Shown in pieces: positions 1 through 36,453 of a stretch of 36,453 nucleotides of DNA; position 1 is the stretch's first letter; the number at the start of each line of letters is the position of its first letter. Origin of the DNA: a virus. The notes under the pieces were generated by a model. It saw nothing but the letters and a program-made list of their open reading frames with translations. It was not told the origin of the DNA and ran no database searches. The stretch covers positions 1-36,453 of IMG/VR virus record IMGVR_UViG_3300027977_000094, one strand, 5' to 3'. The position numbers and the translations under genes were made by a program.

Positions 1-261
1 TGGATTTATGGCAACGCACAGGTTTATGGCAACGCACGGGTTTCTGCAAAATTATCATTCACAAAGGGTTGGTTTATTGGTGGAGATGATACAGAAAAAA
101 TAACAAAACTCACAAAAGAACAAACAGGAAATGAATATTGGAAAGCTCAATATGTTCTAGGCGACTTTGAAATCAATCCTATTGAAGCAAAACAAGACGA
201 CAAAATGCAAGAAGCTATGAACCTTCTTAAAAGTAATGGGTATAAGATTATTAAAGACTAG
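1..261 (+). CDS. Hexapeptide-repeat protein, C-terminal part (gene continues from window end)
   Basis: Open from the first base in frame 1 to a TAG stop. It starts with two and a half 18-bp repeats (1-45) that encode GNAQVY and GNARVS-type hexapeptides, followed by a unique tail of about 70 residues rich in K, E and Q. The 5' part of the same gene starts at 36112. Overlapping the terminal TGGATTTAT with the identical first 9 bases restores frame and repeat phase. Hexapeptide repeats with V or I and A at fixed positions usually build a solenoid beta-helix. The role in the phage is unknown; an adhesin or polymer-forming scaffold is possible. Confidence 0.75.
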   Translation, partial: WIYGNAQVYGNARVSAKLSFTKGWFIGGDDTEKITKLTKEQTGNEYWKAQYVLGDFEINPIEAKQDDKMQEAMNLLKSNGYKIIKD

Positions 262-294
262 ACCAAGATAGTGAGTAATATTGATAATTAAATA

Positions 295-434
295 GTGGAA
301 GATAGAAAGCGGGAGGAGGTATAGAAATATACTTGTGTATCAGGAAACGCATCTGGTAACGTGGTGAAAAATCCATAAAACAATAGATAGTTAAGCGGAC
401 GGCTATCTACCTTCCTGCTTCCTGTCTTTCACAC
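295..434 (+). ncRNA. Candidate structured RNA: closing stem with four internal hairpins
   Basis: The left arm 295-316 pairs with 410-434 over about 20 positions, including G-U pairs, two bulges and one mismatch. Inside lie a stem with a GAAA tetraloop (317-323 with 328-334), a 5-6 bp stem (338-343 with 353-358), a short stem (361-364 with 373-376) and a perfect 7-bp stem TAGATAG/CTATCTA (384-390 with 403-409). No convincing ORF covers the region. I do not recognise a named RNA family. It could be a phage ncRNA, a packaging RNA or a structured DNA site. Pairing was worked out by eye. Confidence 0.5.
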
Positions 435-444
435 AATAAACATT

Positions 445-602
445 ATGATACTAGAAGAACAAAAATAATAGTAGAAACAAATATCCGTGCAGTATCTATA
501 ATCTCAAAACACATAACTCAAAGTAAAAGTTTAGAGGTTGTAGACTTACTCACTAAACTTCAATCTGAAATCTTAAATGATGATAGGTTAGTAATCCAAT
601 AA
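445..602 (+). pseudogene. Small ORF interrupted by an apparent -1 frameshift
   Basis: ATG at 445 opens a frame that stops after seven codons, at the A5 run 461-465. The adjacent frame then stays open to the TAA at 600-602 and reads like a real amphipathic helical peptide (ending in DDRLVIQ). One extra A in the run would join both parts into a protein of about 52 residues. It is either a broken gene, a homopolymer sequencing error, or, less likely, a slippery site; CAA AAA T is not a canonical heptamer. No function is recognisable. Confidence 0.35.
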
Positions 603-607
603 ACACT

Positions 608-895
608 ATGGCAACAAAATACACAGATTTAGAAATATTTTGCAAAAAACACATAATCAATCCATACAGAAATATGATGGTTCTTGAATGGTGTGGACAC
701 TCACACGATTGTAGTTGTGACAATTCAAATATGACAGTTGATGAAGTTGTTGATTATATAAATAAACACGAAGATACTGAATGGTGGAAATGTGTTACTG
801 GTAGACTGCAAGGAATTTCAAAAGGACAAGGTTTTTATTTTCCAAAGTACATAAAACACGAACTGTTAGATTTAATTGCACCCCATATTAAATAA
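608..895 (+). CDS. Hypothetical protein with Cys/His cluster
   Basis: A 95-residue ORF, the first in a run of small tightly packed genes, separated by 2 bp from the next. It has a central CGHSHDCSC cluster (around residues 29-37) that could bind a metal, a conserved-looking TEWWKCV segment, and a helical C-terminus. No known family is recognised. Its position in the small-gene region before the packaging module suggests an accessory or host-interaction role, but that is inference. Confidence 0.65.
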   Translation: MATKYTDLEIFCKKHIINPYRNMMVLEWCGHSHDCSCDNSNMTVDEVVDYINKHEDTEWWKCVTGRLQGISKGQGFYFPKYIKHELLDLIAPHIK

Positions 896-897
896 CC

Positions 898-1191
898 ATG
901 ACAAACGAACAACAAGAGCGACATAAAAGGTTTGATGAGGTGTTTCCTTACCTTACTGAAATCAAAGTAACACCAAATAAAGATAGTGATTTTGAAAAAG
1001 TACAAATTCTACAGGTTATGTATGACAGAATATCAAAAGACCTCAAATCCTTCCTAGACGAAGAAGTCTCCCTAGCAGTAACAAACAAAGAGAAAGAAAT
1101 ATTGGAGATGATAGACAAACAAGACTGGGAGTGTTTTGAACAAACTTTTATTAAAAAGGATATTATCAACCTTATCTCAAAAATAAAATGA
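898..1191 (+). CDS. Hypothetical helical protein
   Basis: 97 residues, rich in E, K and D, predicted by eye to be almost entirely helical (repeated EKE/ISK patterns). It follows the previous gene after 2 bp, and its TGA stop overlaps the ATG of the next gene in an ATGA junction, so translation is probably coupled. The antisense ORF over the same bases is a shadow. Function unknown. Confidence 0.65.
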   Translation: MTNEQQERHKRFDEVFPYLTEIKVTPNKDSDFEKVQILQVMYDRISKDLKSFLDEEVSLAVTNKEKEILEMIDKQDWECFEQTFIKKDIINLISKIK

Positions 1192-1343
1192 TTGAAAATA
1201 AAATAAAAGAGTATATAGAAGGTGCAAGACACATACTTTTTTACAAACAAAATACAATCCTTGACTGGAAGAAAGAAGAAAACATCTTACTTGTAGCCCA
1301 AATGCTCCAAAGAGAAGAACACTTTAATAAAACTAGGGACTAA
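1188..1343 (+). CDS. Small hypothetical protein
   Basis: 51 residues starting at an ATG that overlaps the upstream stop (ATGA). The composition is charged and helical, with a QMLQREEHF segment near the end. The tight junctions on this strand and the lack of any competing ORF support it. No family recognised. Confidence 0.5.
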   Translation: MIENKIKEYIEGARHILFYKQNTILDWKKEENILLVAQMLQREEHFNKTRD

Positions 1344-1352
1344 TTAAATTAT

Positions 1353-1511
1353 ATGGGACTAGGATTTTCTTGTAAAAGTTGCGGTAAACAACTTAGCGAT
1401 GATGTGATGAGAGGTTACAAAACGAAAGAAGAAAGAGACAATTTTGATTTATGTGATAGATGTGTCAAAATCTTAAGTTTTGATAAAAACCTTATTAGTA
1501 GTAATGAATAG
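1353..1511 (+). CDS. Zinc-ribbon miniprotein (two CxxC)
   Basis: 52 residues with CKSC at 7-10 and CDRC at 34-37, the spacing of a small treble-clef or zinc-ribbon fold. It is one of at least eight CxxC miniproteins in this genome. The stop is 3 bp before the next ATG, so the two are probably co-transcribed. Such proteins often bind nucleic acids or act as anti-host factors; here that is only inference. Confidence 0.6.
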   Translation: MGLGFSCKSCGKQLSDDVMRGYKTKEERDNFDLCDRCVKILSFDKNLISSNE

Positions 1512-1514
1512 AAT

Positions 1515-1691
1515 ATGTCGAAAAAAGATTATGGTTTTAAAAACTTTCTTGCCACAAGAAAACAAAAGGAAAAATGCAATCACGGAGAAGGTTTTTGGTG
1601 TCAGAACTGTATTGCAAAACCACAGCTTGTTTCTCAAAGACTACCTGATGGAAGAATTTCAAAAGGATATTTTATAACTAACCACCCCTAG
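1515..1691 (+). CDS. Zinc-binding miniprotein (CNH...CxxC)
   Basis: 58 residues with C21, H23, C29 and C32 as a compact potential metal site, then a basic tail (LPDGRISKGYF). This frame is preferred over the overlapping frame at 1480-1677 because it fits between the neighbours with a 3-bp gap and carries the Cys/His pattern. No family is assigned. Confidence 0.55.
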   Translation: MSKKDYGFKNFLATRKQKEKCNHGEGFWCQNCIAKPQLVSQRLPDGRISKGYFITNHP

Positions 1692-1703
1692 GGGATATGA
1701 TGT

Positions 1704-1985
1704 ATGGAAAACATAATTAAAAAAGCAATAGAAGGAGGTTTCGCAAAACACTTACCAAACATAGAAGATGGTTTAACAGCTTATCGGAGATATGTTTTAG
1801 ATTCTAACTTTTGGGAATGTCTCGGAAAAGCGTGTAAGTGGGAAGGAAAAGAAATTATTGATACCGATGGAGACACTGGAATAATGTCGGGTTGGTTGTA
1901 CTATGCAATGGAATTTCACAATAAAAATCTTACAGAAAACTGGTATAAAGCAGTCAAATACTTAGAGGATTTAATTACCAACTAA
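1704..1985 (+). CDS. Hypothetical protein, tryptophan-rich
   Basis: 93 residues; a mixed soluble protein with several Trp/Tyr positions (NFWECLGKACKWEG, SGWLYYAMEFH). No signal peptide or membrane segment is visible. It is followed by a short AAGCC/GGCTT hairpin (about 1985-1998) before the next gene. Family not recognised. Confidence 0.6.
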   Translation: MENIIKKAIEGGFAKHLPNIEDGLTAYRRYVLDSNFWECLGKACKWEGKEIIDTDGDTGIMSGWLYYAMEFHNKNLTENWYKAVKYLEDLITN

Positions 1986-2013
1986 CCCCAAGCCCTATGG
2001 CTTTATAGAAGAT

Positions 2014-2232
2014 ATGATTAAATTAAAAATAGAAAGATATAGAGATTTTACAGACGAAGAAAACAAGGCTCGTGAAGAATGGCAGAGAAAAAATAATAAC
2101 TTCGGTGGACTTAATAAATACAATGAACTTACACCATTTGGAGTAGAGAAATACTTTGAAGGAATGATGGATGTAGAAATAACGAACGAACAATTTGAAG
2201 CTATCAGAAAAGCGATTTTAGAAAAGTTTTGA
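2014..2232 (+). CDS. Hypothetical protein
   Basis: 72 residues, highly charged, with a TDEENKAREEWQRK helix and a C-terminal EQFEAIRKAILEKF helix. The minus-strand ORF over the same bases is a mirror. A small hairpin (CCACA/TGTGG, about 2253-2268) lies in the gap to the next gene. Function unknown. Confidence 0.6.
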   Translation: MIKLKIERYRDFTDEENKAREEWQRKNNNFGGLNKYNELTPFGVEKYFEGMMDVEITNEQFEAIRKAILEKF

Positions 2233-2273
2233 TCCCTAACGAGTCCACACCTCAATAACTGTGGGAAGAAGAT

Positions 2274-2639
2274 ATGAACATACTACAAAATCACAATAAG
2301 GAGGTAGAGGAGAAGTTACTGAAACAATTCCCAAATCTCAACGACTCAACAGAAGAAGGGGGATATGACGCTAAACCTTATGTTCTATCTTTCATCACCT
2401 CCCAAAACAAAGAACTCCTCAAAAAGATAGCAGAGGGAGAGATAGAGAAAAATAAAAATAAGATACCAATACAAACAGCTCTCTGGTCAAAAGTGTATCA
2501 ATCTCTAATTAAAGATGGTGTAAAGTTTCCAAAAAACTTTAATGGTATCGGTGCATCTTACGGAGGATTAACTGCAATTTGTGAAGTTTTGCAAGAATAT
2601 CAAACAGACTGGCAACAAGTATTACAAGAATTAGAATAG
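2274..2639 (+). CDS. Hypothetical protein
   Basis: 121 residues. The N-terminal half is helical and charged; the C-terminal half contains a GIGASYGGLTAIC stretch followed by an amphipathic helix. It belongs to the small-gene run on the + strand, with 4 bp to the next start. No family recognised. Confidence 0.65.
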   Translation: MNILQNHNKEVEEKLLKQFPNLNDSTEEGGYDAKPYVLSFITSQNKELLKKIAEGEIEKNKNKIPIQTALWSKVYQSLIKDGVKFPKNFNGIGASYGGLTAICEVLQEYQTDWQQVLQELE

Positions 2640-2643
2640 TGTT

Positions 2644-2775
2644 ATGAATTTATCAAATAAAGAATTTATCGAACATGTACAAACAGCAATACGACTTCTA
2701 TCCAAAGAAGCAATCAACTGGAATGAAGTAGAGAAAAGATGTGCTGAGCGTAATATTGATTTTAATATTTTTTAA
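2644..2775 (+). CDS. Small hypothetical protein
   Basis: 43 residues, 4 bp after the previous stop and 5 bp before the next start. It begins MNLS, as does the following gene, so the 5' ends may share a translation signal or be duplicated. Mostly helical. No known family. Confidence 0.45.
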   Translation: MNLSNKEFIEHVQTAIRLLSKEAINWNEVEKRCAERNIDFNIF

Positions 2776-2780
2776 AAACC

Positions 2781-2912
2781 ATGAACTTATCAAAAATATC
2801 AAGGATAGAACTCATAGACGAAACAGGAAGAGTCTATACTAACTGGAACGTCAAAGAAGTAAAGTTAGATGTGCAAGATGATGAAAGGACTTTGAAGGTG
2901 TTTATAAATTAA
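2781..2912 (+). CDS. Small hypothetical protein, beta-rich
   Basis: 43 residues with alternating hydrophobic positions (RIELIDETGRVYTNWNV), compatible with a tiny beta sheet. It shares the MNLS start with the upstream neighbour. An AAGAGG just after the stop is the probable ribosome-binding site of the next gene. Function unknown. Confidence 0.45.
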   Translation: MNLSKISRIELIDETGRVYTNWNVKEVKLDVQDDERTLKVFIN

Positions 2913-2927
2913 GAGGTATATAAGAGT

Positions 2928-3326
2928 ATGGAAACAGAAAATAAAATCATAATAAATTGGGTTATTGGAACCAGTATTGCTATTCTAGTCATCATCGTAC
3001 TATCAATGGCAATTGCGCCACGATATAAGCTGTATAAACAAGACTTGTTGGGTCAAGCAAATCTTCGACAACAAGAATGGGAGAAGCAAATTGCTATCGA
3101 AGAAGCCCGAGCATTAAAAGAAAGTGCTGTACTTAAAGCAGAAGCAGAAGTCGCAAGAGCAAGAGGTGTGGCAGAAGCAAATGCAATTATTTCTGATAGT
3201 TTAAAAGGCAATGACGAATACCTCCGCTATCTTTGGATTGACCAACTCTCAAACGGACAAGCAGGACAAGTAATCTATATCCCAACAGAAGCAGGATTGC
3301 CAATTCTAGAAGCTAATCGGTTTTAA
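2928..3326 (+). CDS. SPFH/HflC-like membrane-anchored protein, C-terminal-type fragment
   Basis: 132 residues. A membrane segment at about 11-30 is followed by a long charged coiled coil rich in A, E and R (about 40-90), including AEVARARGVAEA, then LRYLWIDQL and a VIYIPTEAGLPIL ending. This end pattern is that of stomatin/prohibitin/HflC proteins and of phage proteins named membrane protease subunit; the globular SPFH domain itself is missing. An AAGAGG motif about 13 bp upstream can act as ribosome-binding site. Phage versions may modulate host FtsH or membrane organisation; that is inference. Confidence 0.7.
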   Translation: METENKIIINWVIGTSIAILVIIVLSMAIAPRYKLYKQDLLGQANLRQQEWEKQIAIEEARALKESAVLKAEAEVARARGVAEANAIISDSLKGNDEYLRYLWIDQLSNGQAGQVIYIPTEAGLPILEANRF

Positions 3327-3327
3327 T

Positions 3328-3495
3328 ATGTATAAAAATAGAAATGTAATACTTTGGGCTTTGACCTTTATTATAATAATTTTGATTATTATATTCTCAA
3401 AACCTGAATCACAAGAAATTCCTTGTAGTGATTATGCAAACACGATAATAGAAATGCTACCAGCACGATGTTTTAGTTATTTTAATATTAAGTAA
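3328..3495 (+). CDS. Small single-pass membrane protein
   Basis: 55 residues; one strongly hydrophobic segment (about 7-24, rich in Ile) after a short basic N-terminus, then a soluble tail with two cysteines (33 and 48). It starts 1 bp after the previous stop. The topology suggests an inner-membrane miniprotein with a cysteine-containing outer tail. Function unknown. Confidence 0.55.
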   Translation: MYKNRNVILWALTFIIIILIIIFSKPESQEIPCSDYANTIIEMLPARCFSYFNIK

Positions 3496-3507
3496 GAGGT
3501 AATAAAT

Positions 3508-3762
3508 ATGAACACAACAAATTTAATTTCAACACCAGATATTACTGGAAACATTGGAAGCTGTAATACATCAGTTGAAAGAGTAGTAACTTACAATAGA
3601 TTTTTTACTCAGGAAGGATTCACACTTGCAACAAACTCATGCGATGGAACAGTCGTCGAAACCCCATATTATTCATCAGCAGGGATAGGTGTATTCATTG
3701 GAGTATTTCTTGTAATTGCTTTCTTTTCATGGCTTATTGGATATTTTATGGGTGGCTACTAA
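3508..3762 (+). CDS. Membrane protein with C-terminal anchor
   Basis: 84 residues. The N-terminal 57 residues are polar with two cysteines (C19 and C45); the C-terminal segment (about 58-80, GIGVFIGVFLVIAFF) is a membrane anchor ending in a glycine-rich tip. AAGAGG precedes the start by about 12 bp. Third consecutive membrane-associated gene, possibly one functional unit. No family recognised. Confidence 0.6.
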   Translation: MNTTNLISTPDITGNIGSCNTSVERVVTYNRFFTQEGFTLATNSCDGTVVETPYYSSAGIGVFIGVFLVIAFFSWLIGYFMGGY

Positions 3763-3780
3763 TAAGAGAATAAATAATAC

Positions 3781-3812
3781 ACTCTACTCCGAATCAGGTG
3801 CTAGTGTAGAGT
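3781..3812 (+). promoter_or_regulatory. Intercistronic hairpin
   Basis: ACTCTAC (3781-3787) and GTAGAGT (3806-3812) form a perfect 7-bp stem with an 18-base loop, just before the gene at 3826. No T tract follows, so it is more likely an mRNA processing or translation-control hairpin than a terminator. Confidence 0.45.
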
Positions 3813-3825
3813 ATTGTGAACAAAT

Positions 3826-3972
3826 ATGACAAACTTTGTATGTTGGGACTGTGAACAGCCTTGGAAAGAAAAACAAAAAATACGTTATGTAGATAGTATA
3901 CAAATACCAGGAACTACTGACGATATTTGTAATAGTTGTTATTCAAAAAGGAAGAAAGCAGATTTATTATAA
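3826..3972 (+). CDS. Zinc-ribbon miniprotein
   Basis: 48 residues with CWDC at 6-9 and CNSC at 35-38, then a basic tail (YSKRKKADLL). Classic two-knuckle zinc ribbon by spacing. Last gene before the chaperonin-operon promoter. Role unknown. Confidence 0.6.
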   Translation: MTNFVCWDCEQPWKEKQKIRYVDSIQIPGTTDDICNSCYSKRKKADLL

Positions 3973-4000
3973 TTGAGTATTGTAAGAAGATATAAACACC

Positions 4001-4027
4001 TTGACACAACCAAAAGTATGATAGAAT
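4001..4027 (+). promoter_or_regulatory. Promoter of the chaperonin/head operon
   Basis: TTGACA (4001-4006), a perfect -35 match, is followed after 15 bp by TAGAAT (4022-4027); overlapping -10 alternatives give a slightly longer spacer. It lies between two gene blocks and directly upstream of the structured leader 4041-4095. Confidence 0.65.
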
Positions 4028-4040
4028 AGAGGTATTACAA

Positions 4041-4095
4041 GCCAAATAATTTTTACTCTTCACTTCTCTTTATTTGGCGGAGTGAAGAGTAAAGG
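4041..4095 (+). promoter_or_regulatory. Two-state mRNA leader that can hide the ribosome-binding site (fourU-like)
   Basis: Hairpin 1 pairs GCCAAATAA (4041-4049) with TTATTTGGC (4070-4078). Hairpin 2 pairs 4050-4066 with 4079-4095; its core is 13 perfect bp (4052-4064 with 4081-4093). The arms interleave, and the joints at 49/50 and 78/79 leave no loop for a pseudoknot, so the hairpins should exclude each other. The only Shine-Dalgarno-like sequence, AAAGG (4091-4095), is paired with five consecutive T/U (4050-4054) in hairpin 2 and is free in hairpin 1. The start codon at 4105 is 9 bases downstream. Pairing U runs with the Shine-Dalgarno is the hallmark of fourU RNA thermometers, and the operon encodes a chaperonin. 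Confidence 0.6.
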
Positions 4096-4104
4096 TACAT
4101 ACAA

Positions 4105-4575
4105 ATGAAAAATAAAGATTTGTTAAGTTTATACGAAACATTGAAACAGTTAGACTTAATAGGAGTGAGGTTTAATTATGCAGTTGCTAGAAATATAGCA
4201 AAATTAAAGCCGGAAATTGAGTCTCTTTTTAAGGCGCAAGAAAAAACAAAAGAATTCAGTGATTTTGATTTGAAACGAGTGGAGATAGCAAAAAAGTACT
4301 CTAAAAAAGACGAAAAAGGCGACCCTGTTATTGTAGATAACAAATACGACATTGATGATCAAGAAGGGTTACAGAAAGAATTTGACACTCTTAAATCAGA
4401 AAATACTAAAGTAATAGAAGAACGGGAAAAACAACTTGAAGTATTCAATGAACTTTTAGAACAGGAAAACGATATTGAACTATATACTATTAGTTCTTCA
4501 GAAATTCCTCAGGAAATTTCTACAAAACAATTATCAGGTATTTTAAGTATTGTAAAAGATGAAAATATCAATTAA
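4105..4575 (+). CDS. DUF1617-like phage protein
   Basis: 156 residues, first gene behind the switch-like leader. The pattern of an N-terminal LYETLKQL helix, VARNIAKLKPEIESL, a long charged coiled coil with KYSKKDEKGDPVIVDNKYD and a final helix resembles DUF1617 proteins, which sit in tail/head regions of phages of Gram-positive bacteria. It overlaps the chaperonin gene by 17 bp, so the two are probably translationally coupled and may function together. The family call is from memory of the pattern. Confidence 0.55.
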   Translation: MKNKDLLSLYETLKQLDLIGVRFNYAVARNIAKLKPEIESLFKAQEKTKEFSDFDLKRVEIAKKYSKKDEKGDPVIVDNKYDIDDQEGLQKEFDTLKSENTKVIEEREKQLEVFNELLEQENDIELYTISSSEIPQEISTKQLSGILSIVKDENIN

Positions 4576-6064
4576 AGGTTTTGAGGCACGAAATAAAGCA
4601 ATAGAGGGTGTAACATATGTTGGGGATGCCATTAAAAGTACAATAGGTCCATTTGGGCTTAACTTTATGCTGGAAAAAGGTAATAAGCTAACAAATGACG
4701 GATACCTCATTGCTTCTGAACTTGCCCCAACAGTTGAAAATGAATTTGCAAGGCGTGGAGCTCTAGTTGCACATGAGGCGTCGTCAAAAACAAACGACGA
4801 GGTAGGAGACGCAACATCAACAGCATGGGCTTTGACAATGGATATTATTAAAGAAGCCGTGCGGTACCTTCCTTCTGATAAAATCGGTAAGGCTAAAAAA
4901 CAACCTTCAGAAATCCGGGAACAAATAAAACAAGAACGACAACAAATTGAAGAAAAGTTGCAAACTATGATCCACAAGATTGAATCAAAAGAAGAACTGA
5001 TACAATCAGCTATGGTGTCAGTTGAGGACGAAAATGTTGCAAAACTTCTAGGAGAAACACAATGGGAGCTTGGACCATACGGTAGAATTGTTGTTGAGGA
5101 AGTTAATGAAACTGAATGTTCTATTGAAAAAGGAATAGGTATTAGACTAGACAATGGTTTTGGCGCTACACACTTCATAACTAACCAAGAAAAAGGTACG
5201 ATGGAACTTTCTGAAATACCAGTATTTTTGACAAATTACACCATTGGTATTGAAGAATTAACAAAACTTCAAGAGCTTATACTCAAAGACCTTATCGCTC
5301 AAAAGAAGTGGGGTATTATTATAATCGGACGAGCGTTTACAGCAGATGCAATTAAAGCGTGTACAGAATCTATGCAATCAGGTTTTCCTATATTCCCGAT
5401 AAATGCACCATATGTAGATCAAAGAGAAGTTATGCGCGATATTGAAGCAGTCGTTGGTGGAAGATACATTGATTCACAGGAAACATCACTAGACGAAGTA
5501 TTCCTCACTGATGTTGGATACATCAAACGAATCGTTGCGAGCATGACTAGTGCAGAAATTGGCGGTATTGAAGACGAAAAAGCAAAAGAAAGAATAGAAA
5601 AACGAGTAGCTACTCTCCAAGAAAAACTCAAAGGAGAAAAGTCTGATTTTGGCAAGAGAATGATAGAAGAAAGAATAGCACAACTTACAGGAGGTTTTGC
5701 GGTTCTTAAAGTAGGTTCGTACTCAGTCGTGGAACGAAAACGTCTCAAAGATAAGTGCGATGACGCAGTTCACTCGGTACGTCTTGCACTACAAGGAGGA
5801 ACTATTAAAGGAGCAGGTATAGCATTAAAAGAAATATCTGATACCATGGAAGATGGAAGTATCCTCAAGCGACCAATTAGAGGAATTTATGATCACATTA
5901 TTAGTTCAGCACCAGAAGACTGGAATGTACCAGAATGGGTACGAGACCCGTATCTATCAATATCATGTGCATTGAAACACGCCTGTGACACCGCAAGCGC
6001 TTTCGCAACAGTTAATGGTGTTATAACCGAGGAAAATCCTCAAAAGTGTAAGTGTAAACAATAG
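4559..6064 (+). CDS. groEL-like: Phage GroEL-type chaperonin
   Basis: 501 residues; GroEL is usually about 545. It folds protein clients in an ATP-driven ring. The equatorial and intermediate signatures are present: STIGPFGLNFML (28-38), TNDG with D47, GDATST with D84, and KCDDAVH with D402. These align with E. coli D52, D87 and D398, so the three catalytic aspartates are kept. The apical region (about 180-335, GIGIRLDNGFG to SAEIGGIE) also aligns. The C-terminus lacks the GGM repeats and ends CKCKQ. No GroES gene was recognised, as in phages EL and OBP, whose chaperonins are described as working without a co-chaperonin. Immediately upstream of packaging and head genes, it probably folds virion proteins. 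Start chosen at the ATG overlapping the previous gene by 17 bp. Confidence 0.95.
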   Translation: MKISIKGFEARNKAIEGVTYVGDAIKSTIGPFGLNFMLEKGNKLTNDGYLIASELAPTVENEFARRGALVAHEASSKTNDEVGDATSTAWALTMDIIKEAVRYLPSDKIGKAKKQPSEIREQIKQERQQIEEKLQTMIHKIESKEELIQSAMVSVEDENVAKLLGETQWELGPYGRIVVEEVNETECSIEKGIGIRLDNGFGATHFITNQEKGTMELSEIPVFLTNYTIGIEELTKLQELILKDLIAQKKWGIIIIGRAFTADAIKACTESMQSGFPIFPINAPYVDQREVMRDIEAVVGGRYIDSQETSLDEVFLTDVGYIKRIVASMTSAEIGGIEDEKAKERIEKRVATLQEKLKGEKSDFGKRMIEERIAQLTGGFAVLKVGSYSVVERKRLKDKCDDAVHSVRLALQGGTIKGAGIALKEISDTMEDGSILKRPIRGIYDHIISSAPEDWNVPEWVRDPYLSISCALKHACDTASAFATVNGVITEENPQKCKCKQ

Positions 6065-6066
6065 CC

Positions 6067-6318
6067 ATGAAAGCAACAAAAAAAGTATCATATTCAAATC
6101 CAACTAAAGATACAATGAAAATGGATTATGAAAAGACAAAGACAAAAAAGCGTCTAGGTAGAACAATCACAAAAACTACAAAGGCGACAAGAACAGTTGA
6201 CTACAAGAACCAAAAACTTACAGGTTCAGGAACAAAGACAAAAACAGTTGTTGGAAAAAATAAGAACAAGGCAAAGAAAAAGAACCTCACACTCCGAAAA
6301 ATATCTCAACTTATCTAA
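6067..6318 (+). CDS. Lysine/threonine-rich basic protein
   Basis: 83 residues, extremely rich in K and T (repeated TKTKK, KNKNKAKKK). It lies 2 bp after the chaperonin stop, in the same operon. Low-complexity and probably disordered; a nucleic-acid-binding or internal virion role is plausible. It resembles other small basic proteins next to the portal gene here. Confidence 0.65.
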   Translation: MKATKKVSYSNPTKDTMKMDYEKTKTKKRLGRTITKTTKATRTVDYKNQKLTGSGTKTKTVVGKNKNKAKKKNLTLRKISQLI

Positions 6319-6319
6319 T

Positions 6320-6475
6320 ATGCCACTCAAAAAAGGAAAAAAGAATATAAGCAAAAACATTAGAGAGCTTGTAGCTGATAATAAGAAATCAGGGAAAGCC
6401 AAAGGAGCAAATGGAAAAACACGAAGTAGAAAACAAATCTTAGCAATTGCTTTATCTGTTTCTAAAAAGAAGTAG
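6320..6475 (+). CDS. DUF6496-like small basic protein
   Basis: 51 residues, start overlapping the end region of the previous gene (TAATATG). The pattern MPLKKGKK, ISKNIRELV and a C-terminal KQILAIALSVSKKK matches a common phage/prophage miniprotein (DUF6496-type), usually near packaging genes. The longer overlapping frame from 6197 runs inside the previous gene and is not needed. Function of the family is unknown. Confidence 0.65.
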   Translation: MPLKKGKKNISKNIRELVADNKKSGKAKGANGKTRSRKQILAIALSVSKKK

Positions 6476-6484
6476 TTTCTATAC

Positions 6485-6510
6485 TCACCTCATAAGAAAT
6501 TATGGGGTGG
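6485..6510 (+). promoter_or_regulatory. GAAA-tetraloop hairpin before the terminase genes
   Basis: CACCTCATAA (6486-6495) and TTATGGGGTG (6500-6509) form a 10-bp stem (one G-U) closed by a GAAA loop, extendable by one G-U pair. No T tract follows. Likely an mRNA stability or processing element between the chaperonin and packaging genes. Confidence 0.55.
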
Positions 6511-6536
6511 AATATGGAAGCTAAACACTAAACACC

Positions 6537-6980
6537 ATGCCAGCAGGAAGACCACCAGAATACAACAAAGAAGTACTCTCTAAAGCAAGGGAGTATTTGT
6601 CGTTATGTAATGATCAAGAAATACAACAAACGGTTGGGCTTAGTGCTAAAGGTACAGAACTCTACAAGAATAAAGTAATAGTAAAGATACCAACAAAGGG
6701 AGGATTAGCTAGATATATAGGTGTTAACAGAGACACACTTTATGACTGGAGCAAAAAGTATCCAGATTTTTCCGACATTATGGAAGAGGTTGGTCAAGAG
6801 CAAGAAGATAGACTTATCAATAATGGACTATCAGGCGACTACAATCCAACGATAGCTAAAGTACTTCTCACAAAACACGGTTACAGAGAGGGGATAGATA
6901 ACACAACTAACGATAAAGACCTACCTGTACCAATAGTTAATATACAAAGAGATGATATTCCAAGAAACAACAGCATTTAG
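6537..6980 (+). CDS. terS: Terminase small subunit
   Basis: 147 residues. The N-terminal PAGRPPEYN start and the helix-turn-helix GGLARYIGVNRDTLYDW (about 55-71), followed by a helical oligomerisation region, are typical of gp3/Nu1-like small terminases that recognise the packaging site. The 3' end overlaps the large subunit start by 29 bp, the usual terS-terL order. It would bind viral DNA and hand it to TerL at the portal. Confidence 0.88.
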   Translation: MPAGRPPEYNKEVLSKAREYLSLCNDQEIQQTVGLSAKGTELYKNKVIVKIPTKGGLARYIGVNRDTLYDWSKKYPDFSDIMEEVGQEQEDRLINNGLSGDYNPTIAKVLLTKHGYREGIDNTTNDKDLPVPIVNIQRDDIPRNNSI

Positions 6981-8121
6981 GAAAATAAATACTTTGAAAA
7001 AGCGTATTCGCGTTATTCAAGGTGGAACAAGTGCAAGTAAAACAATATCTATTCTTCTTTACCTTATTGCATACGCACAGACAGATACAACTCCAACATT
7101 AACAAGTATTGTTTCTGAGAGTATCCCACACCTAAAACGAGGTGCTATTCGTGACTTTAAAAATATATTGCAAGCACACAACTACTGGAAGGAAGATAAT
7201 TGGAACGCAACAGATAGTATCTATACATTTGAAACAGGAAGTAAAATAGAGTTTTTTTCAACAGATAATGCAGATAAACTACGAGGAGCCCGACGAGATA
7301 GACTTTTTATAAACGAAGCTAACAACGTACCTTTTGAAGCATTTGAACAACTCGAAGTCCGAACAAAGGAGTTTGTTATTATTGACTATAACCCAACAGT
7401 TGAATTTTGGGCTCATATTGAACTTGTACAAAAAAGGTCTGATGTTGATTTCTTGATATTAACCTACAAAGACAATGAAGGACTCAGTGAAGAAATTATA
7501 AGGTCTATTGAGCAACGAAAGAACCGTAAAGGCTGGTGGCAAGTGTACGGTCTTGGACTTTTAGGAGAAGTTGAAGGAAAGATATACAAGGATTGGAACA
7601 TTATTGAAACAATACCTCATGAGGCTAGACTTGAAAGAAGAGGATTAGATTTTGGTTATACGAATGATCCAACAGCAATTATAGACATTTACTACTACAA
7701 TGGTGGGTATATCCTTGACGAGATTCTTTATCGGAAAGGGCAATCAAATAAACAGATAGCAGACGTTATCATTGCAACGGAAAAAGACTGTCTTGTGGTA
7801 GCAGATAGTGCAGAACCAAAAAGTATAGACGAAATAAAACTCTATGGAGTAAACATACTACCCGCAGTAAAAGGACCAGGTTCAGTTTCCACCGGAATAT
7901 CTTTTGTACAATCACAAAAAATATCTGTAACTAAACGTTCAACAAATCTAATAGCAGAGTACAGGAGTTATTTGTGGAAAGTTGATAACAATGGAAAAAT
8001 TCTTAACGTCCCAGAAGGAGGTTTTGACCACGCAATGGATGCTGTAAGATATGGGTTTACTTCAATCTTGTCGCCGGCACAATATAATCCCATAGCGGTT
8101 GTCACTATCCATGATTTTTAA
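6952..8121 (+). CDS. terL: Terminase large subunit
   Basis: 389 residues, at the short end for the family. The ATPase domain has a Walker A loop GGTSASKT (24-31) and a Walker B-like LFINEANN (118-125) with E122. The RNase H-like nuclease domain shows LDFGYTNDP with D233, VADSAEP with D285, and a C-terminal HAMDAVRYG with D363. It powers DNA translocation into the prohead and cuts the concatemer. The start overlaps terS; no strong Shine-Dalgarno is present, consistent with coupled translation. Confidence 0.97.
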   Translation: MIFQETTAFRKINTLKKRIRVIQGGTSASKTISILLYLIAYAQTDTTPTLTSIVSESIPHLKRGAIRDFKNILQAHNYWKEDNWNATDSIYTFETGSKIEFFSTDNADKLRGARRDRLFINEANNVPFEAFEQLEVRTKEFVIIDYNPTVEFWAHIELVQKRSDVDFLILTYKDNEGLSEEIIRSIEQRKNRKGWWQVYGLGLLGEVEGKIYKDWNIIETIPHEARLERRGLDFGYTNDPTAIIDIYYYNGGYILDEILYRKGQSNKQIADVIIATEKDCLVVADSAEPKSIDEIKLYGVNILPAVKGPGSVSTGISFVQSQKISVTKRSTNLIAEYRSYLWKVDNNGKILNVPEGGFDHAMDAVRYGFTSILSPAQYNPIAVVTIHDF

Positions 8122-8150
8122 TAAAGTTATCCCCAACACCGCTTTACAAA

Positions 8151-8179
8151 TTTAGAGTTTTGTACTTGTAGTGTATAAT
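8151..8179 (+). promoter_or_regulatory. Promoter for the portal gene, near-leaderless
   Basis: TTTAGA (8151-8156), 17 bp, perfect TATAAT (8174-8179). The expected start of transcription (about 8186) is only two bases before the ATG at 8188, so the transcript would be practically leaderless. Confidence 0.6.
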
Positions 8180-8187
8180 AGAAACAT

Positions 8188-10188
8188 ATGATAAATGGAA
8201 TCGTAACTGACAAAGACGGAATACCAATCGATGGCAATGGTACAAAGCTATCTCAATCAACTTACAACCCGTCTGAGGAAATAAAAAAACTTTTTAGCCG
8301 TATTCAAGGTGATTACTTAACAGCTTATAATTTACAACACAGAGGTTTTAATGAATTTGATGGATATTCTCTTTTAGACAGAGCAAGACTAGATCAAGAA
8401 ACATTCGGAGCTTTTGTAGGAGTTTCTAACGACCCTATACACAAGCGATGGCGATGGAAAGGAAGAAAAAATACTGCACGAAATAAAATCATTGGAATAC
8501 TTGCACATCTTATTGCAGGTATGCTTTATCCTATGTGCTACGCTTATAATCAAGATGACAAAGAAGATAAGCTAACAGCTAGGGTTATGCGTATTCTCAT
8601 AGAGAATCATCTTAAAAAAGCGAAATACGAGATAAAGTTTTTGTTTATGGTTACATCTGCTTTGGTAAACCCAGCAGTTTTCATCGAAGTAGAGTACATA
8701 CAAGCACTACAAAAAATCAAAGTAAAAGACAAAGATGGTAAATGGCGTATTGAACAAGCTGTTGATGAACTTCTATCAGGTATTAACTTAAACATATTAC
8801 CTATTGACCAGATACTACTTGGCGACTTCTACACATTTGATATCCAACGACAACCTTTTATTGTACGGCTACGGAGAATACCTTATGACGAAGCACGGGA
8901 AATATACGCTGGAAAATACTTTGTTGATGGAAAAGACCAATTTGACTATGTGCAAGCTGGAATGACACGAGTAATGATGTCCGGACAAGAGAACCAAACA
9001 CTGTATGATATTGAGTGGACCGAGGCAGATAGAAACTACGTCCAAGAAATTACTGTATTTTACAGACCAGAAGACTTGGAGGTTACATTTGTCGGAGGTG
9101 TGTTTATGGGAGACGATAAAGATGTCTACAACTCCAATCCTTTCAAACACCGAAGAATGTCTATGATAGGTGACAAGTGGATGACTATTCCAGTGTATCC
9201 GTTTGCTAAGTCAGGTTTTGAACCACTTGATCCAGCAGGAAGATTTGCTTACTACAAGTCTGCATCCTTTAAAGAATTTTGGGATGACGCTTCTCAAAAC
9301 AGAATGTACCAAATTGCACAAGATGGAACCTATCTCGATGTAATCAAACCACTCTTTATGTCCGGTGTAGCAAAAGCAGACAGTACAGTTATGGTTCCAG
9401 GGGCTACAATTGGAATGCCACTAGGTGCTTCAGTTACTCCTTATCAGCTAGGACCAAACCTACAAGCAGCACTTGAAATGATGCGTGTAAACAAAGATGA
9501 TATGAGTGAGAGTACTCAAGACCAGATAATGTCAGGTATTACTCAAAAAGGAGTTACAGCATACGCTACAAGCAAAGCAGAACAAAACGCACAGGTTATA
9601 CTCGGAGTTTTTGGTGTCATGATAGCAGACCTTGTCAAACAAATAGGTGAACTAGTTATGGATGACATTATTCTTCACACAACAGTAGGAGAACTTGACG
9701 CTTCAGTACCAACAGCACTTCGTATGAAGTTTAGAAAGATAAAACTTCGTGGTAAAGATGGAGGAAAAGATGTTACAAATACAATTGAGTTTTCTGACGA
9801 ATTGATGGGCGAAATGACAGAAGATGACATTAACAAAATGGAGTGGGATATGTTTGAACGATATGGTGGTGTAGATTCAGAAGTTAGACACTTCAAAGTA
9901 AACCCTTACGAGTTTGCTCGGACACAGTTTTCAGTATACATTGATCCACAACAGATAGTTTCTCGCTCTATGGGAACTGATGAGCTAAAGAAAGAACGAG
10001 TATTTAATATACTTACTGATCCACGAGTTGCCCCATTTGTAAATCAACAAGCGGTAGTAGATAAGTTTGTACTTGAAGAATTTTCAGACGGAGACCCAGA
10101 CCAGTTCAAAGTACAACCGAATAATGAAATGTTGGATAGTATTATGGGACAACCACCAACACAACCAAAGCAACCAATTATTAGTTAA
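8188..10188 (+). CDS. Portal (head-tail connector) protein
   Basis: 666 residues, directly after terL, the canonical place for the portal. Its length and large alpha/beta character fit podovirus-type portals of about 500-750 residues. A helix-rich C-terminal region with QAALEMMRVNKDD, SGITQKGVTAYATS and the IDPQQIVSR segment resembles stem/crown parts of such portals. It forms the dodecameric ring for DNA entry and exit and seats the terminase. No fused scaffold or protease domain is seen. Confidence 0.85.
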   Translation: MINGIVTDKDGIPIDGNGTKLSQSTYNPSEEIKKLFSRIQGDYLTAYNLQHRGFNEFDGYSLLDRARLDQETFGAFVGVSNDPIHKRWRWKGRKNTARNKIIGILAHLIAGMLYPMCYAYNQDDKEDKLTARVMRILIENHLKKAKYEIKFLFMVTSALVNPAVFIEVEYIQALQKIKVKDKDGKWRIEQAVDELLSGINLNILPIDQILLGDFYTFDIQRQPFIVRLRRIPYDEAREIYAGKYFVDGKDQFDYVQAGMTRVMMSGQENQTLYDIEWTEADRNYVQEITVFYRPEDLEVTFVGGVFMGDDKDVYNSNPFKHRRMSMIGDKWMTIPVYPFAKSGFEPLDPAGRFAYYKSASFKEFWDDASQNRMYQIAQDGTYLDVIKPLFMSGVAKADSTVMVPGATIGMPLGASVTPYQLGPNLQAALEMMRVNKDDMSESTQDQIMSGITQKGVTAYATSKAEQNAQVILGVFGVMIADLVKQIGELVMDDIILHTTVGELDASVPTALRMKFRKIKLRGKDGGKDVTNTIEFSDELMGEMTEDDINKMEWDMFERYGGVDSEVRHFKVNPYEFARTQFSVYIDPQQIVSRSMGTDELKKERVFNILTDPRVAPFVNQQAVVDKFVLEEFSDGDPDQFKVQPNNEMLDSIMGQPPTQPKQPIIS

Positions 10189-10197
10189 AACAATTAT

Positions 10198-10329
10198 ATG
10201 GACAAAAAGAAAATAGTTTTTGTTGGAAAAATGAATAAAGGAGAGCATGACAAAGCAATGAAGATGCTCAAAAATGGAATGATGGGAAAGAAAAAGGTCG
10301 GAAGAAAAAGTAGTAAAAAGGAATGTTAA
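10198..10329 (+). CDS. Small basic protein
   Basis: 43 residues, methionine- and lysine-rich (KMLKNGMMGKKK). It lies 9 bp after the portal gene and is oriented with the head operon. Probably disordered; resembles short basic ORFs next to portal genes in environmental phages. Function unknown. Confidence 0.5.
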   Translation: MDKKKIVFVGKMNKGEHDKAMKMLKNGMMGKKKVGRKSSKKEC

Positions 10330-10332
10330 TAT

Positions 10333-10419
10333 ATGAAACCAAAAAAAGGAATGAAACTCCACAAGTTCATTGCAACTGGTGGAAAACCAAAAGACTTTAA
10401 AAAGGTAAACAAAAAATAG
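10333..10419 (+). CDS. Very small basic protein
   Basis: 28 residues (MKPKKGMKLHKFIATGG start), 3 bp after the previous stop and 1 bp before the next ATG. The compact spacing and coding-like composition support it despite its length. Function unknown. Confidence 0.4.
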   Translation: MKPKKGMKLHKFIATGGKPKDFKKVNKK

Positions 10420-10420
10420 T

Positions 10421-10624
10421 ATGGAATGGGCGGTAAATATAATTAAATTTCAACGAGCAAAAGAACTCTCTAACTCAAAAGATGAAGAAGATATTAAAAG
10501 GATATACATCTCTATTGGAGGTCTTATAAATAAAAATTATGTTGAAAAAAATAACGTTATACCTGACATTGTGGTTGCTAAAAAGAGTGCAACTAAAAAA
10601 AGAACAAAAAGCAAAGCTAGTTAA
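10421..10624 (+). CDS. Small hypothetical protein, basic tail
   Basis: 67 residues. An amphipathic N-terminal part (EWAVNIIKFQRAKEL) is followed by a strongly basic tail rich in K, T and S. It overlaps the next frame extensively, so one of the two starts must be reinterpreted. Located between portal and scaffold genes; possible DNA- or head-associated protein. Confidence 0.5.
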   Translation: MEWAVNIIKFQRAKELSNSKDEEDIKRIYISIGGLINKNYVEKNNVIPDIVVAKKSATKKRTKSKAS

Positions 10625-10925
10625 TGAACTTATCCTAAACTTCAATTCAATTCCTCTTCAAGAGGTTATAGATATACGACCAGAAGGAGAGGTTTATGTC
10701 AGAGGGACTAAATTAAGCCAAGAACAAGTAGCTGATTTTAAACTAAGTGCAATGGCATTGCAGAATTCCAACGCTCGAAGGATTATCAATGACCAGCTGA
10801 GATATAAAGCAATAGAGTTAGGTGTTAAAAAAGGATTTGATTCAGACAGTATTTTATTTGCAAAGGCATGGTTATATGCAATTCAAGAAGAAGAAAATCT
10901 TTTGAATAGAATTGTGGATAACTAG
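10539..10925 (+). CDS. Hypothetical head-region protein, start uncertain
   Basis: Up to 128 residues. From ATG 10539 it would overlap the previous gene by 86 bp; GTG 10587 gives a shorter overlap and removes a low-quality hydrophobic start. The reliable part (SIPLQEVIDIRPEGEVYVRGTK to the C-terminal helix) looks like a compact alpha/beta domain followed by helices. It ends just before the promoter of the scaffold gene. No family recognised. Confidence 0.55.
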   Translation: MLKKITLYLTLWLLKRVQLKKEQKAKLVNELILNFNSIPLQEVIDIRPEGEVYVRGTKLSQEQVADFKLSAMALQNSNARRIINDQLRYKAIELGVKKGFDSDSILFAKAWLYAIQEEENLLNRIVDN

Positions 10926-10928
10926 AGT

Positions 10929-10957
10929 TTGATTTTTAAAATAGTCAAGAGTATAAT
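10929..10957 (+). promoter_or_regulatory. Promoter of the scaffold/capsid genes
   Basis: TTGATT (10929-10934), 17 bp, TATAAT (10952-10957). The leader of about 65 bases to the ATG at 11030 contains a CACTG/CAGTG hairpin (about 11004-11022). A dedicated strong promoter fits the need for large amounts of capsid protein. Confidence 0.6.
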
Positions 10958-11029
10958 TATTAACAATAGGTGACTTCTACCTTTAAAGAAGATTAAAACG
11001 CAACACTGGCTATATAACAGTGACTATCT

Positions 11030-11635
11030 ATGAGTGAAGAAATAAAACAGGAAGACATTATCACGACCCCAACTTCCGAGGTCATCGAACAAGACCCTTT
11101 GAAAGAAGAACTTGAAAGAGTTACTAAAAATCAAGGACGTTCAGAAGCTGAAAAGGCAGCTTTCTCTCTTAAAAAAACAGCCGAAAGACTTAAAGAACTC
11201 GGAGGTGATCCACTTAGCGTTATTCAACCAGAATACGATGAAGAGGAAGAAGAAGATGAAAAGCCAGTGACTATCGGAATGCTAAAAAAATTACGACAAG
11301 AAGAATCACTCAAAACTTCTATACAACTTGCTAACGACATTGAAGGTGAAACTGAAAGAGAATTAACAATCTTTCATCTAAACAATTCAATTAAATCAAC
11401 AGGAAATCCACAAGAAGATTTACGACTCGCAAGAGCTATCGTAAACTCATCTCGTAATGGGAAGATTGTTGAAGAACTTTCAAGAAAATCAGAACCTAAA
11501 ACATTTTCATCATCAGCGGGAGCACCAGCAAATGTTACTCCTCAAACTGAAGAACTTACTGAAGCAGAACTTCAATTTACAAAACCACCTTTTAATTTAA
11601 CAAAGGAACAAGTATTGAAGTCACGCATTACATAG
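11030..11635 (+). CDS. Putative capsid scaffolding protein
   Basis: 201 residues, acidic and helical, with an EEEEEDE tract around residue 75. Disordered ends and a charged C-terminal motif (FNLTKEQVLKSRIT) suit a scaffold that binds capsid subunits. It lies immediately upstream of the decoration candidate and the major capsid protein, the conserved position of scaffolds. No protease signature was seen, so prohead maturation may not need one. Assigned by position and composition rather than motif. Confidence 0.65.
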   Translation: MSEEIKQEDIITTPTSEVIEQDPLKEELERVTKNQGRSEAEKAAFSLKKTAERLKELGGDPLSVIQPEYDEEEEEDEKPVTIGMLKKLRQEESLKTSIQLANDIEGETERELTIFHLNNSIKSTGNPQEDLRLARAIVNSSRNGKIVEELSRKSEPKTFSSSAGAPANVTPQTEELTEAELQFTKPPFNLTKEQVLKSRIT

Positions 11636-11681
11636 GTTTTCAAAAGGTCTTGTAATTATTAACTTATTACAAAACCTTACA

Positions 11682-12203
11682 ATGGCAGCAGTACAAAATA
11701 ATATCGTTATTCTTAACGAAACAGACCCACGATTCGCTATTCCTGGTGTTCTAGTAGCAGCAGGAGGTGTAGCAACAATTGCAGCAGGAACTCCAACAAA
11801 AGGAGCAGACGCAGCAGCAGCCTCACCTTGGACAGGAGCAGTTGTTCCTATGGTAGACGGTGATGGTACAACAGCACAACGATTCACTGGTATCGCAAAA
11901 TCAACTTCAACAGATACAGCAGCGGCAGCAGGAGCAGTAACTCTTTGGTTACCACTTCCTGGATATGTATACGCTTGTAAAGCTAAAACAGCTTCAACAG
12001 CAGATACAGCAGCAGAAGTACAAGCACTTTTCGGAAAAAGAGTGGTATTTGACCTTACTTCATCACTCTGGTCGATTGATGCAGCAGCAGCGGACGCAGT
12101 AGCTAACTGTGTGACTATTATTGGTGGTGACTATCAATCTCAAACATTGTGGTTCACTTACCGACAATCAGGAACTATGCTTAACCTTACAATCTCTGCT
12201 TAA
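11682..12203 (+). CDS. Candidate capsid decoration/minor head protein
   Basis: 173 residues, very rich in Ala, Thr and Gly, beta-type, without Cys-rich or enzymatic motifs (DPRFAIPGVLVAAGG at the start). It sits between the scaffold and major capsid genes, where lambda gpD-type cement proteins are usually encoded. Alanine runs in GCA codons are notable. Function inferred from position. Confidence 0.6.
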   Translation: MAAVQNNIVILNETDPRFAIPGVLVAAGGVATIAAGTPTKGADAAAASPWTGAVVPMVDGDGTTAQRFTGIAKSTSTDTAAAAGAVTLWLPLPGYVYACKAKTASTADTAAEVQALFGKRVVFDLTSSLWSIDAAAADAVANCVTIIGGDYQSQTLWFTYRQSGTMLNLTISA

Positions 12204-12224
12204 CAACTAATTTAATATACTTAT

Positions 12225-13154
12225 ATGAATAATGACACAGCACCGAATCTCATATTGGTCAAGACAGCACTAGACAAACTTTTCGATCAGGCAACTATTG
12301 AAATGGCAACACCTGGAAAAGCAACTGCTCTTGACGAGATGGTATTCACACAAGATAGTGCAACTAACGCAGCGGTAGTATCTTCAGTACTCGGAGGAGG
12401 TGGATATTTCCAAACAACAACTGATGATGTTCCTCTTGTAAACGAAGCTAACGCTTCTGCTGCAGCAGCGAAGACATCACTTGTTCTTCAATTTATCAAG
12501 AACCTTCCAATCTCACGAACTTTTATGGCTGACCAACAATTGTCAGCAGTTTCAAAGTCAGTGAAGCAACAAGCTATGACATATGGAGCAACTCGTGACC
12601 GAAATGCTTTCAATGTTTACGCACTCGGGTTTACAACTCAACTTACTATTGATGGAGTTGCTTTGTTCTCTAACTCTCACGTTAACCAAAACGGGGATAC
12701 AGTAGATAACCTAGAAACAGGAGCATTGACAGATAGCAACCTAAACGTAATGGTTAACAGCCTACGAACTCAGTTGTCACAAACTGGTGTAATTCTTGGA
12801 TACGAACCAAAATGGCTTCTTACTCCATCAATTCTACACAAGACTGGTATGTCAGTTGCAAAGTCAGTTCTTCAAGCGGGAACAGGAAACAACAACCTAA
12901 ACTACTACTCAGAAATGTACCCAGGTATGAAAGTTGTTTACTCTCCATTCCTTGATTCAACTTCAACAACAGCATATTTCGTTGGTTCACAAACACACGG
13001 AGTATCACGATTTGTTCGAGAATCATTCTTTACTGACCTTATTGACTGGAAATACTCTGCAAACGACCAATACCAATACAAGATGCGAGCACGAGAAGTG
13101 GTTGACTCTATTGAGTACTCAGGTTTGGTTGGATCAACAGGAACAACAGCATAG
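12225..13154 (+). CDS. Major capsid protein, HK97 fold (Mu gpT-like)
   Basis: 309 residues. The LFSNSHVN motif (about 148-155), the preceding E-loop-like region and the P-domain region (GVILGYEPKWLLTP) resemble the Mu gpT/HK97-type capsid group. It forms the icosahedral shell. Codon use is strongly selected: seven of its eight Arg codons are CGA, matching the phage tRNA-Arg(TCG). Two overlapping shadow ORFs are ignored. Confidence 0.88.
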   Translation: MNNDTAPNLILVKTALDKLFDQATIEMATPGKATALDEMVFTQDSATNAAVVSSVLGGGGYFQTTTDDVPLVNEANASAAAAKTSLVLQFIKNLPISRTFMADQQLSAVSKSVKQQAMTYGATRDRNAFNVYALGFTTQLTIDGVALFSNSHVNQNGDTVDNLETGALTDSNLNVMVNSLRTQLSQTGVILGYEPKWLLTPSILHKTGMSVAKSVLQAGTGNNNLNYYSEMYPGMKVVYSPFLDSTSTTAYFVGSQTHGVSRFVRESFFTDLIDWKYSANDQYQYKMRAREVVDSIEYSGLVGSTGTTA

Positions 13155-13198
13155 TCTTTTGTCGAAAGATTATTTATTAAATAACTATACAAAAAACT

Positions 13199-14182
13199 AT
13201 GGATTCATTAGTTACAAATTTCCCAAATGGAGTATCAAGTTTTGGACAAGTTCTATATGGTTCAGGAATCGTAACACAAGGTAATGTGTGGTTTGTTGCA
13301 CCAGGAACTGGTTCTGACGTGAACGACGGGAAAACAGCAAGAACACCATTTGCTACACTTGCAAAAGCGCTTGATTCAGCAACAGCTAATCAAAACGATA
13401 TTGTGTATCTTTTGGCGCAAAGCAATACAGCGGCAGACACAACAGATTATCAATCAACAGCACTCGATTGGAATAAAGACGGTGTTCATCTCATTGGTAT
13501 CAATAATGGGGTCCAAATTGGACAACGTTCTCGTATATCAAACCTATCAACAGCAACAGCTATTGTAGATGGATTGTTTATTGTCTCAGCAGATAACTGT
13601 TTGATTGCAAATATCGAGGTGTTCCAAGGACAAGGTGGTACTAACCCAACAGGAGCTAGTATTGCTGTAAAAGTTTCAGGTCAAAGAAATCGTTTCTACA
13701 ATTGTCAGATTTCAGGTATTGGTCACTCAGAGCTCGATGATGCTACATCTCGTTCTCTCAGTGTTACAGGCGCTGAAAACTACTTTGAGAAATGCTACAT
13801 TGGTCTTGACACAGTAATCCGAGCTACAGCTACAGCTGAAGTAACAGTTGGGGATATTGCAAGAACTATCTTTGATGGATGTTTCTTCAATACTTACACT
13901 TCATTGTCTACATTCAAAATGGTGACATATAGTGCGCCTGACCGTTTTATCTTGTTCAAGAACTGTGTGATCAATGCTGTTCTTAATATCACAAGTGCGG
14001 TAGCTCCTACTGGAGCATTGGCAGCGGCTACTTCAGTCAACGGAACAATCCTTGTTGTGAATAGTCCAGTTATCGGTTTTGCAGATGTTGCAACAGCCGA
14101 CGACACAAAGATTCTGGTTTACGGAACTGGAAATGGTACCCTAGTAGGACTTGGTCTTGCTGGTACTGTGGATGTTGCTTAG
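13199..14182 (+). CDS. Right-handed beta-helix protein next to the capsid gene
   Basis: 327 residues. The start NVWFVAPGTGSDVNDGKT and the following TPFATLAKALDSA are the typical entry of pectate-lyase-like parallel beta-helix proteins. Repeated short strands (DNCLIANIEVF, NRFYNCQISG, NYFEKCYIG, FDGCFFN) make the coils. It lies directly after the capsid gene, not in the tail region, so a head fibre or vertex protein is plausible. No catalytic residues could be assigned. Confidence 0.7.
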   Translation: MDSLVTNFPNGVSSFGQVLYGSGIVTQGNVWFVAPGTGSDVNDGKTARTPFATLAKALDSATANQNDIVYLLAQSNTAADTTDYQSTALDWNKDGVHLIGINNGVQIGQRSRISNLSTATAIVDGLFIVSADNCLIANIEVFQGQGGTNPTGASIAVKVSGQRNRFYNCQISGIGHSELDDATSRSLSVTGAENYFEKCYIGLDTVIRATATAEVTVGDIARTIFDGCFFNTYTSLSTFKMVTYSAPDRFILFKNCVINAVLNITSAVAPTGALAAATSVNGTILVVNSPVIGFADVATADDTKILVYGTGNGTLVGLGLAGTVDVA

Positions 14183-14197
14183 TAGATCATTCTTTTA

Positions 14198-14220
14198 CTC
14201 AGACCATTATGTGGTCTGAG
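14198..14220 (+). terminator. Strong hairpin after the beta-helix gene
   Basis: CTCAGACCA (14198-14206) and TGGTCTGAG (14212-14220) form a perfect 9-bp stem with a 5-base loop. There is no good T tract behind it, so it may be a partial terminator or an RNase-protecting 3' end for the abundant capsid mRNA. Confidence 0.5.
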
Positions 14221-14254
14221 ATAAGTGAGGGATTACTAATTAAAAAATAACATT

Positions 14255-14533
14255 ATGCAATTACGAGACAACTATCAATATCAAGCAATTTCAACAGCAA
14301 CAACAACTCAGGTTGATACAGGGCAAGGACAACTTATAGCTATTATTGTTGGAGAAACTGCAGCAGGTGCAATTTCAATTATTGATAACACTTCTGGTTC
14401 AACCGCGAATATCGGGGCATTCAAGGCAAGTATCGTTGAAGGTACATATTGGTTCCTTTGTCAATACGCAGCAGGTTTGCGAATTATAACTGCTGGAGCT
14501 TCAAAGATTACTGTAATTTACTCACCTATCTAA
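14255..14533 (+). CDS. Small virion protein (common phage head/tail family)
   Basis: 92 residues. The pattern QLRDNYQYQAISTATTTQV, an ISIIDNTSG strand and a final SKITVIYSPI is a small beta-sandwich type widespread in podoviruses between capsid and tail genes. Probable capsid- or connector-associated protein. It is 1 bp from the next gene. Confidence 0.6.
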   Translation: MQLRDNYQYQAISTATTTQVDTGQGQLIAIIVGETAAGAISIIDNTSGSTANIGAFKASIVEGTYWFLCQYAAGLRIITAGASKITVIYSPI

Positions 14534-14534
14534 T

Positions 14535-15734
14535 ATGGCACTCCATACTGTCTCACAACTTAAAGATAGTATCGCTGGGATGTTATCAGGAATAGACATC
14601 AACAACGTTGACGATTTAAACGGTTGTTTAGAGCGAGCAGCACGAGAGATGGTCCAAAAAGCTGATATACCAGAAGCGTCAGGGATTCAGAATATAACTC
14701 TCTATAATGGTGTATACAACTATCTTTGTGACACAACAATTTTTGGAACCGCTATTGTAGATATTCGTCCACAAGGTATTACACGATCCGTGAACGACTT
14801 TGTGTACAAAAAACCACAAGAGCTTTTTGACCGAGTGAAAGGATATCTTCCAAATGGTACAATGGCAACTTTTGAGTATTCAAATGGAGTACCAATTATC
14901 CGGATAGAGTCAACGCAAACAATTCCAAAAGTAGAACTTGACACAATGAGTTCTACAACAGGATGGACTGCTGGTGGTTCAGCTTCAGGTCTTACACAAG
15001 ATACAGCAGTATATTACCAACAACCAGCTTCTTTACGTTTTACTCTTACAGGAAGTTCAACCGGAACGCTTACAAAAACTCTCTCAAGCTCACTTTCAAT
15101 CTCATCTTACGAAGATGTTGGAGTAGCTTTTCTCGCTATACGAATACCAGATGGAGCTACAGCTTCTAATCTAACTTCAATTGCATTACGGTTAGGGTCT
15201 AGTGATTCTGCGTATGACGAAGTTTCAGATACTGATGGATTCTTGGGAGCTTGGGTAGCAGGAGAGTGGCTTTTGGTAGCGTTTGATTTTGCTAGTTCAA
15301 CAAGTACAGGAACACCAGACTGGTCAGCAATTGATTACATACAGGTAAGGCTCGCTCATACAGGAACATTCACTAACTTTAGAGTTGGTGGGCTTTGGAT
15401 TTCTCAACCATCACCTTCACAAATAGTGTTCCAAAGTGCAGCGATATTTATTCCAAGCGGTTCTACCACAGCTTTGACAACGATTACTGCAAATACAGAT
15501 ACAATCATACTAAATGATCCTGCATATACTATTTACGAATACGAAGGTGCTGTCGCTGTACTTCTACAAACGGGTGCGTCAGAGAGTAGTCCAATACTTC
15601 AGTCATTCAAAAATAAACTGTACGGAGAGGGAAGTGATAGTGGGCTATACGTTCATTATCGAGGAGACAATCCATCAGAAGAATTGCGAACTGTTGGAAA
15701 CTATTATTCAGGAGATGATTATTTTGGCTGGTAA
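14535..15734 (+). CDS. Head-tail adaptor with inserted jelly-roll (carbohydrate-binding-like) domain
   Basis: 399 residues. N-terminal about 130 residues: helical start (VSQLKDSIAGMLSG) and a beta part (RPQGITRSVNDFVYKKP), as in adaptor/gatekeeper proteins next to nozzle genes. About 135-292 looks like a CBM/laminin-type jelly roll (LDTMSSTTGWTAGGSASGL at the start, FLAIRIPDG, WLLVAFDF, YIQVRLA, FRVGGLWIS). The C-terminus (about 293-399) resumes the adaptor pattern, so the jelly roll appears to be an insertion. It may decorate the neck or bind host glycans. Confidence 0.6.
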   Translation: MALHTVSQLKDSIAGMLSGIDINNVDDLNGCLERAAREMVQKADIPEASGIQNITLYNGVYNYLCDTTIFGTAIVDIRPQGITRSVNDFVYKKPQELFDRVKGYLPNGTMATFEYSNGVPIIRIESTQTIPKVELDTMSSTTGWTAGGSASGLTQDTAVYYQQPASLRFTLTGSSTGTLTKTLSSSLSISSYEDVGVAFLAIRIPDGATASNLTSIALRLGSSDSAYDEVSDTDGFLGAWVAGEWLLVAFDFASSTSTGTPDWSAIDYIQVRLAHTGTFTNFRVGGLWISQPSPSQIVFQSAAIFIPSGSTTALTTITANTDTIILNDPAYTIYEYEGAVAVLLQTGASESSPILQSFKNKLYGEGSDSGLYVHYRGDNPSEELRTVGNYYSGDDYFGW

Positions 15735-15736
15735 CT

Positions 15737-17593
15737 ATGAAACAAGACGGAGCTAAAAACTTTACATTTGAACTTGTAACCGACTGGCGTGGGTATAATT
15801 CGTCACGGGATAAAACAAATATCTCAGAAAAGTTTTTAGTAGAGGGTTCTAAAAATGTTTATAAAAAATTATCTGGCAACATAGCTGTTAGACCAGGACA
15901 AAAAAGACTAGGAGACGCAAATTCTACACTTTCTGCTATATCATCAGAATTTGTTTGGAATACATCATGGGGTGCTACGTACACTATGGTCATCTCAAAT
16001 AGTAACTTATATGTTGTTATAGACAATGTATGGTATTCACTTCTTTCAGGACTTACTAAAACAAGATATGTTTTTGATAAATGGTGGAATAACACTGAGA
16101 AAAAAGATAGATTACTTTTTGTAAATGGCACAGACGATATGTTCCACTGGTCAGGTGGATTTGCTACGATATCTTCAACAACAGCGACAACAATTACAAA
16201 AACAGGTAGTACCTCTTGGCAACAAGCAGGATTTTCTACAACGTCAGGAGAAAAAACAGTTGTAATCAACGGGACTACTTACACTTATACTGGTGGGGAA
16301 ACAACAACAACTCTCACAGGAGTAACACCAGATCCTACTGGTGAAGCTAATGGTTCAACGGTACTCCAAGCGGTCCAAACAGCATCTAATAAACCAGCTG
16401 CGGATTTTCTAGCTGATTTCATAAAAGTAATAAATAACCAAGTATATGTTGGTTCTTACACTTCTCGTCTTTGTTATATTTCATCTAGTACAGATTTTAC
16501 AAATTACACTGTACCTACACCACGAGTTGCAGGAAGTCCAGAACTTTTAACACTCGATGGAACACTTAAAGGTATTGGTGTGAGACAAGGGAAAGCTCAC
16601 ATAGGTTTTGGAAGTGGTAGCTGGGCGGTTATAACATTTGTAGATATAACGGTTGGTACTGACCTAACTCAACAGACTGTCGTTGATGTAAAGCCTGTGT
16701 CTCTTTTACAAGCTCCTTACGCCCACGAGTTTATTGATACAGTCGGTGATTCGCTTATTTATCTAGCACAAGACCAACAAGTACGAAGTTTTGGAGATTT
16801 TAATAACCTTTTTACAACAGGATTTCCTTCTTTATCACAAGAAATAGCAACAGAGCTCATGGGAGAAGATTTTGCAGGAGGTTCACTACGGTGTATTGGT
16901 GAATTCGTGTATGTTTGCGCTCCAAATAGCGGAACAACATATTTGTACCAAGTACGGTATTCAGTTGACGAAGGTGGAAATGTTGTGGCAGAAAGACTTT
17001 GGCACGCACCTTTTATTTGGAATGTTACAAGTGTCAATGAAGTTAATGGGGTTGTCGTTGGATTTTCAAATTCAAACCCTCAAATATACCAGTTGTGGGA
17101 TACAGACCAATGGTTTGATGATTCACCAAGTGATGAAGAATTGCCTTATGAGTGTGTGGTTGCTTTTCCATACAACACAATAAATCGTTCAGGACTTCTA
17201 GTCTTTGATAAAGTATTCACAGAAGGATACATAACAGAAGGTTCTATTGTAAATCAAACTGTCAATTATGACTTTGAAGGTTCAACGAACTCTGTCATGG
17301 TTCCAATCAATACTATTAGTAACCCAGCGTATACTTTTGGTTCAAATTCACCGCTATCACTAGGAGATTCGTCACTAGGAGAAGAGTCACTTGGACAAAG
17401 TATTGACGAAGAAAGTACAAACTTGCGAAAGTTTAGAGTTATCAACAGTGTTGCAGATACTAATTGTTTTGAATATCAGACTATAATTTACTCAAACTCT
17501 GCTAATGCTCAATGGGAGATACTTTCACACGGAACCAATGTATCAGCAACAGACAAAGAACAACCAAATTACATTATAAATAAAATACGATAA
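15737..17593 (+). CDS. Tail nozzle-like protein (T7 gp12/P22 tail-hub type)
   Basis: 618 residues, beta-rich with propeller-like repeated strands. The start DWRGYNSSRDKTNISEKFL and AVRPGQKRL is typical of a phage stabilisation/nozzle family following the adaptor gene. The middle has QDQQVRSFGDF and a long series of YVCAPNSG-type strands. It starts 2 bp after the adaptor gene. It would form the channel at the end of a short tail. Fold assignment by pattern and context only. Confidence 0.65.
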   Translation: MKQDGAKNFTFELVTDWRGYNSSRDKTNISEKFLVEGSKNVYKKLSGNIAVRPGQKRLGDANSTLSAISSEFVWNTSWGATYTMVISNSNLYVVIDNVWYSLLSGLTKTRYVFDKWWNNTEKKDRLLFVNGTDDMFHWSGGFATISSTTATTITKTGSTSWQQAGFSTTSGEKTVVINGTTYTYTGGETTTTLTGVTPDPTGEANGSTVLQAVQTASNKPAADFLADFIKVINNQVYVGSYTSRLCYISSSTDFTNYTVPTPRVAGSPELLTLDGTLKGIGVRQGKAHIGFGSGSWAVITFVDITVGTDLTQQTVVDVKPVSLLQAPYAHEFIDTVGDSLIYLAQDQQVRSFGDFNNLFTTGFPSLSQEIATELMGEDFAGGSLRCIGEFVYVCAPNSGTTYLYQVRYSVDEGGNVVAERLWHAPFIWNVTSVNEVNGVVVGFSNSNPQIYQLWDTDQWFDDSPSDEELPYECVVAFPYNTINRSGLLVFDKVFTEGYITEGSIVNQTVNYDFEGSTNSVMVPINTISNPAYTFGSNSPLSLGDSSLGEESLGQSIDEESTNLRKFRVINSVADTNCFEYQTIIYSNSANAQWEILSHGTNVSATDKEQPNYIINKIR

Positions 17594-17597
17594 TAAT

Positions 17598-19436
17598 ATG
17601 TCATTTTTTCCAGCGGGTGGTGCAACATACACCTTACAAGCAAGTATAAGCTCAACAGCGACAACAATTACATTGTCTTCTTTCACAGAGCCTGTTTCAA
17701 ACGTTCCTTACACAATGGCTTTACTCAATACGAGTATTGTGTATGCAACTATTGCCCCAAGAACATCATCATCAGAGTTTATTTCATTTACAGGTATTAC
17801 ACAAAATGCAGATGGGACAGCAACACTTACGGGTGTAACACGAGGACTAGCAAAAAAATACCCGTTTACAGAATCTTCTACATTCAAACTTCCTCATTCG
17901 GGGCAGTCACAATTCATACTTTCAGATCCGCCACAACTTTTTAATAAATATGCAGTTCTTGAAAATGACAACGTCTTCACTGGTTCAAACACTGTACCAA
18001 CACCAGTAGTGGATGGTAACCCAGCAACAAAAGCATACGTTGATACTGTGGCAGGAGGTGTAACAACGACACCAAGAATAGTAGTCACAGGTATTGCAGG
18101 AGAGAACGTCACAGCTGACCAACTCGTATATCTCAAAGCATCAGATGGTAAATGGTGGCTATGTGATGCTGACACAGCTTCTACAGTAGATAATGTTCAA
18201 TTAGGACTTACTCAAGGTGCTGGTTCTGCTGACGGTAATATCTCTGGTGGGGTTCTCACACAAGGACTTGCTACACTTACTGCCTTTACTGTAACAGCAG
18301 GGACAAAATACTATGCAAGTAACACAGCGGGTGGAATATCAACATCAGCTGGGACAACCGAAGTGACTATTGGAGAAGTTCCCAGCGGTTCAACAACAAC
18401 AATCTACTTCTATCCGAGATTTGACCAACAAGTTACTGAAAATGAATTAGACGCAATGGTGGGAGGTGGAGACTTTGGAACACCATCAAACTCAAACAAG
18501 TTCATCACACAAAGTTACAATTCAAGTGCAACAGGACTACCTGTCATAAAAGTGTTTTATAACATTTTTGGTTCTTCTACTACTCAATTTGACATAACAA
18601 ACACAGTTGGTACGACATACCGATATACATTTGATGGAACCGGAACAGACCCTCTTATTAGTGCCACTACTGTACCAGTTGGGACAGTACTTGTAATCGC
18701 AGCACAAAACTTTACCGCCGCTAACAACGGAACATTTGTTGTGACAGCTTCAGATACAAACTATTTTGAGGTTACAAACGCTTCAGGAGTTGTAGAAAGC
18801 AATAAGACACTCGGTACTGGTACAATAAAGTATGGATATCAAAAACCTGCAACACTTAAATATATCTCAGTAAAAGGAGTGGGTGCAGGAGCTGGTGGGA
18901 CAGGGGGTTCAGGAAACTCGGACACATCAGGAGCAGGTGGTGGAAGTGGTATATATGCAGAAGTCATCATACCTGTAGCGAGTTTGTCAACAACAGAAAT
19001 AATAACTATTGGTGCTGGTGGAGCAGGGGGTGCAGGTGTTGCTTCTGGAACACCGAATGTAGGTTCTAATGGTGGGTCAACTTCACTTGGTACTTTGTTT
19101 GTGGCGGGTGGAGGTATAGGAGGTTCAGGAACAACTGGGGGAGCTACTGGAACTTATTCAGGAAGCGTAACACCTGTGTTTAGTGTCGGAAACCCTGGAG
19201 GTAATAAAGTTGTCGACACCGGCTCAACACCAGATTTTACAACCCTTGGATGTGGTGGTGATAGTTTTCTTGGGCAAGGTGGTCCACTGAGAGTATCTAC
19301 AACAGTGGGTGGTAATGGATCTATCGCAGGAGCGAATGCCCTAGGATATGGAGGTGGTGGTTCAGGAGCTTTTAACAACAATGCTGGTGGAAATGGATAT
19401 CAAGGTATTATAATGATTACAGAGTACTATTCATAA
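17598..19436 (+). CDS. Tail fibre/adhesin with C-terminal glycine-rich domain
   Basis: 612 residues. The N-terminal part is a beta domain with TITLSSFTEP and VTRGLAKKYPF, then NPATKAYVDTV, a typical trimeric fibre joint. From about residue 425 the protein is a run of glycine-rich segments (GAGAGGTGGSG, GAGGAGGAGVASG, GGGGSGAF) ending in YQGIIMITEYYS. This resembles the polyglycine-II sandwich of adhesins such as S16 gp38, where glycine blocks support variable receptor-binding loops. Probable host-recognition protein. Confidence 0.7.
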   Translation: MSFFPAGGATYTLQASISSTATTITLSSFTEPVSNVPYTMALLNTSIVYATIAPRTSSSEFISFTGITQNADGTATLTGVTRGLAKKYPFTESSTFKLPHSGQSQFILSDPPQLFNKYAVLENDNVFTGSNTVPTPVVDGNPATKAYVDTVAGGVTTTPRIVVTGIAGENVTADQLVYLKASDGKWWLCDADTASTVDNVQLGLTQGAGSADGNISGGVLTQGLATLTAFTVTAGTKYYASNTAGGISTSAGTTEVTIGEVPSGSTTTIYFYPRFDQQVTENELDAMVGGGDFGTPSNSNKFITQSYNSSATGLPVIKVFYNIFGSSTTQFDITNTVGTTYRYTFDGTGTDPLISATTVPVGTVLVIAAQNFTAANNGTFVVTASDTNYFEVTNASGVVESNKTLGTGTIKYGYQKPATLKYISVKGVGAGAGGTGGSGNSDTSGAGGGSGIYAEVIIPVASLSTTEIITIGAGGAGGAGVASGTPNVGSNGGSTSLGTLFVAGGGIGGSGTTGGATGTYSGSVTPVFSVGNPGGNKVVDTGSTPDFTTLGCGGDSFLGQGGPLRVSTTVGGNGSIAGANALGYGGGGSGAFNNNAGGNGYQGIIMITEYYS

Positions 19437-19437
19437 T

Positions 19438-21321
19438 ATGGCAAAAAAAATAGTAACCTCTAATAAAATAGTAAGGAAGAGTAGTAAATCTTCTAGTCCT
19501 TTGGATGTTTCAAAAAAAGTAATTAAGCCAACAACAAAAAGAGTTGGTGGACGTACTTTTTCTTCAGTCGCTCCAATACAAACACCGCAAGGAGAATTTA
19601 CTCTTTCAAAAAGAGACCAAAAAAGAATTCTTGGTAGAAAATCTGTTTATGCTCGTCAAAAAGCACGAGATAAAGCATGGGAAAAAGGTGAAGATACTTA
19701 TGAGACAGACGACGGAACAAGACTATACGACACAAAAACTAGAAAACTTCTAGCTAAACGACAACCGACAACACTTTCTAATATCAACAAAATAGAAGAA
19801 GTGCCGAAGATGACAAAACGCCTAGACACTTTGTCAAACAAGGGAATTGTCACTGATACGGAAGGAAACCAACGATATGCAGATGGTAGTTTTATTACTG
19901 AAGATTGGCAACCGACTGAGCGAGCACAGCGAGAACAAAAAGACGAATACGAAAGCGTTCTTGAAGAAATGAGAAAAAGTCTGGATGCTGAAACTCAAGC
20001 ACAGATACGAAATGTACAACAGAAGTTTTCTCAAAGAAAGTTACAACAAGAAAAAATTAACAAAGCTCAAGAAGCACAAATGCAAAACGCCCTTTTAATG
20101 GGTGGTGTTTCTGGTGCTGGTTCAAGTGCTCAATATGCTCCTATATCATCACAAGGAATAATGATGGCACAAGAGTCATACGGTGTATCTAAACTAGCTG
20201 AACTTGACTCAGAAGAACAAGACTTAATTGCTCAAGCTAGGCAAGCTCAATCAGAAGGGAACTTTCAAATACTTGAAAAGAAACTCGCTCTTGCCGAAGA
20301 AAAAAGAAAAGAAAAACTTGATGCAGCGGCAGAACTTAATAAACAAGTTGCAGAACAGAATAAAAAACTTGAAGAACGTCAACAAATAATTGACAGGGAA
20401 AATGCTATTTCAGACTTGTTTGCTCAAGGTGTTACTGATCCTCAATCAATTATGACGCAACTTAGAGGAACTGGTCTTGAATCTACAGCAAAGGAGGTAA
20501 ATGATACCGTTTCTTTACTTTCAGGAATTGGTGGTACCGGTATTGTTGGTGAGTATAACTTTTATGCAGCGCAAGCACGTTCAAAAGGACAAGTTCCAAT
20601 GGACTTTATTGCTTACCAGAACGAGGACGCTAACAGAAAGAAAAGTATAGCGAAAGCTGGAGTTTCAACAGGAACAAGTGGATTAACTTACAATACAGCA
20701 CAAGAAAAGGTTATTACAAGAGTTGATAAAGACGTTTCAAATAACCCATCATATAAACGAACAGCTTCTATGCAGACTTTTGCTGATAATGTTGATGTTG
20801 CTCTTAGTCAAGGAACTGGGGTTGGGGATATCGCAGCAATAAATCAATTCCAAAAAGTAATTGACGAAGGTGCTGTAACACGAGACCAAGATGTTAGACT
20901 TATCCAAGGTGCTCAATCTGTTGCAAACAGACTCAAAACTAAACTTAAAAGACTTGAGAAAGGAGAACAGCTTTCTCCAGACACTCGTGCTGAAATACGA
21001 AAAACAGTGGATGATATTCTTATAGCACAAAGGAAAGCTATTGCTAACGACCCATTTATAAAAGCAAAGAAAAAAGAACTTGAAAGAAATGGTGTTGATC
21101 CAATGGATACTATTTTTGGAGAACTTGAAGGATATTCTAGTCAAACTGGTGACGATAATTCTCTTATCGACAAAGGTGAAGAAGCAAAGTCAACAATAGA
21201 TAAATTCATAACAGAAAATGACGACGAAAGTACAAATGAGATGATATATAAGTTTTACGACAAAGGTATGTCAGACATTGCAATTTATGAATACTTACAA
21301 GCTAGGGGTCTTCTAAAATAA
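19438..21321 (+). CDS. Putative internal virion/ejection protein
   Basis: 627 residues. Basic disordered start (KKIVTSNKIVRKSSKSSS), long coiled coil (about 160-340, RNVQQKFSQRKLQQEK; LALAEEKRKEKLD), then a helical C-terminus. No membrane segment or enzyme motif is seen. It lies 1 bp after the adhesin gene and 1 bp before another long helical protein, the position of ejection proteins in podoviruses. Function by context and architecture. Confidence 0.5.
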   Translation: MAKKIVTSNKIVRKSSKSSSPLDVSKKVIKPTTKRVGGRTFSSVAPIQTPQGEFTLSKRDQKRILGRKSVYARQKARDKAWEKGEDTYETDDGTRLYDTKTRKLLAKRQPTTLSNINKIEEVPKMTKRLDTLSNKGIVTDTEGNQRYADGSFITEDWQPTERAQREQKDEYESVLEEMRKSLDAETQAQIRNVQQKFSQRKLQQEKINKAQEAQMQNALLMGGVSGAGSSAQYAPISSQGIMMAQESYGVSKLAELDSEEQDLIAQARQAQSEGNFQILEKKLALAEEKRKEKLDAAAELNKQVAEQNKKLEERQQIIDRENAISDLFAQGVTDPQSIMTQLRGTGLESTAKEVNDTVSLLSGIGGTGIVGEYNFYAAQARSKGQVPMDFIAYQNEDANRKKSIAKAGVSTGTSGLTYNTAQEKVITRVDKDVSNNPSYKRTASMQTFADNVDVALSQGTGVGDIAAINQFQKVIDEGAVTRDQDVRLIQGAQSVANRLKTKLKRLEKGEQLSPDTRAEIRKTVDDILIAQRKAIANDPFIKAKKKELERNGVDPMDTIFGELEGYSSQTGDDNSLIDKGEEAKSTIDKFITENDDESTNEMIYKFYDKGMSDIAIYEYLQARGLLK

Positions 21322-21322
21322 T

Positions 21323-22837
21323 ATGGCACTAACAGCAGAACAAATAAAACAAATGGATGAGATAGCAGGAGTTGAAACACCAACTCCTCTTCCTGCGACA
21401 GGTGCTCAAGCAGAAAATGTTTCTATTGGAAGACAACGATCACAAGAACTTCGAGAATTAGCGAAACAATCTCGTGCTGAAAAGAGAAAAGCTCAAAGAA
21501 CACTACCAGAAAAGATAGCTGATGTAACAGGTGGCAGAGAGATATCTAAAGGTCTTGGTCAGGCTCTTGCAATGAAAGAAAATACGAAACTTCTTGAAGA
21601 AACTCAACAACAACAATTTGATATTCAAGGGCAACTTCTCAAGAGGATTAAAGAAAAGAAAGAGCGAGGAGAAGATACTTCGCGTCTTGAGGGTGCTTTA
21701 GAGGAACTAACTCAAGAAACAGAAGCCATGGGAGAAAGCGCTGAAAGGCAATTTTTAAATCAAGAAGAGTTGACACCAAAACAGATTGCTGGTGACGCTT
21801 TACAATTGGCTACAACTGTAGGGGGATTGGGTAGCGTAAAGGGTGCGACAAAGCTCGTGAAAGGGGCTAAAACTGCGATAGGACAAGCAGGGAGAGGTGC
21901 GTTGGTAGGTGGTATAGAAGGTGCCACTTTTGGAGGTTTACAGGGCGTTTCTGGGGCTTTACAAGAAGACAAAGAAATACTACCAGAAGCTATCAAGGGT
22001 GCAAAAACAGGTGCAATCCTAGGTTCTGTGTTAGGTGGAGGAGCGGGGCTTGTTGGGGGTATCAGAAAAGCTGGCAACGCAAATAAACTTGTTAAAAAAG
22101 AAAAGGATATACTTGACGCAATAACGCCAAATACAAAAAACATTTCTAAAAAAGAATATGAGAAATTGTTATCACAAAATCGTATTACACCAAAAACTGC
22201 AACAAAGGGTTCTCAGTATGTTTTGAGTGATGTTGAAAGACAAACAGCTCTCAAGTATCCAAAACTTCTCAAAGATAAAGACCCTGTTAATAATCTTGAA
22301 AGTATTTATAAGGAATTATCAAAACAAGATGATGAAGTTGGAAAGTTTCTTAAGAAGAATAACGGAATATACAACAGTGGTGAACTAAAGAATGCACTTA
22401 AAACTTCACTTAACGATATAACAGATATTAGTGTTGATGAAAAGGCAGTTACTAAAAATAAACAAAAATTGATTGATAATTTTGTGAAGAATCTCGAAAA
22501 GAATGATATGGAAAGTTTGTGGAAAGCACGAAAAGAGTTTGACCAACAAATCGAAAAATCATTTACTGGATCACCGACACTTCAAAACAAGATAAAACGG
22601 GAGTTTAGAAACTCGATACAAGACTTTATTGCAGAACGAACACCTGATGAAGTATATAAGAATTCAATGAAAGAAATGAGTAGTCTTTTTAAATTACGTG
22701 ATTTGGTAAATAAAAAAGCACTTTCTGAAAAAGGTCAAAGTGCTATTCGTTTGTGGCTCAAAAATAACCCTATTAAAGCAAAAGTAATAGGAATAGGAGC
22801 CCCTGCGGTTATAGGAGGTGCTTTATTGTTAGATTAA
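21323..22837 (+). CDS. Putative internal virion protein with glycine-zipper segments
   Basis: 504 residues. Helical charged N-terminus; about 160-250 is a glycine/alanine-rich region (LATTVGGLGSV, GALVGGIEGATFGGL, GAILGSVLGGGAGLVGG), the type of glycine zipper that can insert into membranes. Helical C-terminus ending in a hydrophobic segment (IGIGAPAVIGGALLLD). Paired with the preceding long coiled-coil protein, it fits an ejection protein forming a channel in the host envelope. Inferred, not proven. Confidence 0.5.
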   Translation: MALTAEQIKQMDEIAGVETPTPLPATGAQAENVSIGRQRSQELRELAKQSRAEKRKAQRTLPEKIADVTGGREISKGLGQALAMKENTKLLEETQQQQFDIQGQLLKRIKEKKERGEDTSRLEGALEELTQETEAMGESAERQFLNQEELTPKQIAGDALQLATTVGGLGSVKGATKLVKGAKTAIGQAGRGALVGGIEGATFGGLQGVSGALQEDKEILPEAIKGAKTGAILGSVLGGGAGLVGGIRKAGNANKLVKKEKDILDAITPNTKNISKKEYEKLLSQNRITPKTATKGSQYVLSDVERQTALKYPKLLKDKDPVNNLESIYKELSKQDDEVGKFLKKNNGIYNSGELKNALKTSLNDITDISVDEKAVTKNKQKLIDNFVKNLEKNDMESLWKARKEFDQQIEKSFTGSPTLQNKIKREFRNSIQDFIAERTPDEVYKNSMKEMSSLFKLRDLVNKKALSEKGQSAIRLWLKNNPIKAKVIGIGAPAVIGGALLLD

Positions 22838-22935
22838 AGGGAATCAATGTAGTTATTCCAGTACACTCCCCAACAAATCAATAGTGTAATTACTATAAAA
22901 TCTATCATATATTTATAATATTATAAAATAATACA

Positions 22936-24483
22936 ATGTACAAGCCACCGATACGAGGTAAAACAATAAAGAAGAAAACACAAGAAGCATCATCTCCTTT
23001 AGGTGAATTGGAGAGTCTTTTTTCCTTAGTTGAAGAGCTAAAGGGTATTAAAAAAGATATTCAAGAAAGTTGTGAAGGAAAGATAAACGAAGTTGATATA
23101 CATTTAAAGACACTTAATACAAGCATAAATGAACTTGTTGATATATTTGAAAACAAACTAGACAAAGTTTCTTTTGAAATACAACACGAAGCCATTGAGG
23201 TAATCAACAAAATCAAAAAAGGTGAAGATGGTAAAGATGGTTCTGACGGAAAGAGTATCAATGAAGAGGAAGTAATAAAGAAAATTCTTCTTCAAATTCC
23301 AAAGATAGACGAAAAAAGTGTTACTAAAAATGTCTTATCTTTAGTTAGAGAAAAATTACCAAAAAACCAAAACAATCTTCTAAAGATAATACAAGAGAAA
23401 GTGGAATTTGACCCAATGTCTGTTATCGAAAAGATAATGGAACTACCAGAAGAACAACTTTCCCGTCTTAAACTAAAGTCATCAAACATTAGTGGTCTGG
23501 ACCAGACAATATCTGCTTTTAATAACCAACTTCGTCGAGGATATCTTCATGGTAGTGGTATATCTAACATAACTGGTCTTATTCAAGCTGGGACAAGTAT
23601 ATCTATAACTGGAAGTGGTACGTCTTCTTCTCCTTATGTCATTAACGCAGTCGGTGGCAGCTCATCGGTCTTCGTAAACGGAGTGGAAGTAACTGACCCT
23701 GATTTTATTGACAGCAATACTCTTGAATTTGAGGTAACTGGTTCAGATGTATCAGCAAACGTAAAAGGAGTAAACAGAGTTGTGGTTTCAGGAAATACGA
23801 CCGCAACACTTGGTACATATTATATTTCTGTAGCAACAGCAACTTATACCGACCCGACACCTGCTGAAGGAGAAGGGTTTACTGTTCTTGTGAGAAATGG
23901 TACTGCAACCATAGGGGGAACTGCATATGCAACAGCAGGAACTTTGGTATATAGGTATTATCACTCTGGAGCATGGGCTAATTATGTATATATAACACCA
24001 GCCTCAACATCCGAAATAAACACAGGAACAGAACAATACAAAGCAGTAACTCCTGATTCTTTAGCTGGCTCTTACGCTGGTACAAAAGCTCTCGTATTTA
24101 CACTTTTGCAATCAAATGTAGCAGTAACGGTAATAGATGGTATTGCAAGGTGGTCTTTTACAATACCACCATCTATGAATGGAATGAACATTGTAGATGT
24201 TGGTGTAAACGTACGTACACCAAGTTCTTCAGGAAAGCCAACATTTCAAGTATCACGAGGGCGACAATCGACACCAACAACAGACTATTCATTTGTTGAT
24301 GTGCTTTCAACAAAACTTGAAATTGATGTTTCTGAATACGATAGTAAAGACGCAGCAACACAGGCTGTTATTGATACATCAAACGACGACCTTTTAACAG
24401 GAGATATAATCCGTCTTGATTGCGATATTACAGGAACAGGGACTCTTGGTCTTACATTTAGATTAGAAGCTAGATTACCTTAA
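22936..24483 (+). CDS. Tail fibre with coiled coil and collagen-like linker
   Basis: 515 residues. Helical coiled-coil N-terminus (about 25-95), a short collagen-like GEDGKDGSDGKS (96-107), another helical part, then a beta domain (about 195-385) with SGISNITGLIQAGTSISITG and TSEINTGTEQYKAVTPDSLA, which is characteristic of trimeric phage tail fibres. The C-terminal about 125 residues form a beta-sandwich-like head, likely for receptor binding. The 98-bp gap before it is AT-rich and contains no gene I can support. Confidence 0.7.
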   Translation: MYKPPIRGKTIKKKTQEASSPLGELESLFSLVEELKGIKKDIQESCEGKINEVDIHLKTLNTSINELVDIFENKLDKVSFEIQHEAIEVINKIKKGEDGKDGSDGKSINEEEVIKKILLQIPKIDEKSVTKNVLSLVREKLPKNQNNLLKIIQEKVEFDPMSVIEKIMELPEEQLSRLKLKSSNISGLDQTISAFNNQLRRGYLHGSGISNITGLIQAGTSISITGSGTSSSPYVINAVGGSSSVFVNGVEVTDPDFIDSNTLEFEVTGSDVSANVKGVNRVVVSGNTTATLGTYYISVATATYTDPTPAEGEGFTVLVRNGTATIGGTAYATAGTLVYRYYHSGAWANYVYITPASTSEINTGTEQYKAVTPDSLAGSYAGTKALVFTLLQSNVAVTVIDGIARWSFTIPPSMNGMNIVDVGVNVRTPSSSGKPTFQVSRGRQSTPTTDYSFVDVLSTKLEIDVSEYDSKDAATQAVIDTSNDDLLTGDIIRLDCDITGTGTLGLTFRLEARLP

Positions 24484-24484
24484 T

Positions 24485-24655
24485 ATGCGTAACATAAAAC
24501 TACAACCTAATGTTTGTGAATGTGTGATTGCTTTTAGCTCACAAGATACAAGTGATTTGATCGTTGAGCAAAAATGTAACATTCATGCAAAGATGAGGGA
24601 CGAACAAATAATGAACGATATTATTATTTTATCGAAAGAAGAAGATGGCAAATAA
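24485..24655 (+). CDS. Zinc-binding miniprotein of the tail region
   Basis: 56 residues with CEC at 11-13 and CNIH at 31-34 (C-x-C...C-x2-H). This pattern of small Cys/His proteins is frequent next to fibre genes. It overlaps the next gene by 11 bp, implying coupled translation. Function unknown. Confidence 0.55.
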   Translation: MRNIKLQPNVCECVIAFSSQDTSDLIVEQKCNIHAKMRDEQIMNDIIILSKEEDGK

Positions 24656-25817
24656 AATAACACTTGTAGTAGCAAACTCAACATCAAACGGAAACGATGT
24701 TTATTATCCGTTTGCTTCAGGTACTGCAAACCCAGTTGTTACGACACAAGCACAATCGCAAGTACGAATGAACTTTGCTGGTTCTGCTTCTAATCTTACG
24801 TTTAAAGTAATCTCTAATGCAGGTGGTATACAGACATTGTATATTCAAAAGAATGGAGCTAATGCAATTTCTATCGCAACAACCTCTGGCGGTACGGGCG
24901 TATTTAAAAACACAACCGACACACTATCTTGGGTTGCGGGAGATGACCTTAACTTTTATGTTGAAAGAACAGGAACATCTCAATTTGGTATGATTTCTTG
25001 TGATATAGAAACTGCCGACGACTACAATATCTTATCAACATGGGGTTCGGCAATACAATCAAGTACAGCAAGTAGTCTGTTGGGCAACTTAGGGTCGATT
25101 GGTGCGTCAAATGCTGTTCAGCGTATTACTTCTCTTTTTGAACAAACCTTGGAGTATCTTTCAGTGCATGTTACAGCGAACACACGAGATTCCGATACTG
25201 ATTTCTACCCATTTATTGAAGGAGTACAAGGTAATAACATTGTTACATTCCCAGCAAGCACCACAGGAATGATTGAGGACACATCAAATACTGATGTACT
25301 CGACGCAACAGATAGAACACAAACAAGACGTGTTACAAATACAGGTACTGGTTCGATTACAACAGCTCGTACAACATTTTGTCTCAAACCAAACGTGGTA
25401 GACAATGTGCAGTACGCCGCCGAACAAACAATCAGTACATTCGGTACTGATAACACAGTATTTTCCCTTATTGGTTCGTATCAATCATTTGCTTCAAGTA
25501 ATATAAGTCTACTTGAGTGGGAAGTCCCAGCTAATATGACAATATCAAATTGGAACATAGCATTGAACACTAACGGACTTTCAACTGACGGAGTATTCAC
25601 AATGTATAAAAATGGATCTCCAACTTCACTTGTAATTACAGTAACAGCAGGAGTGGCAGGATACTATGAAAACACTGTTGATTCCATCAGTTGTGTGGCT
25701 GGAGACCTTCTCGTTGGAGTGTTTAATCGCACAGCAGGAAGTAGAACTTGTGCACCAAGAAACATGTCGTTTAAAACAATATATGATTCTTATATACCAA
25801 TAGGGGTAGTATTGTAA
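24645..25817 (+). CDS. Triplicated beta-sandwich protein, receptor-binding candidate
   Basis: 390 residues, low in charge, rich in T, S, N and G. A segment with consensus G-x-aromatic/I-x-N/D-T-x-D-x-L/I-x-x-x-A/T-G/D-D occurs three times: near 85-110 (GVFKNTTDTLSWVAGDD), in the middle near 205-235 (GMIEDTSNTDVLDATD) and at 339-365 (GYYENTVDSISCVAGD). It lies between fibre and lysis genes, so a tail-tip or spike protein is likely. No enzymatic residues were recognised. Confidence 0.6.
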   Translation: MANKITLVVANSTSNGNDVYYPFASGTANPVVTTQAQSQVRMNFAGSASNLTFKVISNAGGIQTLYIQKNGANAISIATTSGGTGVFKNTTDTLSWVAGDDLNFYVERTGTSQFGMISCDIETADDYNILSTWGSAIQSSTASSLLGNLGSIGASNAVQRITSLFEQTLEYLSVHVTANTRDSDTDFYPFIEGVQGNNIVTFPASTTGMIEDTSNTDVLDATDRTQTRRVTNTGTGSITTARTTFCLKPNVVDNVQYAAEQTISTFGTDNTVFSLIGSYQSFASSNISLLEWEVPANMTISNWNIALNTNGLSTDGVFTMYKNGSPTSLVITVTAGVAGYYENTVDSISCVAGDLLVGVFNRTAGSRTCAPRNMSFKTIYDSYIPIGVVL

Positions 25818-25821
25818 CTAT

Positions 25822-26262
25822 ATGCTTTACAAATTCACCAAAGCAACTGAATATCTCGGAGACGCTTGTAATAATGTTCTCCTCAAATGCCTTGCGGTAC
25901 TATCAGGTATTGCGGTTGATTTTACCTTTGGTGATATTTCACAACCTCTTTTAACGGGGGTATTCATGCTTATATCTTTTGATTTTGTTACAGGCATTTT
26001 AGCAGCGGTTCGACAGAAAAAAGATGTAACGTCTAGAAGGATTTTTGATACTGCTCTTAAGTACGTTCTCTACTTTGTGGCAATCTCGGCTGGATATTTC
26101 ACAGAACTTATAATTGGCACAGACTTATTCATTGCCAAAACAGTTATGATATTCCTCGCTACTACTGAACTTGTATCTATCCTTGAAAACGTAGGAAAGG
26201 CTGGATACCCAACTCCTATTGTACTTATTAAAAAATTAAAAGAGTTTATTAAATCAAAATGA
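25822..26262 (+). CDS. Holin (TcdE/Cp-1-type, phage holin 4 family)
   Basis: 146 residues with three to four hydrophobic segments (about 22-38, 45-63, 85-100, 105-123). The FDFVTGILAAVRQKKDVTS loop and ATTELVSILENVGKAG are signatures of the TcdE/Cp-1 holin family. It would form lesions in the cytoplasmic membrane. Its last bases overlap the next (lysin) gene by 4 bp (ATGA), the typical holin-endolysin cassette. Confidence 0.85.
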   Translation: MLYKFTKATEYLGDACNNVLLKCLAVLSGIAVDFTFGDISQPLLTGVFMLISFDFVTGILAAVRQKKDVTSRRIFDTALKYVLYFVAISAGYFTELIIGTDLFIAKTVMIFLATTELVSILENVGKAGYPTPIVLIKKLKEFIKSK

Positions 26263-27161
26263 AAATCTTTTTAGGAAAAACAGAAGACTGGAAAGAGATA
26301 GAAGAGGGTATCAAAGAGGCTCAAGCCTACTTGTTGCCTCTAGGTATAGAATTCTCTCACAAGAGCCTCAATTTTGACGCTAGACGAGAGGAATACTACG
26401 ATGTGAAGACTAGCAACTCTAAGCTTGAAAAACGCCTTACAAAGTCAATTAAAGGCGAGGTAGTAAAAGCGATAGGAATCTCACACGCAGGTACAAATTT
26501 TGATTATCATGGACTGATTGTAAACAAAGCAAAAAGTTTAGAGACAGCTTCACTTGCAGGACAGCACAGCGAGACACACAAGACTATTGAGATTTACGCC
26601 AAGAAAACAAAAAGAAAGTATTATGGATTCTCATACATTGCCTACAACCTTGTTCATGAGTGTCTTCACGCAATCGCTGACAAGAAAGGTATCCCAGATA
26701 CACTCCACATCTACCTTGACGCTAAACCAAAGACACTTGATGAGTATGTAAAATATCTTCTCGGAGGAGACAAGGTTACTGTCCGAAGACTTAACGACAA
26801 CGGAACTCAAACAATCGGTATATTAGAATACAAAGGGTTCAAATGCTATACCCTTGAACTCGCTTGGAAAGACAACAAGAGTAACGTCTCATGTATTCCA
26901 AAAGGAGTATATAAGTGCAAGTTCACACACTCTCCAAAGTTTAAAAAGAAAACATACGAATTACTATCTGTGCCGAAGCGTTCGGCGATCAGGATTCACG
27001 CTGGAAACTACCACACACAAATTCAAGGTTGTTTACTCTTAGGAGATAGTTTGAAAGATATCAACAAAGATAAGAATGTAGACGTTCTCAATTCAGGTAA
27101 AACGATTTCACAGTTTGAAGCATTGATGGGAGGAAAAGATTTTGAAATAGAAATTAAATAA
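26259..27161 (+). CDS. Two-domain lysis protein: HExxH metallopeptidase fused to DUF5675
   Basis: 300 residues without signal peptide. The N-terminal domain (about 1-168) contains HECLH (133-137) with H150 and D154 nearby as possible third ligand, a zinc-peptidase-like site. The C-terminal domain (about 172-300) matches DUF5675 by VTVRRLNDNGTQTIGILEY, IPKGVYKC, RSAIRIHAGNYHTQIQGC and the final LMGGKDFEIEI. DUF5675 occurs next to phage lysis genes. The fusion with a zinc peptidase just behind a holin suggests a peptidoglycan- or envelope-cleaving endolysin. Activity not established. Confidence 0.7.
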   Translation: MKIFLGKTEDWKEIEEGIKEAQAYLLPLGIEFSHKSLNFDARREEYYDVKTSNSKLEKRLTKSIKGEVVKAIGISHAGTNFDYHGLIVNKAKSLETASLAGQHSETHKTIEIYAKKTKRKYYGFSYIAYNLVHECLHAIADKKGIPDTLHIYLDAKPKTLDEYVKYLLGGDKVTVRRLNDNGTQTIGILEYKGFKCYTLELAWKDNKSNVSCIPKGVYKCKFTHSPKFKKKTYELLSVPKRSAIRIHAGNYHTQIQGCLLLGDSLKDINKDKNVDVLNSGKTISQFEALMGGKDFEIEIK

Positions 27162-27166
27162 TCCCC

Positions 27167-27194
27167 TTGCATCAAATTGAGTGAGTGAGATAAT
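27167..27194 (+). promoter_or_regulatory. Promoter for the second holin and transglycosylase
   Basis: TTGCAT (27167-27172), 16 bp, GATAAT (27189-27194). A perfect AGGAGG follows at 27199-27204, but 16 bases from the ATG at 27221, longer than usual for a ribosome-binding site. Confidence 0.55.
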
Positions 27195-27220
27195 TATTAG
27201 GAGGTTATTATTTAATAAAT

Positions 27221-27445
27221 ATGAAAAAGTTAAAAATACACCCAGAGGTAAAGAGTGCAATCAATTCATTTTTCGCTGGATTTCTTCCGGTATTAGTTCT
27301 CAATATAGAACATATTGATTTTACTACTATGAAGTTTTCAGTCATTTCAGGTATCGTCATTGTTGCGTTTCGTACAGCGTTTAAATACGGCTTAGCGGAA
27401 CTCTTCAAATGGATCTTGAAAAAAATGAAATTGGTTGAGTGGTAA
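27221..27445 (+). CDS. Holin-like small membrane protein
   Basis: 74 residues with two hydrophobic segments (about 15-29 and 39-52), short linker and basic ends (MKKLKIHPEVK; KWILKKMKLVEW). The class II holin topology and the position directly before a muralytic enzyme suggest a second holin or antiholin. A rather short leader with AGGAGG lies upstream. Function inferred. Confidence 0.65.
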   Translation: MKKLKIHPEVKSAINSFFAGFLPVLVLNIEHIDFTTMKFSVISGIVIVAFRTAFKYGLAELFKWILKKMKLVEW

Positions 27446-27481
27446 TACAACCATAGAGTTGAGGGAGCGAAACCCTTATAT

Positions 27482-27880
27482 ATGAAAAAAATTATTCTAT
27501 TCGTATGCGTTGCTGTGTTATCTTTCCCACAAAGTATGACAGTCGCTCATGCAGAGGATTTACCGCCTTTATGTAACATAGGGCGAGAATGTTTAGAGGA
27601 AATGGTAGAGAGATACGCTTTGAAATACAACGTATCGGCAAGCCAAATGAAAGCCGTCATCACATGTGAGTCGGGGTGGAATCCAACGATTCAATCACTT
27701 CATACTAACAAGGGAGGACGAGAACAATCTTTTGGTTTGGCACAAATTCATGCACCTTCACACCCTCATGTAACTTATGAACAGGCTACTGATCCAGAAT
27801 TTTCAATCCAATTTATGGCAAAAGCATTTTCAGAAGGTAAACAAGGAATGTGGAGCTGTTACAAATCTATTTATGGCTAA
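27482..27880 (+). CDS. Secreted lytic transglycosylase/lysozyme-like enzyme
   Basis: 132 residues. A signal peptide (1-24, basic start, hydrophobic core, AHA before E25) precedes an SLT-type domain: helix with VITCESGWNP, where E63 is the likely catalytic acid, SFGLAQIH (83-90) and a closing helix. Four cysteines (31, 37, 62, 127) could form disulfides outside the cytoplasm. It cleaves glycan strands of peptidoglycan. Export by the host Sec system would make it independent of holin timing, or it may be a virion/entry enzyme. Confidence 0.85.
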   Translation: MKKIILFVCVAVLSFPQSMTVAHAEDLPPLCNIGRECLEEMVERYALKYNVSASQMKAVITCESGWNPTIQSLHTNKGGREQSFGLAQIHAPSHPHVTYEQATDPEFSIQFMAKAFSEGKQGMWSCYKSIYG

Positions 27881-27974
27881 AATGAAATGCTCACACTGTA
27901 CAAAAGAAACAAAAATCTTATACGGACACCAAACAGGTGGCTTGTGTGAGACGTGTGAGTTTAAAAAGAAGTAA
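27873..27974 (+). CDS. Very small zinc-ribbon protein
   Basis: 33 residues with CSHC (6-9) and CETC (25-28) and basic ends, overlapping the previous stop by 8 bp. The longer frame from 27777 is inside the transglycosylase gene, so the internal ATG is preferred. The cysteine spacing supports a real zinc ribbon. Confidence 0.5.
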   Translation: MAKMKCSHCTKETKILYGHQTGGLCETCEFKKK

Positions 27975-27982
27975 TACACAGT

Positions 27983-28008
27983 CCCCCTTGCGGGGATTTT
28001 GTGTTTTT
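27983..28008 (+). terminator. Intrinsic terminator of the lysis operon
   Basis: CCCC (27984-27987) pairs with GGGG (27992-27995) around a TTGC loop, followed by ATTTTGTGTTTTT. The same bases include the -35 of the next promoter, so termination and re-initiation are superimposed. Confidence 0.6.
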
Positions 28009-28016
28009 GGTATACT
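27988..28016 (+). promoter_or_regulatory. tRNA operon promoter
   Basis: TTGCGG (27988-27993), 17 bp, TATACT (28011-28016). Transcription would start around 28023, where an ATG opens a 24-codon leader ORF, and then read through tRNA-His. Confidence 0.65.
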
Positions 28017-28067
28017 ATATCCATGACAAAAATGTTTCGACAACATCAACTACCGCAGAGCCTCAAT

Positions 28068-28167
28068 GAGGTGTCTTTCGTGGTGGCTATGGTGTAGTGG
28101 TAACATTCCTCACTGTGACCGAGTAGACTAGGGTTCGATTCCCTGTAGTCACCCCAAAAGACATCTC
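28068..28167 (+). promoter_or_regulatory. Helix bracketing tRNA-His, competing with terminator
   Basis: GAGGTGTCTTT (28068-28078) pairs over 11 bp (one G-U) with AAAGACATCTC (28157-28167). The arms sit immediately outside the tRNA (3 bases on the left, none on the right), so a folded tRNA would bring them together. The right arm is also the left arm of the terminator at 28157-28182, so both cannot form at once. Confidence 0.55.
28082..28156 (+). tRNA. trnH: tRNA-His (GTG), CCA encoded
   Basis: Acceptor GTGGCTA (28083-28089) pairs with TAGTCAC (28146-28152). The extra G at -1 (28082) opposite C73 (28153) is the His identity signal. CCA is encoded (28154-28156). D stem GTGT/ACAT, loop CTGTGAC with anticodon GTG, T arm TAGGG/CCCTG. 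The anticodon stem is weak: only three central pairs with mismatches at both ends. Confidence 0.85.
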
Positions 28168-28182
28168 TACGATGTCTTTTTT
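28157..28182 (+). terminator. Intrinsic terminator/attenuator after tRNA-His
   Basis: AAAGACATC (28157-28165), loop TCTAC, GATGTCTTT (28171-28179), T run to 28182. It sits inside the tRNA operon between the first and second tRNA, so it could limit expression of the other four. Confidence 0.75.
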
Positions 28183-28187
28183 AGTAA

Positions 28188-28261
28188 CAGAATAAAGTGT
28201 TATGGTCGCATTCAGGTCTTGGATACCTGCGGTCTGGGTTCAATTCCCAGTATTCTGACCA
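28188..28261 (+). tRNA. trnP: tRNA-Pro (TGG), CCA encoded
   Basis: Acceptor CAGAATA/TATTCTG (7 bp, C1-G72 as in bacterial tRNA-Pro), anticodon stem CAGGT/ACCTG with loop CTTGGAT, anticodon TGG, T arm CTGGG/CCCAG, terminal A + CCA. It decodes CCA, which is frequent in the capsid gene. Confidence 0.92.
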
Positions 28262-28262
28262 T

Positions 28263-28347
28263 GCGGAAGTGGTGAAATTGGTATACACGTCAGTCTTAGA
28301 AACTGATGACGAAAGTCGTGAGAGTTCAAGTCTCTCTTTCCGCACCA
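28263..28347 (+). tRNA. trnL: tRNA-Leu (TAG), CCA encoded
   Basis: Acceptor starting GCGGAAG, paired at the 3' end, anticodon stem TCAGT/ACTGA with loop CTTAGAA, anticodon TAG. The long variable arm (GACGAAAGTC) gives a type II tRNA. ACCA is encoded. Only one base separates it from tRNA-Pro. Confidence 0.93.
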
Positions 28348-28348
28348 C

Positions 28349-28421
28349 TCACAAGTGGCTTAATGGATAAAGCACCCGCCTTCGAAGCGGTAGATTGCAG
28401 GTTCGAGTCCTGCCTTGTGAA
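28349..28421 (+). tRNA. trnR: tRNA-Arg (TCG), no encoded CCA
   Basis: Acceptor TCACAAG/CTTGTGA, anticodon stem with loop CTTCGAA, anticodon TCG, T arm GCAGG/CCTGC. The base following discriminator A is CCC, not CCA, so host CCA addition is needed. It reads CGA, the dominant Arg codon of the virion genes. Confidence 0.93.
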
Positions 28422-28425
28422 CCCT

Positions 28426-28496
28426 TGGAGAATCGTCTAGAGGTAGGACGGGGGACTTTGAATCCCTAAACCTAGGTTCGATTCCTAGTTCTCCAG
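28426..28496 (+). tRNA. trnQ: tRNA-Gln (TTG), no encoded CCA
   Basis: Acceptor TGGAGAA/TTCTCCA with discriminator G, anticodon stem GGGGA/TCCCT with loop CTTTGAA, anticodon TTG, T arm CTAGG/CCTAG. It decodes CAA, the main Gln codon here. The following bases are CAT, so CCA is not encoded. Confidence 0.92.
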
Positions 28497-28505
28497 CATA
28501 TAAGT

Positions 28506-28530
28506 AAAAGCACCCTAATCAGGTGCTTTT
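28506..28530. terminator. Bidirectional terminator between tRNAs and the minus-strand genes
   Basis: AAAAGCACC (28506-28514), loop CTAATCA, GGTGCTTTT (28522-28530): perfect 9 bp with A and T tracts on both sides. It ends the tRNA operon and overlaps the 3' end of the minus-strand gene 28515-28673, so it serves convergent transcription. Confidence 0.85.
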
Positions 28531-28673
28531 CTTGTGGATACATTTCCACAGTTATCACAACGATAGATTTTCAACACTTCTTTATGAAGTTGTCGTACTT
28601 CTAGTATCTCACCTGATTGTATTCTCGTACAATAGGCACAGTAGAAGTTTTCATTTCCGAGTAGGTCATTCAT
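28515..28673 (-). CDS. Zinc-ribbon miniprotein (minus strand)
   Basis: 52 residues read on the minus strand from 28673. CAYC (12-15) and CDNC (39-42) give a zinc ribbon. Its ATG overlaps the stop of the upstream HNH gene (ATGA), so both form one unit, the only minus-strand unit in the window. Possible partner of the nuclease. Confidence 0.6.
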   Translation of the reverse strand: MNDLLGNENFYCAYCTRIQSGEILEVRQLHKEVLKIYRCDNCGNVSTRKAPD

Positions 28674-28930
28674 CTTTTTTGGATTTTTAAAATGTAACGG
28701 GGGTCAATCCAAACTCCATTGATTTCATCAACAATACTTTCAAGAGTTCTATCTCCAGAAAACAATGCCGACCAATGGCGGTGTCTTTCCTGTTTCACTC
28801 GGACGAGATTTCCTTCTGGAAAAGTATCCGTTCCACCTTGCCGTTGAGGTAATCGGTGGTGGTAGTCATAACGCTGTCCTTTTTTCATTTTGATGAGCTT
28901 TGATTTAACCTCATTATACAACTTATACAC
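28670..28930 (-). CDS. HNH-like nuclease (minus strand)
   Basis: 86 residues. YDYHHRLPQRQGG (about 21-33), then PEGNLVRV and RHRHWSAL give an H-H...N...H arrangement of HNH nucleases of the small phage type. The start could be 28930 or the internal ATG at 28888: a TATAAT on the minus strand (28918-28913) would start transcription near 28906, favouring 28888. Alone with a zinc-ribbon gene on the opposite strand, it may be a homing-type or acquired element. Confidence 0.7.
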   Translation of the reverse strand: MYKLYNEVKSKLIKMKKGQRYDYHHRLPQRQGGTDTFPEGNLVRVKQERHRHWSALFSGDRTLESIVDEINGVWIDPRYILKIQKR

Positions 28931-28959
28931 AACTCACTTGTGCAAAACTCTTCTATAAT
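28923..28959 (+). promoter_or_regulatory. Leaderless promoter with TTATACACA box
   Basis: TATAAT (28954-28959) lies exactly 7 bases before the ATG at 28966, so transcription should start on the start codon. No proper -35 is present; TTATACACA (28923-28931, DnaA-box-like) begins 31 bp upstream of the -10. The same box adjoins the minus-strand -10 at 28913-28918. Confidence 0.55.
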
Positions 28960-28965
28960 TAAAGT

Positions 28966-29127
28966 ATGGATACTTATATAGCAAATCTTAAACAGATGTC
29001 AGAAGATCAACAGAAAGATTTTGTCTATTTAATGTTGCAAGCATACGACTGTAATCGAATAAACGATGAACAACTAAAATGTTTATTAGAAGGTATAGAC
29101 ACGTCAGTTATCGATGTGTTTTTTTAA
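28966..29127 (+). CDS. Small hypothetical protein, leaderless
   Basis: 53 residues, acidic and helical (MSEDQQKDFVYLML, LKCLLEGID). The start codon coincides with the predicted transcription start. Position at the border of the early region suggests early expression. No family recognised. Confidence 0.55.
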   Translation: MDTYIANLKQMSEDQQKDFVYLMLQAYDCNRINDEQLKCLLEGIDTSVIDVFF

Positions 29128-29133
29128 TGTTCA

Positions 29134-29160
29134 TAACTTTATATTTAAAGTTAGTATAAT
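29134..29160 (+). promoter_or_regulatory. Promoter with palindromic operator for the phosphoesterase gene
   Basis: TAACTTT (29134-29140) and AAAGTTA (29147-29153) form a perfect inverted repeat with a 6-base centre directly before TATAAT (29155-29160), that is, in the -35/spacer area. A protein bound there would block RNA polymerase. ATG at 29176. Confidence 0.5.
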
Positions 29161-29175
29161 GAAGAAAAAAGTACT

Positions 29176-30360
29176 ATGAAAACACTATCAACCAAAGAGT
29201 TGCACGCTTATATCAAAAAGAATTGGGCGACCAAAACTGTAGCGGTATTAGCAAAGGAACTCAAAATGTCAGAAACTACTTTAGGTAGACTCGCTGACAA
29301 ATTAGGACTTCCAAAGAAGTCTAGCATTAAGAAAAAAGTAACTTTACAAGAAGTCAAGGAGAAAATCCAAGAAGACCGCAAAGTAGTACAGCTCTCTCGT
29401 AGTAAGTCAGAAACCGACAAGAAGTATAAAATGCTTCTCGACGAAACTGAACGAGTACGAAAAGAATTGGAAATCGCACTCGCAACAGAAGACTTCAAAA
29501 CTTCCGTGATTGACTATCGTGTATCATCAGGGAACAGTGAAGCAGTTGCTTTCGCTATTGCGTCAGATTGGCATTTAGAAGAGTTGGTAGCACCAGAAAA
29601 AGTAAATGGTTTAAACAAGTACAATCTTGAAATTGCAAAACAACGAGCTGAAGAGTTTTTCCAAAACACTGTTCGCCTTTTATCAAAGGAACAGAAAGAT
29701 GTGAAAATTGACACGCTTGTACTTGCACTGTTGGGAGACTTTATCTCTTCTAACATTCATGATGAACTATTGGAAAACTGTTTACTTCGTCCTGCTGAAG
29801 CTATCATCTTTGCTGAAGAACTTATCGCAAGTGGTATTGAGTATATTCTCGCACACACAAAGGTAAAGCTGATTATCCCTTGTTGTGTTGGAAACCATAC
29901 CCGGATCACCCGAAAGGTTCACATCTCTACCGAACAAGGTAACTCTTTGGAGACGATTATGTATTCTCACTTGTCTCGTTACTTTGAGAAAAACAAGCGA
30001 GTGAAGTTTGTTATTGCACAAGGATACCACCAGTATCTTACTGTGTTTGACAGCTACACTGTTCGTTTCCATCACGGACACGCTATGCGTTTTGCAGGAG
30101 GAGTTGGCGGTATTTATATCCCAGCTAGAAAAGCAATCGCACAGTGGCAAAAAGTAAAGTACGCCAATCTTGATGTCTTCGGGCATTTCCACAATTACAA
30201 AATTGATGGAGACCTGTTCATCCTTAATGGTTCACTTATTGGATACAATGCTTTCGCTGTTGCAATCGCAGCCGATTATGAGAAACCAAGACAAGCATTT
30301 TTTCTTGTTGATAAGAAGAGAGGAAAGACTGTTCATGTACCGATAACTTTTAGTATTTAA
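29176..30360 (+). CDS. Calcineurin-like metallophosphoesterase with N-terminal HTH
   Basis: 394 residues. N-terminal helix-turn-helix-like segment (about 18-46, TVAVLAKELKMSETTLGRLADKLG), coiled linker (55-105), then the metal-site motifs in order: SDWHLEE (D131, H133), LLGDFIS (D188), GNHTR (N240, H241), HHGHA (299-303) and GHFHN (336-340). All metal ligands of the family are present. Phage members are often annotated as phosphoesterases or SbcD-like nucleases. The added DNA-binding domain suggests a DNA substrate or self-regulation; inferred. Confidence 0.88.
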   Translation: MKTLSTKELHAYIKKNWATKTVAVLAKELKMSETTLGRLADKLGLPKKSSIKKKVTLQEVKEKIQEDRKVVQLSRSKSETDKKYKMLLDETERVRKELEIALATEDFKTSVIDYRVSSGNSEAVAFAIASDWHLEELVAPEKVNGLNKYNLEIAKQRAEEFFQNTVRLLSKEQKDVKIDTLVLALLGDFISSNIHDELLENCLLRPAEAIIFAEELIASGIEYILAHTKVKLIIPCCVGNHTRITRKVHISTEQGNSLETIMYSHLSRYFEKNKRVKFVIAQGYHQYLTVFDSYTVRFHHGHAMRFAGGVGGIYIPARKAIAQWQKVKYANLDVFGHFHNYKIDGDLFILNGSLIGYNAFAVAIAADYEKPRQAFFLVDKKRGKTVHVPITFSI

Positions 30361-30386
30361 AACTCACTATTACAAGTGAGTTTTTC
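30361..30386 (+). terminator. Terminator after the phosphoesterase gene
   Basis: AACTCACT (30361-30368), loop ATTACA, AGTGAGTT (30375-30382) followed by TTT. Stem of 8 bp directly after the stop codon. Confidence 0.8.
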
Positions 30387-30412
30387 TATGTTATCCTCTC
30401 AACAGGATAGTT

Positions 30413-30502
30413 TGTGTATAACGTGAAAGTGGGAAAGTAACGTTATACATCTCTCAACTCCACACTTATTCACAGGAGACTGTGGATTTTGTGTTCTATA
30501 AT
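30413..30502 (+). promoter_or_regulatory. Complex control region: inverted repeat, two TTATNCACA boxes, promoter
   Basis: A perfect 9-bp inverted repeat GTATAACGT (30416-30424)/ACGTTATAC (30440-30448) with a 15-base centre is followed by TTATTCACA (30466-30474) and TATAAT (30497-30502). TTATACACA is also present in reverse at 30413-30421, overlapping the repeat. The forward box is again 31 bp upstream of the -10, which lacks a normal -35. Likely operator/promoter of the gene at 30522. Confidence 0.5.
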
Positions 30503-30521
30503 AGAAATATAAACTAAAGCC

Positions 30522-30770
30522 ATGTTCCTTAAACACAAACCCGTTCAAGTGATTGACGACTGTGTTATACACAGAGATGTCTACCATGAGTTTGAGTTTA
30601 TCCGTTACAGCAGAGAATACCCTCCAGAAGAGCGTATAATCGTCCGTATGAGGTGTAACACCTGTAATGAAGCACAACTCAATGGTTGGGATTACTATCG
30701 TGTAAGTCCAGAGTATTGGCTTGGTTTTTTAATCGAGCATAAACAAATGGATTTCACATCAGCTAATTAA
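30522..30770 (+). CDS. Small hypothetical protein with CxxC
   Basis: 82 residues; beta-type start (HKPVQVIDDCVIHRDVYHEFEF), then CNTC (45-48) and an aromatic C-terminal part (WDYYRVSPEYWLGFL). It has its own promoter and terminator and contains a TTATACACA box at 30565-30573. A regulator is possible; not demonstrable. Confidence 0.55.
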   Translation: MFLKHKPVQVIDDCVIHRDVYHEFEFIRYSREYPPEERIIVRMRCNTCNEAQLNGWDYYRVSPEYWLGFLIEHKQMDFTSAN

Positions 30771-30800
30771 AAGAAGCCGACACTCGCCGACTTCTTTTTA
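30769..30800 (+). terminator. Intrinsic terminator
   Basis: AAAAGAAG (30769-30776) pairs with CTTCTTTT (30791-30798), extended inward by C-G pairs, and is followed by T. It ends the gene at 30522. Confidence 0.75.
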
Positions 30801-30814
30801 ATAAAAGTATTAGA

Positions 30815-30863
30815 AGTTAGCACTAGAAACGAGGAGATTGTCGCTAACTCAGTCTCCTCTTTT
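30815..30863 (+). promoter_or_regulatory. Attenuator-like leader of the HNH gene
   Basis: Stem A: AGTTAGC (30815-30821)/GCTAACT (30843-30849). Stem B: 30831-30840 with 30850-30859, 10 bp containing GAGGAGA/TCTCCTC, followed by TTTT, an intrinsic terminator shape. The right arm of A is the loop of B, with no linker, so the two should compete. ATG of the next gene at 30875. Confidence 0.5.
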
Positions 30864-30874
30864 CTGGGAAATAT

Positions 30875-31267
30875 ATGGAAAAATGTTCACATTGTAAAAA
30901 GATCACAGATTACTTTGTTAAAGTTTGTAGTCGAATAAATAAAAAAGGTCAAAAAATATACTACTACTGGTGTAATGACTGCAACACTGAAAGAGTTAAA
31001 AAGTATAGGGATTCTGGTGGAATAAAAAAGATAAGAGAAGCTGTCTACCGTTCTGTTGAAAAACACAAAGAAAAACAGAGTGCACGAGCTAAACTTCATT
31101 ATTGGATTAAAAAAGGTCTCATCAAAAAACCGAAGCATTGTGAAAAATGCAAGGAGGAGAAAATAGAAGCCCATCATACGGACTATTCAAAACCTCTCGA
31201 AGTTTTGTGGCTTTGTAAAAAACATCACAGACAAGAACATGAAAAAGAAAACACTCACATTTTATAA
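30875..31267 (+). CDS. Zinc-finger HNH-type protein
   Basis: 130 residues. CSHC (4-7) and CNDC (33-36) form an N-terminal zinc knuckle; after a basic helical linker the C-terminus has CEKC, then EAHHTDYSKPLEVLWLC and HHRQEH, an HNH/His-Me finger core with structural cysteines. Likely DNA-cleaving, possibly a homing-type nuclease. Its leader resembles an attenuator. Confidence 0.75.
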   Translation: MEKCSHCKKITDYFVKVCSRINKKGQKIYYYWCNDCNTERVKKYRDSGGIKKIREAVYRSVEKHKEKQSARAKLHYWIKKGLIKKPKHCEKCKEEKIEAHHTDYSKPLEVLWLCKKHHRQEHEKENTHIL

Positions 31268-31282
31268 AAAGCGTTTAGACTA

Positions 31283-31291
31283 TGCTATACT
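31283..31291 (+). promoter_or_regulatory. Extended -10 promoter, leaderless gene
   Basis: TGCTATACT (31283-31291) is an extended -10 (TGn plus TATACT). The expected start is 31298, exactly the A of the following ATG. Confidence 0.6.
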
Positions 31292-31297
31292 TAGTTT

Positions 31298-31789
31298 ATG
31301 TATAGTAATAAAAAATATTTGGAACAAAGAGAAAGTAGGTTAAGAACAATGAAGGAGTACTATAAAAAAAATTCTGAAAAAATAAAAGAGAGAACTAAAA
31401 TCTGGTATAACAAACAGAAAAAAAATGATCCAACGTTTCTACTAAGAGTAAATGATAAATCTAAAAAGCGTTATCTTGAAAAAAGGTATGAAAGACTTGC
31501 ATGGCACAAAGAACACCACAAGAAAAACAGACTTGATTTACTAAATAAAATAGGAAAAGGAATGTGTTCAAAGTGTGGATTTACTGATTGGAGAGCTTTG
31601 CAAATTGACCATATTGATGGAAAAGGACATTTAGAAAGAAAAATGTATAAAGGCAAAAAAATGAGTCTTACTAGAAAAAAACAAAGAGAATTGATAGAAC
31701 AAAATCCTTCAAATTATCAAATTCTCTGTGCAAATTGTAACTGGATAAAGAGATATGAAAACCAAGAAGGGAGAAAAATCACTAAGTAA
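31298..31789 (+). CDS. HNH endonuclease
   Basis: 163 residues. Basic, lysine-rich N-terminal half likely contacts DNA; the C-terminal half carries CSKCGFTDW, LQIDHIDGKG (D-H) and NYQILCANCNWIKRYEN, the zinc-stabilised HNH core of free-standing phage nucleases. Overlaps the NinG-like gene by 35 bp. Start codon coincides with the predicted transcription start. Confidence 0.85.
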   Translation: MYSNKKYLEQRESRLRTMKEYYKKNSEKIKERTKIWYNKQKKNDPTFLLRVNDKSKKRYLEKRYERLAWHKEHHKKNRLDLLNKIGKGMCSKCGFTDWRALQIDHIDGKGHLERKMYKGKKMSLTRKKQRELIEQNPSNYQILCANCNWIKRYENQEGRKITK

Positions 31790-32150
31790 ATATAAAGCAG
31801 AATTGGATAAAATTTTCAGCAAGTACATTCGTTGGCGTGATGACGGACAGTGTTTTACATGTCCAAAGAAAGATGATCCGAAACGGATGCAAAATGGTCA
31901 TTTCAACCCTCGTCAATATCTCAAAACAAGGTACGACGAACGAAATAATAATTGCCAGTGTTATGCGTGCAACATGCTCTATGGTGGACAACCAGCTACT
32001 TACGCTCTCCGACTAGAAGCAAAATATGGCAAAGGAATAATCGAAGAATTGGAGAGTGGTAGACATATTCCGGTAAAGCTAGATATTCAATGGTACGAAG
32101 AGCAAATAAAGATATACACAGAAAAATGTCAAGCACTTGGTGTACAATAG
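31755..32150 (+). CDS. ninG-like: NinG/Rap-like recombination endonuclease
   Basis: 131 residues. CFTCPKKDDPKRMQNGHF (about 33-50), TRYDERNNNCQCYACNMLYGG (from about 58) and a helical LRLEAKYG segment correspond to the core of lambda NinG (Rap), which cuts branched recombination intermediates. It lacks the long N-terminus of lambda NinG. Located just before the initiator, exonuclease and SSB genes, consistent with a recombination role. Confidence 0.85.
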   Translation: MKTKKGEKSLSKYKAELDKIFSKYIRWRDDGQCFTCPKKDDPKRMQNGHFNPRQYLKTRYDERNNNCQCYACNMLYGGQPATYALRLEAKYGKGIIEELESGRHIPVKLDIQWYEEQIKIYTEKCQALGVQ

Positions 32151-32272
32151 AAGTGTCGCTCTTGCCCGACGCTCAACAGCTCTTTTAAGTACTCAATAAA
32201 ATATATTCATACTACATAGAAGAAGATGACGACTAGGCAAAATCCTAAAGTGCCCCTTGATCCGGGCATTTT
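32151..32272 (+). terminator. Intergenic region ending in an intrinsic terminator
   Basis: No gene is supported here. AAAGTGCCC (32247-32255), an 8-base loop and GGGCATTTT (32264-32272) form a 9-bp stem (one G-U) with a T tail, ending transcription before the initiator promoter. Confidence 0.7.
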
Positions 32273-32275
32273 AGT

Positions 32276-32318
32276 TTATCCACATACCATTTACAAAATA
32301 GATTGTACAATGTATATA
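32276..32318 (+). promoter_or_regulatory. Initiator gene promoter with TTATCCACA box
   Basis: TTATCCACA (32276-32284, perfect DnaA-box sequence) lies just upstream of TTTACA (32290-32295), 17 bp, TATATA (32313-32318); the AT-rich run offers alternative -10 registers up to 32322. DnaA or a phage factor bound there could control replication initiator synthesis. Confidence 0.55.
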
Positions 32319-32332
32319 TTATAAGTTTTGCA

Positions 32333-32387
32333 TTCGTTAGCCTATATCTCACCTACTTGCAAAACGGGTGAGGTATGGACTAACGAA
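32333..32387 (+). promoter_or_regulatory. Long hairpin in the initiator mRNA leader
   Basis: TTCGTTAG (32333-32340)/CTAACGAA (32380-32387), CC/GG, a four-pair segment and CTCACC (32348-32353)/GGTGAG (32367-32372) make one continuous 20-bp helix with two single-base bulges and a 13-base loop. It begins within about ten bases of the predicted transcription start and ends 10 bases before the ATG at 32398. Confidence 0.65.
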
Positions 32388-32397
32388 CAAATAAAAT

Positions 32398-33156
32398 ATG
32401 GAAAAAGAGTATTTTGAAGTAAGGGACATGAGAAACAAAGAAAAGTTTTTTGTTGATGACGCTTATTTGAATGGATACGCAAAACATCTAGGAACCACGA
32501 CATCGATGGTTTATTTTGTTTTGTGTCGTCATGCTGATAAAAACCAAGAATGTTTTCCTTCAATGGAAACAATGGGAGAAAAAATAGGGGTGAGTAGGCA
32601 CACAACAATGCGTTCAATTAAGATTCTTGAAGAGTGGAATATCATACAAAAAGGGAAAAGAATACGAAACAAAAAAGGAGTATGGTTGCATAATACCTAC
32701 ACTCTCATGGACAAAAGTGTGTGGAAAAACAAACCAAGTAGCACTGATGCAACATGGACTCCAAGTAGCACTGATGCACCTATCCATGTAGCACCCATGC
32801 ACCTATCCATGTCGCACCCATGCGACACTAAGGATACACATAGGAAGGATACACATATATTGTCGTCTACCGACGACGCTGTAGATTTCTCACAAGAGTT
32901 AAAAAAACTAGAAGACAGTAAAAGTAGACATTTGAACATAATTGGTTTTTACATGGATGTTAGGAAAGCGACCCTCCGCCCGAAAATCACAACTAAGTCT
33001 CAACTCTCCGCTTTCATAAAGCGTCACGCAAAATCAGCGAGTGCATTATCCGTTTACACCGACGATCAGATTGTCTCCGCAAAAGAAGAAGTAGAAACAA
33101 AATACAAGGACATAGATTGGACCCTGGAAACTTTAATTAAACAGCTAACTAAATAA
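32398..33156 (+). CDS. Replication initiator-like winged-helix protein
   Basis: 252 residues. The N-terminal half has a winged helix (about 30-92) with PSMETMGEKIGVSRHTTM and RSIKILEEWNII, of the HTH_36 type found in phage initiators and replisome organisers such as lambda O-like proteins. About 115-160 is a low-complexity linker encoded by the iteron repeats. The C-terminal domain (about 170-252) is helical and may recruit a host helicase or loader. It lies at the head of the replication module, with promoter, DnaA box and long leader hairpin. Confidence 0.75.
   Translation: MEKEYFEVRDMRNKEKFFVDDAYLNGYAKHLGTTTSMVYFVLCRHADKNQECFPSMETMGEKIGVSRHTTMRSIKILEEWNIIQKGKRIRNKKGVWLHNTYTLMDKSVWKNKPSSTDATWTPSSTDAPIHVAPMHLSMSHPCDTKDTHRKDTHILSSTDDAVDFSQELKKLEDSKSRHLNIIGFYMDVRKATLRPKITTKSQLSAFIKRHAKSASALSVYTDDQIVSAKEEVETKYKDIDWTLETLIKQLTK
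32739..32877 (+). repeat. Iteron array inside the initiator gene, putative replication origin
   Basis: A 10-bp core GCAC(T/C)(G/C)ATGC occurs four times at 32741, 32768, 32791 and 32814 (spacing 27, 23, 23). The first two lie in 18-bp identical copies (32734 and 32761). Then come two perfect 13-bp direct repeats AAGGATACACATA (32830-32842 and 32845-32857), a short AT run and an inverted repeat GTCGTC/GACGAC (32862-32877). Iterons plus AT-rich DNA inside the initiator gene is the lambda ori layout. Confidence 0.6.
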
Positions 33157-33158
33157 TT

Positions 33159-33509
33159 ATGGGAAAAATACAAAAAAGAAACGAAGAGAAACAAGAGATG
33201 ATGTTTTCAGACGCACTACTAAAATTCTTTATTGACAGAAAACTAGAACACGGAATGTTTTACGGATACATGGAAAGTTTAGGACTGGCTACCAAGACAA
33301 CAGTAGCAATGAGCGACAACCTAGACTTCCGAAAAAAATATGTCTTCAAAACACCCTACGAAGAAATTGATGAGATGATAAAAAATGAACCGATACTTTT
33401 CAACCTTTTTAGGAAAATAGAAAAAGAAGCCGAGAAAAGATTATATTCATACATCCTCGCAAAAGAACATGAGATAAAAAGACTAAGTGAGATGGCTAGT
33501 ATGTTGTAA
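33159..33509 (+). CDS. Hypothetical replication-module protein
   Basis: 116 residues, helical and charged, 2 bp after the initiator gene and probably co-transcribed. Segments such as KFFIDRKLEHGMFYGYMESLG and the C-terminal helix suggest a protein-protein adaptor. A helicase loader would be expected here, but no Walker motif is present, so function is unknown. Confidence 0.6.
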   Translation: MGKIQKRNEEKQEMMFSDALLKFFIDRKLEHGMFYGYMESLGLATKTTVAMSDNLDFRKKYVFKTPYEEIDEMIKNEPILFNLFRKIEKEAEKRLYSYILAKEHEIKRLSEMASML

Positions 33510-33521
33510 GGTTTTCAACAG

Positions 33522-33570
33522 TTGACACAGAACCCCCTTTCGTATAAGATATAGGTATTATTAAGTTAGC
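33522..33570 (+). promoter_or_regulatory. Promoter and AAGTTAGC leader element
   Basis: TTGACA (33522-33527), 17 bp, TAAGAT (33545-33550; TATAAG at 33543 is an alternative). AAGTTAGC follows at 33563-33570. The same element occurs 18 or fewer bases after other early -10 sites (30814, 35774). Confidence 0.55.
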
Positions 33571-33581
33571 AAATAAAACAT

Positions 33582-33761
33582 ATGGAAAAACAAATCGTAG
33601 AGGCAACATTCACAACAGAGTCTGGTAACAACATTTACTTTTCGTTTGCAGTAGAAATCAATAGCGAAGGTGACGTATTCATGCCAACAGAAGACGGTAT
33701 CGGAATTGAAGACAAAATAAAAGAAAAACTAGAAGCAATTTATAAAGTAGAAAACTTCTAA
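33582..33761 (+). CDS. Small hypothetical protein
   Basis: 59 residues, beta-type (EATFTTESGNNIYFSFAVEI) with an acidic C-terminal helix. It lies 1 bp before the exonuclease gene, so it may be a partner or regulator of recombination. Family not recognised. Confidence 0.55.
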   Translation: MEKQIVEATFTTESGNNIYFSFAVEINSEGDVFMPTEDGIGIEDKIKEKLEAIYKVENF

Positions 33762-33762
33762 C

Positions 33763-34632
33763 ATGAAATCAAACGAACTCTCACAACAAAAAGAACACGA
33801 GAAAAACGAAGCACAGGATTTTGAGTACCAAGAACAAAAACAAGGCTACCGATACCTAGACGAAAAGAAACAACATCTCCACACTCTCAACAGTAAGCCA
33901 CTGTTCGGAACAAGTACGATTGTCGGCGTGCTCTCAAAACCTCTCACTTGGTGGGCATCAGGACTCGCAGTAGCAAAACTTGGGTGGGTAAACTCAAAAG
34001 AAGCTAAAAAAGAAATCCGACTAGAAAAAGCAAAAGAGAAAAAATCTCAAATAGCTGAAATGTCAGACGAAGAATACCTCTCACTTCTAGACGAAGCATA
34101 CAAGGCACACAGCGTAAAACTAGACACCTCAGCACAAGCTGGAACTGATATGCACGCTCTCTTAGAAAATTACATAAACAAATGTATCAAAGAGAACAAA
34201 CGAGAACCAATGCTCCCAAGAGAAACGGACGAGCGACCAGTACAAATCTTTGCTCAATGGGCGACGAACAACGTCAAACGATTTATCTGGTCAGAAGCTA
34301 ACTGTTACTCTGAAAGACTATGGGTAGGTGGTATATCAGATGTTGGAGCGGAAATGGTAGACGGAACATATGCAATCATAGACTTTAAATCAAGTAAGGA
34401 AGCATACGAAAGCCAATTTATACAATGTGCAGGATATGCTATCCAGATAGAGGAAAACGGTGTACTCACATCAGATGGGAAAGTTGTACTCAAACTATCA
34501 AAGCCAATATCAAAAGTAATTATCTTTCCGTTCGGATCACCAACACCTACACCAGAGTACCGAATGAACATAGAACAATTAAAGCAAGCATTTGAAGCTT
34601 GCACACTATTACATAAACTTTTAAACAAATAA
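33763..34632 (+). CDS. PD-(D/E)XK exonuclease-like protein
   Basis: 289 residues. The core has H131 in GTDMHALLE, then GGISDVGAEM (D193), AIIDFKSSK (D207, K209) and QCAGYAI (Q221, Y225), the order of RecB/Cas4-type exonucleases. The N-terminal 110 residues are helical with a tryptophan-containing PLTWWASG. Directly before the SSB, it probably resects or recombines DNA. Distinction from Cas4 is not possible by eye; only one cysteine is near the core, so a Fe-S cluster is unlikely. Confidence 0.85.
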   Translation: MKSNELSQQKEHEKNEAQDFEYQEQKQGYRYLDEKKQHLHTLNSKPLFGTSTIVGVLSKPLTWWASGLAVAKLGWVNSKEAKKEIRLEKAKEKKSQIAEMSDEEYLSLLDEAYKAHSVKLDTSAQAGTDMHALLENYINKCIKENKREPMLPRETDERPVQIFAQWATNNVKRFIWSEANCYSERLWVGGISDVGAEMVDGTYAIIDFKSSKEAYESQFIQCAGYAIQIEENGVLTSDGKVVLKLSKPISKVIIFPFGSPTPTPEYRMNIEQLKQAFEACTLLHKLLNK

Positions 34633-34633
34633 C

Positions 34634-35011
34634 ATGAACCAAGTAACACTCACAAAAATCTATACAACAGACAAAGACAAACAAGGAAACCTTTTGAAGT
34701 CAAAAACAGGAAACCCATACACACGACTCAGTATCCAAACAAAAGAATATGGTGACAAGTGGATTTCAGGATTTCAAAACAAATCAAACCAAAACTGGAA
34801 AGAGGGTGACAAGGTAGAAATCGTCATTAAAGAAAATGGACAGTACCTTAACTTTGAAACTCCAAATAAAGAAGACGTTTTGATGGCTATGGTACAAGAA
34901 CTTAATACACGACTACGAAAGGTTGAAGACAAGGTATTCCCACCTAAAATCGGAAATACCGATATTGACTACCCAGAAAACGAATTTCCAGACGATATTC
35001 CTTTCAGCTAA
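34634..35011 (+). CDS. ssb: Single-stranded DNA-binding protein
   Basis: 125 residues. An OB-fold-like N-terminal domain (about 1-75, TRLSIQTKEYGDKWISGF, KVEIVIKENGQYLNFE), an acidic linker and the C-terminal tip DDIPFS. Bacterial SSB proteins end in DDDIPF, which recruits replication and repair proteins, so the phage SSB may hook onto the host replisome. The start overlaps the exonuclease stop by ATGA-like spacing. Confidence 0.8.
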   Translation: MNQVTLTKIYTTDKDKQGNLLKSKTGNPYTRLSIQTKEYGDKWISGFQNKSNQNWKEGDKVEIVIKENGQYLNFETPNKEDVLMAMVQELNTRLRKVEDKVFPPKIGNTDIDYPENEFPDDIPFS

Positions 35012-35012
35012 T

Positions 35013-35357
35013 ATGATTACAGTAGACAGCATAATCCAAGACATGAAGACTTGGGTGGAAAACGACCAAATCGTCCACCCAAGCGTATGGCTTGACCAGT
35101 GCATAAAACTGAATGTTTTAATCGGTGGAGAACACGCAAAGCTCATAACTCTTGAAAGTGAGATAGCTCGGCAACGATACACCCTCCTGAAGGACCAAAA
35201 TTGCCCTGTATCGAGAGCAAAAGCAATAATTGAGGCAGAACCCATTTATGCCCAATATCGCACACAGAAGGCAAAAATAACGCAGATAGAAGAGTTTATC
35301 AAAATAGCTAAAAAGTACGCTTCTCTCAAAGATGATGAGCTACGAAATCAACTCTAA
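35013..35357 (+). CDS. Hypothetical helical protein
   Basis: 114 residues. ATG 35013 follows the SSB stop by 1 bp; the upstream extension to 34923 lies inside the SSB gene and is not used. Helical with ESEIARQRYTLLK and a coiled C-terminus. Its position suggests a replication or recombination accessory role; no family recognised. Confidence 0.6.
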   Translation: MITVDSIIQDMKTWVENDQIVHPSVWLDQCIKLNVLIGGEHAKLITLESEIARQRYTLLKDQNCPVSRAKAIIEAEPIYAQYRTQKAKITQIEEFIKIAKKYASLKDDELRNQL

Positions 35358-35548
35358 TGGCAGTCTTCGGCGAAGGAGGAAAAAACTACAACTACCAACT
35401 GGAAAATAGATGTATCTATTGCGGTAGGTGGGCGAAAGAAGACCAACAATTCGCCCTAGACTTTGAAAGCGACAAGGTATGTCCAGCACACGAAAAATGG
35501 ATCAAAGGAAATTATAGGCAAAGGATAATAAACACACTAGACACATGA
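35357..35548 (+). CDS. Zinc-ribbon protein
   Basis: 63 residues, starting at the last base of the previous stop (TAATG). CIYC (19-22) and CPAH (42-45) form the potential zinc site. One of the recurring zinc miniproteins; likely nucleic-acid binding. Confidence 0.6.
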   Translation: MAVFGEGGKNYNYQLENRCIYCGRWAKEDQQFALDFESDKVCPAHEKWIKGNYRQRIINTLDT

Positions 35549-35724
35549 CAGACGACGAAAAAAACATACAAGCAATTATCGAATCCGGTGAATTAGAAAA
35601 ATACTCACCTGAGTTTTTCAAACTAAACGGTAGAATCGGCGGTAAAAAAGGAAAGAAATTCAAAGGAAAGACTAGAGAAGAAATCAGTGAACATATGCGG
35701 TGGGTTAGGTCACACAGACAATAG
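35545..35724 (+). CDS. Small basic protein, KKGKK-rich
   Basis: 59 residues with 4 bp overlap to the previous gene. An acidic N-terminus is followed by GRIGGKKGKKFKGKTREE and RWVRSHRQ. It resembles short charge-separated proteins of phage replication regions. The minus-strand ORF over the same bases is a shadow. Confidence 0.5.
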   Translation: MTDDEKNIQAIIESGELEKYSPEFFKLNGRIGGKKGKKFKGKTREEISEHMRWVRSHRQ

Positions 35725-35781
35725 TTATCCACATTGCATACGAAAGGGGCTTGCGTTATACTATACTCATTACAAGTTAGC
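35725..35781 (+). promoter_or_regulatory. Promoter with TTATCCACA box and AAGTTAGC leader
   Basis: TTATCCACA (35725-35733) abuts TTGCAT (35734-35739); 17 bp later lies TATACT (35757-35762), then AAGTTAGC (35774-35781). Box start is 32 bp upstream of the -10, almost the spacing at 28923 and 30466. Confidence 0.65.
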
Positions 35782-35794
35782 GATCACAAAATAA

Positions 35795-35944
35795 ATGAAT
35801 CAAGAACACAAAGAGTATCTCGATAAACTTCGGGAAAGTGGGAAGATAAACATGTTTGAAGCACCAATGTTTATTCAAGATGAATTTGGAGTAGAAAAAC
35901 AAGAAGCACGGAGCATTGTCCTTAATTGGATGAAACTATCATGA
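35795..35944 (+). CDS. Small hypothetical protein
   Basis: 49 residues, helical, with EFGVEKQEARSIVLNWM at the end, a pattern common in tiny phage proteins. Its TGA overlaps the next ATG (ATGA). First gene behind the last promoter of the window. Confidence 0.6.
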   Translation: MNQEHKEYLDKLRESGKINMFEAPMFIQDEFGVEKQEARSIVLNWMKLS

Positions 35945-36102
35945 AAACATTTTTACAAATACTATTCGTCCTTATCTTCATATTCATTGTCTTTCAGATA
36001 GGACTCGCAAGTAACAAAAGAGACGACGCAATGCTAGAACATTATAAAAACTGTGAACCAATGGTCGATATAGATGGAAATCATAAGATGGTGTGTAAAT
36101 AA
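35941..36102 (+). CDS. Small membrane protein
   Basis: 53 residues: basic start, hydrophobic segment (about 4-23) and a short polar tail with two cysteines (38, 52). It may be membrane-anchored or secreted, with a disulfide in the tail. Translationally coupled to the previous gene. Confidence 0.6.
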   Translation: MKTFLQILFVLIFIFIVFQIGLASNKRDDAMLEHYKNCEPMVDIDGNHKMVCK

Positions 36103-36111
36103 TATAAATAT

Positions 36112-36453
36112 ATGAAAAAATATAGTTTAACATCAAATACAAAAGATTGGTTCGGAACTACGTTATACCAAATCAAAGCAGAAATTAGTTTTGATTGTGT
36201 ATCAAAGGGAGAACTCGGTGGATATATAGAGAAAGAAAACAACCTTTCACAAGAAGGCAACGCATGGATTTATGGCGACGCACGGGTTTCTGGCAACGCA
36301 CGGGTTTCTGGCAACGCACAGGTTTCTGGCAACGCACGGGTTTCTGGCAACGCACAGGTTTATGGCAACGCACGGGTTTATGGCGACGCACAGGTTTCTG
36401 GCAACGCATGGATTTATGGCAACGCATGGATTTATGGCGACGCATGGATTTAT
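36112..36453 (+). CDS. Hexapeptide-repeat protein, N-terminal part (continues at base 1)
   Basis: 114 codons in frame to the last base, no stop. The N-terminal 48 residues are a mixed domain (SLTSNTKDWFGTTLYQIKAE, GELGGYIEKENN), followed by eleven 18-bp repeats (36256-36453) of type GNARVS. Alternatives at each position are few: N/D, R/Q/W, V/I, S/Y, and W always goes with I and Y. The gene continues at 1-261. The antisense ORF over the repeats is an artefact. Confidence 0.8.
   Translation, partial: MKKYSLTSNTKDWFGTTLYQIKAEISFDCVSKGELGGYIEKENNLSQEGNAWIYGDARVSGNARVSGNAQVSGNARVSGNAQVYGNARVYGDAQVSGNAWIYGNAWIYGDAWIY
36256..36453 (+). repeat. Tandem 18-bp repeat array at the contig end
   Basis: Eleven complete units of GGC(A/G)ACGCA plus variable codons, continued by 2.5 units at 1-45. 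The assembly breaks here, so the true copy number is unknown. Confidence 0.85.

Follow-up and report, generated by a model that had tools for sequence, protein, structure and literature searches.

Two mutually exclusive helices before a phage chaperonin operon: a candidate co-transcriptional timer of translation that recurs in uncultured phages

The chaperonin operon of an uncultured virus (IMG/VR record IMGVR_UViG_3300027977_000094) is preceded by a leader with two helices, a short A:A' and a long B:B', whose arms alternate in the order A-B-A'-B'. Since the arms cross, the helices are mutually exclusive. The whole stretch analyzed, here called the window, is 36,453 nt long. What has been computed is that the two folds exclude each other, which of them forms first, how stable each is, and that the architecture recurs upstream of ATG codons in unrelated sequences. 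We give about even odds (roughly 0.5) to the reading that this leader is a co-transcriptional kinetic switch, through which young mRNA would be translated and later shut off. We infer that A:A' would be the ON state and B:B' the OFF state in the cell, and infer likewise the delay, the coupling of the chaperonin gene, and a biological purpose.

A re-reading of the sequence confirmed that the leader pairs at 9 of 9 positions in A:A' and, with G-U pairs included, at 17 of 17 in B:B' (Table 1). No linker separates A from B or A' from B' (0 nt each), B and A' are joined by a 3-nt loop, and B' is followed by a 9-nt gap to the ATG. The region from 4030 to 4125 has a predicted fold of -28.9 kcal/mol (z = -5.66), and none of 200 shuffles was as good. 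An earlier note on this DNA had reported two interleaved stems, and these proved exact at 9 bp and 17 bp, with the shuffles arguing against chance. It had also placed AAAGG opposite five U in the longer stem, which was confirmed (U4050-4054 against A4091-G4095; three A-U and two G-U pairs), and the predicted A:A' fold keeps B' open, in agreement with its view that the 9-bp stem frees AAAGG. Its description of AAAGG as the sole Shine-Dalgarno (SD)-like sequence holds at usable distances from ATG 4105, yet SD-like sites of -5 kcal/mol or better were found for just 11 of 50 phage genes. On geometric grounds (linkers of 0 to 1 nt and unequal helix lengths), we ruled out a compact pseudoknot in which both helices form in full.

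The operon had been said to code for GroEL, and this was borne out, as the second gene encodes a relative of Cpn60/GroEL (PF00118, E = 5e-19; phrog_5725, E = 1e-63). The label "DUF1617-like" for the first gene was not upheld; Pfam returned no such domain for its protein, which matches phrog_1401, and its homologue in contig L073 comes after the chaperonin gene. The chaperonin gene begins before the first gene has ended, with an overlap of 17 nt, an arrangement that probably couples chaperonin translation to that of the first gene. Members of this uncultured phage family commonly carry a GroEL-type chaperonin gene 5' of the terminase or portal genes, at about 45 to 64% identity (the window's own gene and those of L003, L067, L068, L069, L070, L072, L077, L081, and L087), and the gene immediately 5' of it varies among members. 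Elsewhere in the window, five tRNA genes are clustered at 28083-28496, and an 18-bp tandem repeat family (GGCAACGCACGGGTTTAT) lies at both contig ends (5-43 and 36256-36453), with similar repeats in L013; these end repeats suggest a circular or terminally redundant genome. When cellular genomes were scanned with the capsid protein, a single contig, from a Methylococcaceae MAG, was returned, too weak a result to name the host.

Table 1. Leader elements and adjoining genes in the window and in related contigs
Feature	Location	Strand	Basis or remark
Promoter-like TTGACA-N15-TAGAAT, extended -10 TATGATAGAAT	window 4001..4027	+	consensus match, not proof; predicted +1 near 4034
ATTACAA immediately 5' of A	window 4034..4040	+	
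Arm A, early helix (GCCAAATAA)	window 4041..4049	+	pairing, folding prediction
Arm B, late helix (TTTTTACTCTTCACTTC)	window 4050..4066	+	pairing, folding prediction
Arm A', early helix (TTATTTGGC)	window 4070..4078	+	pairing, folding prediction
Arm B', late helix (GGAGTGAAGAGTAAAGG), with AAAGG at 4091-4095	window 4079..4095	+	pairing, folding prediction; ends 9 nt 5' of ATG
156-aa gene, first behind leader, phrog_1401 family	window 4105..4575	+	phrog match
Phage chaperonin (GroEL/Cpn60)	window 4559..6064	+	Pfam and phrog matches
Second interleaved element, A AGTTAGC, A' GCTAACT, B 17-18 bp	window 30815..30867	+	scan; ends 7 nt before ATG 30875
130-aa Cys/His-rich protein	window 30875..31267	+	HNH-like motif by eye; no Pfam match
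Third interleaved element, A GTTTTGCA, A' TGCAAAAC, B 21-22 bp	window 32325..32387	+	scan; ends 10 nt before ATG 32398
252-aa helix-turn-helix protein, first gene of 32.4-35.7 kb cluster	window 32398..33156	+	HTH_36, weak RepL
Interleaved element	L092 18669		before glycosyltransferase gene
Interleaved element	L093 18356	-	directly before G002 chaperonin; first seen in L070; sequence unrelated to 4041-4095
Interleaved element	L097 7018		before HNH-AP2 gene; overlaps a reading frame
Interleaved element	L102 6879		before Cys-rich gene, HNH-like by eye
Interleaved element	L108 2728		
Interleaved element	L111 106	-	
Interleaved element	L116 5851		
Interleaved element	L139 2900		
Looser element	L093 11484	-	
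Looser element	L159 11334		

Relatives were collected through terminase, capsid, and chaperonin searches, and whole contigs were read. An interleaved-helix scan found the same architecture three times in the window, before genes 4105, 30875, and 32398, and also in eight related phage contigs, with an A helix of 7 to 9 bp, a B helix of 14 to 22 bp, linkers of 0 to 1 nt, a loop of 2 to 8 nt, and 5 to 16 nt to the ATG. On the window's plus strand, the 70-nt stretches that rank first to third in stability all directly precede start codons. The elements are intergenic with the single exception of L097, and no common sequence is evident between the arms of different loci. Among relatives the architecture is present in some and missing in others. 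Orthologous chaperonin leaders of L003, L067, L068, L069, L072, L077, L081, and L087 contain no interleaved element, and it is likewise missing before relatives of other element-bearing genes (the L106 glycosyltransferase and the L093 HNH gene). Searches with the 156-aa protein and the 32398 protein gave no leader-bearing relatives, and no orthologous pair of leaders with the element was found among the gathered relatives; it recurs instead in unrelated sequence. One candidate, L092 5042, was dropped as a member of the plain-hairpin class before o14255 orthologues whose A arm is probably chance. Searching viral contigs for exact copies of one arm returned 39 loci, which were attributed to chance, and the partner arm was present in the same virus only.

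Counting elements that end 3 to 20 nt before an ATG, we found 11 in 4,488 leaders and 1 in 22,440 shuffled leaders; a smaller test with other settings gave 9 in 2,259 leaders and 0 in 4,518 shuffled ones. The interleaved arrangement, present three times in the real window, appeared 0 times in 15 dinucleotide shuffles of the whole window, and under the strict rule shuffled windows held nothing as strong as its three elements. Unrelated viral contigs (319 kb) gave 1 match, far from any ATG, and the first 50 kb of T4 (1-50000) gave none. An A helix of at least 7 bp accompanied 6 of 54 strong leader hairpins, against 0.17 expected, so the A helix does not arise simply as a consequence of B. The short helix comes first in every element, and the mirrored order, with the long helix first, occurred in zero cases. 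The scan settings were fixed after the first cases were known, including the window's three, which are therefore not independent evidence; the eight elements outside the window are, apart from the shared scan rule. Loose scans that allowed gaps and low pair density were swamped by noise, worst in GC-rich contigs, and were not used. These counts bear on the notion that the element has no regulatory role and is due to chance or acts at the DNA level, as an operator or recombination site. Its failure to be kept at orthologous positions would fit that notion, but the shuffle statistics, the sense orientation, and the fixed distance to the ATG all count against it, and the unrelated sequences speak against a DNA-binding site, so that we give it very little credence.

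The earlier note had attributed control of translation to temperature or folding kinetics, likening the leader to a fourU RNA thermometer that opens with heat. As in such thermometers, one of which is already known from a phage (SPbeta blyA; PMC10586365), at least four U are paired with the SD-like sequence; the five U lie at the open end of the stem, which frays first, and the operon encodes a chaperonin. However, the stem is far too stable for the SD to open between about 25 and 42°C. In folding predictions at several temperatures, the check that the note itself had called for, AAAGG stayed closed from 10 to 42°C; its bases were unpaired at 0.1 to 1% at 25°C and 0.3 to 12% at 42°C in the predicted ensemble, the last G exceeded 50% unpaired only between 55 and 60°C, and the predicted melting temperature of the 4041-4095 leader was near 96°C. 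An Rfam search of the leader gave no fourU match, either at gathering scores or at E values up to 10, and at gathering scores the window and seven related loci yielded tRNAs alone. Nor is a U run opposite the SD common to the sister elements, most of which have no SD in B'. By eye, an obvious SD-like run in B' was kept in just two leaders, this one and that of the G002 chaperonin, and the feature common to the elements is therefore occlusion of the initiation region, not of the SD. A thermometer would, moreover, leave A:A' unexplained. We rejected it as highly improbable; control by temperature is unsupported.

The folding-kinetics half of that claim fared better, with the helices exclusive, their order the same in at least 11 leaders, and the behavior predicted in 11 of 11. 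Nascent-chain folding was modeled for 11 elements. In every one, as in known metastable leaders, the early fold is possible before the final one is transcribed: A:A' is the best predicted fold once A' emerges, and B:B' overtakes it after 7 to 15 nt of B' are out. All B:B' pairs cross A:A', and the final fold is the stabler by 4 to 21 kcal/mol (about 11 kcal/mol in the 4041-4095 leader). The pseudoknot-free (nested) barrier from A to B is 10 to 17 kcal/mol (14.1 at 4041-4095), which at attempt rates of 1e6 to 1e7 per second corresponds to refolding times from under a second to many hours; these are upper bounds because exchange through the loop is ignored, and strand exchange that starts in the loop could speed up refolding far beyond what the nested barrier implies. 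In the proposed mechanism, transcription would begin a few bases 5' of A, and A:A' would snap shut as A' leaves the polymerase, holding B in its loop. B', carrying AAAGG in this leader, would be single-stranded when made, allowing ribosomes to load. Because all B:B' pairs cross A:A', B:B' would form only as A:A' opens; the resulting 17-bp stem directly before the start codon would then shut initiation, largely limiting translation to young transcripts or to those whose ribosomes keep B' occupied. Given that B' stays open in the A:A' fold and that B:B' pairs the bases ahead of the AUG, ON first and OFF later is the simplest reading. The cost of closing B' is uncertain, since most genes of this phage have no SD.

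The promoter-like boxes upstream of the leader are the single match in the window; by eye, a similar TTGACA ... GGTATTA lies near 33524-33560. Here and in L092, L139, and L093, clear -35/-10 boxes place the expected +1 on or close to the bases that immediately precede A, in several cases at or near ATTA, and the element would therefore fill the whole 5' UTR. Promoter scores across all elements were moderately above chance (88 versus 68.7), and the promoter evidence is clear in some elements only. Of 13 elements, 9 have ATTA within 10 nt 5' of A (2.1 expected; 0 of 2,000 shuffles as good), and none of the 13 has it in the next 10 nt upstream. This ATTA could belong to a recognition site if the leader were instead a regulated bistable switch, with ON or OFF set by a trans factor (a protein of phage or host, a small RNA, or another) that binds the A:A' form or releases B', timing being secondary. 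Regulated leaders are usually laid out in this way, with exclusive folds that end near the ribosome site. We nonetheless consider such a switch unlikely: the three elements of this one phage have no common arm sequence, which makes a sequence-specific binder unlikely, and the equilibrium gap given above is large for most ligands. The alternative folds of lambda cIII have near-equal stabilities, whereas here B:B' wins by that gap.

Intergenic hairpins of T7 are RNase III-type processing sites, and stem B, at 14 to 22 bp, might similarly be cut after transcription, freeing or stabilizing an mRNA 5' end. The stems are long and near-perfect, and plain hairpins without A also precede starts in the same phage family; processing would, however, need B alone, so that an A helix fixed in place and order would go unexplained, and several stems fall short of two helical turns. 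We regard this role as distinctly unlikely. Among the plain hairpins, a long one at window 14183-14254 lies about 15 to 30 nt before a structural gene, and hairpins before the same gene in relatives (L080 6472, L083 8356, L084 6372, and L099 18425) differ in sequence and have the same fold. They are a second, positionally conserved class of leader hairpin. Another strong plain hairpin, with a 4-nt loop, lies at window 6473-6523, just 5' of packaging gene 6537.

Two further interleaved elements adjoin terminators, and the class may for that reason not always act on translation. At L116 9143-9225 the B' arm also takes part in an intrinsic terminator hairpin (GAGACGCCagaaaGGCGTCTCATTTTT), which competes for it, and the element, which precedes an SU10-type adaptor gene, could work as an attenuator with three states. 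At 3543-3625 on the minus strand of L100, B:B' ends in a terminator-like T run and an ATG is not close; a small RNA or an attenuator is possible there. Part of the class may thus act on transcription. As an account of the class as a whole, control through pausing, attenuation, or antitermination by the two folds is quite improbable, a T run after B' being absent in the 11 elements before an ATG.

The kinetic switch would have a close parallel in the leader of the MS2 maturation (A) protein, in which, according to work cited in PMC6733600 (Groeneveld 1995; van Meerten 2001), a transient early fold keeps the start region of a phage gene open and permits translation before a stable final fold closes it. 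MS2, as described there, is an RNA phage with a cloverleaf fold, whereas the elements studied here are compact two-helix 5' UTRs before unrelated genes of DNA phages. In the type I toxin mRNAs hok/sok and aapA, a metastable 5' hairpin is likewise made during transcription and then replaced by a stable closed fold, but the transient hairpin is the OFF state, translation stays off until processing, and the pairing is long-range, 5' to 3', in a toxin-antitoxin context (PMC6733600). By analogy, our leader would act like that of MS2 and in reverse of the aapA leaders. Leader hairpins of T4 e, soc, 49, and I-TevI also occlude the initiation region, homing endonuclease genes included; they are single, and gene e escapes through late promoters that omit the 5' arm of the hairpin (PMC3014915). 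In our elements, the clear promoter-like boxes are all predicted upstream of A, so that both arms would be transcribed. Alternative leader structures set translation of a phage gene in lambda cIII as well (Altuvia 1989, as cited in PMC10586365).

No description of an interleaved leader class came up in the open-access literature searched. With somewhat less assurance than for the switch itself, and a little short of an even chance, we propose an undescribed class of DNA-phage 5' UTR: a sequence-independent A-B-A'-B' leader that would fill the whole 5' UTR and time translation as a module, placed ahead of chaperonin, HNH, glycosyltransferase, and replication genes in a family of uncultured tailed phages. 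With its crossing helices, such a class would be missed by homology searches and by ordinary covariance searches. Its design rule is plain (short helix first, long helix second, zero linkers, 5 to 16 nt to the AUG), so that it can be tested with reporters and searched for. Kinetically controlled mRNA leaders have so far been a few single cases; if the proposal is true, folding order itself would be a portable control element of phages, of fixed geometry and reused without common sequence.
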